Positions 1 to 64,000 of a DNA stretch of 64,000 nucleotides are shown one piece after another. A program made the position numbers and the translations under genes. Under the pieces are notes generated by a model. The model worked only from the letters and a program-made list of their open reading frames with translations, did no database searches and was not told the origin of the DNA. Numbering within the stretch: position 1 is the first letter of the stretch; the number at the start of each line of letters is the position of its first letter. This stretch comes from Gammaproteobacteria bacterium. GTDB taxonomy: Bacteria > Pseudomonadota > Gammaproteobacteria > HK1. Location: positions 1 through 64,000 of the forward strand of contig JAJFJT010000025.1 in NCBI GenBank assembly GCA_021773795.1, in the 5' to 3' direction.

Positions 1-1
1 G

Positions 2-1498
2 GTCTGTGTGCTGGAAAAGGGCTCCGAAGTGGGTGCTCACATACTCTCTGGCGCAGTACTCGACCCAAAGGCACTGGATGAGTTGCTACCCGACTGGCAA
101 TCATCAGGTGCGCCGGTTAGTACCGCGGTGCAAAAGGAGCGCTTCTTGTTTCTTGGCAAGCAACGGGCCTTCTCCCTGCCGGTGCCACCGCAGATGCACA
201 GTGCCGGTACTTACGTCATCAGCCTGGGCAATCTTTGCCGCTGGCTGGCGGAGCAGGCCGAGGCCCTGGGGGTGGAGATCTTTCCCGGTTTCGCTGCCAG
301 CGAGGTGCTTTATGGGGACCATGACGAGGTGGTAGGTGTGGCTACCGGTGATATGGGCGTCGCCCGGGATGGCTCCCACAAGGCCAACTACCAGCAGGGG
401 ATAGAACTGCGTGCCCGCCACACGCTGTTCGCGGAGGGCTGTCGTGGCTCACTGGGCGCTGAACTGCTAAAGCACTATGCCCTGGACTCGGCCAGCGACC
501 CGCAGATTTTCGGTCTTGGGGTCAAAGAGTTGTGGGATGTGGAGCCGGCACGAAGCGCAGCCGGGGAGGTGATCCATAGTGTGGGCTGGCCTTTGGATCG
601 CAAAACCTATGGTGGTGGCTTTCTCTACCATCTGGAGGGCAATCAGGTGGCGGTGGGCTTCGTCGTCGGACTCGATTACCAGAATCCCTACCTGAGTCCC
701 TTCGAGGAATTTCAGCGTTTCAAGCGTCATCCGGCCATTCGCGAGGTCTTTGCCGGTGGCCGTCCCGTAGCCTACGGTGCCCGTGCCCTTGCTGAAGGAG
801 GCTATCAGGCCGTCCCAAAGCTCAGCTTTCCCGGTGGGCTGCTCATGGGGGATACCGCTGGTTTTCTCAACGTGCCGCGCATCAAGGGGATTCACTGCGC
901 AATGAAGTCCGGCATGCTCGCGGCCGAGGCCATCGCTACTGATGAGACGGAGCATTACGCTACGAAGCTGCGTGCGAGCTGGCTTGGGGAGGAGCTTTAC
1001 CGGGCTCGCAACATCCGCCCCGCTTTTCGCTGGGGGCTGTACGGCGGGCTGGCCTACGCCGCCATCGACACCTATTTGCTGCGTGGTCGTGCGCCCTGGA
1101 CCTTGCACCATCAGGCCGATCACACGCACCTCAAAAAGGCGAAGCAGTGTCAGCTGATCAGTTACCCCAAACCCGACGGGGTGCTGACTTTCGACCGCAG
1201 CACGGCTTTGTCGCGGGCCAATATCGGTCACGACGAGGATCAGCCAGTGCATTTGCAGCTGGATGATCCAGAGCAGGCCCTAAAGGTGAATCTGGCAGAT
1301 TATGCCGGACCGGAGGCGCGTTATTGCCCCGCCGGGGTCTACGAATTCGTGGAGGATGGTGAGACGGGTACCCAGCGTTTGCAGATAAACGCCCAGAATT
1401 GCCTGCATTGTAAAAGCTGCGACATCAAGGACCCGGGGCAAAACATCCGCTGGATACCACCGGAGGGTGGTAGTGGGCCCAGCTATCCCAATATGTGA
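2..1498 (+). CDS. Electron transfer flavoprotein-ubiquinone oxidoreductase, 3' part
   Basis: Passes electrons from reduced electron transfer flavoprotein to ubiquinone at the inner membrane, linking acyl-CoA and other flavin dehydrogenases to respiration. The reading frame is open at the left edge (VCVLEKGSEVGAHILSGAV is the conserved stretch just after the FAD-binding Rossmann start), so the N-terminal dinucleotide-binding glycines lie outside the window. The C-terminal ferredoxin-like part is intact: NCLHCKSCDIKDPGQNIRW carries the closely spaced cysteines for the 4Fe-4S cluster and the protein ends GGSGPSYPNM, as is usual for the family. The family is about 540-560 residues, so some 45-60 residues are missing. 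The identification is firm; the start is not in the window. Confidence 0.95.
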   Translation, partial: VCVLEKGSEVGAHILSGAVLDPKALDELLPDWQSSGAPVSTAVQKERFLFLGKQRAFSLPVPPQMHSAGTYVISLGNLCRWLAEQAEALGVEIFPGFAASEVLYGDHDEVVGVATGDMGVARDGSHKANYQQGIELRARHTLFAEGCRGSLGAELLKHYALDSASDPQIFGLGVKELWDVEPARSAAGEVIHSVGWPLDRKTYGGGFLYHLEGNQVAVGFVVGLDYQNPYLSPFEEFQRFKRHPAIREVFAGGRPVAYGARALAEGGYQAVPKLSFPGGLLMGDTAGFLNVPRIKGIHCAMKSGMLAAEAIATDETEHYATKLRASWLGEELYRARNIRPAFRWGLYGGLAYAAIDTYLLRGRAPWTLHHQADHTHLKKAKQCQLISYPKPDGVLTFDRSTALSRANIGHDEDQPVHLQLDDPEQALKVNLADYAGPEARYCPAGVYEFVEDGETGTQRLQINAQNCLHCKSCDIKDPGQNIRWIPPEGGSGPSYPNM

Positions 1499-1554
1499 GC
1501 TGCCTGTGGGCTAGATGCTTCCGAAAATTGGGGTTGCTTGGCTTTGGTATCTTT

Positions 1555-1624
1555 GTAGGGCACACCATGTGTGCCGAGCAACGGTGGTTCATGGCAAGGG
1601 CTCGGCGGACACGGTCCGCCCTAC
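1555..1624. repeat. Double-hairpin extragenic repeat
   Basis: A 70-nt unit bounded by the inverted pair GTAGGGC and GCCCTAC. It contains two perfect palindromes, GGCACACCATGTGTGCC (1559-1575) and GGCGGACACGGTCCGCC (1604-1620), separated by about 28 nt. It lies between the ETF-QO gene and glyQ. It has the form of a REP-like or cruciform-forming repeat; no coding role is apparent. Confidence 0.7.
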
Positions 1625-1673
1625 ATCATCGCTCCGACACAATGTGCACTTAGCCATCACCCACCGCGCGGGC

Positions 1674-1679
1674 TATAAT
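1674..1679 (+). promoter_or_regulatory. Candidate -10 box for glyQS
   Basis: A perfect TATAAT lies 59 nt upstream of the glyQ start, after a GC-rich stretch. The -35 region is poor (TTAGCC at 1650-1655 is the best match). This is probably the glyQS promoter. Confidence 0.45.
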
Positions 1680-1737
1680 TCCGGGCGTTTATCCGGCGCC
1701 TGGCGCCCTCCATTTTTCGTCAATATGGTGTTTCCCA

Positions 1738-2688
1738 TTGTCAGCAAATAGTGAGTCCGGCTCGGCCTTTGATCTGTCCACTTTTCAGGGGCTGATTCTG
1801 GCGCTGCAAAATTTCTGGGCCAAGCAGGGTTGTGCCTTGCAGCAGCCTCTCGACATGGAGGTGGGTGCGGGCACCTTCCATCCAGCGACTTTTCTGCGTG
1901 CCATCGGTCCAGAGCCCTGGTCCGCGGCCTATGTGCAGCCCTCGCGCCGGCCCACCGACGGACGCTACGGTGAAAACCCCAACCGCCTGCAGCACTATTA
2001 TCAGTATCAGGTGGTGATCAAACCCTCGCCGCTTAACATCCAGGAACTCTATCTGGAGTCACTTCAGACCCTCGGCATCGATCCCCTGGAGCACGATATT
2101 CGCTTCGTGGAAGATAACTGGGAGTCACCGACTCTGGGAGCCTGGGGGCTTGGCTGGGAAATATGGTTGAACGGTATGGAGATCACCCAGTTCACCTATT
2201 TTCAGCAAGTCGGTGGGCTCGAATGTCGTCCGGTGACCGCCGAGATCACCTATGGGCTGGAGCGTATCGCCATGTATCTCCAGGAGGTGGACAGTCTGTT
2301 CGATCTCACTTGGACCGATGGACCGCTGGGACGGGTCAGTTATGGTGATATTTTTCTGCAAAATGAGGCGGAGATGTCGGCCTATAATTTTGAGCACGCC
2401 GATGTGGCGGCCCTGTTTGGCTGGTTCGATAGCTGTGAGGCAGAGAGTACTCGCCTGATCGAGCTGGATCTCCCGCTCCCGGCCTATGAAATGGCACTCA
2501 AGGCTTCGCATACCTTTAATTTACTGGACGCCCGTCAGGCCATTTCGGTAACCGAACGCCAGCGCTACATCCTGCGGGTACGCACCCTTTCCCGGGCAGT
2601 GGCCGCCGCCTATTACCAACGTCGGGAGGCATTGAATTTTCCCATGCTGGCAAATACCGAGACCATGCTTGACGAGGGGGCAGCATGA
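1738..2688 (+). CDS. glyQ: Glycyl-tRNA synthetase alpha subunit
   Basis: Catalytic subunit of the bacterial alpha2-beta2 glycyl-tRNA synthetase, which charges tRNA-Gly with glycine in the cytoplasm. The 316-residue protein contains the signature stretches [36 protein letters not shown] and [19 protein letters not shown], colinear with the E. coli protein. The start is inferred to be TTG at 1738: it is the only usable codon before the conserved [14 protein letters not shown], and the ATG at 1725 is in another frame that stops at once. No strong ribosome-binding site is visible. The stop overlaps the glyS start (ATGA), so the two subunits are translationally coupled. Confidence 0.96.
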
Positions 2689-4766
2689 GCGAGACAGCAG
2701 ATCTGCTGGTAGAAATAGGTACCGAGGAGTTGCCGCCCAAGGCTTTGCGTGGTCTTTCCCTGGCCTTTGCCAATGGCGTGCAGGATGGCCTGAAACAGGC
2801 CGGGCTGGAACATGCCGAGGTCGTCCCCTATGCTACGCCACGCCGGCTGGCGGTGCTGGTTTCGGACTTGGTTGCCGGTCAGGCCGAACGTCAACTGGAG
2901 CGGCGTGGTCCTGCGGTAAAGGTGGCCTTTGATGAACAGGGCGAGCCGACGCGCGCCGCCAGTGGTTTTGCTGCTTCTTGCGGGGTTGAGGTGGAGCAGT
3001 TGGAACGCCAGGAAACCGACCAGGGTAGCTGGCTGGTTTTTCGCAGTACCGAGATGGGGCAAGCCACCACCTCCCTGGTTCCCGCTATCGTGGAAAAGGC
3101 ACTTGCCGATTTGCCGGTCCCCAAACGCATGCGTTGGGGTAGCGGCGAAACGGAGTTTGTACGCCCGGTGCATTGGGTGGTGTTGCTCTACGGTGAGACC
3201 GTGATTGAGGCGGAAATTCTGGGCGTTAGCGCGGGCCGGCAGACCCTTGGCCACCGCTTCCATCACCCCAATGCCATTTCCCTGGAGCAGCCTTCGGCCT
3301 ATGCCCTGCAGCTTTATGGTAGCGCTTATGTGGTCGCCGACTTTGATACCCGCCGTTCCATGGTGCGCAAACAGGCGGAGGCAGCCGCCCAGGAACTCGG
3401 GGGCAAGGCCATCATCAACGATGCCTTACTCGACGAGGTTACCGCCCTGGTGGAGTGGCCGGTGGCCGTCAGTGGTGGTTTTGATGAGGAATACCTGGAA
3501 CTGCCGGACCCGGTACTCATTGCCACTATGCAGGGCAATCAAAAATATTTTCCAGTGGTGGATGAGAGCGGCAAGCTACAGGCCCATTTCATCACCATCA
3601 GCAATATCGAGAGCAGCAATCCGGATGCGGTGCGTTCTGGCAACGAACGGGTTATCCGCCCGCGTTTGAGCGATGCCCAGTTTTTTTACCGTAACGATTT
3701 GCGTCACTCCCTGGAAGAGCGCCTGGAGGGGCTCAAGCAGGTGGTGTTCCAGAAGGATCTGGGTTCATTGTTTGACAAGGCATGTCGGGTCTCGCGCCTG
3801 GCCGCCCATATCGCCATTGCCATGGGAGAGGCACCGGAGGCCGTGGAGTTGGCGAAGCGCGCGGGACGATTATGCAAGTGCGATCTCCTGAGTGAGATGG
3901 TGGGAGAATTCCCCGAGTTACAGGGCACTATGGGGCGTTATTACGCCATTGCTGGTGGTGAGCCCGAGGCGGTTGCGCTGGCGCTCGAAGCGTCCTATGC
4001 ACCACGCTTTGCCGGTGCCGCCGTTCCGGTTAGCGCCACCAGCCAGGCGGTTGCCATGGCCGACAAGCTGGACACCCTGGTGGGTATATTTGGTATCGGC
4101 CAGATTCCCAGTGGTGCCAAGGATCCCTTTGCCCTGCGCCGGGCGGCGCTGGGGGTGTTGCGCATCATGATAGAGGGTCAACTCAACCTTGACCTGCCAA
4201 AGCTGTTGGATGCGGCGGTAGCGGAATATCCGGAGGCCATTGATGGAGCGGTGGTGGAACCCGTTTTCACCTTCATGAATGAGCGCCTGCGGGCCTATTT
4301 CCTTGAGCGTGGCATCCTGCCTGATGTCTTTGAGGCGGTGCAGGCCCGTCACCCGGAACGGCCCTATGATTTCGCTCGGCGGGTACAAGCGGTGGAGGCC
4401 TTTCGCAAGTTGCCAGAGGGCGAGGCCTTGTCAGCGGCGAATAAGCGTATTGGCAATATACTTAAAAAAGCTGACGGAGAACGGGCAGAACAGGTGGATG
4501 ATGCCCTGTTTGGCGAGGATGCAGAGTGGAACCTTGCGGCCAAATTGATAGGGCTCACTCCACAGGTGAAAAAGCTGCTGCAGACCGGTGATTATAGTGG
4601 CGCGCTGACGCGTCTCGCCAGCTTGCGAGAGGCGGTAGATGACTTTTTTGATCACGTCCAGGTGATGGCAGAGAATCCGGCAGTCCAGCAAAATAGGCTG
4701 GCCATGCTGAACAATATCCACGGACTTTTCTTACAGACTGCAGATATATCGCGTCTTCAGTTCTAG
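2685..4766 (+). CDS. glyS: Glycyl-tRNA synthetase beta subunit
   Basis: Beta subunit of the tetrameric glycyl-tRNA synthetase; it contributes tRNA recognition and is needed for aminoacylation. At 693 residues it matches the usual family length. It starts [21 protein letters not shown], the standard N-terminus, and carries QGNQKYFPV and the [14 protein letters not shown] stretch in its centre. The C-terminal third has the helical anticodon-binding-like region ([15 protein letters not shown] onward). It overlaps glyQ by 4 nt. The tRNA-Gly(CCC) at 46485 in this window is one of its substrates. Confidence 0.97.
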
Positions 4767-4824
4767 CAGCCTGCCAGGGAGTTTTCTCACTAAACCGATT
4801 TCTTGGCAAAGCGGGGCAACACAC

Positions 4825-5376
4825 ATGCAATTGGTGATACTGGGGCGGGATGGTGTTATTAGCCGGCGAGGCATCCGTCCGCGCACGCCTGAGCAATGGG
4901 AGGCCCTGCCGGGTGCTCTGGACGCCATTGCGCGGTTGAATCATGCGGGCTTTAGGGTGGTGGTGGCTACCAATCAGCCGCGGCTGGCACAGCCGGGATT
5001 TGATATCGAGGATCTCAACCGCATCCACGCCAAACTGTATCGACAGTTGGTGGAGAAGGGTGGCCATATCGACGCCTTTTTCTTTTGCCCTCACGATGAG
5101 AAAGCGCGCTGCGATTGCCGCAAGCCGCGTCCTGGGTTACTCCATCAGATCAGTGCCCGATTGCGGATGAGTGTCGAAGGGGTCCCCATGGTGGGTTGTT
5201 ATCTGGGAGATATCCAGGCGGCACGGGCCGCAGGGGCGCAACCGGTGTATCTGCATTCCAACGGTGGACGCGATTTGAGCAAGGAGCACCTGGAAGGCGT
5301 AGAGGTATTTGATGATTTGCCAAGCTTTGCCGATGCCCTCATTGCCAGGCAGGTTCCGGTGGAGGAAGCGCTTTAG
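4825..5376 (+). CDS. GmhB-like HAD phosphatase with altered catalytic residues
   Basis: By sequence this is a GmhB homologue. GmhB is D-glycero-D-manno-heptose 1,7-bisphosphate 7-phosphatase, which removes a phosphate in ADP-heptose synthesis for LPS core. The 183 residues keep the family length, the Zn site (CPHDEKARCDCRKPRPG, residues 88-103) and the second Asp of HAD motif I (D9). The nucleophile, normally the first Asp of the DRDG motif, is Gly7 (ILGRDG), and the Mg-binding Asp of motif IV (usually VGD) is Cys125 (MVGCYLGD). NQS is NQP. By known HAD chemistry such a protein should not form the phospho-aspartyl intermediate. It sits between glyS and plsC, the usual place for gmhB. It may be a non-catalytic relic or have another role. 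Its TAG stop overlaps the target site of a MITE. Confidence 0.8.
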   Translation: MQLVILGRDGVISRRGIRPRTPEQWEALPGALDAIARLNHAGFRVVVATNQPRLAQPGFDIEDLNRIHAKLYRQLVEKGGHIDAFFFCPHDEKARCDCRKPRPGLLHQISARLRMSVEGVPMVGCYLGDIQAARAAGAQPVYLHSNGGRDLSKEHLEGVEVFDDLPSFADALIARQVPVEEAL

Positions 5377-5535
5377 GAGCCTGTCTGATTCAGGACTGCC
5401 CTACTGCGGAAAAGCCCTATTGGCTCTATTTTCTGGTCCTTTTCGTCTAATAGAGTGACTATTATCCTCAAACGACCAAAAAAGCTGTCTCAATACAGTT
5501 TTCCCTCGCTACGGGCGCCCAAATCAGACAGGCTC
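5377..5535. mobile_element. MITE with perfect terminal inverted repeats (IS5-like)
   Basis: A 159-bp non-coding element. Its ends GAGCCTGTCTGATT and AATCAGACAGGCTC are perfect inverted repeats, which extend to 17 bp when the flanking TAG/CTA is included. It is flanked by TTAG and CTAG, consistent with a 4-bp YTAR target typical of IS5-family insertions. The centre has an AATAG-N5-CTATT hairpin also seen in the larger MITE family at 23934, 25761 and 55249. No transposase is encoded. It separates the gmhB-like gene from plsC. Confidence 0.75.
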
Positions 5536-5543
5536 CTAGCAGC

Positions 5544-6266
5544 ATGGTAATTCTACGATCGTTGCTATTTGCCCTGGGACAGGTAGCTTCCACCATATTG
5601 GTTGCGACCCTCGGTTTACTCACCCTGCCTTTTCCCTATCATATCCGCTATCGCTGTATCACCTTATGGACCCACTTTAATCTCTGGTGGCTGGAAAAGA
5701 GCTGCGGTCTTCGCTGCGAGATAGAGGGCCTGGAGCACGTGCCGTCGCAGCCAACCATCGTCTTCTCGCGGCATGAGTCGGCTTGGGAGACACTGGCCTT
5801 GCAGAAGGTATTCAATCCCCAGGTCTGGGTGCTCAAACGCGAAATACTCTGGCTGCCCTTCTTCGGCTGGGCCATCGCCATGCTAAAACCCATTGCCATC
5901 AATCGTTCCAACGCCCGGCGTGCCCTGATTCAGCTCAAGGAGCAGGGTCGGCAGCGCCTTGAGGCCGGCTGCTGGGTGGTGATTTTCCCCGAGGGTACCC
6001 GCATGGCTCCAGGGCATCGCCGGCGCTATGGGCGTGGCGGTGCAGCGCTGGCCGAAGAGACGGGCTATCCGGTAGTGCCTGTGGCTCATAATGCGGGTGA
6101 TTACTGGCCGCGCAAGAGTTTTCTGAAATTTCCCGGAACCATCCGTATGGTGGTGGGGCCGCGGATCGAGAGCAAGGGTCGGAGTGCAGCGGAGATCAAT
6201 GCCCTTGCCGAGCAGTGGATTGAGGCGATGGTGGCGCGCCTACGCAAAATCCCTTCGAATAGCTAG
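5544..6266 (+). CDS. 1-acyl-sn-glycerol-3-phosphate acyltransferase (PlsC family)
   Basis: Inner-membrane acyltransferase that transfers an acyl chain to lysophosphatidic acid to form phosphatidic acid for phospholipid synthesis. The 240-residue protein has an N-terminal hydrophobic segment (about residues 5-30). The catalytic block is RHESAWE with His77 and Glu82; the HX4E variant is common in this subgroup, where classic PlsC has HX4D. FPEGTR lies at 148-153 and PVVPVAHNAG further on. These are the standard motifs in the standard order. It is the last gene of the glyQS-gmhB-plsC group. The start is ATG 9 nt after the end of the upstream MITE, so the insertion has replaced its leader. Confidence 0.9.
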   Translation: MVILRSLLFALGQVASTILVATLGLLTLPFPYHIRYRCITLWTHFNLWWLEKSCGLRCEIEGLEHVPSQPTIVFSRHESAWETLALQKVFNPQVWVLKREILWLPFFGWAIAMLKPIAINRSNARRALIQLKEQGRQRLEAGCWVVIFPEGTRMAPGHRRRYGRGGAALAEETGYPVVPVAHNAGDYWPRKSFLKFPGTIRMVVGPRIESKGRSAAEINALAEQWIEAMVARLRKIPSNS

Positions 6267-6356
6267 AACGCTGTCAACCAACGAGCGCTTAGCGCGTTTC
6301 CTGCTATCGAGAGAGAGCAGAGAGTTTATGCGGGATGGCGCGGATGAAAGAGGAGA

Positions 6357-6902
6357 GTGGTAATAGCGGATTCCACCCTGGCCCTCGATCGGTTCCTCGC
6401 TGGCGTCGAACGGCGTGCGCTGCGAATGGCGGATATTGCCACCGGCAACCGCGAAGAGGCGCTCGACATCGTGCAGGACAGCATGCTGAAGCTGTGCACC
6501 CGCTACGGTGACCGACCGGAGGCGGAGTGGGGGGCGCTATTTCACGTCATCCTGCAAAGCCGTATCCGCGATTGGTACCGGCGTAGCCGGGTGCGTAATC
6601 GCTGGCGAGTCTGGTTCAAGGGCGGAGGGCCGGATGAGACCGGGGATGCCATCGCCAGGCAGCCGGATCCGGGGCCAGGTATCGAGCGCCAGCTGGAGCA
6701 TGTCGCTATGGTGGATGACTTGGAAGTGGCCTTACTTGCATTGCCGCTACGCCAGCAACAGTGCTTTTTGCTCCGGGTGTGGGAAGGCCTGAGTGTGGCT
6801 GAGGCGGCGCGGGCAATGGCCTGTTCCGAGGGCAGTGTTAAGACCCATTACCACCGCGCCATTCAGAAGCTGAGAACCTCGCTGGAGGACTATGCGCCAT
6901 GA
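6357..6902 (+). CDS. ECF-type RNA polymerase sigma factor
   Basis: A 181-residue sigma-70 family factor of the extracytoplasmic-function type. Region 2 is around residues 8-75 (LDIVQDSMLKL, ILQSRIRDWYRRSRVRNRW) and region 4 around 115-175 (LPLRQQQCFLLRVWEGLSVAEAARAMACSEGSVKTHYHRA, a typical helix-turn-helix). A stop precedes the frame at 6345, so the only upstream start is GTG 6357; AGGAG ends just 1 nt before it, which is tight spacing. It overlaps the next gene by 4 nt (ATGA). The next gene encodes a small membrane protein that may be its anti-sigma partner. The target promoters are not known. Confidence 0.85.
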   Translation: MVIADSTLALDRFLAGVERRALRMADIATGNREEALDIVQDSMLKLCTRYGDRPEAEWGALFHVILQSRIRDWYRRSRVRNRWRVWFKGGGPDETGDAIARQPDPGPGIERQLEHVAMVDDLEVALLALPLRQQQCFLLRVWEGLSVAEAARAMACSEGSVKTHYHRAIQKLRTSLEDYAP

Positions 6903-7258
6903 GTCACGATGAACAACAGTTCCTCGATCGGGCACGTGCCACCCTGGATGCGAGTGTGGAGAGCCTGGAGCCGCTGAGCTTGCAGCGTTTACGCGGAATG
7001 CGGCGGCAGGCGCTGCAGGCGACAGTGGTGGCGCCTGCACTGTCGGGCGCCTGGTTTTTTCCGGCCGGCGCCATGGGCTCGGTACTGCTACTGTCGTTGA
7101 TGTTTGCTCTTTGGCAGCCGGTTATTGATATGCCCTTATCGCTAGCGGACATGGAGTTGCTGGCGGCAACAGATAATCTGGATCTCTATGAGAATATTGA
7201 ATTCTACCAATGGCTTCCCACGGTGGAGCCTGATTCTGATGTGCCTGCTGGTGCCTAA
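6899..7258 (+). CDS. DUF3619-like small membrane protein, putative anti-sigma factor
   Basis: A 119-residue protein with an N-terminal cytoplasmic helical part, one clear membrane segment (about residues 45-68, AGAMGSVLLLSLMFALW) and a C-terminal tail containing the conserved-looking LDLYENIEFYQWL. It is coupled to the sigma gene by a 4-nt overlap. In other gammaproteobacteria small proteins of this form follow the same type of sigma factor. By position and topology it could hold the sigma factor at the membrane; this is inference. Its 3' end overlaps the next reading frame by about 70 nt. Confidence 0.65.
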   Translation: MSHDEQQFLDRARATLDASVESLEPLSLQRLRGMRRQALQATVVAPALSGAWFFPAGAMGSVLLLSLMFALWQPVIDMPLSLADMELLAATDNLDLYENIEFYQWLPTVEPDSDVPAGA

Positions 7259-7427
7259 TGTGGAGGCGGTGGAAGCAGTGGGTGGGGGTAAACCGGATAT
7301 GGCCCTGCTGGAATTTCTTGGCAGTTTTGAAACTGTGGATGGGGCCTGGATGGACCCTTCATTGCTTGCGGAAACAGAGCCCCCTAAGTCCGACACTTCC
7401 CTTGGGAAATCAGATGAAGCGCGCTAG
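7188..7427 (+). CDS. Small secreted or membrane-anchored protein of the sigma operon
   Basis: A 79-residue protein with a hydrophobic N-terminus (WSLILMCLLVPNVEAVEA) that looks like a signal peptide, followed by a short acidic mature part (ALLEFLGSFETVDGAWMDP). The block EFLGSFE...DGAWMDP resembles small proteins that sit between the sigma/DUF3619 pair and DUF3106 genes in related bacteria. It is nested: it overlaps the preceding gene by about 70 nt and the following one by 14 nt, in different frames. The start could be ATG 7188 or the later ATG at 7239. The function is unknown. Confidence 0.55.
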   Translation: MRILNSTNGFPRWSLILMCLLVPNVEAVEAVGGGKPDMALLEFLGSFETVDGAWMDPSLLAETEPPKSDTSLGKSDEAR

Positions 7428-7974
7428 CCAAACTCTGATATGGGTGCTGCTTGCCTACCTGTTGGTACCCGTGGCGGGTGCTGCAGCGAAAGGGTTGGAG
7501 TGGCAGCAGCTAAGCACCGAAGAGCAGCGAGTACTGGAGCCGTTCCAGTCGCGTTGGTCAACATTGTCCGCGGAGCGCCGGCTCAAGCTGCAAAAGGGTT
7601 CACGGCGCTGGGCTGGCATGAGCGCAGAAGAGCGGGGTCGGGTGCACCAGCGTTTCAAGCACTGGCAGGAGCTTCCGCCAGCGGAGCGTCAGCGTTTGCG
7701 GGCACGCTACCAGCGCTTTCGAAAGCTACCGGTAGAGCAGCAAAAACAGATTCGCCGGGCTCGTCGTCATTTTAGGGAGCTGCCACCCGTGCGCCGCCAG
7801 CAGCTACAGAGAAAATGGCAGGATATGAGTCTGGGCGAGCGCCGCCGCTTTATCCAAAAGCGCCGGGGAAGGAGTCGTGTCCACGTGCCCAGCCAGTCGT
7901 CCGGCCAATCTCGGAATTTGGGTGGCAGGGTTGAGGCACCGGAACAACGGCATCGTCGTCCCCAACATCGTTAG
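7414..7974 (+). CDS. DUF3106 protein, secreted and rich in Arg/Gln/Glu
   Basis: A 186-residue protein with a signal peptide (MKRASQTLIWVLLAYLLVPVAGAAA). The rest is made of short helical repeats of the form W..(L/M)s.eeR..l...f..w..Lp, seen four to five times (WQQLSTEEQ, RWAGMSAEERGRV, HWQELPPAERQRL, RFRKLPVEQQKQI, HFRELPPVRRQQL), then a basic tail. This is the DUF3106 pattern. The start is ATG 7414; an upstream in-frame extension to 7258 reads through neighbouring genes and has no signal sequence. A periplasmic location is likely. Function is unknown; linkage to an ECF sigma factor suggests an envelope-stress role. Confidence 0.75.
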   Translation: MKRASQTLIWVLLAYLLVPVAGAAAKGLEWQQLSTEEQRVLEPFQSRWSTLSAERRLKLQKGSRRWAGMSAEERGRVHQRFKHWQELPPAERQRLRARYQRFRKLPVEQQKQIRRARRHFRELPPVRRQQLQRKWQDMSLGERRRFIQKRRGRSRVHVPSQSSGQSRNLGGRVEAPEQRHRRPQHR

Positions 7975-7976
7975 CC

Positions 7977-8079
7977 CCAAGGACGGGGTGTATGTCGCCA
8001 GTCTGCCGGGAGCGGGTGGCGACGAGCTCCAAGGACGGGGTGTATGTCGCCAATTCGCCGGGCGCGGATGGTGATGAGC
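7977..8079. repeat. Two tandem copies of a 52-bp repeat
   Basis: CCAAGGACGGGGTGTATGTC begins a unit at 7977 and again at 8029; the two 52-bp copies differ at several positions in their second half. The period is not a multiple of three, so it is not a coding repeat. It lies between the convergent DUF3106 and pilU-like genes. Confidence 0.75.
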
Positions 8080-8091
8080 CCCGTGTATTAC

Positions 8092-9153
8092 TTAGCCAAA
8101 ATTGATCTTGGCTTCCAGGTTGGTACGGGAATCGGCATTGGACAGGGCCTCCTCCAAATTGATTCTCCCCTCTTTGTATAGCTGGTGGAGTGCCGCGTCG
8201 AAGGTCTGCATGCCTGGGGTGCCGCTGGCCTCCATGGCCTCCTTGATGGCATCAATTTCTCCCTTGAGGATAAGCTCCGAAATGTGCGGGGTATTGACGA
8301 GTACCTCAATGGCGGCACAGCGCTTGCCGTGCACATCCTTTACCAGACGCTGGGAGATCACCGCGCAGAGATTTAGCGCGAGGTCCATAAATAGCTGGCG
8401 GTGCAGCGTCTGGGGAAACATGTTGATGACCCGTTCCATGGTCTGATTGGCATTATTGGCGTGCAGGGTCGAGATCGCGAGGTGTCCCGTGTTGCATAGT
8501 TCCAGTGCTGCCTCCATGGTTTCCCGGCCACGAATTTCACCGATAAGAATGACATCCGGCGCCTCACGCAGGGAGGCCCGCAGGGCATTCTCGTAGCATG
8601 CCGTGTCGACCCCGATTTCACGCTGGTTGATGATGGATTTCTGATTGGGGTGATAGAACTCAATGGGGTCTTCGATGGTAAGGATATGCCCCGCCATCGT
8701 GCTGTTACGATGATCGATCATGGCTGCCAGGGTGGTCGATTTACCTGAGCCCGTTGCGCCTACCATGAGGATCAATCCACGCTTTCGGGCTATAAGATCC
8801 TTGAGGATAAGCGGCAGACCCAGCTCTTCGATACTGGGAATTTTCGAGGGGATCAGACGCAGCACCATGGCGACCTCGCCGCGCTGGCGAAACACATTGA
8901 CCCGGAAACGGGCACTGCCATCGTCCAGGGCGATGGCAAAATCGCTCTCCATCTCCTGTTCGAAGGTCGTGACCTGAAGCTCGTTCATGATCCCGTAGGC
9001 CGCGGCCTTTACCAGCTCTCCGGTAAGTTGGCTTTTGCCCACCGAGGTAAGGGTGCCCTCAAGCTTAATCTTTACTGGAGCGCCCGCGGTAAAAAACAGG
9101 TCTGAGGCGTTTTTGTCCTGCATCAATTTGAGGTAGGGGGTTATATCCATCAC
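8092..9153 (-). CDS. PilT/PilU-family twitching motility ATPase (third copy)
   Basis: Hexameric ATPase of the type IV pilus retraction family; hydrolysis drives pilin disassembly at the inner membrane. The 353 residues hold a PAS-like N-terminal domain (DASDLFF-type motif NASDLFFTAGAP), Walker A GATGSGKST, Walker B region DVILIGEIRGRETM and the His box TGHLAISTLHANN. It is closer to PilU than PilT: it has HANNANQTMERVINMFP and lacks PilT's AIRNLIRE motif, here NTPHISELILKGE. It is downstream of and in line with pilU and pilT. Having three such genes in a row is unusual. Start ATG 9153 or the adjacent ATG 9150. Confidence 0.88.
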   Translation of the reverse strand: MMDITPYLKLMQDKNASDLFFTAGAPVKIKLEGTLTSVGKSQLTGELVKAAAYGIMNELQVTTFEQEMESDFAIALDDGSARFRVNVFRQRGEVAMVLRLIPSKIPSIEELGLPLILKDLIARKRGLILMVGATGSGKSTTLAAMIDHRNSTMAGHILTIEDPIEFYHPNQKSIINQREIGVDTACYENALRASLREAPDVILIGEIRGRETMEAALELCNTGHLAISTLHANNANQTMERVINMFPQTLHRQLFMDLALNLCAVISQRLVKDVHGKRCAAIEVLVNTPHISELILKGEIDAIKEAMEASGTPGMQTFDAALHQLYKEGRINLEEALSNADSRTNLEAKINFG

Positions 9154-9190
9154 TTATTCCTGTCCGAGTCTGGTCCAGCTTGCGGGTCAA

Positions 9191-10363
9191 TCAGCGCAGC
9201 AAGCCGCCTGATTGCTCATCGTCACCTTCTTCCATAGAGAGGTGTTCAAGGCCATCCAGCGCACCTTTATCCCTGGCCGCCTTGCCTTCGAGCTTGATCC
9301 GTAGTCGTAGCTCATTCATGGAATCGGCGTTGCGCATGGCATCGTCAAAGCTGATCTTGTCATCCTCATAGAGATCAAAGAGGGCCTGGTCAAAGGTCTT
9401 CATCCCGAGTTCATTGGATTTCTGCATAATGGGCTTGATCTCGTGCAGGTCACCCTTGAGGATGAGATCCTTGATCAGCGGTGAGTTCAGTAGAATCTCA
9501 ATAGCCGCAACACGGCCCTTGCCGTCTTTAGTTTTGAGCAGGCGCTGGGAAATGATGCAGCGCAGATTGGCCGATAGATCCATGAGCAGTTGCTGTTTGC
9601 GCTCCTCCGGGAAAAAATTAATGACCCGATCCAGCGCCTGATTGGCATTGTTGGCGTGTAAGGTGGCGAGCGCCAGATGGCCTGTTTCGGCGAACTGAAT
9701 GCCATAGCCCATGGTTTCGCGGTCACGAATCTCGCCGAGCATAATCACGTCCGGGGCCTGACGCAGGGTGTTCTTGAGCGCAATGCCCCAATCCTCGGTA
9801 TCCACCCCCACCTCGCGTTGCATGATGATGCAGCCCTTGTGGGAATGGACATACTCAATGGGGTCCTCAATGGTAATGATGTGGCCCTTGGAATTCTCGT
9901 TACGGTAATCAACCATGGCCGCGAGGCTGGTGGATTTACCGGAACCCGTGCCGCCAACCATGATTACCAGGCCGTTCTTGGCCATGACCACATCTTTTAG
10001 CACCTCAGGCAGCCCCAATTGGTCGATATTAGGGATGTCAGTGGTGATGGTACGCATCACCAGCCCGGCAGAACCCTGCTGAATGAAGGCGTTGCAGCGA
10101 AAGCGCCCTACCCCGGGTGGTGCCACTGCAAAATTACACTCCTTGGTGGCATCAAACTCCTTGAGCTGGCGGTCGTTCATGATCGCGTAGGTCAGCGCCT
10201 GGGCATTCTCGGCGCTCAGTGCCTGTTTGGAGACCGGGGTAATTTTTCCGTCCACCTTGATAGCCGGTGGAAAACCGGTGGTGATAAACAGATCCGAGCC
10301 ATCCTTCTTAATCATCAGTTTAAGAAGGTCCAGCATGAATTTTATTGCTTGCTCTCGTTCCAT
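9191..10363 (-). CDS. pilU: Type IV pilus retraction ATPase PilU
   Basis: PilT-dependent retraction ATPase that adds force to pilus retraction. The 390-residue protein starts MEREQAIKFMLDLLKLM, typical of PilU, and has Walker A GGTGSGKSTSLAAMV, Walker B VIMLGEIRDRETM and His box TGHLALATLHANN. The acidic C-terminal tail (LEHLSMEEGDDEQSGGLLR) is outside the motor core. It follows pilT by 26 nt on the same strand, so the genes are almost certainly cotranscribed. Confidence 0.93.
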   Translation of the reverse strand: MEREQAIKFMLDLLKLMIKKDGSDLFITTGFPPAIKVDGKITPVSKQALSAENAQALTYAIMNDRQLKEFDATKECNFAVAPPGVGRFRCNAFIQQGSAGLVMRTITTDIPNIDQLGLPEVLKDVVMAKNGLVIMVGGTGSGKSTSLAAMVDYRNENSKGHIITIEDPIEYVHSHKGCIIMQREVGVDTEDWGIALKNTLRQAPDVIMLGEIRDRETMGYGIQFAETGHLALATLHANNANQALDRVINFFPEERKQQLLMDLSANLRCIISQRLLKTKDGKGRVAAIEILLNSPLIKDLILKGDLHEIKPIMQKSNELGMKTFDQALFDLYEDDKISFDDAMRNADSMNELRLRIKLEGKAARDKGALDGLEHLSMEEGDDEQSGGLLR

Positions 10364-10389
10364 GGTCCCGCTCCCGGAAATACTGCTTG

Positions 10390-11427
10390 CTACTGGATGG
10401 AATCCTTATTGGCGGCCTTGGAGGCGGCCTCCTTGCGTGATACCTGGTTTTCGTTGACCAGCCGTTGCAAATCCTGATCCAGGGTCTTCATGCCGTGGGC
10501 CTGTCCAGTCTGGATGGCGGAGTACATCTGTGCAATCTTGGCTTCGCGGATGAGGTTCCGGATAGCGGGGGTGCCCATCATGATCTCGTGAGCCGCTATC
10601 CGGCCACCGCCATTTTTCTTTAGCAGGGTCTGGGAGATAACCGCGCGCAGAGATTCTGACAGCATGGCGCGGATCATGTCCTTTTCCGCCGCGGGGAAGA
10701 CATCGACGATACGGTCGATGGTCTTGGCTGCCGAGCTGGTATGCAGGGTGCCAAATACCAGGTGGCCGGTTTCCGCCGCGGTGAGCGCCAGACGGATGGT
10801 CTCCAAATCCCGTAATTCGCCCACCAGGATGACGTCGGGGTCCTCTCGGAGCGCGGAGCGCAGGGCCTCATTAAAGCCCAGGGTATCGCGGTGCACCTCG
10901 CGCTGGTTGATGAGGCATTTGTTGCTGGTGTGGACGAACTCAATGGGATCCTCGACGGTGAGAATATGGCCGTATTCCGTTTTGTTCTTGTGATCGACCA
11001 TGGCCGCCAGAGTCGTGGACTTGCCTGAGCCCGTGGGCCCGGTGACCAGCACCACGCCGCGGGGAAAGTCCGCGATATCTTTAAAGATCGGCGGGCATTT
11101 GAGATCATCAAGGCTGAGTATTTCCGAAGGGATGGTACGGAACACCGCGCCAGAACCGCGTTGATGATTAAAGGCGTTGACCCGAAAGCGTGCAAGGCCC
11201 GGGATCTCGAAGCTGAAATCGGTTTCGAGAAATTCCTCGTAATCCTTGCGCTGCTTGTCGTTCATGATGTCGTAGACCAGATCGTGCACGGTCTTGTGAT
11301 CCAGCGCCGGCAGGTTGATCCGGCGTACATCGCCATCGACCCGAATCATCGGCGGCAGGCCTGCTGAAAGGTGGAGATCCGAGCAGCCGTTTTTTACCCC
11401 GAACGCAAGCAGTTCACCAATATCCAT
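10390..11427 (-). CDS. pilT: Type IV pilus retraction ATPase PilT
   Basis: Main retraction motor of type IV pili. The 345 residues match PilT end to end: MDIGELLAFGVKNGCSDLHLSAG, Walker A GPTGSGKST, Asp box HILTVEDPIEFVH, Walker B DVILVGELRDLETI, His box TGHLVFGTLHTSSA, and the PilT-specific AIRNLIREAKI helix near the C-terminus. It is the first gene of the pilT-pilU-pilU-like operon and is divergent from yggS, a pairing seen in many gammaproteobacteria. The shared 117-nt gap should hold both promoters. Confidence 0.96.
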   Translation of the reverse strand: MDIGELLAFGVKNGCSDLHLSAGLPPMIRVDGDVRRINLPALDHKTVHDLVYDIMNDKQRKDYEEFLETDFSFEIPGLARFRVNAFNHQRGSGAVFRTIPSEILSLDDLKCPPIFKDIADFPRGVVLVTGPTGSGKSTTLAAMVDHKNKTEYGHILTVEDPIEFVHTSNKCLINQREVHRDTLGFNEALRSALREDPDVILVGELRDLETIRLALTAAETGHLVFGTLHTSSAAKTIDRIVDVFPAAEKDMIRAMLSESLRAVISQTLLKKNGGGRIAAHEIMMGTPAIRNLIREAKIAQMYSAIQTGQAHGMKTLDQDLQRLVNENQVSRKEAASKAANKDSIQ

Positions 11428-11544
11428 TCCGTTAACCCCCTTCTATAATTCAATGACCAAGCCAATCCGGCCGGGTGCCAATCACTCCATTGCTGGCTAC
11501 CCGGACAGTGATACGGCTTTAGTGTAGTCGCTGGATAACAACAG

Positions 11545-12240
11545 ATGAACAGTATTGCAGATTCGTGGCAAGTGGTCAGGCGGCGTCTGGCCGAGGCAGA
11601 GCAGCATTTTGGCCGCACTCCCGGGAGTGTGCATTTGCTCGCGGTGAGCAAGACTCAGCCTGTCCAGGCATTGCGTGAAGCGGCGGAACTCGGGCAACAG
11701 GCCTTTGGTGAGAGCCGGGTGCAGGAGGCGCTGCCGAAACAAAAAGCACTGGCTGAACTCGGCCTGGAATGGCATTTCATTGGCCCGCTGCAGTCCAACA
11801 AAACCCGCGCCGTCGCCGAGCACTTTAGCTGGGTGCATAGCGTCGAGCGGGAAAAGATTGCCCGGCGCCTGAGTGCCCAACGCATCGATAGTGGCTTGGC
11901 ACCCTTGAATATCTGTGTAGAGCTTAATGTTAGCGGTGAGGACACCAAGTCCGGGGTGGCCCCCGAGGGTTTGGAAAATTTGGTAGAGCAGATCATCGAC
12001 CTGCCAGGATTGACGCTGCGAGGCTTGATGGGGATTCCTCGCGCGAGCACCGACCCGGGGCATCAGCGCGCGCAATTTCGATTATTGCGGGAGGCCCTGG
12101 AAAGTCTGAATGCCCAGGGGCTGCAACTCGATACGCTGTCTATGGGCATGAGCGGCGATCTGGAGGCGGCGGTGGCGGAGGGGGCTACTGTGGTGCGGGT
12201 GGGGCGGGCTATTTTTGGTGATCGTCCGCCTGTCGGCTAA
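11545..12240 (+). CDS. yggS: YggS/PLPBP family pyridoxal phosphate homeostasis protein
   Basis: Binds pyridoxal 5'-phosphate and helps control its free level and amino-acid/keto-acid balance; it is not known to be an enzyme. The 231 residues form the single alanine-racemase-like TIM barrel. The PLP lysine is Lys36 in AVSKTQP; other family marks are FGESRVQEA, WHFIGPLQSNK, NVSGEDTKSG and LSMGMSGDLEAAV. It starts the yggS-proC-yggT-yggU group. Its TAA stop lies inside a CTAA target site, directly followed by a short mobile-like element. Confidence 0.95.
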   Translation: MNSIADSWQVVRRRLAEAEQHFGRTPGSVHLLAVSKTQPVQALREAAELGQQAFGESRVQEALPKQKALAELGLEWHFIGPLQSNKTRAVAEHFSWVHSVEREKIARRLSAQRIDSGLAPLNICVELNVSGEDTKSGVAPEGLENLVEQIIDLPGLTLRGLMGIPRASTDPGHQRAQFRLLREALESLNAQGLQLDTLSMGMSGDLEAAVAEGATVVRVGRAIFGDRPPVG

Positions 12241-12379
12241 AGGGCCCCTCTAAAAATACACTATCGTCACAATACGGAGTTTCTCGCAAAAAAGTTACGC
12301 TTACATATAAACCATATGCTGCGCCCAACTTTTTTAACATGCCTTGTCTTGCCTGGAAACTTGAATTTCTAGGGGCACC
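12241..12379. mobile_element. Candidate MITE between yggS and proC
   Basis: A 139-bp non-coding stretch with imperfect terminal inverted repeats: left AGGGCCCCTCTAAAAAT, right GAATTTCTAGGGGCACC. It is bounded by CTAA on both sides (12237-12240 and 12380-12383), the pattern of a 4-bp target duplication. The left CTAA includes the yggS stop. It has no ORF. Only about two thirds of the terminal positions match. Confidence 0.5.
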
Positions 12380-12469
12380 CTAAAGATTTCGATTCCGGGC
12401 AATGCTTTCCGCCTTGGGTGGAATGGCCGATAATGGCCTTCGTTTTGTATACACAATCCCCGGGGACTG

Positions 12470-13297
12470 ATGAGCCAGCAACAGATTAGCTTTATAGGCG
12501 GTGGCAACATGGCGGCGGCGCTGCTGGGTGGTTTGATAGCCCATGGTTGGCCGGCGGCGGCGATTCGGGTGGTGGATCGGAATGCGGAGAAGCGTGCTGA
12601 TTTGCATGCCCGCTTTGGTGTCCAGGTGCCGGCCGAGGCCGGGCCAGCGGTGGCGGCGGCTGATATATTGGTGCTCGCGGTCAAGCCCCAGGGATTGGCA
12701 CAGACGGTGGCCGAACTGGCGGATGTCATTCACAATTCCCAACCACTGCTGATCTCCGTTGCTGCCGGGGTGCGTGAACCGGATATTCGTCGCTGGCTTG
12801 GCTACGATGCCGCCATCGTGCGTACCATGCCCAATACCCCGGCGATGCTCGGCAAGGGGGCCAGCGCACTTTATGCCAACCCCCATGTGAGTACCGCGCA
12901 GCGTGCCACGGCGTTGGAAATCCTCCAGGCCGTTGGTCTGGCCCTGTGGGTGGAAAATGAGGCTGAGTTAGACGCGGTGACCGCCCTTTCCGGTAGTGGC
13001 CCCGCCTACTTTTTTCTATTCATGGAATTGATGGCAAAGGCCGGAACAGAATTGGGGCTTAACTCGGAAACGGCCCTGCAACTTACCCTGCAGACTGCCC
13101 AGGGCGCGGCGGCGATGGCCCAGAGCGGTGAGGCCAGCCCGGCGGAGCTACGTCAACGGGTGACTTCTCCCGGGGGGACTACCGAGCATGCTCTGCAGTC
13201 GCTGGAGCAAGATGACTTGGCTGCCATTGTGGCACGGGCCCTGGGTGCTGCCCGCGACCGCTCGGTGGAGTTGGGCGATGTGTTGGGAGAGGCATGA
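12470..13297 (+). CDS. proC: Pyrroline-5-carboxylate reductase
   Basis: Last step of proline synthesis: reduces 1-pyrroline-5-carboxylate to proline with NAD(P)H. The 275-residue protein opens with the Rossmann motif FIGGGNMAAALLGG and has VLAVKPQ, RTMPNTPAMLGKGA, the conserved ALSGSGPAYFF block and SPGGTTEHAL near the C-terminus, all standard for the family. The start is ATG 12470. It overlaps the next gene by 4 nt (ATGATG region), so the two are coupled. Confidence 0.96.
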   Translation: MSQQQISFIGGGNMAAALLGGLIAHGWPAAAIRVVDRNAEKRADLHARFGVQVPAEAGPAVAAADILVLAVKPQGLAQTVAELADVIHNSQPLLISVAAGVREPDIRRWLGYDAAIVRTMPNTPAMLGKGASALYANPHVSTAQRATALEILQAVGLALWVENEAELDAVTALSGSGPAYFFLFMELMAKAGTELGLNSETALQLTLQTAQGAAAMAQSGEASPAELRQRVTSPGGTTEHALQSLEQDDLAAIVARALGAARDRSVELGDVLGEA

Positions 13298-13875
13298 TGG
13301 GCGGTGGATCCTATGTGGGTAATGCCGCAACCTTTCTTATTGGCACCTTGTTTGGCATTTATATTCTGCTGGTCATGCTGCGTTTCGTACTGCAGTGGCT
13401 ACGGGCGGATTTCTACAATCCGGTATCCCAGTTTATTTTTCGCGCGACCGAACCAGCCCTGCGCCCCTTGCAGCGCGTTATTCCCCGGGTCGCGGGCCTC
13501 GAACTATCTCCATTGTTATTAATGCTGGGGCTTAAGGTCGGTGAGTTGTGGCTTAGTTTCATGATCCTGGGGCACGGCCCACGCTTGTTGGGATTATTAG
13601 TGCTGGCCCTTGCACACCTGATGTCCTTGTTTTTGCATGTGTTTCTGGTGGCCATTTTCGTGCAGGTGGTGCTGAGCTGGGTAAATCCAGGGGCCTATAA
13701 TCCCGTTACCCAGCTTATTCACCGGCTCACTGAACCGTTGCTTGGACGTGCCCGCCGCCTGCTGCCACCCCTATCAGGACTAGACCTTTCCCCCATCCTG
13801 GTACTGATCGGATTACAGCTCGTCAATATGCTGTTGATCGCCCCGATTATGGACCTGGGGCGCGGGCTGCTGTGA
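13294..13875 (+). CDS. YggT family membrane protein
   Basis: A 193-residue inner-membrane protein with two YggT repeats, each having paired hydrophobic helices and an amphipathic motif: LQWLRADFYNPVSQFIFRAT near residue 36 and LSWVNPGAYNPVTQLIHRLT near residue 128. The duplicated LR/VNPGAYNPV..L..LTEPLL motif is the family hallmark. Family members have been linked to osmotic shock tolerance and to cell-envelope functions, but the role is not established. It overlaps proC and yggU by 4 nt each. Confidence 0.9.
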   Translation: MMGGGSYVGNAATFLIGTLFGIYILLVMLRFVLQWLRADFYNPVSQFIFRATEPALRPLQRVIPRVAGLELSPLLLMLGLKVGELWLSFMILGHGPRLLGLLVLALAHLMSLFLHVFLVAIFVQVVLSWVNPGAYNPVTQLIHRLTEPLLGRARRLLPPLSGLDLSPILVLIGLQLVNMLLIAPIMDLGRGLL

Positions 13876-14165
13876 GCGCCTCCTGGTATCGCTGGGAGGG
13901 CAAGACTCTGTTGCTGGCTATACGCGTACAGCCACGGGCAAGCCGTAGTGAAGTAGTGGGCCCATTGGGGGAGCTATTGAAGATTCGGCTGGCTGCACCG
14001 CCGGTGGAGGGCGAGGCCAACCGTCAATTGCTGCGCTTGTTGGCACGTGAATTTCGCCTGCCCAAGTCGCGGGTGCGTTTGCTGCGTGGCGAGAGCGGGC
14101 GGACCAAGGCAGTGGCGGTGGATGGGCCCCGGGTCATTCCCTCTTGGTTGGAAGCCTGTCGGTAG
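13872..14165 (+). CDS. DUF167/YggU family protein
   Basis: A 97-residue cytoplasmic protein of the YggU family, with the conserved [14 protein letters not shown] and [18 protein letters not shown] blocks. It starts at GTG 13872 within the yggT stop. The function is unknown. The gene order proC-yggT-yggU-metX-metW is common in gammaproteobacteria. The C-terminus runs to within 9 nt of metX. Confidence 0.9.
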
Positions 14166-14173
14166 CCCTGTTT

Positions 14174-15325
14174 ATGCCCAAAAACATTCCTGCTGATTCC
14201 GTTGGCCTGGTGATTCCCCTGAGTCATCATTTTGATGAGCCGTTGCCACTGGATTGCGGCCGTAGTCTGTCGGGCTATGAACTGGTCTATGAGACTTATG
14301 GCGAGCTCAACGCCGCGCGCTCTAACGCGGTGCTCATTTGTCATGCCTTGAGCGGCGATCATCATGTCGCCGGTTATCACAGTACCGACGATCGCAAACC
14401 GGGCTGGTGGGAGACCTGCATCGGCCCGGGCAAGGCCATTGATACTGATCGTTTCTTTGTGGTGGCGCTGAATAATCTGGGTGGTTGTAACGGCTCTACG
14501 GGTCCTGTCAGCATTGATCCGAAAAGTGGCGAACCCTACGGCCCTGATTTCCCCATCGTTACCGTGCGCGACTGGGTGCGTAGTCAGGAACGGTTGATGC
14601 GGGCTTTGGGTATCAAATGTTGGGCGGCGGTGGCCGGCGGTAGCCTGGGTGGTATGCAGGCTATGCAGTGGGCCATCGATTTCCCGGATCAAATTCGCCA
14701 TGCCATCGTCATTGCCGCGGCGCCTCGGCTGTCGGCGCAGAATATTGCCTTCAATGAGGTGGCACGCCAGGCCATCCGCACCGATCCAGAATTTCACGAG
14801 GGCCATTATTATGCCCACGGGGTAGTGCCCAGGCGCGGCCTCACCTTGGCACGCATGCTCGGACATATTACTTATCTCTCCGATGATGCCATGCATCAGA
14901 AGTTTGGCCGTGAACGCCGGGAGGAGTCCCTCAAATATGGCTTCGACGTGGATTTCCAGGTGGAAAGCTATCTGCGTTACCAAGGCGCTGCCTTCGTGGA
15001 TCGCTTCGACGCCAACACCTACCTGTTGATGACCAAGGCGCTGGATTACTTTGATCCGGCCTCGGATTATGAGCACGATCTTGGCAAGGCGCTGGAGCAG
15101 GCAAAGGCGGGATTTTTCGTGCTTTCGTTCACCAGTGACTGGCGTTTTTCCCCGGAGCGTTCGCGTGAGATCGTAAAAGCCTTGGTGGCGGCTCGCCGAC
15201 AGGTGAGTTATGCGGAGGTGGAAGCAGAGCACGGCCACGACGCTTTTCTTATGCCCATCCCCTATTACCTTGATGTGTTTAAAGGCTATATGGATGCGAT
15301 CTCCACAGAGGCAAGTGGGGCATGA
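14174..15325 (+). CDS. metX: Homoserine O-acyltransferase MetX (probably succinyl type)
   Basis: Alpha/beta-hydrolase-fold enzyme that acylates homoserine at the start of methionine synthesis. The 383 residues carry the triad Ser157 (GGSLGGMQ), Asp322 (FTSDWRF) and His355 (EHGHDAF). Arg324 right after Trp in SDWRF is the residue reported to favour succinyl-CoA in the MetX group found in pseudomonads and relatives, so succinylation is likely; this is an inference from one site. The start is ATG 14174, preferred over an upstream in-frame ATG at 14144 that overlaps yggU and adds a non-conserved leader. It overlaps metW by 4 nt. Confidence 0.93.
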
Positions 15326-15936
15326 GCCAACTACGCACCGATTTGGCCCTCATCCAGGAGTGGATCACCCCGGGTAGCCGGGTGCTGGATCTTGGCTGTG
15401 GTGACGGCACTTTTCTCGCTCATCTGCGGAACCAGCGTCAGGTATCCGGCTACGGTCTCGAAATTGACGATGCCAATGTAAGTCGTTGCGTGCGTGCGGG
15501 CATCAACGTTATCCAGGCGGATCTGGATGCCGGGCTGGCGGATTTCGGTACCGATTCCTTTGATTTTGTCATCATGACCCAGACCCTGCAGTCGGTGCAC
15601 CGGCCGGAGCGGCTGCTAGAGGAGATGCTACGGGTGGGCCGTGAGGGTATCGTCACCTTCCCCAATTTTGGCCACTGGAGCCTGCGTCTGCAACTGGCCT
15701 TGTGGGGGCAGATGCCCATCACCCCGGTGCTGCCAGGCAAATGGTACAACACCGCCAATATCCGTCTCTGTACCCTCAAGGACTTTGAACGTTTGCGGGA
15801 GTCGCACGGGATCGAGCTGTTAAAACGGGCGGTGGTAGATCTCAAACATCGGGAAAGCCTGGGGATGCGTTTGCTGCCAAATTTGCTGGGCGGGGTGGCT
15901 ATCTACCACCTGCGTCGGGGGCAATCTGCCGGCTGA
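15322..15936 (+). CDS. metW: Methionine biosynthesis protein MetW
   Basis: A 204-residue SAM-methyltransferase-fold protein that almost always follows metX and is needed for full MetX activity in some proteobacteria. The SAM-binding motif [12 protein letters not shown] lies near residues 20-31. Further family blocks are [16 protein letters not shown] and the C-terminal [12 protein letters not shown] and ANLLGG-like NLLGGVAIY. It is coupled to metX by ATGA. It is the last gene of the operon before an extragenic repeat region. Confidence 0.94.
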
Positions 15937-15974
15937 GGACAAGCGTCCTTAGAGCAGGCATTTCCTAATCTCTC

Positions 15975-16110
15975 CGTCATCCTGGGCGAAGATCCGGGTC
16001 CCAATCCGTAGCCTGGATGAAACAAAGTGAAATCCAGGGAGGCATGTTTACCGTAGCGCCCAACTCCACCGCTATTTCCCCGGATTCCGCTGCGCTGCAT
16101 CCGAGCTACT
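15975..16110. repeat. Composite extragenic repeat between metW and xth
   Basis: It contains CCGTCATCCTGGGCGAAGAT near 15975, the inverted pair CCTGGAT (16012-16018)/ATCCAGG (16032-16038), and a second inverted pair CGGAT/ATCCG (16081-16085/16099-16103) inside a CCCCGGATTCCGC...GCATCCGAGCTAC unit. These are of the widespread proteobacterial extragenic type. The last unit runs over the TAG stop of the minus-strand exonuclease gene. Confidence 0.6.
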
Positions 16111-16897
16111 GCTTGGGTTTTCCCGGCAGCGGATAATCGTAGTCGATAGTGAGTGGGGCGTGATCGGAGAAACGTTCGTCCCGGTAGATGGCGGAGCCAG
16201 ATACCCGTGCTCCCAGCTCGGGGGTAGTAACCTGATAGTCGATACGCCAGCCCGTGTTATTGGCCCAGGCCTGACCGCGATTTGACCACCAGGTGTATTC
16301 ATCAGCTTGCTGGTTCACCACCCGGAAGGCATCGACGAAACCGGCTTCATCAAAGAGTGCATCCATCCACGCTCGTTCCTCCGGCAGGAAACCGGAGTTT
16401 TTCTGGTTGCCACGCCAGTTTTTGATGTCGATCTTCTTGTGCGCGATGTTCCAGTCACCACATACGATGAGTTGGCGCCCGGCCTCACGCAATGCCTGCA
16501 GAAAGGGTAAAAATCGGTCGAGAAAGCGGTATTTTATGGCCTGACGCTCTTCCTTCGAGGAGCCTGAGGGCAGGTAGACCGAGATCACGCTCAGTTCACC
16601 AAAACGGGCCTCGATATAGCGTCCCTCGGCATCCATATCGGGCCAGCCAAGGCCGCGTATGACCTCATCCGGTTGCTGGCGGCTGTAGAGCGCGACTCCG
16701 GAATAGCCTTTCTTCTCAGCGGCATAGTAGTCACATTGATAGCCCACTGGATAAAATTGCGGGTCCGTCAGCTGCTCCTCCAGGGCACGTACCTCTTGCA
16801 GGCAGATGATATCGGCATCCTGCTTTTTGAGCCAGGGAAAAAAACCCTTGCGGGCAGCGGCGCGGATGCCATTGACGTTGATGCTGATGATGCGCAT
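16106..16897 (-). CDS. xth: Exodeoxyribonuclease III
   Basis: AP endonuclease and 3'-5' exonuclease of base excision repair, of the endonuclease/exonuclease/phosphatase fold. The 263 residues begin MRIISINVNGIRAA and carry the metal ligand Glu in CLQEVRA (about residue 34), the tyrosine/asparagine block LIVCGDWNIAHKKIDIKNW and the catalytic FSDHAPLTIDYD at the C-terminus. The start is ATG 16897; a longer in-frame start at 16933 adds 12 non-conserved residues. It is divergent from pyrE, an arrangement found in other gammaproteobacteria. Confidence 0.94.
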   Translation of the reverse strand: MRIISINVNGIRAAARKGFFPWLKKQDADIICLQEVRALEEQLTDPQFYPVGYQCDYYAAEKKGYSGVALYSRQQPDEVIRGLGWPDMDAEGRYIEARFGELSVISVYLPSGSSKEERQAIKYRFLDRFLPFLQALREAGRQLIVCGDWNIAHKKIDIKNWRGNQKNSGFLPEERAWMDALFDEAGFVDAFRVVNQQADEYTWWSNRGQAWANNTGWRIDYQVTTPELGARVSGSAIYRDERFSDHAPLTIDYDYPLPGKPKQ

Positions 16898-17012
16898 TAG
16901 CTTGTACCAAGTATCAAAAAGAGCGCGTAGCATACCTGAGAGCAGCTTCCCCTTTGCGTCATCGTGGCGCTGCGGTAGGGTAGTGTTTCAAATTATCAGC
17001 CGGATCTTTAAC

Positions 17013-17672
17013 GTGCACGACTACCAACAACAATTCATTGCCTTCTCCCGCGCCAAAGGCGTGCTGCGCTTTGGAGAGTTTCAGCTAAAATCAGGTCGTT
17101 TGAGTCCCTATTTTTTCAATAGTGGGGCCTTCAATAGCGGTGATAGCCTGGCTCGTCTCGGGCGCTATTATGCCGCCGCCCTGCACCAGTCGGGGCTGGA
17201 ATTCGACATGCTCTATGGGCCGGCGTACAAGGGCATACCGCTGGTTTGTGCCGTGGCCATCGCCTATGCACAAGAATATGACCGTGACCTTCCCTATGCC
17301 TTCAACCGCAAGGAAGCCAAGGATCATGGCGAGGGCGGGTCCCTGGTTGGGGCGCCGCTTGAGAGGAAGGTGGTGATCGTGGATGACGTCGTATCCGCCG
17401 GCACCTCGGTACGGGAGTCCATTGAACTCATTGGCGCTGCCGGGGCCAAGCCGGTGGGCGTGGCCGTTTCGCTGGATCGTCAAGAGCGTGGCAAGGGTGA
17501 AAGCTCAGCGATTATGGAACTCGAACAGGTATTTGGCCTCACCGTGGCGCCCATCATTACCCTGAAACAGATTATTGAAAGTGTTGCCGGGGAGTCACAA
17601 GACGCACTGTTGTTAAAGCGTATTAAGGACTACCAGCAGCGTTATGGTGTGGAGAAGAGTGAGATGCGATAA
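17013..17672 (+). CDS. pyrE: Orotate phosphoribosyltransferase
   Basis: Converts orotate and PRPP to orotidine monophosphate in pyrimidine synthesis. The 219-residue protein has the N-terminal LRFGEFQLKSGRLSPYFFN stretch, the KEAKDHGEGG loop and the PRPP motif KVVIVDDVVSAGTSVRES. The frame is open much further upstream, but the family N-terminus fixes the start at GTG 17013 (VHDYQQQFIAFS). E. coli PyrE has 213 residues. The gap to xth is 115 nt and should contain both promoters. Confidence 0.95.
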   Translation: MHDYQQQFIAFSRAKGVLRFGEFQLKSGRLSPYFFNSGAFNSGDSLARLGRYYAAALHQSGLEFDMLYGPAYKGIPLVCAVAIAYAQEYDRDLPYAFNRKEAKDHGEGGSLVGAPLERKVVIVDDVVSAGTSVRESIELIGAAGAKPVGVAVSLDRQERGKGESSAIMELEQVFGLTVAPIITLKQIIESVAGESQDALLLKRIKDYQQRYGVEKSEMR

Positions 17673-17719
17673 AGGGCACCCCTAAAGGTGGTCCAGTCTG
17701 AAAATATCAGGAGTTAGAT

Positions 17720-18298
17720 ATGGCACAGAATATAAAGGGTACGCAAACCGAGAAAAACTTGTTAATTGCATTTGCAGGAGAATCCCAGGCGCGTAATCGT
17801 TACACCTATTTTTCCAGTGCTGCGAAAAAGGAAGGCCTGGTGCAGATTGCTCATATCTTCGAAGAGACGGCCAATCAGGAGAAGGAGCACGCCAAGCGCT
17901 TTTTCAACTTTTTGGAAGGCGGAGAGCTGGAGATTACCGAAATTTTTCCAGCGGGAAAGACCGGTTCGACCCTCGAAAACCTGCGCGCCGCCGCCGCGGG
18001 CGAGGAGTACGAATGGACTGAGATGTACCCTGGCTTTGCACAGATAGCCCGCGAGGAAGGTTTTGAAAATGTGGCACGTGCCTTCGAGGCTATATCCATA
18101 GCCGAGAAACAACATGGAAAGCGCTATAAAGAGCTTGCTGATAATCTTGAGGCCGGCAAGGTTTTCAAAAGAAACGGGCGAGTGATCTGGCGCTGCCGGA
18201 ACTGTGGTTATTTACATGAAGGGGAAGATGCTCCTAATGTATGCCCGGCCTGTTTACATCCCCAGGCCCATTTTGAATTGCTGGGAGAGAACTGGTAA
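17720..18298 (+). CDS. Rubrerythrin
   Basis: Non-haem di-iron peroxidase that reduces hydrogen peroxide, typical of microaerophilic or anaerobic lifestyles. Of 192 residues, the first 140 or so form the four-helix ferritin-like domain (FAGESQARNRYTYFSSAAKKEG, EEIANQEKEHAK-type FEETANQEKEHAKRF, FEAISIAEKQHGKRY hold the Glu/His ligands). The C-terminus is a rubredoxin-like FeS domain with two pairs of cysteines, CRNCGYLHEG and CPACLHPQAHFELL. A good AGGAG sits 8 nt upstream of the ATG. It sits next to other stress-related genes. Confidence 0.95.
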   Translation: MAQNIKGTQTEKNLLIAFAGESQARNRYTYFSSAAKKEGLVQIAHIFEETANQEKEHAKRFFNFLEGGELEITEIFPAGKTGSTLENLRAAAAGEEYEWTEMYPGFAQIAREEGFENVARAFEAISIAEKQHGKRYKELADNLEAGKVFKRNGRVIWRCRNCGYLHEGEDAPNVCPACLHPQAHFELLGENW

Positions 18299-18313
18299 TC
18301 ACAGCCCTCCTAA

Positions 18314-18371
18314 AGAAGCGCTGATTTATTTTGGACGCAAGATGCGAGTTCACGAATAGATAAGAGCTCCC
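18314..18371. mobile_element. Internally deleted MITE copy
   Basis: A 58-bp remnant of the family at 23934, 25761 and 55249. It keeps one end (AGAAGCGCTGATTTATTTTG) joined directly to the other (GCAAGATGCGAGTTCACGAA... to GAGCTCCC) with about 100 bp lost from the middle. It is flanked by CTAA on both sides (18310-18313 and 18372-18375), as expected for a 4-bp target duplication. Confidence 0.75.
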
Positions 18372-18373
18372 CT

Positions 18374-18392
18374 AAGTCCGACAGACTCCTGG
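18374..18392. repeat. Solo terminal repeat resembling the 5377 MITE end
   Basis: AAGTCCGACAGACTCCTGG matches the right end of the 5377-5535 element (AAATCAGACAGGCTCCTAG) at 15 of 19 positions. It directly abuts the deleted MITE. No partner end is seen nearby. It may be a leftover of a further insertion. Confidence 0.4.
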
Positions 18393-18411
18393 ATAACGAG
18401 AGGAACAAGAT

Positions 18412-18573
18412 ATGGAACTGATCAAGATTTTGTTAGCAATTTTTTTACCACCGGTCGCCGTTTTCCTGCAGGTGGGCATAGGCAAGCATTTCTGGATAAA
18501 CATTTTGCTCACCCTGCTGGGATATATTCCCGGTATCGTGCATGCCGTCTGGGTTATTGCCAAGAAAAAATAA
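18412..18573 (+). CDS. YqaE/Pmp3 family small membrane protein
   Basis: A 53-residue protein with two membrane segments: MELIKILLAIFLPPVAVFLQ and FWINILLTLLGYIPGIVHAV, ending in WVIAKKK. LAIFLPPVAVFLQVG and LTLLGYIPGIVHA are the Pmp3/YqaE signature. Members affect membrane potential or salt/cold tolerance in plants and yeast; the bacterial role is poorly known. A GAGAGGAAC ribosome-binding site precedes the ATG. Being under 60 residues it is easily missed. Confidence 0.92.
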   Translation: MELIKILLAIFLPPVAVFLQVGIGKHFWINILLTLLGYIPGIVHAVWVIAKKK

Positions 18574-18604
18574 GAGCTGTTCCCAGCCGGATTTTGGAAA
18601 GAGT

Positions 18605-19219
18605 ATGTCAAATATGAAGTTGCGATTAGTGAGTGTCTTTTCGTGCTTCATGGTGCTTTCCGCCTGCGTACAGAATCCGAGTGTTGGAGATGCTGACAAA
18701 TCCCTTGCCCCCATGGGAACGACGAGTGATGTGGCTTATGCGGTCCAGCTTTGGCGAGTGATGGAATTGGAAAGACTGGTGGGCATCAATGCCAATCCGC
18801 AGAAGCCCTTCTTTGGTGGCGCAAAGCCCCATGGAATGATTCTGGAAATTGCCTATAAAAATATCCGTGTCCAAGGGCATACCGGTTTTGTGGTGGTAAA
18901 AAAGAATTACAACGGTGAGGGTGTATCGGAGGCCGCCGTAGCCAGGAACCGGGCAAAATATCTGTCCTCAATTACGGTCATGTTTCAGCGTGAGGCTGGA
19001 TATGATGAGGATAATAAAAACTGGTTTTGGGTTAAGTATCGGCCCAATGGCGATCTGTTTGAGAAGACTATAATGGGAAAGCAACAGCTACTTGCGGGAC
19101 GGATTTTTAAAGGCAAAACCCGGGATGAGAATAGCGGCTGTATCTATTGCCATAGCTCAGCAGGTGGCGGAAATTACATCTTCTATCGCGAGATCCCCTT
19201 TCCCGGTACTCGCCGTTAG
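18605..19219 (+). CDS. Cytochrome P460-like c-type haem lipoprotein
   Basis: A 204-residue exported protein with a lipobox (VLSAC, Cys21), so it is probably a lipoprotein. Near the C-terminus is a single haem c attachment motif, CIYCH (residues 179-183). The body has NWFWVKYRPNGDLFEK, typical of the cytochrome P460 / P460-like fold (family members include ammonia- or NO-related enzymes and cytochrome c'-beta). The assignment is from these motifs only. The start is ATG 18605 (or the ATG at 18614, also giving an intact signal peptide); the in-frame upstream extension runs into yqaE. Its electron-transfer or NO-binding role is not established. Confidence 0.65.
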   Translation: MSNMKLRLVSVFSCFMVLSACVQNPSVGDADKSLAPMGTTSDVAYAVQLWRVMELERLVGINANPQKPFFGGAKPHGMILEIAYKNIRVQGHTGFVVVKKNYNGEGVSEAAVARNRAKYLSSITVMFQREAGYDEDNKNWFWVKYRPNGDLFEKTIMGKQQLLAGRIFKGKTRDENSGCIYCHSSAGGGNYIFYREIPFPGTRR

Positions 19220-19260
19220 CGTTAGTATTCTTTGTAGACTGAAAATTTTCTGGAGTTAGT

Positions 19261-19890
19261 ATGAATAGCCCCACATTGCGTCGTTTGCTGGTAATTTCAT
19301 TGCTTGCCTTAATGGTGGTGCCCGTTGGTGTCTCAGCGCGAATCAAGTGCTGGACCAACAAGGAGGGGGTGCGGGAATGTGGCAACAGGGTGCCGCCGGA
19401 ATATGCCCAAAAGGGGCATCAGGAGATCAGCAAACACGGGATTACAACCAAGCGGCAACAGCGCGCGAGAACGGCCGCGGAACTGGAGGTTGAGAAGCAG
19501 AAACAGATAGAGTTGGCGGAGGAGAAGCGCAAGGCGCGTGAGCAGGCAGCGCATGATCGGGTGTTGCTGGATACTTTTACTACCGCGAAGGAACTGGAGA
19601 TGGCCCGGGATAGTAAAATTGAGGTGATTGATGCCCGCATCGCCCATACTCGAAACCGCATTGATCGCCTTGAGCAGAACCGGGGAATTATGCAGAAGGA
19701 GGCAGCGCGCCAAGAGCGGAGCGGTAAGCCGGCTTCAGAAAAGCTCCAGCATGATATCCAGCGGGTAGATCGCCAGGTTAAGGAAAATCATGGCTTCGTT
19801 GTCGAGCGCGAACAGGAAAAGAAAGATGTGGATGCCCAATTCGAGCGGGATCTCAAACGCTATCGGCAGTTGAAGCAGCGGCGACACTGA
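19261..19890 (+). CDS. Secreted coiled-coil protein with DUF4124-like N-terminus
   Basis: A 209-residue protein with a signal peptide (residues 1-26, ending VGVSA). It then has a short Cys-pair segment KCWTNKEGVRECGNRVPPEY that resembles DUF4124 or similar envelope proteins. From about residue 65 to the end it is a highly charged, almost continuous coiled coil (LEVEKQKQIELAEEKRKARE, ARIAHTRNRIDRLEQNRG). It is probably periplasmic. Function is unknown. GGAGTTAGT precedes the ATG. Confidence 0.7.
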   Translation: MNSPTLRRLLVISLLALMVVPVGVSARIKCWTNKEGVRECGNRVPPEYAQKGHQEISKHGITTKRQQRARTAAELEVEKQKQIELAEEKRKAREQAAHDRVLLDTFTTAKELEMARDSKIEVIDARIAHTRNRIDRLEQNRGIMQKEAARQERSGKPASEKLQHDIQRVDRQVKENHGFVVEREQEKKDVDAQFERDLKRYRQLKQRRH

Positions 19891-19934
19891 TGGGTCATTA
19901 TTCTCATCGAGAGCGACGTGTCTTCGTTCCCTGT

Positions 19935-19956
19935 ATTGCCCGTTTTTACGGGTAAT
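19935..19956. terminator. Hairpin between convergent genes
   Basis: ATTGCCCGT and ACGGGTAAT pair around a TTTT loop (9 bp, one G-T). A short T run (ACTTTTCT) follows on the plus strand. It lies between the convergent coiled-coil gene and slmA and could terminate transcription from either side. Confidence 0.45.
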
Positions 19957-19976
19957 GACGGTACTTTTCTTGCGGG

Positions 19977-21481
<1,505 letters not shown>

Positions 21482-21488
21482 TTAGTTC

Positions 21489-23912
21489 CTAGAAGGGCAA
21501 TTTCAAGGAGGCGTCCAGCCCCAACAGCAGGGCGCGGAATTTCTCCTGTACCTGCTCCAGGGCCTGTTGATCATCTCCCTCGAAGCGCAGTACCAGGCAG
21601 GGCGTGGTATTAGAGGCACGTACCAGACCCCAGCCGTTGGAAAAATCTGCTCGCATACCGTCGATATTGATGATCTTGGCATCGGGCATATCCACCGCCG
21701 CCAGCAGGCGTTCCATGAAGCCTTGTTGTTCGCCTTCTTTGAGATCGATATGCAGTTCCGGGGTACTGATGCCGGCGGGTAACATGGCAAATATCTCCGC
21801 TGGACTCTTCTTCAGGCCAATGAGGATCTCAAGCATGCGTGCGCCAGCATAAAGTGCGTCGTCAAAGCCATACCAGCGCTCCTTGAAGAAGATATGGCCA
21901 CTCATCTCGCCAGCCAGCAGGGCACCGCTTTCCTTCATCTTGTTCTTGATGAAGGAGTGACCGGTTTTCCACATCACCGGTTTGCCGCCGAGCTTTGCTA
22001 TCACCGTTTCCAGCCGATTGGAGCATTTCACGTCATAGACGATCTCGGCGCCAGGATTGCGTGAGAGTACATCGCGGGCGAATAGCATCATCTGTCGGTC
22101 TGGCCAGATAATGGTGCCCTTGCCGTCGACGATGCCCAGGCGGTCGCCGTCACCGTCGAAGGCAAGGCCAAGATCAGCGTCGTTGTCGGCAACCGCCTGA
22201 ATGAGATCTTTCAGGTTGTCTGGTTGCCCGGGGTCCGGGTGATGATTGGGGAAGTTGCCGTTTATCTCACAAAAGAGCTCCACTACATCGTGGCCCAAGG
22301 CACGGAAGAGTTTTGGACCAATCTCCCCGGCTACACCGTTACCGGAATCGATCACCACTTTAAGCGATTTGCCCAGCACCACCGGGATGTCCTCGGTAAT
22401 GCGGCGTATATAGTCGTCCGCCACCTCCATGTGTTGCAGGGTGCCTTCACCATCCACCAGTTTTTTGTCTAGCAGGCGCTGACGCAGGGCAGCGATATCT
22501 TCACCGAACAGGGTGTTGCCACCGAGCATGATCTTGAGGCCGTTATAGTTGGATGGATTGTGGCTACCGGTGACCATGACGCCGCTGCCGGTATTAAGAA
22601 AATGGGTGGCAAAATAGAGCGTTGGCGTCGGTACCCTGCCCACGTCGATCACATCTCGCCCGCTGGCACGCAGTCCCTCAATCAGGGCCTCACTCAACTC
22701 CGGCCCCGAGAGACGGCCATCGCGAGCCACGATGAGGGTTTGCTGGCCGCGATCATATGCCTCGCTACCAATGGCGTGGCCGATTTGGCGTACCACCTCG
22801 GGATTAAGATCCGGGCCCACCACGCCGCGAATGTCGTAGGCTCGGAAAATAGCATCAGGCAGTTTCACGATGTTTTTATCCTTGTTCTCATCATCTATTT
22901 CTACGCCGCCACCCGGGTCTAGCACCAGATCCACGCCATTATCTGGCTCCTCATCAAATTGCTGGATTTCGGTGATGGCGGTATTGGTATTCTCAAAGCG
23001 GGCAGCGGCCCCGCCTATCACCTGCTGGCCCTTCTTCTTGCGGCGTATCAGCACGAAAGCCGCTAGTACAAGGACGACGAGCATCAGAGTGAGCAGCACC
23101 GGAATTAAATCGAAGGAAGCGTCCTCACTTGCAGCCGTTGTGCTGGTGTCTGCTCCAGTCCAGTAAACCAGCGTCCACGGCGTTCCGGCGATGGGAAAGC
23201 GGAAATCAGCAGCTGTGCCTCGGACTGCGGCATTACCCTTTTTGCCGAGTACTAGCGGCTTACCTTTGGATACTCGCTGGCGCAGTTCGGTATAAGCGGT
23301 GTTCGTGCCCAGGGAGATAGCATCCAGCGCCTGCTGCAACAAGGTGGTGTTAAGGGTGTACAAGAGATGGCCGGCGAGTGCCCCGTCGGCCCCTTTCAGG
23401 CGGTAAAGCACGGCGATGTGCCGGCCCTCACTACGAAACAGATGGGCCTCTGGCAACGGTGTTGCTATTTCAGATTCGGAGCGGCGCAGCATTTCCAGCC
23501 CCGCGTAGCTCATGGGTGGCGTGCTCTCGTAATCCACGGAATGGGGGCCGGGGGCCAGCAGGCGGACCCGTAAAATGCTGGAATGACGCTTGCCCAAGCG
23601 GGTCTCCAGCGTGGAAATTTTGCCATTCTCCAGTTGCAGGCTGGCGATCAGGGTTTGGCTTTCTGCCGCGGGGGCTAATGTTTTCAGAATATCGGCGAAG
23701 CGGCCGCCCATGGTGGTGGCGATATTTTGCGCCACCGCACTGGTGTCCGCGATACGTTGTTCCTCGTTACCCTGCTGATACTGTTCGAAGACCTGGCGGC
23801 CTCCAAGGATTAGGCCAAGCAGCAGCACCAGCCCCAGTAGCGGCCATTTCAGCTTGAGCCAGAGCTTGATGACGGCCCGGCGCTGTCTGGAGGAGTCACT
23901 CCCAAATTTCAT
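21489..23912 (-). CDS. algC: Phosphomannomutase/phosphoglucomutase AlgC, membrane-anchored form
   Basis: Interconverts hexose 1- and 6-phosphates for LPS and exopolysaccharide precursors. The 807-residue protein is much longer than the roughly 460-residue catalytic enzyme. The last 460 residues are the mutase: RAYDIRGVVG at 357-366, phosphoserine Ser450 in VMVTGSHNP, Mg loop DGDGDRLG and sugar loop GEMSGH. The first 340 residues hold membrane segments near 21-38 and 270-289 with an about 230-residue periplasmic sensor-like domain between them, then a charged linker. This layout puts the catalytic part on the cytoplasmic side. A MITE ends 21 nt upstream of the start. Confidence 0.93.
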   Translation of the reverse strand: MKFGSDSSRQRRAVIKLWLKLKWPLLGLVLLLGLILGGRQVFEQYQQGNEEQRIADTSAVAQNIATTMGGRFADILKTLAPAAESQTLIASLQLENGKISTLETRLGKRHSSILRVRLLAPGPHSVDYESTPPMSYAGLEMLRRSESEIATPLPEAHLFRSEGRHIAVLYRLKGADGALAGHLLYTLNTTLLQQALDAISLGTNTAYTELRQRVSKGKPLVLGKKGNAAVRGTAADFRFPIAGTPWTLVYWTGADTSTTAASEDASFDLIPVLLTLMLVVLVLAAFVLIRRKKKGQQVIGGAAARFENTNTAITEIQQFDEEPDNGVDLVLDPGGGVEIDDENKDKNIVKLPDAIFRAYDIRGVVGPDLNPEVVRQIGHAIGSEAYDRGQQTLIVARDGRLSGPELSEALIEGLRASGRDVIDVGRVPTPTLYFATHFLNTGSGVMVTGSHNPSNYNGLKIMLGGNTLFGEDIAALRQRLLDKKLVDGEGTLQHMEVADDYIRRITEDIPVVLGKSLKVVIDSGNGVAGEIGPKLFRALGHDVVELFCEINGNFPNHHPDPGQPDNLKDLIQAVADNDADLGLAFDGDGDRLGIVDGKGTIIWPDRQMMLFARDVLSRNPGAEIVYDVKCSNRLETVIAKLGGKPVMWKTGHSFIKNKMKESGALLAGEMSGHIFFKERWYGFDDALYAGARMLEILIGLKKSPAEIFAMLPAGISTPELHIDLKEGEQQGFMERLLAAVDMPDAKIINIDGMRADFSNGWGLVRASNTTPCLVLRFEGDDQQALEQVQEKFRALLLGLDASLKLPF

Positions 23913-23933
23913 AGCTGGCGATTTCCTGTTTAG

Positions 23934-24099
23934 GGAAGCTTTGATTTATTCTGGACAAAGTGGATTGTGATTCAAAATGTTCAGCTTTGAGGCGCTGCTC
24001 GCACGTAATAGTCCGTCTATTGCGAAGAGCAGTAACGATAAAGATGGGCATTTTGGGCGCAAGATACGAGTTCATGAACATGAATAGATCAGAGCTTCC
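23934..24099. mobile_element. IS5-like MITE, copy upstream of algC
   Basis: A 166-bp element with terminal inverted repeats GGAAGCTTTGATTTATTC... and ...GAATAGATCAGAGCTTCC. It is flanked by TTAG and TTAT. It is in the opposite orientation to the copies at 25761 and 55249 and about 80 percent identical to them by eye. It encodes no transposase; all copies share a short open stretch (SYLAPKMPIF...ALRN) that looks incidental. It lies between dut and algC. Confidence 0.85.
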
Positions 24100-24106
24100 T
24101 TATGTA

Positions 24107-24586
24107 TCAGGCGCGGCCGGAATGTCCGAATCCGCCGGCACCCCGGACGCTGTCTTCGAAGTCGTTCACTACCTCGAAGGCCACCTGCACCACGGGCACG
24201 AAGACCATCTGGGCGATACGGTCGCCCGGGTGGATGGTAAAGGACTCATTAGAGCGATTCCAGCAGGACACATAGACCTGACCCTGATAGTCAGAATCGA
24301 TAAGCCCCACCAGATTGCCGAGTACGATGCCGTGTTTATGGCCAAGCCCCGAGCGCGGCAGCAGTACGGCCGCGAGCCCGGAGTCACCGATATGGATCGC
24401 CATGCCTGAGGGGATGAGATGGGTGCTGCCCGGAGCAACTTCCAGAGCCTCATCGATACAGGCGCGCAGGTCAACGCCAGCTGAGCCGTCCGTAGCATGC
24501 TGAGGAACGGGAAATTTGCTGCCAATGCGTGAGTCGAGGATCTTAAGCTGGATTTTTGTTTCGGTATTGTTTGTCGATGACATCAA
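24107..24586 (-). CDS. dut: Deoxyuridine 5'-triphosphate nucleotidohydrolase
   Basis: Trimeric dUTPase that removes dUTP and supplies dUMP for thymidylate synthesis. All five motifs are present in 159 residues: [10 protein letters not shown] (I), [12 protein letters not shown] (II), [13 protein letters not shown] (III), [11 protein letters not shown] (IV) and [10 protein letters not shown] (V). The start is ATG 24586 or the next codon ATG 24583, inside the coaBC 3' end, giving an overlap of about 40 nt that suggests translational coupling. Confidence 0.96.
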
Positions 24587-25739
24587 TCAATTGCTCCGCC
24601 AGAGTTGTTTTCGTTCCTGTTCCAAGATCTTTGCTGCCCTCGTGCCAATAGAGGCTCAGGTTGTTGTTATCACTATCGAAACCCGTCCCGGGAACATTCA
24701 CCGCATTGGCGGCAATGAGATCCAGGGATTTCTCCAAGAGTTTCGCGTATGCGTGTTGTTCCAGTTTCTCGGTTTCTGCCGCAAAGCCAACGGTGAACGG
24801 GGGCTTGGGCAGAGCCGCGACCTCGGCCAGGATGTCCGGTGTGCGGGTCAGCTCTAAGGTGAGGGTGGCTGCGCCCTTCTTGAGTTTTTGGGTCCCGATC
24901 TCCGCAGGTGCGTAATCTGCTACCGCGGCACAGGCAATGAAGATATCAGTCTCGCCGATCTGTGCCATGACCTCGGCGTGCATTTCCCGCGCCGTGGTGA
25001 TCTCGCTACGGCGAGTGCCTGTCGGTACGGGCAGCGCAGTGGGACCGCTGACCAGACTGACTTCGGCACCGCGGGCTGCTGCCGCCACGGCGAGAGCATA
25101 GCCCATTTTCCCGGAGCTGCGATTGCTGAGAAAGCGTACCGGGTCCAGCGCCTCGCGGGTGGGGCCGGCGGTAATCAGTACACGCCGACCACGCCACGGT
25201 TTGTCGAACAGTTGTCTGACGATGTCGTCGGCTTCCAGCATACGCCCGGGGCCGGTTTCGCCGCAGGCTTGGGCACCGGATGCCGGCCCCAGCAGGCGCA
25301 CGCCTCGTTGGCAAAGCAGTGCCACATTGGCCTGGGTGGCGGCCGCGGACCACATGGCCTGATTCATCGCTGGACAGAGTATGAGTGGCACAGTGCTGGC
25401 GAGACAAAGGGCAGAAAGTAGATCATCGGCCAGACCGTGGCTGAGCCGGGCGATAAAATTGGCGGTTGCCGGCGCGATCACGACGTGATCCGCCCAGCGT
25501 GCGAGTTCGATGTGCCCCATGGCCGCCTCGGCATCCGGGTCCAGCAGCTCCCGATGTACCGGCTGCCCGCTCACCGCCTGCAAAGTCAGGGGGGTGATGA
25601 ATTCGCAGGCCGAGGCGGTCATCACCACACGTACCTCGCAGCCCTGGTCACGCAGTCGGCGTACCAGCTCCGGCGTTTTATAGGCGGCAATGCCGCCCGT
25701 AATGCCGAGCAGGATGCACTGTTTCGTGGCGTCATTCAT
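24543..25739 (-). CDS. coaBC: Bifunctional phosphopantothenoylcysteine decarboxylase/synthetase
   Basis: Two steps of coenzyme A synthesis: CTP-dependent addition of cysteine to phosphopantothenate (CoaB, C-terminal half) and FMN-dependent decarboxylation (CoaC, N-terminal half). The 398-residue protein has [21 protein letters not shown] and [12 protein letters not shown] in CoaC, and [28 protein letters not shown], where CoaB begins. The start is ATG 25739 (MNDATKQC); an upstream in-frame codon at 25760 would fall at the MITE edge. The MITE starts 21 nt upstream of the start codon, so the promoter region has been replaced. Confidence 0.95.
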
Positions 25740-25760
25740 ATGCGCTACAGTGTAACCCAA

Positions 25761-25920
25761 GGAAGCTCTAATCTATTCGTGGACTCGTATCTTGCGCCCA
25801 AAATGCCCATCTTTGTCGTTGCTGCTCTTCGCAATAGATTGACTATTACGTGCGAACAACGCCTCAAAGCTGAGCATTTTTAATCACAATCCACTTTGCC
25901 CAGAATAAACCAGAGGTTCC
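25761..25920. mobile_element. IS5-like MITE, copy upstream of coaBC
   Basis: A 160-bp element. The ends GGAAGCTCTAATCTATTC and GAATAAACCAGAGGTTCC are inverted repeats. Flanks are CCAA and CTAA. The interior has the CAATAGATTGACTATTA hairpin shared with the other copies. With the inverted copy at 23934 it brackets dut and coaBC. Confidence 0.85.
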
Positions 25921-25973
25921 CTAAGGAGCTTGTCGGCAAATCAGGCCGTCTTTAACAGCGACACGGAGGTTGC

Positions 25974-26648
25974 ATGGCGATCAGGGACTGGCCCGCGGCG
26001 GAACGCCCGCGGGAAAAATTACTGGCGCGGGGGGCACAAGCGTTGTCCGATGCGGAATTACTGGCAATTTTTCTGCGTACCGGGGTAAAGGGAAAAACCG
26101 CGCTGGATCTTGCCCGTGAGTTACTTGGTCATTTCGGTGGCTTGCGCCCGCTGCTGGAGGCGGAGCTGCAGCCATTTTGCGCGGGTCACGGTCTGGGCCC
26201 TGCCAAATATGTGCAGCTCAAGGCCTGTATGGAAATCGGCCGACGGTATCTGGCCGCCCGCCTACCCCACGGTGATGCGCTAACTTCTCCGACCGATACT
26301 CGTGATTACCTCGCTGCCCAACTGGGACATTACCGCCACGAAGTCTTTTCCTGCCTGTTTCTCGACAACCGTAACCGGGTGCTCAGTTTCGATGAAATGT
26401 TTTCCGGCACTATTGATGGCGCCAGCGTGCATCCGCGGGAGGTGGTGAAGCGTGCGCTCAAGCACAATGCCGCAGCGGTGATTCTGGCCCACAATCATCC
26501 TTCCGGAGTCGCTGAACCGAGCAGTGCGGATCGGAGTATCACGCGCCGTTTGGGCGATGCCCTGGCACTGGTAGATATTCGTCTGTTGGATCATTTAGTC
26601 ATCGGTGATGGAGAAACCGTTTCCTTCGCCGAGCGGGGCTTGCTGTAG
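25974..26648 (+). CDS. radC: RadC family JAMM-domain protein
   Basis: A 224-residue RadC/YicR protein: N-terminal helix-hairpin-helix-like region ([18 protein letters not shown], residues 20-40) and C-terminal MPN/JAMM domain with the metal motif [14 protein letters not shown] and a conserved upstream Glu. Once thought to act in DNA repair; the real function is unsettled. It ends [19 protein letters not shown]. In many gammaproteobacteria radC is followed closely by rpmB-rpmG; here about 13 kb intervene. Confidence 0.95.
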
Positions 26649-26751
26649 GTGCTAATGTGCCCAAACCACAGCGCTTTCGAGCTTTATGCTCCACCGGGCC
26701 GCAAGTAAAATTCCAGCATCTTCTGCACATGAGTAGTCAGGAATCCAGTTC

Positions 26752-27804
26752 ATGAATCGATTTGCCAGACTGTGTCTGGCCATAGGCCTGATCAGTTATG
26801 GTTGGCCAGCACCTGCGCAGGTCCTAATGGAGCCCCGGCTGGTGGCCACCTGCAGTGTGCTGTTTGAAAACGATCTGTTCGGTCCCTCGGATCGCGACTA
26901 CACCAACGGCGTTATGCTGTCCTGCCTGTCGCGGGATGTGGGGGAGTATGCCGAGGTCAACCGTTTTGCCGCATGGCTGGACGAGGTGCTGGGCGAGATC
27001 CGGTATTTTCGTCGCGCTCCTACCGATGAGTCGCGAAAACTGCTCAATGTCGGGATGTCCATTGGCCAGAAAATCTTTACCCCGACGAATCTCCGGCGTA
27101 GCGATCTGATCCGGGATGAACGCCCATACGCCGGCTGGCTCTATTTCGGCACCGCACTCCACAGTCGCAACGAAAGACAGATGGACATCGCGGAGTTGCA
27201 GTTGGGGGTCGTTGGTCCGTGGGCGCTGGGGCGGGAGGCGCAAAATGGTGCCCACAGTCTTTTTGGGGTGGCGCAGGCCAATGGCTGGGATAACCAGCTT
27301 CGGAATGAGCCGGGCGTCATGCTGGTTCTGGAACACCGGGAAAAAACACCGCGCCTGTCATTCGGTGGGCACTTTGCCATGGATGCCATCGGTCATGGCG
27401 GTATGGCGCTGGGCAATGTCCTGACCTCTGTCGGTGTGGGTGCCGAGCTGCGTGCCGGATGGCATGTCCCTCGGGATTTTGGTGTCAGCCTGATCCGTCC
27501 CGGTGGCGACGTCAGCGGCCCGGTCTCGCCCGCAGCGAGACGGCCCGCCAATCGATTAGCCTTGTATGGATTCACGGCGGTATCGGGACGCTATGTGCTG
27601 CGTGACATCTTTCTCGACGGCAATAGTTTTCGCTCCAGCCATTCGGTAGACAAGAAGCCGTTGGTGGGTGATTTTCTGCTTGGATTCGGTGTCGCGTACA
27701 AAAGATTCGAATTGACGCTCTCGCGTGTCTACCGAACACGCGAGTTTAATGGCCAAGCCGATGCTCACAGCTTCGGATCGGTCAACCTGGCGATAAATTT
27801 CTAA
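26752..27804 (+). CDS. Lipid A deacylase LpxR family outer-membrane protein
   Basis: A 350-residue exported protein (signal peptide to about residue 22, PAPAQ) of the LpxR/DUF2219 family. These outer-membrane beta-barrels remove the 3'-acyloxyacyl chain of lipid A. The family active-site stretch FENDLF is present (Asn40, Asp41), followed by DRDYTNGVMLS, RPYAGWLYFG and a His-containing MDAIGHGGMALGN. Alternating beta-strand patterns and the terminal Phe (NLAINF) fit a barrel inserted by the BAM machinery. It is the first gene of the block between radC and rpmB. Confidence 0.85.
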   Translation: MNRFARLCLAIGLISYGWPAPAQVLMEPRLVATCSVLFENDLFGPSDRDYTNGVMLSCLSRDVGEYAEVNRFAAWLDEVLGEIRYFRRAPTDESRKLLNVGMSIGQKIFTPTNLRRSDLIRDERPYAGWLYFGTALHSRNERQMDIAELQLGVVGPWALGREAQNGAHSLFGVAQANGWDNQLRNEPGVMLVLEHREKTPRLSFGGHFAMDAIGHGGMALGNVLTSVGVGAELRAGWHVPRDFGVSLIRPGGDVSGPVSPAARRPANRLALYGFTAVSGRYVLRDIFLDGNSFRSSHSVDKKPLVGDFLLGFGVAYKRFELTLSRVYRTREFNGQADAHSFGSVNLAINF

Positions 27805-27865
27805 GGTATTTAAGTCTTGCCCCACCGCGCGGGTTGTGCTCGCCCACCCTTGGTTTTCCACCACC

Positions 27866-27900
27866 ACCTCGTCATCGGCGATGGCGGAACCGTTTCCGGA
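27866..27900 (+). pseudogene. Short fragment resembling the 3' end of radC
   Basis: The stretch encodes HHLVIGDGGTVS, close to [12 protein letters not shown] near the end of radC at 26590-26625; over 27 nt, 24 are identical (GTCATCGG.GATGG). The rest of radC is absent and the similarity stops after GTTTCC. It looks like a remnant of a second radC end. Chance or convergent similarity is possible, since the match is short. Confidence 0.4.
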
Positions 27901-28101
27901 ATTTTTTCATCACATGATATTAAAGTCCCTTGGAGGAAGAATTTTCGCCGGGAAGCTGCTTTACTTGGAGTGAGGCAGAGGAAAATGAATGGACCGATGC
28001 TTCGGCGGCTGCGTGTATGGTGGCGCAGATTTCGAGTGGGGCTTTTATTGGGTCAGGGCGCGCGGTTAGGCGCTCGCAACTAGGGTAAGGAGCGTAATCT
28101 G

Positions 28102-28485
28102 ATGTCGATGACGGGAATCTGGAGTTCGGAAATATTTGGTCTCTACGGCTGGGAGAACACAGGAATATTAATCTTTGACCATGGCAGCGCCATAGGTGGG
28201 GGTAACCATCACTATTCGGAGGGCAGCTACAAGTTGTCCAAGGGTCGCCTTAGCCTCTCGCTGACCTTTCATTACCATGGCCACCCAAGAACCCTGTTCG
28301 GGGAGGCGAGAAAGGAATTCAGCGTGCTGTTCAAGGGCGAAGTAGCTGAGGATACTGAGGTGACCGGTTCATTATTTCGGCCGGAGCGGCCGGATATGGC
28401 TATTACCTGTCGTTTCAAGCGCAGGGCGAAGTTGTCAACCTCCAGCCGGAAGAGGGCCCGTAAATGTTCGAAGCAGCGGAAGTAG
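28102..28485 (+). CDS. GrlR-like small regulator or hypothetical protein
   Basis: A 127-residue cytoplasmic protein. Its pattern (MTGIWSSEI..., then a glycine-rich strand GGNHHYSEGSYKL, then FKGEVAEDTEVTGSLF) resembles the eight-stranded barrel of the GrlR-like family, small proteins similar to a type III secretion regulator but widely found without such systems. The match is by general pattern, not by a firm motif. The basic C-terminal tail (RFKRRAKLSTSSRKRARK) overlaps the next gene by 22 nt. AAGGAGCG precedes the ATG. Confidence 0.45.
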   Translation: MSMTGIWSSEIFGLYGWENTGILIFDHGSAIGGGNHHYSEGSYKLSKGRLSLSLTFHYHGHPRTLFGEARKEFSVLFKGEVAEDTEVTGSLFRPERPDMAITCRFKRRAKLSTSSRKRARKCSKQRK

Positions 28486-29948
28486 GTCGCAAGGTCTCGA
28501 AGCAGGAATTCAAGGAGCAGGAGCCGGGCCTGCATACGGATCTGCTGACCATCCAGCGCGCGCTACGGGAATCGGATTTTCCGGTCATCATCATCGTGTC
28601 CGGTGTGGAGGGGGCGGGCAAGGGCGAGGTGGTCAACCGCCTGAACTACTGGCTGGATGCCCGGGGTATGCAGACCTTCGCTTATTGGGACGAAACTGAC
28701 GAGGAGCGCCAGCGCCCGCGCTTCTGGCGCTTCTGGCGTTCCCTGCCGCCGCGGGGAACCATCGGCATCCTGTTCGGTTCCTGGTACACCCGGCCCATCA
28801 TCGACCGCGCCCTCGGCAAAACCGATGCCCCGGAGTTCGGGCGGGAACTCAGTCGTATTAACGAGTTTGAACGCGCGCTGACCGAGGATGGGGCGCTGAT
28901 CGTCAAGTTCTGGTTTCACCTGTCCAAGGAGGCGCAGCAATCCAGGCTGCGCAAGGATAGCAAACAGGACAAGAAGAACTGGAATGTCTCGCCGCTGGCG
29001 AAAAAATTTGCCAAGTCCTATAAACAGTTTTTCCGTGTTTCGGAGCAGGCCATCCGGGAGACTGACACGGGCGGGTCTCCCTGGCACATCATCGAGGCCG
29101 AGGACCGCCGCTACCGTGACTTGATGGTGGGAAAAATCCTGCTCAAGGCCCTCCAGAAGCGTCTCGGGGAGCGGCACAGTACGCAAAGTCACGATGCCGA
29201 ACCGGAGCCCACTCCACCGTCCGCTGCCCGGGCCTCGCTGACGGTACTCGATCATCTGGATCTCAGCCCCGTCCTGAGTGATGAAAAATATGACAAGCAG
29301 CTGTTGCGTTATCAGCGCCAGCTCAATGCGCTGAGCTGGAAGGCACGGGAAAAGAAGCGCTGTGTAGTGGCCATGTTCGAGGGTTGGGATGCGGGCGGCA
29401 AGGGCGGGGCCATCCGGCGTATTACCGCCGCGATAGATGCGCGACTGTATCGCGTCATTTCTGTGGCGGCCCCCACCGACGAGGAAAAGGCGCAGCATTA
29501 TTTATGGCGATTCTGGCGCCAGCTGCCGCGTGTCGGTTACATGACCATCTACGATCGTTCCTGGTACGGGCGGGTGCTGGTGGAGCGGGTTGAGGGTTTT
29601 GCCAGCCAGCACGAATGGATGCGCGCCTACCAGGAGATCAATGACTTTGAACAGCACCTCGCAGACCACGGCACCATCCTGCTCAAATACTGGCTCCACA
29701 TCAGCAAAGACGAGCAGTTGCGGCGCTTCAAGGAACGCGAGAAAATTCCGTGGAAGGCCCACAAGATCACCGATGAAGACTGGCGCAACCGGGAAAAATG
29801 GGATGCTTACGGCGAAGCGGTCAACGAAATGGTCGCCCATACCAGTACCGAATACGCGCCCTGGAATCTGATTCCCGGCAATGACAAGCGCTATGCCCGG
29901 GTGGAGGTGCTGAAACGTCTTTGCAAGCGACTCAAGGAAGCCCTTTAG
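28464..29948 (+). CDS. pap: Polyphosphate:AMP phosphotransferase (two PPK2 domains)
   Basis: Uses polyphosphate to convert AMP to ADP. The 494 residues are two PPK2 domains in tandem, the class II arrangement. The first (about 1-240) has Walker A VEGAGKGEVVNRL but GSWYTRP where the active domain has the Walker B-like DRSWYGR, so it is probably the non-catalytic half, as known for this class. The second (about 270-494) has WDAGGKGGAIRRI and YDRSWYGRVLVERVEGF intact. The N-terminus MFEAAEVGRKVSK is typical. It would link polyphosphate stores to nucleotide balance. Confidence 0.93.
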   Translation: MFEAAEVGRKVSKQEFKEQEPGLHTDLLTIQRALRESDFPVIIIVSGVEGAGKGEVVNRLNYWLDARGMQTFAYWDETDEERQRPRFWRFWRSLPPRGTIGILFGSWYTRPIIDRALGKTDAPEFGRELSRINEFERALTEDGALIVKFWFHLSKEAQQSRLRKDSKQDKKNWNVSPLAKKFAKSYKQFFRVSEQAIRETDTGGSPWHIIEAEDRRYRDLMVGKILLKALQKRLGERHSTQSHDAEPEPTPPSAARASLTVLDHLDLSPVLSDEKYDKQLLRYQRQLNALSWKAREKKRCVVAMFEGWDAGGKGGAIRRITAAIDARLYRVISVAAPTDEEKAQHYLWRFWRQLPRVGYMTIYDRSWYGRVLVERVEGFASQHEWMRAYQEINDFEQHLADHGTILLKYWLHISKDEQLRRFKEREKIPWKAHKITDEDWRNREKWDAYGEAVNEMVAHTSTEYAPWNLIPGNDKRYARVEVLKRLCKRLKEAL

Positions 29949-30042
29949 GTGGCGCGACCTTGGGTTCCCGGGCTCGGGCAAGGCTCAAGATTCGACCTAA
30001 ATTATTTTCCGTCATCCGCTCACACCAGGGAGTTAGCTAGTT

Positions 30043-30421
30043 ATGAGTAGCGAGAAATATAAAGCGGGCATGTCTGTCAGGAGAGAGGTGCTGGGAGACG
30101 CGTATGTAGACAAGGCACTTTCTGCCGCAACAGACTTTACTAAACCACTACAGGATCTGGTTACTGAAAACTGCTGGGGTGAAATATGGACACGAAGTGC
30201 TATCCCTAAAAAGGACCCGCAGCCTTGTTACTATCGCTACGTTGGCAGCACTTAAAGCCCCGATGGAATTAGAAGTGCATGTCCGCGGTGCATTGCGAAA
30301 TGGGTGCACAGTAGAGGAAATACAGGAGGTGCTTTTACAGTCCACAGTATATTGTGGCGTGCCTGCCGGGATAGATGCATTCAGGGCGGTAAAGGAAGTC
30401 ATTGAAGGTTGGGAAGGGTAA
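30043..30421 (+). pseudogene. Carboxymuconolactone decarboxylase-like gene with a frameshift
   Basis: The start MSSEKYKAGMSVRREVLGDA...NCWGEIWTRSAIPK is in one frame and the rest, RTRSLVTIATLAALKAPMEL...EIQEVLLQSTVYCGVPAG..., is in the next. Joined, they give a full-length (about 125 residue) 4-carboxymuconolactone decarboxylase/AhpD-like protein. The join falls in AAAAA at 30208-30212; one A fewer restores the frame. It could be a real broken gene, or a sequencing error in the homopolymer. The family includes PcaC of the protocatechuate route and related small enzymes; the true substrate is unknown. Confidence 0.8.
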
Positions 30422-30529
30422 TCAACGGCTAACAAGGCGATTCAAAGTTGAGTCCGTCTCTTGGGTTCGTAGGGTGAAGGCAAGAGTCAAGATATGAGGT
30501 TTCGTATCGTGCCTTCCCAACGGGACAAG

Positions 30530-32704
30530 CTAACTGATTCGTTCCTTTGCCTCCCGTCGCCGCGCATGCAATAAAAACTCCGTATAACCATTGGGCTGCT
30601 CACGGCCCTTGAAGACGAGATCGCAGGCGGCCTGAAAGGCGATGCTGTTGTCGAAGTTTGGCGCCATGTTGCGGTAATTCGGGTCTTCTGTGTTTTGGGC
30701 GTCCACCATGCCTGCCATGCGTTTCAGCGTGGCCATGACCTGCTCCTCATTGCAGATGTCGTGATACAGCCAGTTGGCGATGTGCTGGCTGGATATGCGT
30801 AGCGTCGCGCGGTCTTCCATGAGGCCAATATCGTGGATATCCGGCACCGTGGAGCAACCCACGCCCTGCTCCACCCAGCGCACCACGTAGCCAAGCATGC
30901 CCTGGGCGTTGTTATCCAGTTCTTGCTGGATGTCCTCTGCGCTGAGTGGCGTATCACCGAGCAATGGCAGACACAGCAAGTCCTCCAGACTGGCGGGCAC
31001 GCGGCCGGCCAGTTCCTGCTGGCGGGCGTCTACATCGATGCGATGATAGTGCATCGCATGCAGGGTGGCGGCAGTCGGGGAGGGCACCCAGGCGGTATTG
31101 GCGCCAGCCAGCGGGTGGCCGATCTTCTCTTTCAGCATCTGCCGCATTTTCGCCGGCATCGGCCACATGCCCTTGCCGATTTGTGCCCTGCCGCGCAGCC
31201 CACAGGCGAGGCCGACGTCCACATTGGCGTCTTCGTAAGCTGCAATCCATGCCTCGTTTTTCATCGCTGCCTTGCGCACCATGGCGCCTGCTTCCATGCT
31301 GGAGTGGATCTCGTCACCGGTACGATCCAGGAAACCGGTGTTGATGAAGATCAGGCGCTCCTTCGCGGCGCGGATACAGGCCATCAGATTCAGGGTGGTA
31401 CGGCGCTCTTCGTCCATGATGCCGAGCTTAAGTGCAAAGCCCGGCAGACCCAGACTATCCTCGATACGGGAAAATAAATCGTTGGTGAAGGCCACCTCTT
31501 CCGGCCCGTGCATCTTCGGCTTCACGATGTAGACGCTACCGGTGCGGGAATTACCGAGATCTCCCGTACCTTTGAGATCGTGTAGTGCGATGAGCGCGGT
31601 CATCATGCCGTCCAGTATGCCCTCGGGAATTTCCCCGCCATTACCGTTGAGCACTGCGTCGGTCATCATGTGGTGGCCAACGTTGCGTAGCAGCATCAGG
31701 CTGCGCCCCGGCAGGCTGAAGGCTGTGCCATCGGGCGCGGTGTAGCGGCGATCCGGATTCAGGCTGCGGGTGAGGGTTTTACCGCCTTTCTCAAAGGTGG
31801 TGCAAAGGTCACCTTTCATCAGTCCCAGCCAGTTGCGATACACCAGCACCTTGTCTTCGGCATCCACTGCTGAGACCGAATCTTCGCAGTCCTGGATGGT
31901 GGTGATAGCGGACTCCAGGATCATGTCCTTCACGCCCGCGGAATGGGTTTTTCCAATCCTGTGCTGGCGGTCAATCTGTAGCTCGATATGCAGGCCGTGG
32001 TTTTTATGCAAAATACCTGTGGGCGATGCGGCATCCCCGGTATATCCGGCAAACTGCCCGGTATCGGCAAGGGTGGTTTTGCTGCCATCTTCCAGGGTTG
32101 CGTAAAGCTCACCGTCTTCGACCTGATATGCGGTTACCGTCCCGTGATTGGCGGTAGCGAGTGGTATGGCTTTATCGAGAAAGGCGGTGGCGTACTCCAC
32201 TACCCGGGTGCCGCGCAGCGGGTTAAAGGACGCACTTTGTGCGATGCCATCGCTTTCCGGAAGCACGTCGGTGCCATAGAGGGCATCGTAGAGGCTACCC
32301 CAGCGGGCATTGGCGGCGTTTAAGGCATAGCGTGCAATGGTTACCGGCACCACCAGTTGCGGGCCGGCGATGGTATTGATCTCGGGATCGACTCCCGTGG
32401 TGGTGATGTGGAAGTCGTTGCCTTCCGGCAGCAAATAACCGATCTCATACAGGAATGCCTTGTAGACCGCAGCATCAAAGGCCTGCCCACGGTGTGCCCG
32501 ATGCCAGCTATCGAGTTGCACCTGCAGCGCATCGCGTTTTTCCAGCAGCGCCCGGTTACGCGGGCCAAGATCGACGAGAATCTTCTCCAGCGCAGCCCAG
32601 AAATCCACCGCTTCGATACCGGTGCCGGAGACTATCTCATCGGCGACCAGACGATAGAGCTCCGCTGCAACTTGCAGGTTGCCTGCTTGAATCCGCTCTG
32701 TCAT
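30530..32704 (-). CDS. glcB: Malate synthase G
   Basis: Condenses glyoxylate with acetyl-CoA to malate. The 724 residues match the single-chain G form, with [35 protein letters not shown], the [19 protein letters not shown] block and GMWPMPAKM. It starts 15 nt after the stop of the TRAP large permease on the same strand, so it is probably in that operon, which would tie glyoxylate use to the imported substrate. No isocitrate lyase or glycolate oxidase lies in the window. Confidence 0.96.
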
Positions 32705-32719
32705 CGGGGTGTCATCCGA

Positions 32720-34084
32720 CTAGCCATATACCTGGCGAGGTAACCACAGCACCACCTCGGGGAAGATAATGCAGATGGCGAGCCCCACCGCCTGCAGAAA
32801 CAGGAAAGGTAGCGATGAGCGATAGATTTGTCCCATGGTGACCTCGGGTGGTGCCACGCTTTTCAGATAAAACAGCGCGTATCCAAAGGGTGGGCTGATA
32901 AAGGACATCTGCATATTCACCATGTAGACCACGCCAAACCACAGCGCCATATCCTCCGGGGCCACGCCAGGCATCCCGAATAGGCCGTCGAAGCTCATGG
33001 TCTTCATCAGCGGAATGAAGATGGGTACCGCTAGCAACAGAATGCCGACCCAATCGAGGAACATGCCGAGCACCACCAGGATGACCATCATCAGCACCAG
33101 AATGCCGTAGGGGCCGAGACCCGTACCAAGGATGCTGGTATTGATGAATTCCTGGCCGCCGTTGACCACGTAGAAACCCACGAACAGGGTGGCGCCGAAG
33201 ATAATCCATAGCACCATGCCGGTTACCCGCAGGGTAGTCATGGCGGCAGAGCGTACGTTTTCCAGTGATAAGCGGCGGTGCATGGCGGCTACTATCAGTG
33301 CACCGAAGGTGCCGACACCGGCGGCCTCCACCGGGGTGGCGATGCCGGCAAAGATAATGCCCAGTACCAGGGTGACCAGTGCCAGCGGCGCGAACATATT
33401 GCTCAGCAGACGAATCTTCTCGCGGGTATCGACCCGTTCTTCCAGCGGTAGCGGTGGCCCGGCCGAGGGCACGATGTAGCAGACTCCGGTGACATAGAGA
33501 ATGTACATGCCGGAGAGAATGAGGCCGGGAATCACTGCGCCGATAAATAGCTCACCCACGGACTGCTGGGCGATGACCGCGAACAGGATGGCGAGGATCG
33601 ATGGCGGGATGAGGATCCCCAGGGTGCCGCCGGCCAGGATAGACCCGCAGGCAATGGTGGGATGGTATTTGCGGCGAATCATGGCCGGTAGGGCGATCAT
33701 GCCCATGGTGACCTCGGTGGCACCGATGACGCCGCACATGGCCGCCAGCAAGGTCGAGGCGATAATGGTGGAGGTGGCGAGGCCGCCGCGCAGGCTGCCG
33801 AGGAGCTTGTACACCATGTCGTACAGCTCTTCGATGATGCCCGCTCGCTCCAGCATGGAGGCCATGAATATAAATAATGGTATGGCAGATAACTGGTAGT
33901 TGGTCATCAGCGGGAAGATTCGCGATGGCAGGATGTTGAGCATCTGCGCATCGCCGAACACGAACAGAAAGACGCAGGCCAGTCCCCCGGTGACGAAGGC
34001 CAGTGGCAGGCCCGCCATCAGCAGCACCAGCAGTGAACCGAACATCAGTACGGTTAGCCATAGAATGTCGATTTCAAGTCCCAC
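32720..34084 (-). CDS. TRAP transporter large permease (DctM type)
   Basis: Main membrane subunit of a TRAP carboxylate transporter, which uses the sodium or proton gradient. The 454 residues contain about 12 hydrophobic segments and typical DctM blocks: ILPSRIFPLMTNYQLSAIPLFIFMAS near residue 60, CGVIGATEVTMGMIALPAMIRRKY, GGTLGILIPPSI and IPLMKTMSFDGLFG. It belongs to the FcbT3/TakM-like group rather than classic DctM, judged from overall sequence. It overlaps the small permease gene by 11 nt. Confidence 0.92.
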   Translation of the reverse strand: MGLEIDILWLTVLMFGSLLVLLMAGLPLAFVTGGLACVFLFVFGDAQMLNILPSRIFPLMTNYQLSAIPLFIFMASMLERAGIIEELYDMVYKLLGSLRGGLATSTIIASTLLAAMCGVIGATEVTMGMIALPAMIRRKYHPTIACGSILAGGTLGILIPPSILAILFAVIAQQSVGELFIGAVIPGLILSGMYILYVTGVCYIVPSAGPPLPLEERVDTREKIRLLSNMFAPLALVTLVLGIIFAGIATPVEAAGVGTFGALIVAAMHRRLSLENVRSAAMTTLRVTGMVLWIIFGATLFVGFYVVNGGQEFINTSILGTGLGPYGILVLMMVILVVLGMFLDWVGILLLAVPIFIPLMKTMSFDGLFGMPGVAPEDMALWFGVVYMVNMQMSFISPPFGYALFYLKSVAPPEVTMGQIYRSSLPFLFLQAVGLAICIIFPEVVLWLPRQVYG

Positions 34085-35225
34085 GATCTAACCTCCCGTC
34101 GAGCCGGGCCGCTGAGGGTTCGAGCAATACGGCGAGGTCTTTGAGTACCTGGGCGATGCCCTGCAACAGCAGCAGCAGCGCACCCAGCGGGAGTGAAAAT
34201 TTGATTGGCCAATAGGAAATGGCCCATTCGCTGAAGGAGACCTCGCGGACCTCAAAGGAGTCGTAAAAGAAGGTCCAGCCCACGAACATCAGGGTGATGG
34301 TGAAGATGAAAAAGAATACCGAGGTGAGCAGATCCACGATGGCTTTGCAGCGTTGCGGCATGTGTACATACAGCACATCGACGCGCACATGGTTGCCTTC
34401 GCGCAGTACAAATCCGCCGGCGAGCAGATATTGCATACCGAACATCAGGAACATGCCCTCATGGGCCCAGTTGGTGGGCGAGTTAAATACGTAGCGGGCG
34501 ACCACCTCGTAGTAATAGACCCCCACCGCAATGATCGACCAGTAGGCGACAAATTCTCCGACCACGCCGTTGAGGCGGGATACGGCACGGCCAAAGGCAG
34601 TGGGGTCCGGGGCGGGTTCCGCGTCGGTTTCAAGGGGGCAATGAAAGCAGGCGTCATCGTCAGGGGGCACCTCCAGCGCATTTCGCGTACGTACCAGTTT
34701 GGGCAGCCGTAGAGCGTCGATGAGCATTAGCAGCACCAATAAACCACCAATTAAGCGGGCAATGGTAATGCTGCGCTGATGGGCTTCTTGGGCGCTAAGC
34801 CGCTCGGCCTTCAGGGGGTTGAGGCGTTGGCGGGCTTTTTCCAGTTTGGCGGTGGCACCGCGGCGGCCCTTTTTGACTAATTTTTGCGCGCGAGTGATAC
34901 GAGACTCCACCATGTTGACGGCGTTGTTGGCACCGGAAACCGCGTCCCGGGTGCTGCGTACCTGGGTATTGACCGAGAGGATGCCAACGAACAGCGCCAC
35001 GAACAGCAGCGCCCCGATACTCTTGAGATAGAGTCGGTGAATGCCGAGGAAGCCACCGATGATGAGGAAGATATAAGCAAGTGATAGTGATAGCGGCGGT
35101 TTTGACAGCTTGTCTCCGGGTGCGGGGACGCTGGTGTTGTGAAAAATCAGCAGCGCCATGAGTGGAAATAGTACGAGTCCGCCCCAGTACATCCAATGGG
35201 GGAGCACGAAGGTGAGTTCTGGCAT
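34074..35225 (-). CDS. TRAP small permease (DctQ type) with N-terminal TM2-like domain
   Basis: The small membrane subunit of the TRAP transporter. A normal DctQ is about 160-200 residues; this one has 383. Residues about 215-370 are the DctQ part (AYWSIIAVGVYYYEVVARYVFNSPTNWAHEG, LREGNHVRVDVLY). The N-terminal 200 residues contain LAYIFLIIGGFLGIHRLYLK near residues 49-68, very like a TM2 domain, then a charged helical stretch (RAQKLVKKGRRGATAKLEKARQ type, about 112-145) and one more membrane helix. The fusion is intact in frame. Confidence 0.85.
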   Translation of the reverse strand: MPELTFVLPHWMYWGGLVLFPLMALLIFHNTSVPAPGDKLSKPPLSLSLAYIFLIIGGFLGIHRLYLKSIGALLFVALFVGILSVNTQVRSTRDAVSGANNAVNMVESRITRAQKLVKKGRRGATAKLEKARQRLNPLKAERLSAQEAHQRSITIARLIGGLLVLLMLIDALRLPKLVRTRNALEVPPDDDACFHCPLETDAEPAPDPTAFGRAVSRLNGVVGEFVAYWSIIAVGVYYYEVVARYVFNSPTNWAHEGMFLMFGMQYLLAGGFVLREGNHVRVDVLYVHMPQRCKAIVDLLTSVFFFIFTITLMFVGWTFFYDSFEVREVSFSEWAISYWPIKFSLPLGALLLLLQGIAQVLKDLAVLLEPSAARLDGRLDRGT

Positions 35226-35353
35226 GGTGTGAGTTCCGCCGGGTCAGCCGATGCACATGGGAACGCCGCGGATAGTTCCGGGTCGTCATGAGGGGGCATC
35301 GCCGTACGCAGCGAACGATGCCCCCGGATGGTTTTTAGCCCTGTGAGAGGCGC

Positions 35354-36499
35354 CTACATCTTCAGGCTATGGCCCTTGATAGTGCTGGCATCCACGTAGC
35401 CCAGTGATCCGGAGCGCATGTAGTCGAGCTGGATCTTAAAGGCGCGGGCGGCATATTTATCCTTGTTTGCCCATTTGAACCACAGCGGTACGGCCAGTTC
35501 CGTAAAGGCCTCCACGTCGTCCTGGGACAGCCGGGTGACCTCGGTGCCGGCCTCGTCAAACTTCTTCCAGGCCTTCTGATCGGCGGCCTGGATGCCCGCA
35601 TGGTGCATATCAGAATAGACGTGCACCTCAGACTCGACGAAGCGTTTCATCGCCGGTGATAGTTTGTTCCAGGATCTTTGGCCCACGGTGAGATCCATGA
35701 GATCCACTGGCTGATAGATCGACATGAAGCCCGCCGGACCCATGGAGATGTACTTGGTGACCTGATGGAAGCCCAGTGCATGGTTGATGGCCGGTCCCAC
35801 ATAGTCCGCCACGTCGATGGTGCCCTTCTCCAGTGCAGCAAAAATCTCGGAGCCAGGTAACAGTGTGGTTTTGGCTCCCGCCGCCTGGAACAACTCGGCG
35901 ACCATGCCGCCAGGCAGGCGCATCTTGCGGCCACGGAAATCGTCGATGGAGCGAATCGGCACCTTGGAGTGAATGATATTGGGGCCGTGATGGATAGGAC
36001 CGACGTAATGAAGGCCCATCTTGCCAAAGGCCTCTCGGGCCAGTTCCAGACCGCCGAGGGCATAGTAGAACACATCCCATTCGTGGGGGTTCCTGAGGCC
36101 GAGGGGATAGGAGCTGAGGAATACCGCCACCGGCATGCGGCCGGCCCAATAAAGGGTGAAGGGGTTCATGGCATCAAGCACGCCATTTTTGACCGCATCG
36201 AAGAGCTGGAACTCACCGACCACATCTTTGGCACCAAAGGGTTTGAAAGCCAGCTCGCCACCGGTTTTTTCCACAATGCCATTGCACCAGTCTTTGAAGA
36301 TGTCGAGGCCGATACCACCTGGCCACGAAGTCTGAATTTTCCAGGTGGTGGTACGGGCAGCCTCTGCATTGCCGATGAACGGTGCTCCGGCAATAGCGAC
36401 TGCACCGGCCGCTGCGGCCCCTGTCAGGAAAGTACGGCGACCGGTTTTTGCCGGCGGACTTTTATCAGACAGGTTCCCTGTTTTCTGTTTGCTGGTCAT
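35354..36499 (-). CDS. TRAP transporter substrate-binding protein (DctP type)
   Basis: Periplasmic receptor of the transporter. The 381-residue protein has a twin-arginine-like leader (GRRTFLTGAAAAGAVAIAG, cleavage near NAEA). The mature part has the DctP/TakP-like pattern: WKIQTSWPGGIGLDIF, PFTLYWAGRMP, FRGRKMRLPGG with the conserved Arg that binds the carboxylate, and EKGTIDVADYVGP. The FcbT1/TakP-like group binds 2-oxoacids or similar acids; this one's ligand is unknown. It is first in the dctPQM-glcB operon and separated by 128 nt from dctQ. Confidence 0.93.
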   Translation of the reverse strand: MTSKQKTGNLSDKSPPAKTGRRTFLTGAAAAGAVAIAGAPFIGNAEAARTTTWKIQTSWPGGIGLDIFKDWCNGIVEKTGGELAFKPFGAKDVVGEFQLFDAVKNGVLDAMNPFTLYWAGRMPVAVFLSSYPLGLRNPHEWDVFYYALGGLELAREAFGKMGLHYVGPIHHGPNIIHSKVPIRSIDDFRGRKMRLPGGMVAELFQAAGAKTTLLPGSEIFAALEKGTIDVADYVGPAINHALGFHQVTKYISMGPAGFMSIYQPVDLMDLTVGQRSWNKLSPAMKRFVESEVHVYSDMHHAGIQAADQKAWKKFDEAGTEVTRLSQDDVEAFTELAVPLWFKWANKDKYAARAFKIQLDYMRSGSLGYVDASTIKGHSLKM

Positions 36500-36601
36500 G
36501 GCGTCTCCTCCAAATTCTATGTCATATCATCTAAGGGGCATTCTTAATCCTTTCTGTTTTTGCACGAACGGGCCCCACAATATTGGAACCCGTGTCTAAA
36601 C

Positions 36602-36633
36602 GTAGCATCGCATGCTACATTTCACAATGTGAA
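36602..36633. promoter_or_regulatory. Two adjacent palindromes, candidate IclR operator
   Basis: GTAGCAT-CGC-ATGCTAC (36602-36618) and TTCACA-A-TGTGAA (36621-36633) are perfect inverted repeats. They sit in the gap between the divergent dctP and iclR genes, 25 nt before the iclR ATG. IclR regulators usually bind such sites. The DNA contact is inferred. Confidence 0.5.
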
Positions 36634-36657
36634 TATAAATTTCATTATACGAAAGCT

Positions 36658-37437
36658 ATGAGAGCTAAAAGTTCATCCATTCAGGTGATTGACCGGGTGG
36701 CCCGGCTGCTGGAGGCGATCGCCGGGCATGAGGAGGCGGTCAGCCTGAAGGTACTGGCTGCCGATTCCGGGCTACACGTTTCCACGGCCTTTCGTATCCT
36801 CGGCTCGCTGGCAGAGCACGGTTTTGTGGAAAAGTCGGAGGCGGGCGGCTATCGGCTGGGCAATAAGCTGGTGGATCTTGGTAGCCAGGCACATGCCCGC
36901 GCGGATATTCGCCAGCAGGCGCGGGAGATCATGGAAAACCTGTGCCACCGCGTGGGAGAAACGGTTAATCTCACGCTCCGGCAAGGGGATGAGGTGATCT
37001 ATGTGGAGCGCGTGGTCGCCAAGCGGATGATGCGGGTAGAGCAGGTGATAGGTAGCCGGGCGCCGCTGCATCTCACCGCCGTAGGCAAGGCCATGCTTGG
37101 GGAAATGAGTAGCCGGGAGGTCCGCGAATACGTCAAACGAACGGGGATGCCCCACTACACCGTGCACAGCATACGTTCCCTTTCCGGGTTACAAAAAAGT
37201 ATTCGCGCGGCGCGGGAGCAGGGTTATGCCCTGGATAATGAGGAGGCGGAGATGGGCGTTGGCTGCATCGGGGTGATCATTCGGGACGGACATGGATCGA
37301 TAGTCGCAGGGCTTTCCGTTTCCTGCCCCATAGAGCGGCGGCAAGATGGGTGGATTGAGTTGGTGAAGCGGGCCGGTGAGCAGATTTCAAGGCGGCTCGG
37401 ATATCGCCCTGAGACGCTGCCTGTGGCAAAAAAATAG
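36658..37437 (+). CDS. IclR family transcriptional regulator
   Basis: A 259-residue regulator: N-terminal winged helix-turn-helix (about 10-70: VIDRVARLLEAIAGHE..SLKVLAADSGLHVSTAFRIL) and a C-terminal effector-binding domain (about 80-255: LTLRQGDEVIYVERV, LHLTAVGKAMLGEM). The start is ATG 36658; the upstream extension to 36583 spans the palindromes and is unlikely to be translated. It is divergent from dctPQM-glcB and 2 nt upstream of otnK, so it very probably controls both units, with the imported or derived acid as effector. Confidence 0.9.
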   Translation: MRAKSSSIQVIDRVARLLEAIAGHEEAVSLKVLAADSGLHVSTAFRILGSLAEHGFVEKSEAGGYRLGNKLVDLGSQAHARADIRQQAREIMENLCHRVGETVNLTLRQGDEVIYVERVVAKRMMRVEQVIGSRAPLHLTAVGKAMLGEMSSREVREYVKRTGMPHYTVHSIRSLSGLQKSIRAAREQGYALDNEEAEMGVGCIGVIIRDGHGSIVAGLSVSCPIERRQDGWIELVKRAGEQISRRLGYRPETLPVAKK

Positions 37438-37439
37438 CC

Positions 37440-38759
37440 GTGCCGGCATTACTGGGTTGTATCGCAGACGATTTCACCGGCGCCACTGATCTGGCGGGTA
37501 CACTGGTGCGGGCTGGCATGCGTACGGTACAGATGATTGATGTTCCCGAGGCCGATACTGTACCGGCAGATGCGGATGCCATTGTCATTGCACTGAAGTC
37601 TCGGACGGTGCCCGCTGCCGATGCGGTGGCGCAGTCGCTGGCGAGCCTGAAATGGCTACAGGTCGCCGGTTGCCGTCAGTTTGTATTCAAAATTTGTTCT
37701 ACCTTCGATTCCACCGACGAGGGCAATATCGGTCCGGTTGCCGAGGCCTTGCTGGCGGCCCTGGATACCGACTTTGCCATGGTCTGCCCGGCCTTTCCGC
37801 GTAATGCACGCCGGGTATACAAGGGCTATCTGTTTGTGGGTGATGTGTTGCTCAGCGAGAGCGGCATGGAGCAACATCCACTGACTCCCATGACCGATCC
37901 CAATCTGGTGCGGGTGCTGGATCGCCAGACTCGAGGCGCTGTGGGCCTGCTTCCCTACGATACGATTCAAAATGGAACGGCGGCGGTGACTGCGGCTTGT
38001 GAGCGCCTGCACACCGAGGGTGTATCCCTTGCCATTGCAGATACGCTCGCTGAAGGCGATTTTGAGGTGCTGGCTGCTGCGGTGGCGGAGCATGTCCTGG
38101 TGGTGGGTGCCTCTGGCATAGGAACGGGTCTCGCCGGAAATTTTCGCCGCCGGGGTTTGCTGGGCCATGAAGCCGTCGCGAGTCAGTTGGCAGTGCCCGC
38201 TGGCCGGGCGGCGGTGCTGGCTGGCAGTTGTTCACAGGCTACCCGGGAACAGGTGGCTCGGGCCGTGGCACATTATCCTGCCATCGAGCTTGACCCGTTG
38301 CAGCTTGCCAAGGGTGAAGATGCGGTAGCGGATGTGCTGATACAAGCACGGGAGTATCTTGAGACGGGGCCGGTGCTCATCTATTCCAGCAGTGAGCCAG
38401 AGGCCCTGCAGGCGGTGCAGAATACACTCGGCGCGGCGCGGGCGGCGACCGTGGTGGAAGCTGCTATGGCCAGCCTGGCGCGGGGACTGGTGGCGGCGGG
38501 CGTGACCCGGTTGGTGGTGGCCGGGGGCGAGACCTCCGGCGCGGTGGTGAAGGCGCTGGATATACGCGGACTGCGTATCGGTACCGAGATCGACCCTGGC
38601 GTGCCGTGGACCCTGAGCCTGGGAGAGCCGGCCATGGGTCTGGTGCTCAAGTCGGGTAATTTTGGCAGCAGGGATTTCTTTCTGAAGGCTTTGGCCACGG
38701 ATGGCCTTATGTCGCGAAGCACAAGGATGTGCGAGAGCGACCTTACAAATAGTAAGTAA
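37440..38759 (+). CDS. otnK: Four-carbon acid sugar kinase (OtnK/DUF1537 type)
   Basis: ATP-dependent kinase; in the best-studied cases it phosphorylates 3-oxo-tetronate (from D-erythronate or D-threonate) before decarboxylation by OtnC. The 439-residue protein starts at GTG 37440 (VPALLGCIADDFTGATDLAGTL) and has the N-terminal substrate-domain motif (ADDFTGATD) and the C-terminal nucleotide-binding domain with VAGGETSGAVVKAL and GLVLKSGNFGS. The last 20 or so residues (after FFLKALA) lie inside an extragenic repeat (GGCCACGGATGGCC, GCACAAGGATGTGC) and are not family-like, so the natural end was probably near FFLKAL. Confidence 0.88.
   Translation: MPALLGCIADDFTGATDLAGTLVRAGMRTVQMIDVPEADTVPADADAIVIALKSRTVPAADAVAQSLASLKWLQVAGCRQFVFKICSTFDSTDEGNIGPVAEALLAALDTDFAMVCPAFPRNARRVYKGYLFVGDVLLSESGMEQHPLTPMTDPNLVRVLDRQTRGAVGLLPYDTIQNGTAAVTAACERLHTEGVSLAIADTLAEGDFEVLAAAVAEHVLVVGASGIGTGLAGNFRRRGLLGHEAVASQLAVPAGRAAVLAGSCSQATREQVARAVAHYPAIELDPLQLAKGEDAVADVLIQAREYLETGPVLIYSSSEPEALQAVQNTLGAARAATVVEAAMASLARGLVAAGVTRLVVAGGETSGAVVKALDIRGLRIGTEIDPGVPWTLSLGEPAMGLVLKSGNFGSRDFFLKALATDGLMSRSTRMCESDLTNSK
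38693..38732. repeat. Palindromic repeats inside the otnK 3' end
   Basis: Two 14-bp palindromes, GGCCACGGATGGCC (38693-38706, one mismatch in the core) and GCACAAGGATGTGC (38719-38732). The same pair in the same order and 12 nt apart occurs at 52851-52890. The repeat encodes the final residues of the kinase. Confidence 0.8.
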
Positions 38760-38833
38760 GCATTTTGAACCGATTTTTAATCGTTGTATTGTGCTATATG
38801 GGGATTTTTCAACAGCCTGCCAGAGGAAGTACA

Positions 38834-39469
38834 GTGACTGAGAGCGAAGCGCGGGAAAAGATGGTGGCATTCGCACGCTCATTATTCGAGCGTGGGCTAA
38901 GTGGGGGTAGCTCGGGCAATATGAGTGTGCGCCTTGGGGATGGCTGGTTGTTAACACCCACCAACTCAAGTATGGGTACCCTGCAAGCGGAGACGCTTTC
39001 GCGGGTGGATGGCAACTGGCGCCATGTGGATGGTGACCCGCCTACCAAGGAGGTCTTTTTGCATCGGGCCATGTATGAGGCCCGCGCCTCGGCTGGAGCG
39101 GTGGTGCACCTGCATTCTACCCACGCGGTAGCGGTCTCCTGCCTCGCCGATATCAACCGCGCAGATGTCTTGCCCGCGCTCACGCCTTACTTCGTTATGC
39201 GTATTGGTCGTTTGCCGCTGGTTCCTTATCACCGGCCTGGCGATGAGACACTGGCCGAGCCGGTGCGGGAGCTGGCGCGCGAGCATACGGCGGTATTGCT
39301 CGCTAACCATGGTCCGGTGGTGGCGGCAAAATCGCTGGAGGCAGCAGTGAGTGCCTCGGAAGAACTGGAAGAGAGTGCACGGCTTTTTCTGCTGCTCCAA
39401 AACGGCGAAACCCGGAGCCTGGATTTCGCACAGGTTAAGGAGTTGCGCGAGCGCTTCCCAATCCCCTGA
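38834..39469 (+). CDS. otnC: Class II aldolase-family 3-oxo-tetronate 4-phosphate decarboxylase
   Basis: Predicted to decarboxylate 3-oxo-tetronate 4-phosphate to dihydroxyacetone phosphate. The 211-residue protein belongs to the class II aldolase/adducin family: SGGSSGNMSVRLGDGWLLTPTN, the zinc site VVHLHSTHA and the later LLANHGPVVA. The start is GTG 38834 with AGAGGAAG 6 nt upstream; an in-frame ATG at 38765 would add a hydrophobic leader that is not family-like. It follows otnK and completes a kinase-decarboxylase pair. No OtnI isomerase or tetronate dehydrogenase gene is in the window. Confidence 0.88.
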   Translation: MTESEAREKMVAFARSLFERGLSGGSSGNMSVRLGDGWLLTPTNSSMGTLQAETLSRVDGNWRHVDGDPPTKEVFLHRAMYEARASAGAVVHLHSTHAVAVSCLADINRADVLPALTPYFVMRIGRLPLVPYHRPGDETLAEPVRELAREHTAVLLANHGPVVAAKSLEAAVSASEELEESARLFLLLQNGETRSLDFAQVKELRERFPIP

Positions 39470-39527
39470 TATGCCATCGCGTTTGCGGCCGTTGAGGGGG
39501 AATTTCCCCCTGATAGCGTCCCTTGTC

Positions 39528-39556
39528 TTGCATCAGCTCACCGGGATTGGTATAAA
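39528..39556 (+). promoter_or_regulatory. Sigma-70 promoter for rpmB-rpmG
   Basis: TTGCAT (39528-39533), 17 nt spacer and TATAAA (39551-39556), 56 nt upstream of rpmB. This is a strong match to the housekeeping consensus, as expected for ribosomal protein genes. A GGGGGAA-T-TTCCCCC palindrome lies just upstream at 39496-39510. Confidence 0.7.
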
Positions 39557-39611
39557 GCGCGGCTCAATTTGAAAATTCGTTTCAGGGGCATTTCCCCGAG
39601 AAGGCTATTCC

Positions 39612-39848
39612 ATGTCCAGAGTCTGTCAGGTAACCGGCAAGCGCCCCATAGCGGGGAACAATGTTTCCCACGCCAAAAACAGGAACCGTCGGCGTTTCCT
39701 GCCAAATCTTCACCACCATCGCTTCTGGATGGAGAGTGAGAACCGTTGGGTAAAGCTCCGTGTCTCCAGTAACGGTATGCGGATTATCGACAAAAAGGGC
39801 ATTGATGTGGTGCTCACAGATCTGCGTGAGCGTGGGGAGAAATTCTGA
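39612..39848 (+). CDS. rpmB: 50S ribosomal protein L28
   Basis: Large-subunit ribosomal protein. The 78 residues match bL28 over the full length ([47 protein letters not shown]). The zinc-binding Cys pairs of the other form are absent. The stop overlaps rpmG by 1 nt (TGATG). Confidence 0.98.
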
Positions 39849-40003
39849 TGCGCGATAAAATCAAGCTCGTTTCCTCGGCTGGTACCGGTCATTACTACAC
39901 CACCACCAAGAACAAGCGCACCATGCCGGAAAAGATCGAAATGAAGAAATACGATCCAGTGGTTCGCAAGCATGTGACTTACAAGGAAGCGAAGATTAAG
40001 TAA
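39848..40003 (+). CDS. rpmG: 50S ribosomal protein L33
   Basis: A 51-residue large-subunit protein, bL33: [20 protein letters not shown] and [19 protein letters not shown]. It lacks the CxxC pairs, so it is the zinc-free form. It is coupled to rpmB and followed at once by a terminator. Confidence 0.97.
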
Positions 40004-40023
40004 GCATCGCTTCCTTGCTTGAA

Positions 40024-40051
40024 GAAAACCGCCCGACCGGCGGTTTTTTTT
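40024..40051 (+). terminator. Rho-independent terminator after rpmG
   Basis: AAAACCGCC, short loop, GGCGGTTTTTTTT: a GC stem followed by an eight-T run, 20 nt after the rpmG stop. Confidence 0.9.
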
Positions 40052-40085
40052 CGCCTGATGAAGGCTTGGAAAGCAGGGTGTTGCC

Positions 40086-41066
40086 GTGAATAATAGCGCT
40101 CCTATGTATAGCGAAACTTTGGTCAGCGTCACCCGTCTTAGCCGTTATTACGGCAAGTTGGCGGCGGTGAATGATCTCAGTTTCGAACTGCGGCGTGGTG
40201 AGGTGCTGGGTTTTCTGGGCCCCAACGGGGCGGGCAAGACCACGACCATGCAAATGCTCTGTGGCACGCTGGCTCCCAGCACCGGGAGTATCCGCATTGC
40301 CAGCGTGGATCTGCTGGAACGGCCTCGTGAGGCGAAGCGACAGCTAGGCTATCTCCCGGAGCAACCACCGCTCTATCGCGAACTAACGGTGGATGAATAT
40401 CTCCATTACTGTGGCCGTTTACGCGGCCTGTCGCGGGCGGCAACCGCCACTGCAGTGTCGCGGGCAAAGGGGCGTTGTGGCCTTGAGGGCTGTGGCTCAC
40501 GCCTTATCGGTAATCTTTCCAAGGGCTATCAACAGCGCGTTGGTATCGCCCAGGCCATCTTGCACCGCCCTGCGGTGGTGGTGCTCGACGAACCCACGGT
40601 GGGTTTGGACCCTATTCAGATCCGTGAGATCCGGAGCCTGATTCGTGAACTGGGCGAGGACCATGGGGTGATCCTCTCTACCCATATTCTGCCGGAGGTA
40701 CAGGCGGTTTGTGATCGTGTGCAGATCATTCACCAGGGGCGTCTGGTGCTTAATGAAAACCGGCAACAACTGGCACAACGCATGGGGCAGTGCGTGTTGC
40801 GTCTGGGTTTGCGGCGGCCACCGCCACTGGAGGTGCTGGAGGCAATAGCGGGGGTGCGGCAGGTGGAGGCTCTGCCCGAAGGACGCTGGCGTTTAACTTT
40901 TGGTGAGGGCGCGGGAAGGACTGAAGAGCTCGCGGTTCGAGCCGCAGAGGACGACTGGGGCCTGTTTGAGTTGGTCTCCGAACAGCGCTCGCTGGAGGAG
41001 ATCTTTGTGGGGCTCACCTGCGGTGAGTCCTTTGCCGAAAGTGAGCCGTCGGCGGAGGCCTCCTGA
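40086..41066 (+). CDS. ABC transporter ATP-binding protein, Gld type
   Basis: ATPase of a GldA-like ABC exporter. The 326 residues have Walker A GPNGAGKTTTM (about 45-54), the signature LSKGYQQRVGIAQ, Walker B VVVLDEPTVGLD and the switch His in STHILPEV. The C-terminal 90 residues are a non-ATPase tail like that of multi-subunit exporters (LRRPPPLEVLEAIAGV). The start is GTG 40086 or ATG 40104. It heads a four-gene operon: ATPase, permease, GldG-like protein and DUF4340. Its substrate is not known. Confidence 0.88.
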   Translation: MNNSAPMYSETLVSVTRLSRYYGKLAAVNDLSFELRRGEVLGFLGPNGAGKTTTMQMLCGTLAPSTGSIRIASVDLLERPREAKRQLGYLPEQPPLYRELTVDEYLHYCGRLRGLSRAATATAVSRAKGRCGLEGCGSRLIGNLSKGYQQRVGIAQAILHRPAVVVLDEPTVGLDPIQIREIRSLIRELGEDHGVILSTHILPEVQAVCDRVQIIHQGRLVLNENRQQLAQRMGQCVLRLGLRRPPPLEVLEAIAGVRQVEALPEGRWRLTFGEGAGRTEELAVRAAEDDWGLFELVSEQRSLEEIFVGLTCGESFAESEPSAEAS

Positions 41067-41068
41067 GC

Positions 41069-41821
41069 ATGTTTAGCATCGCCACACGGGAATTGCGCAG
41101 TCTGTTTCTGTCTCCACTGGCCTGGGTCATTCTGGCTGTTATACAGGCGATCCTGGCCTACGTGTTTCTTATCCAGGTGGAGGTGTTTTTGCAGTGGCAG
41201 CCGCGGCTGGTGGGATTTCCCGGCGCCCCGGGCCTCACTGCTATCGTCGCGGCACCGGTATTCCACACCGCAGCCATCGTCTTCATGCTGGTCACGCCTT
41301 TTCTCACCATGCGTTTGCTGAGTGAGGAGCGCCGTAGCGGCACCTTGGCTTTGCTGCTGTCGGCACCGGTTTCGGTTAGTAGTATTGTGCTGGGAAAATT
41401 TCTTGGAGTAATGGCCTTCCTTGGCTGTGCGCTTGGCCTGGTGGCGCTGTTGCCGCTATGTCTGCTGTTTGGGGGCAGTCTGGATTTCGAGCTGCTCGCC
41501 GCTGGCTTCCTTGGATTGGTGTTGTTGGTTTCTGCCTTCAGCGCGGCCGGTTTATTCATGTCCAGCCTCACCGCGCAGCCGACCATCGCAGCAGTTAGTA
41601 CCTTTGGCTTGCTGCTATTACTTTGGCTGCTGGACTGGGGCAGTGGTACGGGGAGTCAGGGAGCCGGGGTTTTATTTTCCTACCTTTCCCTGTTGACTCA
41701 TTTCGAGTCGCTGCTGCAGGGGATCTTCGATACTCGCGATGTGCTCTACTACCTCATCTTTACGGCGCTTTTCCTGTTGCTTGGAATCTGGCGACTGGAT
41801 AGCGAGCGTCTGGCGCCGTGA
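41069..41821 (+). CDS. ABC transporter permease, GldF type
   Basis: A 250-residue inner-membrane protein with about six hydrophobic helices. It has LLSEERRSGTLALLLSAPVS, the conserved permease stretch of ABC-2 type exporters such as GldF and NosY, which places it as the membrane partner of the preceding ATPase. It starts 2 nt after the ATPase stop and overlaps the next gene by 4 nt. Confidence 0.88.
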   Translation: MFSIATRELRSLFLSPLAWVILAVIQAILAYVFLIQVEVFLQWQPRLVGFPGAPGLTAIVAAPVFHTAAIVFMLVTPFLTMRLLSEERRSGTLALLLSAPVSVSSIVLGKFLGVMAFLGCALGLVALLPLCLLFGGSLDFELLAAGFLGLVLLVSAFSAAGLFMSSLTAQPTIAAVSTFGLLLLLWLLDWGSGTGSQGAGVLFSYLSLLTHFESLLQGIFDTRDVLYYLIFTALFLLLGIWRLDSERLAP

Positions 41822-43185
41822 CGATGGAACTCAATTCCCGCTTACGCTTGCAGTTACGCATCCAGAACGGGTTGCGGGTGGTGCTGCTGTTGATCATCTG
41901 CGCGTTGCTCGCCTGGCTCAGTAACCGTTACTCGCATCCCTTCGACTGGACCGCAAACGCACGCCACACCCTTTCGGAAACCAGCCGCCAACTGCTCGAA
42001 CAGCTTCCGGGTCCGGTGCAAATCACCGCCTACGCTCGTGAGGACGAAATGTTACGGCGACGCATTGCCGATCTGGTGGGCCGTTATCAACGCCACAAAG
42101 CTGATCTGCAACTGGAATTCGTCAACCCGGATACGGTGCCCGATCAGATGCGCAAGCTGGGCATTACTCTGTCCGGGGAATTGCGGATCGAGTATCAGGG
42201 TCGCAGTGAACAATTACAGGAACACACGGAGCAGGCGCTGAGCAATGCCCTGCAACGAGTGGCGCGAGCCGGGGAGCGCTGGGCCGCTTATTTAGTGGGT
42301 CATGGCGAGCGCGAACTGGAGGGCGAGGCGAATCACGATCTGGGGGCCTGGGGCCGTTATCTTGGCCAGCGTGGTTACCGGCTGCGGGCCTTGTCTCTGG
42401 CGGAAGCTGGGGGCGTGCCGCGTAATACCTCGGTACTTATAATCGCTTCTCCTACGGTTAGGCTGCTGCCGGGTGAGGTGAAGCTGGTGGTGACCTATTT
42501 GCAAGCGGGTGGCAATCTGCTGTGGCTGCATGAGCCGGGCAAGATGCAGGGCTTGCAACCCGTCGCTGATTTGCTGGGGCTGAGCTTTGAGCCTGGGGTT
42601 GTGGTGGATGCCAATACCCGGGTTTATGGTATTCGCGAGGTAGATTTCGCCCTGGTCAGTGCCTATCCAACCCATGCCTTGACCCGAAATTTCAATCTGC
42701 TGACGCTGTTCCCAAAGGCCGTGGCCTTGCGCATCAACCCCACCGAAAACTGGACGGATACCGGGGTGCTGGTGACGGGTGATCGGAGTTGGGCCGAAAC
42801 GGGTGAGATCGCCGGTGAGGTGCGCTTTGATGAAGGCCAGGATGTGCGAGGCCCGCTCACCATTGGGGCGGTACTTGAACGTGCTCTGCCCGCAAGTGAA
42901 GGGTCCGAGGCCCGCCAGCAACGGGTGATGGTGGTGGGAGACGGTGACTTTCTCTCCAATACTTATCTTGGCAATGGCGGTAATCTTGACCTCGGTATGG
43001 CGATCATCCATTGGCTTAGTAGTGATGACGGCCTCATCAGCATTCCGGCACGCATCGCTACGGATCTTCGCCTGGATTTGTCGCCGCGCATGGCCGCCGT
43101 TATCGGCCTTGGCACACTCTTCGGTATGCCCCTGTTGTTGCTTGCCAGTGGCTTTGTCATCTGGTTCCGTCGCCGCAGGCGTTGA
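41818..43185 (+). CDS. GldG-like ABC transporter accessory protein
   Basis: A 455-residue protein with one N-terminal membrane helix (about 22-40), a large periplasmic domain and a C-terminal helix (about 425-448) with a basic tail (WFRRRRR). It has the GldG features: DWTANARHTLSETSRQLLEQL, TSVLIIASPTVRLLPGEVKLV and MVVGDGDFLSNTYLGNGGN. GldG is an ABC-linked protein known from gliding motility in Bacteroidetes, but homologues are common outside that group and may act in other export. TGATG links it to the next gene. Confidence 0.85.
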   Translation: MTMELNSRLRLQLRIQNGLRVVLLLIICALLAWLSNRYSHPFDWTANARHTLSETSRQLLEQLPGPVQITAYAREDEMLRRRIADLVGRYQRHKADLQLEFVNPDTVPDQMRKLGITLSGELRIEYQGRSEQLQEHTEQALSNALQRVARAGERWAAYLVGHGERELEGEANHDLGAWGRYLGQRGYRLRALSLAEAGGVPRNTSVLIIASPTVRLLPGEVKLVVTYLQAGGNLLWLHEPGKMQGLQPVADLLGLSFEPGVVVDANTRVYGIREVDFALVSAYPTHALTRNFNLLTLFPKAVALRINPTENWTDTGVLVTGDRSWAETGEIAGEVRFDEGQDVRGPLTIGAVLERALPASEGSEARQQRVMVVGDGDFLSNTYLGNGGNLDLGMAIIHWLSSDDGLISIPARIATDLRLDLSPRMAAVIGLGTLFGMPLLLLASGFVIWFRRRRR

Positions 43186-44039
43186 TGCGCGGCCGTCTGC
43201 TACAAAACCTTCTTCTGCTCGGCCTCGCTATCGGGCTGGGGCTGGTGGTGTTCTTTGAGCCGGGAAAAGAGCCGGGGCCATTGCCGATACTGTTGACCGA
43301 ACTCAAGGCCGATAGCCTGACGCGGATACGCATTGAGCGTCCCCAGCGGCCATCTATTGAGCTGGCAAAAAAGGACGGGCACTGGCGACTACTCCTTCCC
43401 ATCAGCACACCAGCCAATACCCGGCGCATCGAATCCCTGCTAAAGATTGTGACGGCACATAGTCATAGTCGCTTCCCGGTGGAGGCCAGTAAGCTGGCGC
43501 GTTTTTCTCTGGTACCGCCAAAAGCTACGCTGATACTCAATGATGTCTCCTTGCTGTTTGGCGACACCGAGGCCCTGGATGATCGGCGCTATGTGCGGGT
43601 GGGTAATCGCATCCATCTGACCACCGATGCCTACTACCACCACCTCATCGCCACTTGGCCGTCTTTTGTGTCGCTCCGGCTGCTGCCGCCAGGGGCAGAG
43701 TTGGCGGGATTGGTATTACCGGGGTTTGAGCTCCGTCGTGAGGGCAGTGGCTGGCAGTTGACGCCGGAGCAAGAGAGCGCATCTGCTGATGCCATCGAGG
43801 CGTTGGTGCAGGCTTGGAAAAATGCCCAGGCCCTGCGGGTGACCGCCTTGACTGTGGGAAAAAAGGTGGATGGATTGATCCGGCTGAAGTTCTCCAGCGG
43901 GCAGCCAGAGGTGGAATTTGTGCTGCTGCAAGGTGCCGATGGACTTATCCTTCGGCGACCCGATCTGGGTATTCAGTATCATCTTCCAATAGCTGCTGCC
44001 GGGCGGTTGCTGGCGTTGCCAGCGCGTAGGTCGGATTAG
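43185..44039 (+). CDS. DUF4340 protein of the Gld-type ABC operon
   Basis: A 284-residue protein with one N-terminal hydrophobic helix (LLLLGLAIGLGLVVFF) and a soluble periplasmic part containing LTRIRIERPQRPSIELAKKDGHW and RRYVRVGNRIHLT, the DUF4340 pattern found next to GldG-type genes. The start is ATG 43185 in the TGATG junction. The last residues (ARRSD then TAG) read into an extragenic repeat beginning GTAGGTCGGATTAG, so the natural C-terminus may have been altered by it. Confidence 0.8.
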   Translation: MRGRLLQNLLLLGLAIGLGLVVFFEPGKEPGPLPILLTELKADSLTRIRIERPQRPSIELAKKDGHWRLLLPISTPANTRRIESLLKIVTAHSHSRFPVEASKLARFSLVPPKATLILNDVSLLFGDTEALDDRRYVRVGNRIHLTTDAYYHHLIATWPSFVSLRLLPPGAELAGLVLPGFELRREGSGWQLTPEQESASADAIEALVQAWKNAQALRVTALTVGKKVDGLIRLKFSSGQPEVEFVLLQGADGLILRRPDLGIQYHLPIAAAGRLLALPARRSD

Positions 44040-44155
44040 CGGCAGCATTTTGTGCCGGGATGCACTTAAGCCGCAACAGCATTATGTACAGGGATGTACG
44101 GTAGTAGGGCAATGCAGTAGCAATTGCCGAGGATACCGAAGAGCGGTAATCCGAC
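44026..44155. repeat. Extragenic repeat with inner palindromes
   Basis: The outer inverted pair is GTCGGATTA (44030-44038) and TAATCCGAC (44147-44155). Inside are GTGCCGGGATGCAC (44052-44065) and GTACAGGGATGTAC (44086-44099), 14-bp palindromes of the same type as those at 38693 and 52851. The left edge overlaps the stop of the DUF4340 gene. Confidence 0.7.
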
Positions 44156-44190
44156 GAGAATTCAGGCAATCCCGTATTCCTAAACACCTT

Positions 44191-44400
44191 CCCGTCATCC
44201 TCGCGAATGCGGGGATCCAGATGGTGGCTGGTAAAGCGGTACATCTTTCCGGGCACGCAACCGTGCAAGACAAAGAACTCTCTTGCCGTGCCTTCGTTCC
44301 CTGGATTATTCGCTTCGCTCACCCTGCGGGCTGCCGTTTGGGCGTTCAACGCGCTACGCGCTTTTGTCCGGGTCCGCGCTTCGCTAGCCCGGGATGACGG
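44191..44400. repeat. About 210-bp repeat bounded by inverted CCCGTCATCC/GGGATGACGGG
   Basis: The start CCCGTCATCC (44191-44200) and end GGGATGACGGG (44391-44401) are inverted copies; between them lie further short inverted pieces (GCGAATGCGGGGATCC, GCGCTACGCGC, CCGGGTCCGCGC). With the repeat at 44026 it fills the 384-nt gap between the DUF4340 gene and trmB. No ORF of note and no clear terminator were seen. Confidence 0.6.
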
Positions 44401-44423
44401 GAGGATTGTTGAATAATGCTTTA

Positions 44424-45104
44424 CTAGCGGCGTTTGAAGGTTAGGTCCCAGACCCCATCACCCGGGCTGCGTCCGCGGCCTTCGAATTTGGAGGGCAGGC
44501 GTTCGCCGCCGTCGGGGGCGAAGCCGCCTGTAGCGGTGCAATTGATCAATCCTGCTTCACCTTCGAGTACTTCGAGCATGTGCAGGGCATAGGGCTCGTA
44601 GTCGGTGGCCAGGTGCAAGGTGCCGCCAACACGGAGTTTGGCCACTGCCCGGGCGGTAAATTCCGGCTGGATGATACGCCGCTTGTGGTGGCGCTTTTTT
44701 GGCCACGGATCGGGAAAAAACACCATGATGCCGTCGAGGCTGCCATCTTTGATGCGGTGGCCGAGTACGCCACGGGCATCGTTACGGATGACGCGTACAT
44801 TGCCAAGCCGCTCTCGTTGCAGGCGATTCAGCAGGCTGCCCACACCGGGGATATAGACCTCGATGCCGAGATAGTCTCTTTCCGGGTGGGCGCTGGCGAG
44901 ATGGGCCAGATTGGTACCCATGCCAAAGCCGATTTCTATATAGCGGGGTGCGTGTCGGCCAAATACCCAGTCGAGATCCAGGGGGCCGTCACCGTTGATG
45001 CCATAACGTCGCCACAGCGTGTCCAGAGCGCTTTTTTGGCCACTGGTGAGGTGGCCGCTGGTGCGGCCATAGGTTTTGATTGAGGTGTCCGCATGGATAT
45101 TCAT
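44424..45104 (-). CDS. trmB: tRNA (guanine-N7)-methyltransferase
   Basis: Makes m7G46 in tRNA variable loops using SAM. The 226-residue protein has IEIGFGMGTNL (SAM site, about 55-65), GIEVYIPGVGSLL, FFPDPWPKKRHHKRRI and LHLATDYEPYALHMLEVL, all diagnostic. It is downstream of thiG on the minus strand (thiS-thiG-trmB is a common order) but separated from it by a repeat. Confidence 0.95.
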   Translation of the reverse strand: MNIHADTSIKTYGRTSGHLTSGQKSALDTLWRRYGINGDGPLDLDWVFGRHAPRYIEIGFGMGTNLAHLASAHPERDYLGIEVYIPGVGSLLNRLQRERLGNVRVIRNDARGVLGHRIKDGSLDGIMVFFPDPWPKKRHHKRRIIQPEFTARAVAKLRVGGTLHLATDYEPYALHMLEVLEGEAGLINCTATGGFAPDGGERLPSKFEGRGRSPGDGVWDLTFKRR

Positions 45105-45123
45105 TGCGTCGTACGTGAGTGCT

Positions 45124-45232
45124 GTAGTCGGGTTACGCTGCGCTAACCCGACCTACTGTAAAGCCTGTGTTCCGAAGCTAGGAGGTCATGCCAGCCGTTA
45201 TGTAGGTCGGGTTAGCGAGAGCGTAACCCGAC
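45124..45232. repeat. Paired GTCGGGTTA/TAACCCGAC hairpins
   Basis: Two hairpins, GTCGGGTTA...TAACCCGAC at 45127-45152 and at 45206-45232. Both carry GTAG/CTAC at or near the edge. They lie in the 158-nt gap between thiG and trmB. Same family as 44026-44155 with one base changed. Confidence 0.8.
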
Positions 45233-45262
45233 AACAGGCTACCGGGAGTGCGCTGGTATGGA

Positions 45263-46066
45263 TTAAATAAACAGGCCGTCGAGGGGAGATGAAGCGCTGG
45301 CGAAGCGCTTGCGTGGCATGCGCCCGGCTAGGAAGGCCTCGCGTCCGGCCCCGATAGCCTTCTTCATCGCCGAGGCCATCAGCACTGGCTTTTTCGCCCC
45401 GGCGATGGCGGTATTCATCAACACCCCGTCGCAGCCAAGCTCCATGGCCACTGCGGCATCGGATGCGGTACCCACGCCGGCATCCACGATAATTGGCACG
45501 GTGGCATTTTCAACGATGGTGAGGATGTTATAGGGATTGCGGATCCCCAGCCCCGAGCCGATAGGGGCGGCCAGCGGCATTACCGCAACACAGCCGATGT
45601 TTTCCAGCCGTTTGGCGATGAGCGGGTCGTCGTTGGTGTAGACCATGACCTTGAAACCATCCTGTACCAAAGTCTCCGCCGCCTCCAGGGTGGCAGTGAT
45701 ATCCGGGAACAGGGTTTGTTCGTCGCCGAGAACCTCCAGCTTCACCAGATCGTGGCCATCGAGCAATTCACGGGCCAGACGGCAGGTGCGTACCGCGGTT
45801 TTGGCATCAAAGCATCCGGCGGTGTTGGGCAGGATGGTATAGCGATCCGGAGGGATGACCTCCAGCAGATTGGGCTCATCCGGATTTTGGCCGATGTTGG
45901 TACGGCGCAGTGCAACGGTGACAATTTTGGCTCCGCTGGCCTCGATGGCGAGTCGGGTCTCCTCCATGTCCTTGTATTTACCCGTACCTACCAGCAGGCG
46001 GGTGTCATAATCGACGCCGGCGATATTCAGGCTGTCTGTGGTGCTATTTGCTGAGGTTTGGCTCAT
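45263..46066 (-). CDS. thiG: Thiazole synthase
   Basis: Builds the thiazole phosphate ring of thiamine from deoxyxylulose phosphate, dehydroglycine and ThiS thiocarboxylate. The 267-residue TIM-barrel protein has [10 protein letters not shown] near residue 25, [49 protein letters not shown] with the Schiff-base Lys region, and [11 protein letters not shown]. The start is ATG 46066 (MSQTSANS); the in-frame codon at 46123 adds a non-conserved leader. It is 84 nt after thiS. Confidence 0.95.
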
Positions 46067-46150
46067 GGGCTGAGGTATGGTCCGGATTGAAAAGAGAAAC
46101 GAAAGGCCCCGGGGCGATGCCACGGGGCATGAAAACTGAATGTGGGTAGT

Positions 46151-46351
46151 TTAACCGCCGCCGACGGCGTGAATGATTTCTACCTGGTCGCCATGCTGCA
46201 GGCAGTGTTGTTCATACAGGCTGCGGGGAATAATTTCTTCATTGACCTCAACCGCCAGGCGCTTGTCGGCTACGCCGAGCTCGTTAATCAACTGCCATAC
46301 CGACGCTTCTGATGGTAGCTGTCGGGACTCACCATTCAACTGAATATTCAT
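46151..46351 (-). CDS. thiS: Sulfur carrier protein ThiS
   Basis: A 66-residue ubiquitin-fold protein ending in GGG, whose C-terminal glycine is adenylated and thiocarboxylated to donate sulfur for thiazole. MNIQLNGESRQLPSE...VAVEVN-type core and VEIIHAVGGG are typical. No TPP riboswitch was recognised in the upstream 130 nt. Confidence 0.93.
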   Translation of the reverse strand: MNIQLNGESRQLPSEASVWQLINELGVADKRLAVEVNEEIIPRSLYEQHCLQHGDQVEIIHAVGGG

Positions 46352-46444
46352 GTGCTTAGACTAAGGCTGCCTTCGTCCAAAATCAACCAATGCCTGGATT
46401 CAGGGCGGGGCTACTTCAATGCGCAACCGTGCAACCCGAGCGCA

Positions 46445-46474
46445 TTGGACGCGAGTCCTTCAGCGCTTTAAAAT
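46445..46474 (+). promoter_or_regulatory. Candidate promoter for tRNA-Gly
   Basis: TTGGAC (46445-46450), 18 nt, TAAAAT (46469-46474), ending 10 nt before the tRNA. Confidence 0.45.
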
Positions 46475-46484
46475 TCAGCTCCCT

Positions 46485-46558
46485 GCGGGTGTCGTATAAT
46501 GGTATTACCTTAGCTTCCCATGCTAAAGACGACGGTTCGATTCCGTTCACCCGCTCCA
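46485..46558 (+). tRNA. tRNA-Gly (anticodon CCC)
   Basis: A 74-nt tRNA with an encoded CCA end. Acceptor stem GCGGGTG/CACCCGC, discriminator T, anticodon stem TTAGC/GCTAA around TTCCCAT with CCC at 46517-46519, and TTCGATT T-loop. It reads GGG codons. It lies 64 nt upstream of a GAPDH paralogue. Confidence 0.95.
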
Positions 46559-46622
46559 TATAGAACACGATATTCCGGCCATGACGCTGTGTGCCGGGGT
46601 TCGTTGCTAACGAGGTTCGTGC

Positions 46623-47645
46623 ATGGCGATTCGGTTGGGAATCATGGGTTTTGGACGGGTTGGGAAAAATATTTTCCGCCAGGCTTGTCAGTGCGACGAT
46701 ATTGAAGTTGTCGCCATCAGTGACCGCGGCTCGTGTGAGTCCATGGCCTACCTGCTGGAATACGACACCATCTACGGGAATTTTCCCGGCGAGGTTGAAC
46801 TCAAGGGCAAGTATCTTGAAGCGGGTGGCCAGCGAGCGCGCCTACTGCGCGGAACGGTGCCCGAGGATATGCCCTGGGAGGCCTACGGCGCCGATATCAT
46901 CGTTGATTCCACCGGTGCCTTCCGTTTGCGCCAGGAACTGGAAGGTCATCTGCATGCCGGTGCCCAGCGGGTCATTCTTACTCGGCCGGCACTGGACGAT
47001 ATCGATCGAACCATCATTCACGGGCTCAATGACGATACGCTCACGGCGCAAGACCGACTGGTTTCCTGTGGCAGCAGTACCACCCATGTACTCGGCCTGT
47101 TAATCAAGGTGCTTGATGAGGCAGTGGGTGTCGAGCAGGCCATCATGACCACGGTACATGCCTATTCCAGTGACCAGCGACTCTCGGATTCAGTCACTCC
47201 CAACCTGCGCCAGAGCCGCAGCGCGGCGGAAAACCTGATTCCCAACTGGACTTGGTCTCCGGGCATGATCGAAAGCATCATGCCGCATCTCAAAGGCAAG
47301 ATTAGCGGCATGGCCATCAACGTACCGGTCCCCAATGGCTCCAATGTCGACCTCAATACCCAGCTGAAGAGGGAGGTGAGCCGCGAGGAGGTCAATGAGT
47401 TTGTGCGCGTGGCGGCCGAGGGTGTGCTGAAGCCCTATCTGGAGTATGTCAGCGATCCCATCGTATCCAGTGATATCGTTGGTAACGTACATTCGGCGAT
47501 TTTTGATTCCATGGCGACCATTGCCTTGCCGGGTGGACTGGTGAAGACCGTAAGCTGGTATGACAATGGCTGGGGTTATGCTGGCCGTATCCTTGAGACG
47601 GCGCGTGTTTTAGGTGGCTTTGTCGCCGCGGAGGAGCAGTCATGA
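46623..47645 (+). CDS. GAPDH-family paralogue lacking the catalytic cysteine
   Basis: By overall sequence a glyceraldehyde-3-phosphate dehydrogenase homologue of 340 residues, starting MAIRLGIMGFGRVGKNIFRQ, with NAD-fold and catalytic-domain blocks. In the active-site stretch SCTTNC of normal GAPDH it has S-S-T-T-H-V: VSCGSSTTHVL, so the nucleophile Cys is Ser152 and the only nearby Cys (149) is three positions earlier. The catalytic His is present (MTTVHAYSSDQ). The phosphate-site stretch STGAAKAVG is WTWSPGMIE, and the Arg of RVP is Asn (INVPVPNG). It is therefore unlikely to be a normal GAPDH. It overlaps the canonical gene by 4 nt. Confidence 0.85.
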   Translation: MAIRLGIMGFGRVGKNIFRQACQCDDIEVVAISDRGSCESMAYLLEYDTIYGNFPGEVELKGKYLEAGGQRARLLRGTVPEDMPWEAYGADIIVDSTGAFRLRQELEGHLHAGAQRVILTRPALDDIDRTIIHGLNDDTLTAQDRLVSCGSSTTHVLGLLIKVLDEAVGVEQAIMTTVHAYSSDQRLSDSVTPNLRQSRSAAENLIPNWTWSPGMIESIMPHLKGKISGMAINVPVPNGSNVDLNTQLKREVSREEVNEFVRVAAEGVLKPYLEYVSDPIVSSDIVGNVHSAIFDSMATIALPGGLVKTVSWYDNGWGYAGRILETARVLGGFVAAEEQS

Positions 47646-48643
47646 GAGTAGCCATCAATGGTTTTGGGCGTATCGGCCGCAGTGTTTTTCGTATCCTTAA
47701 TCCGCTGGAAGGGATGGAGGTGGTGGCTATCAACGATCTCGCCGATAACGAGACCTTGGCCTATCAGCTAAAGTACGACACCGTCATGGGGAAGTTCCCG
47801 GACACCATTGAGGTTAAGGATGAGCGCATGTGTACCAGCCATCAGCGGGTGCAGATGCTGGAGATTCCGAATCCTGCCGAATTGCCTTGGGAGGAGCTCG
47901 GTATAGATTGCGTAATCGAGGCCACTGGATTGTTTCGTACTCGCGAACAGCTTAGCCAGCATCTGGATGCGGGTGCCAAGCGAGTGCTGCTGACGGTGCC
48001 TGCCAAGGGCGATATCGATTGCACCGTGGTACTGGGTGTCAACGAGGGTGATTTACGGCCGGAGCATCGGATTGTTTCTAACGCCAGTTGCACCACCAAC
48101 TGTCTGGCTCCAGTGGCCAAATTGCTGCATGAAAACTTCGGCATCGTACGTGGTGTTATGACTACGGTGCATGCCTACACCAATGACCAGCGGCTGGCCG
48201 ATGTACCGCATAGCGACTGGCGGCGCAGCCGGGCAGCGGCGGAGAATATCATTCCCACCAGTACCGGGGCAGCCAAGGCGGTGGGCAAGGTATTGCCCGC
48301 GCTGGAGGGAAAACTTGATGGCATGGCCATGCGCGTACCCATTCCCGATGGCTCCATCGTTGATCTCTCCGTTGTTCTGGAAAAGGAAACAACTGCCGAG
48401 CAGATCAATGAGGTCATGCGTGAGGCCGCCGCGAGTGATGCCTTGAAGTCGATCCTCTGGTACTCCGAGGCCCCCATTGTTTCCTCAGATATTGTGGGCG
48501 ATCCCCATTCATCTATCTTTGATGCCCCCTTTACCGCGGTGGTCGACGGACACTTTGCCAAGATCCTGTCCTGGTATGACAACGAGTGGGGCTACTCAAA
48601 TCGGGTCTCCGATTTGCTCAAGTTGCTGGATAAGCTGAGCTAG
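47642..48643 (+). CDS. gap: Glyceraldehyde-3-phosphate dehydrogenase
   Basis: Oxidises glyceraldehyde 3-phosphate to 1,3-bisphosphoglycerate in glycolysis, or the reverse in gluconeogenesis and CO2 fixation. The 333 residues are a full canonical GAPDH: GFGRIGRSVFR, NASCTTNCLAPVAKLL with the catalytic Cys near residue 150, TTVHAYTNDQ, STGAAKAVGKVLPALEGKLDGMAMRVPIPDG and SWYDNEWGYSNR. INDL at the end of the second strand points to NAD rather than NADP. It forms an ATGA-coupled pair with the paralogue. Confidence 0.96.
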   Translation: MRVAINGFGRIGRSVFRILNPLEGMEVVAINDLADNETLAYQLKYDTVMGKFPDTIEVKDERMCTSHQRVQMLEIPNPAELPWEELGIDCVIEATGLFRTREQLSQHLDAGAKRVLLTVPAKGDIDCTVVLGVNEGDLRPEHRIVSNASCTTNCLAPVAKLLHENFGIVRGVMTTVHAYTNDQRLADVPHSDWRRSRAAAENIIPTSTGAAKAVGKVLPALEGKLDGMAMRVPIPDGSIVDLSVVLEKETTAEQINEVMREAAASDALKSILWYSEAPIVSSDIVGDPHSSIFDAPFTAVVDGHFAKILSWYDNEWGYSNRVSDLLKLLDKLS

Positions 48644-48648
48644 ATCTA

Positions 48649-48680
48649 ATGCAGTCAGCTTGCTCTCGGGCTGGCTGCAT
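48649..48680. terminator. Hairpin between convergent gap and yceI
   Basis: ATGCAGTCAGC (48649-48659) and GCTGGCTGCAT (48670-48680) pair over 11 bp with one G-T. It lies just after the gap stop. There is no long T run. Confidence 0.45.
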
Positions 48681-48693
48681 CATTCGAAAATTG

Positions 48694-49254
48694 CTATCGG
48701 CTTAGGCACAACTTGACGCTAAGCTTTACATCCAGGCCAATCATTTCTCCGCTGGACCACTCGCCCTCTCCAATGCGGAAGTCGGTGCGTTTCAGGCTGG
48801 CCTTCCCTTGCATGTGCGCTACTCTCTCATTTTCGCGCCAGCTAAAGCTGAGCGTGACCGGGCGAGTTGTTCCCTTGAGGGTGAGCTGACCCTCGGCGAG
48901 GTAGCGGTTATTTCCCAAGGCCTGAATGTTGGTGGTTATAAAGTGGGCCCGGGGATAGTTAGCATGAAAGAACCACTCGGGTCGGGCCATGGCCTCGTCC
49001 CGATCCGGGCTTTGGGTATCGGCGCTGGTAACGTCTACTGTCACCTTGAAATGACTGTGCTCAAGATCCTTTCCATCAAACACGAGGTGCGCATCGAATT
49101 TTTTGAAGACCCCTTTAAATTCACTTTCCTGCCAGGTCGCGATAAAGCCGAGACGGCTGTGTGCCTGATTGATGGTCCATGGGGGGGCGGCCAGGAGCGC
49201 TGGCGCTAGGATAAATCCACAAACCAAAGTGAGGACAAGGCCTACATATTTCAT
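48694..49254 (-). CDS. YceI family periplasmic protein (first copy)
   Basis: A 186-residue exported lipocalin-like protein: signal peptide ending LLAA, then WTINQAHSRLGFIATWQESEFKGVFKKF and ITTNIQALGNNRYLAEGQLTLKGTTRPVTLSFSW, the YceI pattern. YceI proteins bind polyisoprenoid-like or other lipophilic molecules; the E. coli protein is induced by high pH. It directly follows cytochrome b561 on the same strand, overlapping it by 4 nt. Confidence 0.88.
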   Translation of the reverse strand: MKYVGLVLTLVCGFILAPALLAAPPWTINQAHSRLGFIATWQESEFKGVFKKFDAHLVFDGKDLEHSHFKVTVDVTSADTQSPDRDEAMARPEWFFHANYPRAHFITTNIQALGNNRYLAEGQLTLKGTTRPVTLSFSWRENERVAHMQGKASLKRTDFRIGEGEWSSGEMIGLDVKLSVKLCLSR

Positions 49255-49814
49255 GGCGTCTTTTCCTCGCGGAGGCTTGGCAACATGCTCAACAAGACGC
49301 CGTCCTTAAGAATGATGTGGTGGCGCAGCGCGGCGGCTATATGCAGCACCAGCAGGCTGGCAAAAATCCAGAACAGGCTGAGGTGGATGGTTTGTGCCAG
49401 GCTCTGCAGCGCCTTGTCCGGGGCCACGATGGCGGGCAGGGTGAAGAGCCGGAATACCTTGAGGGGAAAATTGGCGGCAGCGTTGATTATCCAGCCGCTC
49501 AAGGGCATTGCCAACAGGAACCCATAAAGCAATACATGACTAGCCTCGGCGGCATAGCGCTCCCAGCGCGGCATATTTAACGGTAACGGTGGCCGTCCAT
49601 GGGTCAGGCGCCAGAGGATACGTAGCAGTGCCAGCCCAAGGACGGTGATACCGAGGGATTTGTGCCAGAAAAACAACTTAAGCTTGGTGGGGGACAGGGG
49701 CCAGCTGGTGGCCATCCAACCAAGAATAAATAGCGCAAGGATCAGCACGACCATGAGCCAATGCAGGCTCTTGGCAACCCCATTCCAGGATTCGGTGTTG
49801 GCCGCGGGATACAC
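49251..49814 (-). CDS. Cytochrome b561 family membrane protein
   Basis: A 187-residue protein with four membrane helices and His residues in them: SLHWLMVVLILALFILGW, HKSLGITVLGLALLRI, HVLLYGFLLAMPLSGW and HLSLFWIFASLLVLHIAAAL, the di-haem b561 pattern. It would move electrons between quinol and a periplasmic acceptor, or act as a superoxide:quinone reductase. It is sandwiched between two YceI genes, an arrangement found in other proteobacteria. Confidence 0.88.
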   Translation of the reverse strand: MYPAANTESWNGVAKSLHWLMVVLILALFILGWMATSWPLSPTKLKLFFWHKSLGITVLGLALLRILWRLTHGRPPLPLNMPRWERYAAEASHVLLYGFLLAMPLSGWIINAAANFPLKVFRLFTLPAIVAPDKALQSLAQTIHLSLFWIFASLLVLHIAAALRHHIILKDGVLLSMLPSLREEKTP

Positions 49815-49819
49815 GCGAT

Positions 49820-50401
49820 TTACTGGCGTGGGCCTTCCACTTCGATGCGCAGCTCAACTTCGTCACTTACCATCGGCACGGCGTATTTCATGCCGAAGTC
49901 CGAGCGTTTGAGGCGGGCGGTGGCAGAGAAACCCGCGTGTGGAGTCTGCTTCATGGGATGCAGGCCTACTTTATTGAGAGTGAGATCCAGCACCACCGGT
50001 CGGGTTATGCCCAGCAGGGTCAACTCGCCATAAATCTTACCGGTCTTTGCACCCGTTTTTTCCACCCGGTTGCTGCGATAGCGCATCTCCGGGAACTTTT
50101 TGACGTCGAAGAAATCCTTGGCTCGCAGGTGTTTGTCCCAAGCATAGTCGTCCATATCGATGCTGGCGGTGCGTATGCCCACTTCTACCGATGAATTACC
50201 CCAGTTCGAAGGGTCGAATTCGAAGTTGCCCTCATAGTCGTGAAACTCTCCCTGGGAGTTGGAGAAGCCGAGATGATTAACAAAAAAGAGAATCTGTGAG
50301 TGGGTTTTATCGAAGGCATAGCGATCTGCCGCCAAGGCGATGTGGCTAAAAAGCAGTGCGCCTAGCAGTGCCAGCAAGCTCGGATGAAAGTACTTTTGCA
50401 T
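49820..50401 (-). CDS. YceI family periplasmic protein (second copy)
   Basis: A 193-residue exported protein: signal peptide of about 25 residues (MQKYFHPSLLALLGALLFSH then IALAA), then YAFDKTHSQILFFVNHLGFSNSQGEF, KDFFDVKKFPEMRYRSNRVEK and LTLLGITRPVVLDLTLNK, the YceI fold. The start is ATG 50401; longer in-frame starts have no signal peptide. It is first in the yceI-b561-yceI cluster and differs clearly from the other copy. Confidence 0.9.
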   Translation of the reverse strand: MQKYFHPSLLALLGALLFSHIALAADRYAFDKTHSQILFFVNHLGFSNSQGEFHDYEGNFEFDPSNWGNSSVEVGIRTASIDMDDYAWDKHLRAKDFFDVKKFPEMRYRSNRVEKTGAKTGKIYGELTLLGITRPVVLDLTLNKVGLHPMKQTPHAGFSATARLKRSDFGMKYAVPMVSDEVELRIEVEGPRQ

Positions 50402-50460
50402 AACGCTATCTCCTGGGAGTCTGTCGTCTGGAACGGGAGTGAGATGGTGAGAAATGCAGG

Positions 50461-51024
50461 CTAGTCCGGTACTTTCAGCACGATGCCAGCGATCTGATGC
50501 TCCTTCAAGCGGGTCCGGGCAGCACCTACCGCAGCAAGACCCTGATAGGGTCCGAGACGTACCCGGTGCCACTTGGCGTGGCCGTCAATGGCTACGGTTT
50601 GAATGGTTGCCTCCAGTCCAACGAGTGCCAGTTGGGCCTTTAATCCATCGGCTTCGGTTTGCTTGCGGAAGGAACCCGCCTGAATCACATAGCGTCCCTT
50701 ATCGGCATGCTTATCGGCTTTGACTCTGGGAATAACCGCTTGTTCCTGTACTACCACCTCCATTTCCGGGAGCAGGGTATAGAACTCGAAGCGTGGACGT
50801 TTTGGTGCAGGAGCCTTTGCCTTGGCAGGCGGGGTCGTAACCGCCATCTTTTGCCGTGGGTTGCCCACACTGTGGACCGCTTGCTCCCAGAGTTCGACGC
50901 GGTAGGACGAGGCCACTGCCAGGACTATCCCCGTGCACAGGCCCATGGCAAACCAGAAGTCACGCCGGGGCGGCGCCTTCGGAGGCGCTGCCTTGGGGGA
51001 GCGATGTTTGTAGTCCCGTGGCAT
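50461..51024 (-). CDS. SPOR-domain inner-membrane protein
   Basis: A 187-residue protein with a short cytoplasmic N-terminus (MPRDYKHRSPKAAPPKAPPR), a single membrane helix (about 25-42) and a linker rich in Lys, Ala and Pro. It ends in a SPOR domain (about 110-185: RYVIQAGSFRKQTEADGLKAQLALVG, WHRVRLGPYQGLAAVGAARTRL) that binds denuded septal glycan. It follows argS by 2 nt, the usual position of such FtsN-like proteins. A cell-division role is inferred. Confidence 0.88.
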   Translation of the reverse strand: MPRDYKHRSPKAAPPKAPPRRDFWFAMGLCTGIVLAVASSYRVELWEQAVHSVGNPRQKMAVTTPPAKAKAPAPKRPRFEFYTLLPEMEVVVQEQAVIPRVKADKHADKGRYVIQAGSFRKQTEADGLKAQLALVGLEATIQTVAIDGHAKWHRVRLGPYQGLAAVGAARTRLKEHQIAGIVLKVPD

Positions 51025-51026
51025 GG

Positions 51027-52787
51027 CTACATGGTATCCGGGGCCGACACGCCGAGCAGGGCGAGCCCGTTGCGCAGCACGATACGGGTGGCATTGATGA
51101 GTCCCAGCCGCGCATTCCGTAACGGTGCTTCTGCCACCAGGAAGATATGGGCGTTGTAGTAGGTATGGAAATCGTTGGCTAGTTCGCGCAGGTAATAGGC
51201 CAGCTGGTGGGGCTCGTAAGCAAGTGCTGCGGCCTCGACTATTTCGGGATAGCGACTGAGGCGACGTAGCAGCACGAGTTCGTGGTCTTCACCCAGCTCC
51301 CCGGTAACCTCCGTGCTATCCGCTGGACGCCAGCGGAAGCCTTTTTCCTCTGTCTGGCGCATAACGCTGGCGATGCGGGCGTGCGCATACTGAATATAAT
51401 AGACTGGATTGTCATTGCTCTCCGCCTTGGCGAGATCAAGATCAAAGTCCAGATGCTGATCGCTTTTACGCATTACGTAGAAAAAACGGGCGGCGTCTCG
51501 ACCGACCTCTTCCCGCAATTGCCGCAGGGTAACGAAGTCTCCGCTACGGGTGGACATGGCCACTTTCTCGCCACCCCGATACAGGTTGGCAAATTGCACC
51601 AGCAGTACATCCAGGCGGGCGGGGTCCTCTTGTAGCGCTTGCAAGGCGGCTCGTACCCGCGGCACGTAACCGTGATGGTCGGCGCCCCAGACATTGATGA
51701 CGCGGGTGAAACCCCGCTCAAACTTGTCCAGGTGGTAGGCGATATCCGAGGCAAAGTAGGTGGTCTGGCCATTTTCACGCACCACCACCCGATCCTTCTT
51801 GTCATCAAATTCTGTGGAGCGGAACCACAGGGCGCCCTCGCGCTCGTACAGATGGCCCGCCTCTCGCAGTCGTTCAATCACCGTGGTGACTGAGCCGCTG
51901 TCCATGAGTGAGCGTTCCGAGTACCAGTGTTCAAAGCCGATACCAAAATCCAGCAGGTCGCAGCGAATCTCCTCTACTAGAGCGGCCAGTACATGACCGT
52001 GGATCAGCCGGTAGCGGCGTTCCCCAAGCAGTGTTCTTGCACGTTCGATGACGCTGTCGATGTAGAGCTCTTTGTCACCGCCGTCGGCTTCATCTGGTGG
52101 CAGATTTTCAACCACCGTGTTTGCAGGCAGGCGAAACTCCTCGCCATGTTTGCTCCGCAGCTCATCGGCGATGGTCTGAATATAGGCCCCGCGATAGCCA
52201 TTGGACGGGAAGGGCAGGGTCTCGCCACAGCCCTGCAGGTAGCGTAGCCAGACGCTGGCAGCGAGGATATCCATCTGCCGCCCGGCATCATTGACGTAGT
52301 ACTCGCACTCCACTTTATGGCCGGTAGCGCGCAGCAGATTGGCCACCACGGCACCATAGGCGGCCCCCCGTCCATGCCCCACATGCAGGGGGCCGGTGGG
52401 GTTGGCGGAGACGAATTCCACCTGCAATCGTTGCTCGGCGCCTAGTTTGCTGCTGCCGTAGTGCTCATCGGCCTTCAGGATTTCACTCACCAGCATCTGG
52501 TAAGCGCTATCCCGAATAGTGAAGTTGATAAAACCGGGGCCAGCGATTTCAGTTTTTTCTATCAGTGGCGAGTCAGGCAGGCGCTCGACCATCTGTTCCG
52601 CCAACTGGCGTGGGTTACAGCGCGCACTACGGGCCAGCGCCAGAGCGACCGGGGAGGCAAAATCGCCATGACTATCGTCACGTCCTCGTTCTACCGGGAT
52701 ATTTAGTTCAGCACCGGCTTCGAGGATGCCGTCGTTGCCAAGGGCTTTGAGGGCTTGTTGTAGCAGGGCGTGGATCTCAGCTTTCAA
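51027..52787 (-). CDS. argS: Arginyl-tRNA synthetase
   Basis: Class I aminoacyl-tRNA synthetase that charges tRNA-Arg. The 586 residues contain the HVGHGRGAAYG form of the HIGH motif (about residue 125), the catalytic NVWGADHHGYVPRV block, STRSGDFVTLRQLREEVGRDA and the DALR anticodon-binding C-terminus. It is upstream of the SPOR gene, the common argS-SPOR pairing. The upstream gap to priA carries a repeat. Confidence 0.96.
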   Translation of the reverse strand: MKAEIHALLQQALKALGNDGILEAGAELNIPVERGRDDSHGDFASPVALALARSARCNPRQLAEQMVERLPDSPLIEKTEIAGPGFINFTIRDSAYQMLVSEILKADEHYGSSKLGAEQRLQVEFVSANPTGPLHVGHGRGAAYGAVVANLLRATGHKVECEYYVNDAGRQMDILAASVWLRYLQGCGETLPFPSNGYRGAYIQTIADELRSKHGEEFRLPANTVVENLPPDEADGGDKELYIDSVIERARTLLGERRYRLIHGHVLAALVEEIRCDLLDFGIGFEHWYSERSLMDSGSVTTVIERLREAGHLYEREGALWFRSTEFDDKKDRVVVRENGQTTYFASDIAYHLDKFERGFTRVINVWGADHHGYVPRVRAALQALQEDPARLDVLLVQFANLYRGGEKVAMSTRSGDFVTLRQLREEVGRDAARFFYVMRKSDQHLDFDLDLAKAESNDNPVYYIQYAHARIASVMRQTEEKGFRWRPADSTEVTGELGEDHELVLLRRLSRYPEIVEAAALAYEPHQLAYYLRELANDFHTYYNAHIFLVAEAPLRNARLGLINATRIVLRNGLALLGVSAPDTM

Positions 52788-52850
52788 TGTGGGTCATCTT
52801 CCGGGGAGCTTTTAACAGGCGCGCTATTGTACGTTGCCTACAGGGATTTT

Positions 52851-53002
52851 GGCCATGGATGGCCTTATGTCACGAAGCACAAGGATGTGCGAGAGCGACG
52901 GCTTGCCCAAAGCATGCTCCATGTCCCCACGGCATTAGTGTGTCGCTGCACAAAGCCGCTCATGGGCATCCATGCCCCCGCGGCATAAGTACATCCCTGT
53001 AC
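52851..53002. repeat. Array of 14-bp palindromes between argS and priA
   Basis: GGCCATGGATGGCC (52851-52864), GCACAAGGATGTGC (52877-52890), GGGCATCCATGCCC (52964-52977) and GTACATCCCTGTAC (52989-53002). Each has 4-5 bp arms around a GGAT-type core, in either orientation. They fill most of the 219-nt gap between the divergently placed argS and the end of priA. Confidence 0.85.
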
Positions 53003-53006
53003 AAAA

Positions 53007-55232
53007 CTAATCCACTTCCACCGGGTCGATATCCAGTGACCAGCGTACCCGGCGGGCGCTTTTATGGCGTTGCAGGGTATCGAGCCAGGGGTCGAGTCTC
53101 GTCTGCATGACTTCGCGGCTATCTGCTTGCATTAGCAGGCGGGCACGGTAACGGCCACGGCGTCGTTCCATCACCGCGGGCACCGGGCCGAGTAGCATCA
53201 GTCCCGGGGCAAGTATTTTTTCTGCCAGGCTACGGGCGGCTTCGAGGAAGCCAAAGTTGGCCTTCTGGGTCGGTGCCTCGGCACGCAACAGGGCGAGCCA
53301 GCTATAGGGCGGCAGTGCGGCTTCCTGGCGCTCGCGCAGTGCAGCCTGGGCAAAGTTTTCATAGCCCTTTTCCACCAGGGCGTGCAGCAAACGATGGTCT
53401 GGGTGGTGGGTCTGGATGTAAACCTGTCCTGGGCGTTCGCCGCGCCCGGCACGGCCCGCGACCTGGACGATGAGCTGAGCCAGGCGCTCGCTAGCACGAA
53501 AATCGGTACCAAAGAGGCCGCCATCGGCATCCAAAATCCCCACCAGGGTTACCTTGGGGAAGTGGTGTCCCTTGGCCAGCATCTGGGTGCCCACGAGGAT
53601 GTCGACCTCCCCCGCGTGGATTTGCTCCAGCGCCCCTTCCATTGCCCCCTTGCGGCGGGTGCTGTCACGATCAATACGCAGGATACGCGCCTTGGGGAGG
53701 CGCTCTTGCAGGCTGGTGCTGATGCGCTGGGTGCCTGCTCCCACGGGAATGAAGGCCGCGGCACCGCAGGCGGGACATTTGCTGGGAGGGGCTTGCTCGG
53801 TACCGCAGTGGTGGCAGCGCAGGCGCCCACTTTTTTGATGCAGCACCATGTGGGCGTCACAGCGTGGGCAGTCGCTGATGGCACCACAACTATGGCACAG
53901 ATAGACCGGGGCATAGCCACGGCGGTTGACGAATAGCAGCGCCTGTTCGCCTTTTTCCAGACAGCGCTCCATGGCGCTCAGCAGTGGCGGGGCTAAGGGG
54001 GCATGTGGGGGCTGTTTGCGGAGATCAATGATAGAGATTCCCGGTGGTCGGGCATTGCCTACCCGGGCCGGCAGATGCAGGCGTTCATAGCGCCCAGCTT
54101 CAACGTTGCGCAGGCTTTCCAGTGAGGGGGTGGCGGAGCCGAGCACGATGGGGGCCGCTGCATTGCGGGCGCGGATCACCGCCAGATCGCGCGCCGAATA
54201 ACGTAGGCCGTCCTGCTGCTTGTAGGAGGGATCGTGTTCTTCATCGACAATAAACAGCCCGGGGCGGGCGAGTGGAACGAATATTGCGGAGCGGGTGCCG
54301 ATAACTATAGCGGCCTCACCATCCCGAGCCGCCAGCCAGCCATCGAGACGCTCACGCTGACTCAGTCCCGAGTGCAGAACCGCAAATGGCGCCTGCAGAC
54401 GGCGTTGGTAGCGGCTGATCATCTGCGGGCTGAGGCCAATTTCTGGCACCAGGATCAGGACTTGCTGGCCGGCGGCGATGGTGCGTTCGGCAAGCTCCAG
54501 ATAAACCTCGGTTTTGCCACTGCCGGTAACGCCATCCAATAAATAAGGCTGGAAACAACCGCGCCGTACATCCACGGTTTCAATGGCCAGTTGCTGGGCG
54601 GTGTTGGGCTGCCAGTCACGGGCAGGCTTTTTTGTGACTACCTGAGGGGCATCACAGCTTTCCACCCAGGCCTTTTCTTGTAGTGTTTTTAACACGCAGC
54701 GCCAATCTTTATGGATGCCGCGGAGCGCCACTTCATCGAGCCCATCGGAATGTGACTGCAGGGCCTGCAGAACCGCTTGCTGGCGTGGTGCACGCCCAAG
54801 CGTGGTGGCATCCACTGCCCTGCCCGTTGCGCTTGGCCGCCAATGTAGCGCTGCCTTGCTGCGGGTTGCCGCAGCGCCACGACGCAGCGCCACGGGTAGT
54901 GCGGTAAACAGGGTTTCACCGATGGGATGGTGATAATAGCGGCTGGTCCAGAGCAGGAAGTCGAGGCTTGCCCTGGGCAACAGGGGTTCAGGGTCGAGGA
55001 CTTGGAGGGCGGCTTTGAGGCGATCAGGTGCCAGCTCGCTATGATTTACCTTGGCCAGCAATATACCGATACGGGTGCTACGCCCAAAGGGGATGCGTAG
55101 GCGTACCCCCGGCTGGATGCTGGCGATGGGAACACCAACGGGTGGCCGATAGTCGAAGCTCGTTCGCAGCGGTGAGGGTACGGCGATGCGCAGTATGGTG
55201 GGGCGATCGTTCACCTGGGGGTGTGGTGCCAT
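53007..55232 (-). CDS. priA: Primosomal protein N' (PriA helicase)
   Basis: 3'-5' DNA helicase that reloads the replisome at stalled forks. The 741 residues have the N-terminal DNA-binding part (RIAVPSPLRTSFDYRPP), Walker A GVTGSGKTEVY, FIVDEEHDPSYKQQ, the zinc region with paired cysteines (CHSCGAISDCPRCDAHMVLH, CHHCGTEQAPPSKCPACG) and helicase motifs RIDRDSTRRKG, ILVGTQMLAKGHHFP and QVAGRAGRGERPG. All expected parts are present. Its leader ends about 13 nt before a MITE. Confidence 0.96.
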   Translation of the reverse strand: MAPHPQVNDRPTILRIAVPSPLRTSFDYRPPVGVPIASIQPGVRLRIPFGRSTRIGILLAKVNHSELAPDRLKAALQVLDPEPLLPRASLDFLLWTSRYYHHPIGETLFTALPVALRRGAAATRSKAALHWRPSATGRAVDATTLGRAPRQQAVLQALQSHSDGLDEVALRGIHKDWRCVLKTLQEKAWVESCDAPQVVTKKPARDWQPNTAQQLAIETVDVRRGCFQPYLLDGVTGSGKTEVYLELAERTIAAGQQVLILVPEIGLSPQMISRYQRRLQAPFAVLHSGLSQRERLDGWLAARDGEAAIVIGTRSAIFVPLARPGLFIVDEEHDPSYKQQDGLRYSARDLAVIRARNAAAPIVLGSATPSLESLRNVEAGRYERLHLPARVGNARPPGISIIDLRKQPPHAPLAPPLLSAMERCLEKGEQALLFVNRRGYAPVYLCHSCGAISDCPRCDAHMVLHQKSGRLRCHHCGTEQAPPSKCPACGAAAFIPVGAGTQRISTSLQERLPKARILRIDRDSTRRKGAMEGALEQIHAGEVDILVGTQMLAKGHHFPKVTLVGILDADGGLFGTDFRASERLAQLIVQVAGRAGRGERPGQVYIQTHHPDHRLLHALVEKGYENFAQAALRERQEAALPPYSWLALLRAEAPTQKANFGFLEAARSLAEKILAPGLMLLGPVPAVMERRRGRYRARLLMQADSREVMQTRLDPWLDTLQRHKSARRVRWSLDIDPVEVD

Positions 55233-55248
55233 CCCTTCGGAGTCCTAA

Positions 55249-55407
55249 GGAAGCCCTGATCTATTCGTGGACTCGTATCTTGTGCCCAAACTATACATCT
55301 TTATCGTTGCTGCTCTTCGCAATAGCCAGCTATTACGTGCGATCAGCGCCTCAAAGCTGAACATTTTGAATCGCAATCTACTTTGCCCAGAATAAATCAG
55401 AGCCTCC
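55249..55407. mobile_element. IS5-like MITE, copy between priA and mrcA
   Basis: A 159-bp element with ends GGAAGCCCTGATCTATTC and GAATAAATCAGAGCCTCC. It has perfect CTAA flanks (55245-55248 and 55408-55411), the clearest target duplication in the window. The right CTAA contains the complement of the mrcA stop codon (TTAG on the minus strand). It is in the same orientation as the 25761 copy. Confidence 0.88.
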
Positions 55408-57810
55408 CTAAAACAGTCGTTCCGTGACCCTGGGTGGTGGTGCTTCACCACTGCCAGCGATTGGGGCGCTGCGGCCAGTGAGTTTGCGTGGTAGATATTT
55501 TGGCCGGAAGGTCTCGAATACCGCGCCAGGATGTCCGGCCGGGACGCGCAAGCCAGTGCCAGGATCAATGCGCACGGTGACCAGATCTTCCGGCTGCTCC
55601 ATCGTTTCCTCCGGGACATCCTTCAGCGCCTGTTTCATAAAATCGATCCAGATCGGGAGTGCGGCCCGCCCACCGGTTTCCCGACGGCCTAAAGGCTCTA
55701 ATTGATCAAAGCCTACCCAGGCGGTAGCCACCAGACGGTGGTTAAAGCCTGAGAACCACGCATCACGCTGGTCATTAGTGGTGCCGGTCTTGCCGGCGAG
55801 ATCCTTGCGTCCCAGTACTCTGGCCCGGCGCCCGGTGCCACGTTGGATGACATCGTTGAGCATGGATTGTATAAGCCAGGCATTGGTCGGGCTAATCACG
55901 CGTCTGGCCACTATAAAGGGCACTTCATATTGATCTACCGTAGGTGAACCGCTGGGTAGGGGCTCACCAGAGGCGGGAATTTTCTCGGTACAGATGGCAC
56001 ATACCCGGAGCGGATTGGTGCGATATACGAGTTGCTGATTTTGGCCGATGACGCGTTCGATGAACCAGGGTTTTATACGATAGCCGCCGTTGGCTAGTAC
56101 ACCGTAAGCGGTGGCCAGTTCCAGTGGGCTGATGGCACCGCTGCCGAGAGCGAGGGACAGGTCGCGGGGCAGCGAGGTGATGTCGAAGCCAAAACGTTTG
56201 GCATGGCGTAGCGCAAAAGGGATGCCGATGGCACGCAACAAGCGGATAGAGACCAGGTTGCGGGATTTAGTCAGCGCCCAGCGCAGCCGGGTGGGGCCAA
56301 AGAATTTCCCGCTGTAGTTTTCCGGGCGCCAGGCGGCTTCCAGGCCAGGGTCATCGAATACCACCGGAGCATCGTTGATCAGGCTGGCAGCGGTGTAGCC
56401 TTTTTCCAGCGCCGCTGAGTAGATAAAGGGTTTGAAATTAGAGCCTGGTTGACGCTTGGCCTGGGTTGCACGATTAAATTTGCTGCGATGGAAATTGTAG
56501 CCCCCGGCAATGGCGGCGATGGCTCCATCCTGTGGATTGATGGCGACCAGTGCCCCCTCAATTTTTGGTAGCTGGGCAAGCTCCCAGCCCTGATTACCCC
56601 GTCGCACCCGAATGCGATCGCCCAGTTTCAGGATATCGGCAGTGGTTTTGGGAACAGGGCCACGGCGATTTTCATCTATATAGGGTCGTGCCCAGACCAT
56701 ACCTTCCCAGGTCAGGGTGGCTTCCCCGTGATCCTTTACCACGACGATGGCTTCTTGCTCCTCCAGTTGCCTGATGACCGCTGGGTAAAGTGCGCCAATC
56801 GTTGCGATGCCCGTCAGTGTGCGGCTCTCCGGCAATTGGTTTTGTGCCTCTGGTCCGCGATAGCCGTGGCGGCGATCGTAGGCGCTTAGACCCGCACGCA
56901 GAGCCAGTCGGGCGCTTTGCTGTAAGGCACTTTCCACCGTGGTGTAGACCTGATAGCCACCGGTGTAGGCCTCTGGCCCCAGTTGTTCCTCCATATAGGC
57001 GCGGACCATCTCGGCTAGATAGGCGGCATCGGTTTCCACCGTAGGGCCATGGTAACGGGCGCTAACGATAGCGGTATTTGCTTGCTCAAAGTCATCTCGG
57101 GAAATGAATCCCAGGGCGTGCATGCGCCCCAACACATAGCTTCGGCGCTGCACCGCACGTATCGGGTTGGCCAAGGGGTTAAAGCGTGATGGGGCCTTGG
57201 GCAGACCTGCGATCATCGCCATTTGAGCCAAGTTTAGGTGGGCAACCGGTTTGCCGTAATAGACTTGGGCTGCGGCACCAATGCCGTAAGCGCGATTGCC
57301 GAGAAATATTTTATTCAGATAGAGTTCCAGGATTTGAGCCTTGCTGAGCTCCTGCTCGATTTTCAGGGCCAGCAGGATTTCGTTGAGCTTGCGCAGATAG
57401 GTTTTTTCCTTGCTAAGAAAGAAGTTTCGCGCCACCTGCATGGTAATGGTGCTGCCCCCCGGGCCCTTGCGCCCGGTGCGCACGATATGGACGAGCGCAC
57501 GCACGATCCCCTCCCAGTCCACCCCGGGGTGGTGATAGAAATTTGCATCCTCGGCGGCGAGAAAAGCCTTGGTCAAAATATCCGGCACTTCTACAAGTTG
57601 TAGTGGGGAGCGTCTTTTTTCGCCAAATTCAGCCAGTAACTTGCCATCGCGGGTATAAACTTTGAGGGGTACTTGAAGGCGTATATCTTTGAGCACTTCC
57701 GCAGAAGGGAGTTGTGGAACCAGGTAATAATAGATCGCAGTAGCACCGGCCGCGGTTAGCAGTAGCGCCACGAGTAGTAACCGGGAGAGCAAGCGGCGTA
57801 GCCGGATCAT
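55408..57810 (-). CDS. mrcA: Penicillin-binding protein 1A
   Basis: Bifunctional peptidoglycan glycosyltransferase/transpeptidase at the inner membrane. The 800-residue protein has one N-terminal membrane helix (MIRLRRLLSRLLLVALLLTA), the glycosyltransferase domain (AAEDANFYHHPGVDWEGI, GGSTITMQVARNFFL, NKIFLGNRAYGIGAAAQVY), an OB-like insert, and the transpeptidase with Ser in SNFKPFIYSAAL, SRN and KTGTTNDQRDAWF. The start is ATG 57810; an in-frame codon at 57876 adds 22 non-conserved residues. The stop is in the MITE target site. It is divergent from pilM, a conserved arrangement. Confidence 0.95.
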   Translation of the reverse strand: MIRLRRLLSRLLLVALLLTAAGATAIYYYLVPQLPSAEVLKDIRLQVPLKVYTRDGKLLAEFGEKRRSPLQLVEVPDILTKAFLAAEDANFYHHPGVDWEGIVRALVHIVRTGRKGPGGSTITMQVARNFFLSKEKTYLRKLNEILLALKIEQELSKAQILELYLNKIFLGNRAYGIGAAAQVYYGKPVAHLNLAQMAMIAGLPKAPSRFNPLANPIRAVQRRSYVLGRMHALGFISRDDFEQANTAIVSARYHGPTVETDAAYLAEMVRAYMEEQLGPEAYTGGYQVYTTVESALQQSARLALRAGLSAYDRRHGYRGPEAQNQLPESRTLTGIATIGALYPAVIRQLEEQEAIVVVKDHGEATLTWEGMVWARPYIDENRRGPVPKTTADILKLGDRIRVRRGNQGWELAQLPKIEGALVAINPQDGAIAAIAGGYNFHRSKFNRATQAKRQPGSNFKPFIYSAALEKGYTAASLINDAPVVFDDPGLEAAWRPENYSGKFFGPTRLRWALTKSRNLVSIRLLRAIGIPFALRHAKRFGFDITSLPRDLSLALGSGAISPLELATAYGVLANGGYRIKPWFIERVIGQNQQLVYRTNPLRVCAICTEKIPASGEPLPSGSPTVDQYEVPFIVARRVISPTNAWLIQSMLNDVIQRGTGRRARVLGRKDLAGKTGTTNDQRDAWFSGFNHRLVATAWVGFDQLEPLGRRETGGRAALPIWIDFMKQALKDVPEETMEQPEDLVTVRIDPGTGLRVPAGHPGAVFETFRPKYLPRKLTGRSAPIAGSGEAPPPRVTERLF

Positions 57811-57985
57811 GGCGTTTTGGGATGGCCTGTGAGGATGGTTTATGTGTTGGGGTGAGGCGGCTAACCGCAGGCACACCGGTAGCTGCTAAGTATAAGCGGA
57901 TGGAAACGGCTATTGGATAGCTATTTGTACAAGCATAAGGGCTTGATCTATAGTTAGCTCTAGTATTTAATGTTTCAAAGCATAA

Positions 57986-59082
<1,097 letters not shown>

Positions 59083-59083
<1 letters not shown>

Positions 59084-59670
59084 TGCCGCATATAAATCTA
59101 TTGCCCTGGCGCGAGGAGCTGCGCAAACGACGTCAGCAGGAATTTTCCATTCTGGCCGGTGTTGCAGTTGTGCTGATGCTGGGTGTCATTGCCATCGTAC
59201 ACGTGCAGTTCAACGGCATGTTGGACTACCAGCAACAGCGAAATGCATTTCTTGAGCAACACATTGCCCAGCTGAATAAGAAAATCCTGGAGATAAAAAA
59301 TCTCGATGGAGAGAAAAGCCGTCTGCTGGCGCGCATGGAAATTATTCAGGAGTTGCAGGCCAGTCGTCCCGAGGTGGTTCATCTTTTCGATGAGATGGTC
59401 ACGACCCTGCCCGACGGAACCTACTATACCAAGCTGTCCCAGAAGGCCAACAAGCTCAGCCTGGACGGGGTTGCACAGTCCAATGCACGTGTCTCTTCGT
59501 TGATGCGCACCCTTGAGGGTTCCGACTGGCTGAAAAATTCCGAACTGGTAGAGATTACGGCGGATTCTAAAAATAGCGGCGCTAGCGGCGGCCTGCGGAT
59601 GAGTAATTTCAAGTTGCGCATCCAGCAGAGTAAGCCGGGTACACCGAATGAAGGGGGGGAATCGGGATGA
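59083..59670 (+). CDS. pilN: Type IV pilus assembly protein PilN
   Basis: Bitopic inner-membrane protein of the alignment complex. The 195 residues begin MPHINLLPWREELRKRRQQEF, whose INLLPWR motif docks into PilM, followed by one membrane helix (about 23-42) and a periplasmic coiled coil and ferredoxin-like part. The start shares the A of the pilM stop (TAATG). Confidence 0.95.
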
Positions 59671-60272
59671 ATCTCTCTGAGCTCCAAAATCTGGACCCCA
59701 GCAATATTGGTAGCTGGCCCAAGCCAATCAAAATGCTGGTTATTTTGTTGTTATCAGCGGCGGTATTATTTGGCGGCTTTTGGTTTGACACCAAAGAGCA
59801 GATGGCGCTGCTGGAAAACGCCGAGGAAAAGGAAGTTGAGCTAAAAAATATTTTTGAGAGCAAGCAGCGCCGGGCGGCGAGCTTGGGCCCTTTGAAGCGC
59901 CAATTAGCAGAAATGAAGCAATCTTTTGGCGCCATGTTGCGGCTGTTGCCTAACCGGACCGAAATTGAGGGTCTGTTGGTGGATATATCTCAATCGGGGT
60001 TGGCCAGTGGTTTGGAGTTTGAACTATTCAAACCGAGTGCTGAGGTTCCCGCGGAGTTCTATGCAATCCAGCCCATCCAGATTCGGGTTACCGGCACTTA
60101 TCACGAGTTTGGTGAATTCATCAGCGCGGTTGCGGCCTTGCCAAGAATTGTAACCCAGCACGAGATCACCATCGTGCCGGTAGGTGAACAGAAGGCAGGC
60201 AGCGAGCTGCGCATGAATCTGATAGCCAAAACTTACCGATATCTTGAAGAAGATGAGTTGCAGGCGAAATAG
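59667..60272 (+). CDS. pilO: Type IV pilus assembly protein PilO
   Basis: Partner of PilN in the periplasmic alignment complex. The 201 residues have a membrane helix (about 27-45, KMLVILLLSAAVLFGGFWF), a coiled coil and a ferredoxin-like domain with LPNRTEIEGLLVDISQSGLASGLEFELFKP. It overlaps pilN by 4 nt (ATGA). Confidence 0.95.
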   Translation: MNLSELQNLDPSNIGSWPKPIKMLVILLLSAAVLFGGFWFDTKEQMALLENAEEKEVELKNIFESKQRRAASLGPLKRQLAEMKQSFGAMLRLLPNRTEIEGLLVDISQSGLASGLEFELFKPSAEVPAEFYAIQPIQIRVTGTYHEFGEFISAVAALPRIVTQHEITIVPVGEQKAGSELRMNLIAKTYRYLEEDELQAK

Positions 60273-60281
60273 TTGGGAGAT

Positions 60282-60848
60282 ATGCAAGCTATGGTTCACC
60301 TGAACAACTTTCCAAAGACACTGTGGTGTGGTGCCAAAGTAGTCGCTTTGACTCTGCTGAGTTTGTCGCTGGTTGCCTGCGAGAACAAAGGTATGAGCGA
60401 CCTTGAGGGCTATGCGCAGCAGATTCTGGCGCGCAAGAGCCGGAAAATTGCGCCCTTGCCGGAAATTAAGCCCTATGAGGTTTATGCCTATCGGTCCGGT
60501 GACGCCAAGGACCCATTTCAGCCCTTTTTCACGCAGGAGCCGGAGCAGCTGCAGCAGGCAAAAAGTGGTGGGCTCCAGCCAGACTTTAATCGAAACCGTG
60601 AGGAGCTTGAGTTATTTCCACTGGATTCTCTGCGCATGGTGGGAACCATTGAGCAGGGTGGGGAAAGTTGGGGCATCATTCAGTCCAGTGACAGTAGCGT
60701 ACACCGGGTGCAGATAGACAACTATATGGGCCGGAATCACGGAAAAATCATCAATATCCAGGAAGACAGTATCGAGCTGGTTGAAATTGCACCCGATGGC
60801 CTTGGTGGCTGGGTGGAACGCTCGGCATCGCTGGCTCTGGTCGAATAG
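60282..60848 (+). CDS. pilP: Type IV pilus assembly lipoprotein PilP
   Basis: Inner-membrane lipoprotein that links PilNO to the secretin PilQ. The 188-residue protein has a lipobox SLVAC about 30 residues in (LTLLSLSLVACENKG) and a C-terminal HR-type domain (LDSLRMVGTIEQGGESWGII). The start is ATG 60282, supported by GGGAG just upstream; ATG 60291 is also possible and gives a shorter leader. It is 9 nt after pilO. Confidence 0.93.
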   Translation: MQAMVHLNNFPKTLWCGAKVVALTLLSLSLVACENKGMSDLEGYAQQILARKSRKIAPLPEIKPYEVYAYRSGDAKDPFQPFFTQEPEQLQQAKSGGLQPDFNRNREELELFPLDSLRMVGTIEQGGESWGIIQSSDSSVHRVQIDNYMGRNHGKIINIQEDSIELVEIAPDGLGGWVERSASLALVE

Positions 60849-60866
60849 CGAGATGGGGATAGCACC

Positions 60867-62996
60867 ATGATAATGCAGTGCAAATTCTATAGATTCAGGG
60901 GAACTCGGGTGCCAGGGACCCAGCGTTTGGTCGGGCTGCTATTGGCCATGCTCATCGTCGGTGCCGGGCTAATGCCCAGTCCGCCACTGCTGGCGGCAAG
61001 CAAAGGGGTGAGCTTGGATGAGATCAGCTTCTCCACGCTTCCTGGTGACCGGGTTGAGGTCAAGCTGACCCTCTCCGAGAAGGCGGCCGAGCCGCTTCAT
61101 TTTGCGATCGATAATCCAGCACGTATTGCCGTGGACTTACCGGGGATTGGGCTTAACCTGCCACACAAAACCCAGGCCATTGGTGTCGGTATGGCACGCA
61201 GTGTCGTCGCCGTAGAGGCGGGTGGTCGTACCCGTGTGGTGCTGAATCTGGTCAAGCTGGTGCCCTATGGTTTGCGTGTGGAGGGGAATGCGGTCTATCT
61301 GACTCTGGAAAGTGCCGGCGCTGCTGGGAGTATTGCTTTTTCACCTGGAGCGGATACGAAGAAAGATCGACGGGTTGATAATGTGGATTTCAGGCGTGGC
61401 GAGAATGGAGAGGCGCGTATCATCATCACGCTTTCTGATGCCGATACGGTTGTCGATACACGTCAGGAAGGCGGGAAAATTCTGGTGGATATTTTTTCCA
61501 GCAGCCTGTCCGAAGAACTGCAGCGGCGTCTGGACGTGGTCGATTTCGCAACCCCTGTCACCATTGTAGATACCCACGCTCGTGGTAATGATGTGCGCAT
61601 GGTGCTGGAAACCAAGGGCAATTTTGAGCACGTCGCTTATCAGTCCGATAATCTTTTTACCCTGGATGTTAAGAGGGTCCGTAAAGAGGACGCAGAAAGG
61701 GCAAATAAAAAGAAATTTGGCTATACCGGTGAGCGCCTATCATTAAGTTTTCAAAATATCGAGGTGCGTGCGGTACTGCAGCTGATTGCTGATTTCACCG
61801 GGCTCAATTTGGTGGCTAGTGACACGGTCAGTGGCAGTCTCACACTACGCCTGAAAAATGTTCCCTGGGATCAGGCCTTGGATATCATTCTTCGCAGCAA
61901 GGGGCTGGCCATGCGCCAGGCGGGTAATGTCGTTATGGTGGCGCCTAGCGAAGAGATCGCCGCACGTGAAAAGCTGGAGTTGGAGGCGCAGCAGCAAATT
62001 ACCGAGTTAGCGCCGCTGCAGACAGAATTTGTCCAAGTCAATTATGCCAAGGCCTCGGATCTTGCTGATTTGCTCAAGGCGAAGGAAAACTCGCTGATGT
62101 CCGAGCGCGGTAACGTCAGTGTGGACGAGCGTACCAATACCCTGCTGGTGCGTGACACTGCTGAGAATCTCAACAGTATCCGTGGTCTGGTGCTGGAACT
62201 CGACGTGCCGGTAAGACAGGTTCTTATCGAGTCACGTATTGTCATTGCAGATGACAATTTCAGTAAGGATTTGGGGGTTAAATTCGGTTTCTCCAGGGGA
62301 ACTTCCTTCGATAACAAATCCCGTACTTTGATTTTAGGCGGCAAATTGCCGGGTGATACCGCCTTTGGTGATCCAGCAGTGACCACGGCGTTTTCCACTG
62401 ACAGCAACGAAAATTTACTCGTTGATCTGCCTATCGGAAATCCTGCCGGTGCGCTTGGTTTTGCCATTGGCAAGTTGGGCAGCAGTCTATTGCAACTGGA
62501 GTTGCAGGCAATGCAGGCGGATGGACGAGGTGAGGTGCTTTCCAACCCGCGGGTAATCACCTCTAATCAGAAAGAAGCGATAATTGAGCAGGGCACGGAA
62601 ATACCCTTTCAGGAAGCGACCTCCAGTGGTGCTACCTCTACCTCCTTCAAGAAGGCGGTGTTAAGCCTCAAGGTCACGCCACAAATTACTCCGGATGACC
62701 GGGTTATCATGGATCTTGCGGTCAATCAGGACACCGTTGGCCAGATCTTTTCCGGCGTACCCAGCATCAATACCCGGGAACTCAAAACCCAGGTTCTGGT
62801 TGATAACGGGGATACCGTGGTACTTGGTGGCGTTTATGAGCAGGTGACGCGAGACGATAGCCAGCGCGTTCCTTTCTTTGGTGATCTTCCCTATGTAGGC
62901 TTCCTCTTTCGCACCACCACGAAGCGGGATAACAAGAGCGAGTTGTTGATATTTGTTACCCCGAAAATCCTCAAGGAAACCCTCAGCGTCCGCTAA
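60867..62996 (+). CDS. pilQ: Type IV pilus secretin PilQ
   Basis: Outer-membrane secretin through which the pilus passes. The 709-residue protein has a signal peptide, two AMIN domains (about 45-140 and 165-270: FSTLPGDRVEVKLTLSEKA, VDNVDFRRGENGEARIIITL) that bind peptidoglycan, N0/N1 domains (LSLSFQNIEVRAVLQLIADFTGLN) and the secretin core (RQVLIESRIVIADD, DGRGEVLSNPRVITSNQKEA, VPFFGDLPYVGFLFR). It is the last gene of the pilus operon. Confidence 0.96.
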   Translation: MIMQCKFYRFRGTRVPGTQRLVGLLLAMLIVGAGLMPSPPLLAASKGVSLDEISFSTLPGDRVEVKLTLSEKAAEPLHFAIDNPARIAVDLPGIGLNLPHKTQAIGVGMARSVVAVEAGGRTRVVLNLVKLVPYGLRVEGNAVYLTLESAGAAGSIAFSPGADTKKDRRVDNVDFRRGENGEARIIITLSDADTVVDTRQEGGKILVDIFSSSLSEELQRRLDVVDFATPVTIVDTHARGNDVRMVLETKGNFEHVAYQSDNLFTLDVKRVRKEDAERANKKKFGYTGERLSLSFQNIEVRAVLQLIADFTGLNLVASDTVSGSLTLRLKNVPWDQALDIILRSKGLAMRQAGNVVMVAPSEEIAAREKLELEAQQQITELAPLQTEFVQVNYAKASDLADLLKAKENSLMSERGNVSVDERTNTLLVRDTAENLNSIRGLVLELDVPVRQVLIESRIVIADDNFSKDLGVKFGFSRGTSFDNKSRTLILGGKLPGDTAFGDPAVTTAFSTDSNENLLVDLPIGNPAGALGFAIGKLGSSLLQLELQAMQADGRGEVLSNPRVITSNQKEAIIEQGTEIPFQEATSSGATSTSFKKAVLSLKVTPQITPDDRVIMDLAVNQDTVGQIFSGVPSINTRELKTQVLVDNGDTVVLGGVYEQVTRDDSQRVPFFGDLPYVGFLFRTTTKRDNKSELLIFVTPKILKETLSVR

Positions 62997-63042
62997 GCTC
63001 CGCGTTGTCCGAGACGCGGTTGCAGTCATTAAGGCCGGCTAA

Positions 63043-63061
63043 CCGGGAGCAGTGCTCCCGG
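63043..63061 (+). terminator. Hairpin after pilQ
   Basis: CCGGGAGC-AGT-GCTCCCGG is a perfect 8-bp stem, 47 nt after the pilQ stop. It is followed by ACTTTGCTT rather than a clean T run, so it may be an attenuator rather than a full terminator before aroK. Confidence 0.4.
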
Positions 63062-63138
63062 ACTTTGCTTCGTCCTGGCACCCCTCTGTGCCTGACAGCA
63101 TTTTTGGTTGGAAGCATTGAGATGCCACGGTTCCACCT

Positions 63139-63657
63139 ATGAATATCCCGGAAAATATCTATCTCGTGGGCTCCATGGGCGCGGGCAAGACTACCGTTGG
63201 TAAGCAGCTCGCGCTCAGCCTCGGAAAGCGCTTTCTCGACAGTGACAAGGAGATCGAGGGGCGTACCGGCGTTGATATTCCGTTGATCTTTGAGCTGGAG
63301 GGCGAGACAGGATTTCGTAAACGCGAACGGCGCATGATCGAAGAGCTGACTGCACAAAAGGAGCTTGTGCTCGCCACTGGCGGCGGAGCGGTACTGGATG
63401 AAGGCAACCGTTCCCATCTCGTTGGCCGTGGTTTTGTAATCTATCTCTGCGCACCCATAGAACTGCTCGTGGAGCGCACCGCACGGTCTAGAAATCGCCC
63501 CCTGTTGGCCACCACTGACCGGCGGGCGCGGCTACAGGAAATTCTTGAAGTTCGCGATCCTCTGTATCGGCAGGTGGCGGATCTGACGGTGGAGAGCAAC
63601 CATCGCAGTGCGCGCTGGATGGTGCGCCATATCCTGGATGCCCTGGAAGCGTTATGA
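63139..63657 (+). CDS. aroK: Shikimate kinase
   Basis: Phosphorylates shikimate in aromatic amino acid synthesis. The 172 residues have Walker A GSMGAGKTTVGKQLA, FLDSDKEIEGRTGVDIP with the substrate Asp, FRKRERRMI and LATGGGAVLD. pilQ-aroK-aroB is a conserved order in gammaproteobacteria. It overlaps aroB by 4 nt (ATGA). Confidence 0.96.
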   Translation: MNIPENIYLVGSMGAGKTTVGKQLALSLGKRFLDSDKEIEGRTGVDIPLIFELEGETGFRKRERRMIEELTAQKELVLATGGGAVLDEGNRSHLVGRGFVIYLCAPIELLVERTARSRNRPLLATTDRRARLQEILEVRDPLYRQVADLTVESNHRSARWMVRHILDALEAL

Positions 63658-64000
63658 ATACTGTTCAGGTAAATCTGGGCAGCCGTAGCTACCCGATTTA
63701 CATTGGTGAGGGGCTCCTCGGCAGGGCAGAATTGGTGACCCCACACATCGTTGGTCATCAGGTGCTGGTAGTAACGGATGAACAGGTCGCACCACAGTAT
63801 CTGGCACCGGTTCTCGCCAGCCTTTCCGATTACCAAACCGAGCAGTTGATCCTGCCGACCGGTGAGTCGCACAAGACCCCGGCAACGCTAAACCAAATTT
63901 TCGATGTTCTTCTACAGTACCGTTTTTCCCGTGATGCCACCCTGGTGGCGCTCGGCGGCGGGGTGATTGGCGATATGGTCGGTTTTGCTGCTGCCTGTTA
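63654..64000 (+). CDS. aroB: 3-Dehydroquinate synthase, 5' part
   Basis: Makes 3-dehydroquinate from DAHP, using NAD and a metal ion. Only about 115 residues are in the window: MNTVQVNLGSRSYPIYIGEG, VVTDEQVAP, PTGESHKTPATLNQIFD and the NAD-binding LVALGGGVIGDMVGFAAAC. The gene is cut by the right edge. Confidence 0.94.
   Translation, partial: MNTVQVNLGSRSYPIYIGEGLLGRAELVTPHIVGHQVLVVTDEQVAPQYLAPVLASLSDYQTEQLILPTGESHKTPATLNQIFDVLLQYRFSRDATLVALGGGVIGDMVGFAAAC

Follow-up and report, generated by a model that had tools for sequence, protein, structure and literature searches.

A GmhB-derived protein that lacks its catalytic aspartates is probably retained as a pseudoenzyme in a gammaproteobacterial genus without heptose genes

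Analysis of a 64,000-nucleotide stretch of gammaproteobacterial DNA (the window) revealed a gene derived from gmhB (4825–5376, plus strand) whose product is catalytically dead by motif and is still held by purifying selection in a genome without the heptose pathway. The protein is a homologue of an enzyme family with catalytic residues missing, and selection was maintained after their loss, the two attributes by which a pseudoenzyme is recognised. We consider it probable that this is a true pseudoenzyme, with a non-catalytic role that followed loss of the heptose pathway.

Sequence, fold and relatives of the gmhB-derived protein

The open reading frame encodes a protein of 183 amino acids, MQLVILGRDGVISRRG...CPHDEKARCDCRKPRPG...MVGCYLGDIQAA, which is matched by both the GmhB profile and the GmhB fold, the match to GmhB spanning its entire length. 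In HAD phosphatases, GmhB included, the first Asp of motif I is both nucleophile and Mg ligand, and the Asp of motif IV is a Mg ligand. A preliminary description of this DNA had reported both to be replaced, and translation, codon reading and alignment bear this out: codon 7 (4843–4845) is GGG, giving Gly and a motif I of GRDG for DRDG, and codon 125 (5197–5199) is TGT, giving Cys at the position of the Mg-ligand Asp in a motif IV of GCYLGD. The same description placed GGG two changes from an Asp codon, which holds for the gene analysed here but not for that of the sister species G002, whose GGT differs from GAT by a single nucleotide. With neither of these Asp residues present, heptose bisphosphatase activity of the protein is, judging from its sequence, very unlikely.

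Other parts of the active site are preserved. As previously described, the zinc loop is intact (C88-P-H90...C96-D-C98, 5086–5118), as are the fold residues, with T49-N50-Q51 of motif II and the motif III Lys of R99-K100 (5119–5124) kept. Two changes that had been overlooked are common to three species of the genus. One is the conversion of the N-x-D-S-x loop after motif I to S-R-R-G-I-R with a one-residue deletion, so that an Arg-rich loop, SRRGIRPR (4861–4884), here replaces N-x-D-S-D; the net charge of residues 5–20 is +4, compared to −1 to −2 in intact relatives. The other is the replacement of Ser by Pro after motif II, which changes TNQS to TNQP (4969–4980).

The AlphaFold2 model of the protein (mean pLDDT 87.6) superposed on GmhB 3l8h with a Z score of 28.1 and an rmsd of 1.4 Å over 176 residues, and the best solved relatives were the GmhBs 4pnh, 3l8h and 2gmw; the predicted fold is thus that of GmhB, of the HAD type with a zinc loop. 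Scores against the curated GmhB model NF006506, which has a cut-off of 178 bits, were 163 bits here and 165 and 168 bits in the sister species, all below the cut-off. Among the family members scanned, intact proteins scored 200–232 bits and degenerate ones 144–172 bits, so that the cut-off splits the two states. Features expected of a GmhB that were not found are the nucleophile Asp of the DxD signature, the motif IV Asp, a curated score above the cut-off and a genome context of heptose genes.

The genus is represented by two more species, G001 and G002, in which the gene occupies the same place, between glyS and plsC. Both carry GRDG, with motif IV reading GC and GS, respectively, so that across the genus the motif IV residue is Cys in two species and Ser in one. 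Thus, the replacement is not a lone variation among close relatives with a normal motif: DRDG is absent within the genus (three species) and occurs in more distant members of the family. Protein identity among the three species is 83–89% for gmhB and 87–90% for WaaA.

Selection on the gene and its neighbourhood

Maximum likelihood estimates of dN/dS for gmhB in the three genus pairs were 0.110, 0.086 and 0.129, and dN/dS = 1 was rejected for every pair (2ΔlnL of 76.7, 116.7 and 82.7). For comparison, the medians for genes of the window were 0.078 and 0.091 (38 and 42 genes), and WaaA gave 0.08–0.11 in the genus. No break in the reading frame occurs in any of the three species, at a synonymous divergence of about 0.5–1.1 per site, and, because the nucleophile loss is common to all three, this constraint acted after that loss. 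Changes were also unevenly placed among the three species: in four active-site loops, whose limits were drawn by hand on the alignment prior to counting, 3 positions out of 66 vary, and in the rest of the protein 32 out of 117 (Fisher P = 7e-5; leaving out the C-terminal tail raises it to 0.004). Conservation of the loops may mean no more than a conserved fold. Elsewhere in the window, an open reading frame at 17094–17483 showed dN/dS above 1 (2.0 and 2.9) against its best match in the two sister species and is most likely not a real gene in that frame.

Upstream of gmhB on the plus strand lie glyS (2685–4766), its direct neighbour, and, in conserved synteny, glyQ (1738–2688), presumably encoding the beta and alpha chains of glycyl-tRNA synthetase; downstream is what we take to be a plsC-type acyltransferase gene (5544–6266, plus strand). 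These names are assumed from sequence resemblance and, for glyQ, also from position. The neighbours give no hint of function, because most intact gmhB genes also lie between glyS and plsC and the arrangement is an old common synteny that does not identify a partner. An M23-type peptidase gene adjoins gmhB in G008, G009 and G012, and in G002 only, an extra amidohydrolase-like gene (L067, 5700–6955) lies between glyS and gmhB, behind another repeat-like stretch. Further along the window, three PilT/PilU-type ATPase genes occur in a row (8092–11427, minus strand), an arrangement conserved in the genus.

Between gmhB and plsC is a MITE-like element (5377–5535, or 5374–5538 counted from the gmhB stop codon), which is absent at the same place in G001 and G002. 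It starts at the gmhB stop codon and has perfect terminal inverted repeats, TAGGAGCCTGTCTGATT ... AATCAGACAGGCTCCTA; each end carries TA, which would be consistent with target duplication of the IS630 type. A copy at 87%, 119 bases long, is present at another site in the genome (L041), and G001 carries a piece of 60 bases.

The heptose pathway and the fate of gmhB

Searches of the genome (2.56 Mb, 99.3% complete, a draft in 36 contigs; genomes of the genus are small, at 2.5 Mb) were carried out as the preliminary description had suggested. They revealed no second GmhB, the gene being present as a single copy, and no credible homologue of GmhA, HldE or HldD, whose curated models had no match near their cut-offs across the whole genome. 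The possibility that a remnant pathway lay under the weak matches was rejected, these being KdsD, ribokinase-type kinases, GalE and dTDP-glucose dehydratase-like proteins. The heptosyltransferase family PF01075 (Glyco_transf_9) was likewise absent from the genome. The earlier suggestion that another phosphatase serves LPS heptose synthesis in this organism is therefore unsupported, because the genome has no heptose pathway to serve. LpxC, WaaA and KdsD are present, and loss of the whole LPS was dismissed since LpxC and WaaA were found in all 17 family members examined. This gene content suggests an LPS of lipid A and Kdo that lacks heptose.

Within the family sample of 17 genomes, heptose genes together with intact GmhB motifs were found in three, G006, G007 and G008; in G007, which is 81% complete, GmhA and heptosyltransferases were present and HldE was missing. 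The pathway is absent from the remaining 14, with neither HldE nor GmhA at a credible score, and PF01075 is missing from 12 of them, G013 and G015 each having one weaker member. In these 14 genomes, gmhB is absent from six, has lost the motif IV Asp in seven (including the three of the genus) and retains intact motifs in one (G013); in G003, G004, G011 and G014, gmhB has been dropped and glyS and plsC adjoin. The LpxC and WaaA tree gave three changes for loss of the heptose pathway and did not reject a single clade (p-AU 0.26), so that, on these sequences, the pathway may have been lost once or up to three times in the family. Three LpxC matches per genome were observed in G009 and G012 (one of them partial in G009), both of which lack the heptose pathway.

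GmhB identity was 62% for G009 and G012 and 63–68% for G013, G015 and G016, in genomes where WaaA identity was 82–86% and LpxC identity 93–95%. Expressed as protein divergence relative to WaaA, the dead GmhBs diverged about twice as much in other heptose-less lineages of the family, compared to about 1.1 to 1.4 times in the genus. We rejected strong relaxation of the dead GmhBs of the family, because the dN/dS of 0.22–0.38 obtained by counting was overstated; the codon model gave 0.10–0.14 for G013, G015 and G016, and was saturated for G009 and G012, giving no estimate. With values of 0.10–0.14 elsewhere in the family, the contrast with the genus is one of degree. Part of the constraint in G013, G015 and G016 may predate the losses, because the catalytic residues lost differ between G015 and G016 and none is lost in G013.

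Comparison with 99 GmhB homologues from other gammaproteobacterial families showed that the first Asp is kept in 97 (in one of these read from an unaligned end, as DRDG), the other two having Gly and Ala, and that the motif IV Asp is also kept in 97 of the 99. Some loss of catalytic residues occurred in four genomes of these families, namely G059, G074, G111 and G129. The degenerate GmhBs of the first three were L198 (AIDG, with CRMP and VVS), L167 (CRLP, with ADKLRA) and L174 (GN at motif IV), respectively. The GmhB of G129 (L139, 1501–2050) has GRDGVINRRP and NQP together with an intact motif IV GD and scores 207 bits, above the GmhB cut-off; its stop codon overlaps the plsC start. Gene trees place it apart from the GRDG proteins of the genus with support that is not strong, and a single clade is not rejected (p-AU 0.24). 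The occurrence of GRDG in another family hints, at the level of sequence, at recurrence of such a change.

A non-catalytic role, its alternatives and known systems

We propose that the lineage of the genus lost the ADP-heptose pathway, with the heptose-less LPS predicted from its gene content, and that GmhB, released from the pathway, then lost two Mg ligands, the Asp of motif IV and the one that serves as nucleophile. By established HAD chemistry, no aspartyl-phosphate intermediate should be possible without these residues. The fold, the zinc loop and the residues on the phosphate side (Thr of motif II, Lys of motif III and Arg99) would have been kept while the loop next to the site changed from acidic to arginine-rich, and the gene would then have been held by purifying selection of a strength statistically similar to that acting on neighbouring genes. 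Such selection on a dead protein implies that it still serves some purpose in which the original catalysis has no part. Its putative role is most likely Mg-free binding of a phosphorylated or other anionic ligand, or binding of a protein partner, potentially as a regulator or scaffold; the choice of Mg-free anionic ligand binding is our guess. The preliminary description had offered recruitment for another job as its second possibility, and this gains indirect support from the purifying selection and from substitutions that spare the loops, with the job itself only putative. We found no literature on inactive GmhB. Ap4A was set aside as a candidate ligand, the presence of Escherichia coli GmhB on one Ap4A pull-down list (PMC10657157) being too weak a lead.

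Retention of the phosphate-side machinery could also mean that the protein is still an enzyme, in which D9, Lys100, Thr49 and the Arg-rich loop act on a new substrate, hydrolysing it or converting it in some other way through non-standard chemistry. D9, T49, N50, K100 and D129 are kept in conserved loops, and selection on the gene is strong, as this would predict. We nevertheless regard it as unlikely, given that both Mg-binding carboxylates are gone, the nucleophile among them, that variation between Cys and Ser at motif IV within the genus argues against a new catalytic role for that residue, and that, to our knowledge, no HAD phosphatase works without the first Asp. There is similarly little probability that the gene is a relic of the lost pathway, decaying slowly, with a frame left open by chance in three species. 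Heptose loss does coincide with GmhB decay or loss across the family, and the faster protein divergence in G009 and G012 and in G015 and G016 partially fits such decay; in the genus, however, a dN/dS of 0.09–0.13 at the synonymous divergence given above, a frame open in three of three species and changes that spare the old active-site loops are not what decay would leave.

Selection might instead act on translation coupling to plsC, which follows gmhB almost directly in G001 and G002, or it might act against an expressed relic that misfolds and becomes toxic. Both have a very small chance of being correct: an insertion of about 160 bp parts gmhB from plsC here and the constraint persists, other lineages of the family have dropped gmhB, leaving glyS and plsC adjacent, and avoidance of misfolding gives no reason for the former active-site loops in particular to be spared. 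Finally, a sequencing or assembly error, or a point variant of a single strain, might be suspected in a draft assembly of 36 contigs but is refuted by the presence of the change in two further species.

If it is a pseudoenzyme, the protein is a clear-cut example of a pathway enzyme left orphaned: pathway and catalytic residues have both disappeared, and selection continues to preserve it. GmhB would then have, or be able to acquire, a role beyond removing a heptose phosphate. It also indicates that an annotation of GmhB as present does not imply heptose in the LPS. Intact, decayed, deleted and apparently re-used GmhB copies occur together in the family, which thereby provides a natural experiment. 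A broader and rather doubtful extension is that GmhB has turned more than once in the Gammaproteobacteria, in this genus and in the family of G129, into a pseudophosphatase with GRDG, an Arg-rich loop and NQP that, independently of Mg, binds an anionic ligand and has a regulatory role outside heptose synthesis.

A Kdo inner core without heptose, here read solely from gene content, would match that of Legionella pneumophila, whose heptose-less LPS is known from chemistry (PMC7867332). Compared to GmhB itself, the 7-phosphatase of D-glycero-D-manno-heptose 1,7-bisphosphate (3l8h, 4pnh and 2gmw; NF006506), the protein shares the fold, length, zinc loop, motifs II and III and the glyS-gmhB-plsC position, and differs in its missing nucleophile Asp, motif IV Asp and heptose pathway, its Arg-rich loop and its sub-cut-off score. 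At least one catalytic residue has also been lost in G009, G012, G015 and G016 of the same family and in G059, G074 and G111 of other families, and in the first four the heptose pathway is absent, as it is here. In contrast to the genus, most of these degenerate GmhBs keep the first Asp and several lose the motif III Lys, and those of G009, G012, G015 and G016 diverge faster relative to LpxC and WaaA. The GmhB of G129 shares GRDGVIN-RR, NQP and the position between glyS and plsC, and differs in its retained motif IV GD and its score of 207 bits. A further parallel is Tim50, a HAD-fold pseudophosphatase that lacks the catalytic aspartates and has a binding role; it belongs to another subfamily, is eukaryotic and has an unrelated role, and it resembles the protein described here in having the HAD fold without those aspartates, an analogy that offers only a lead.
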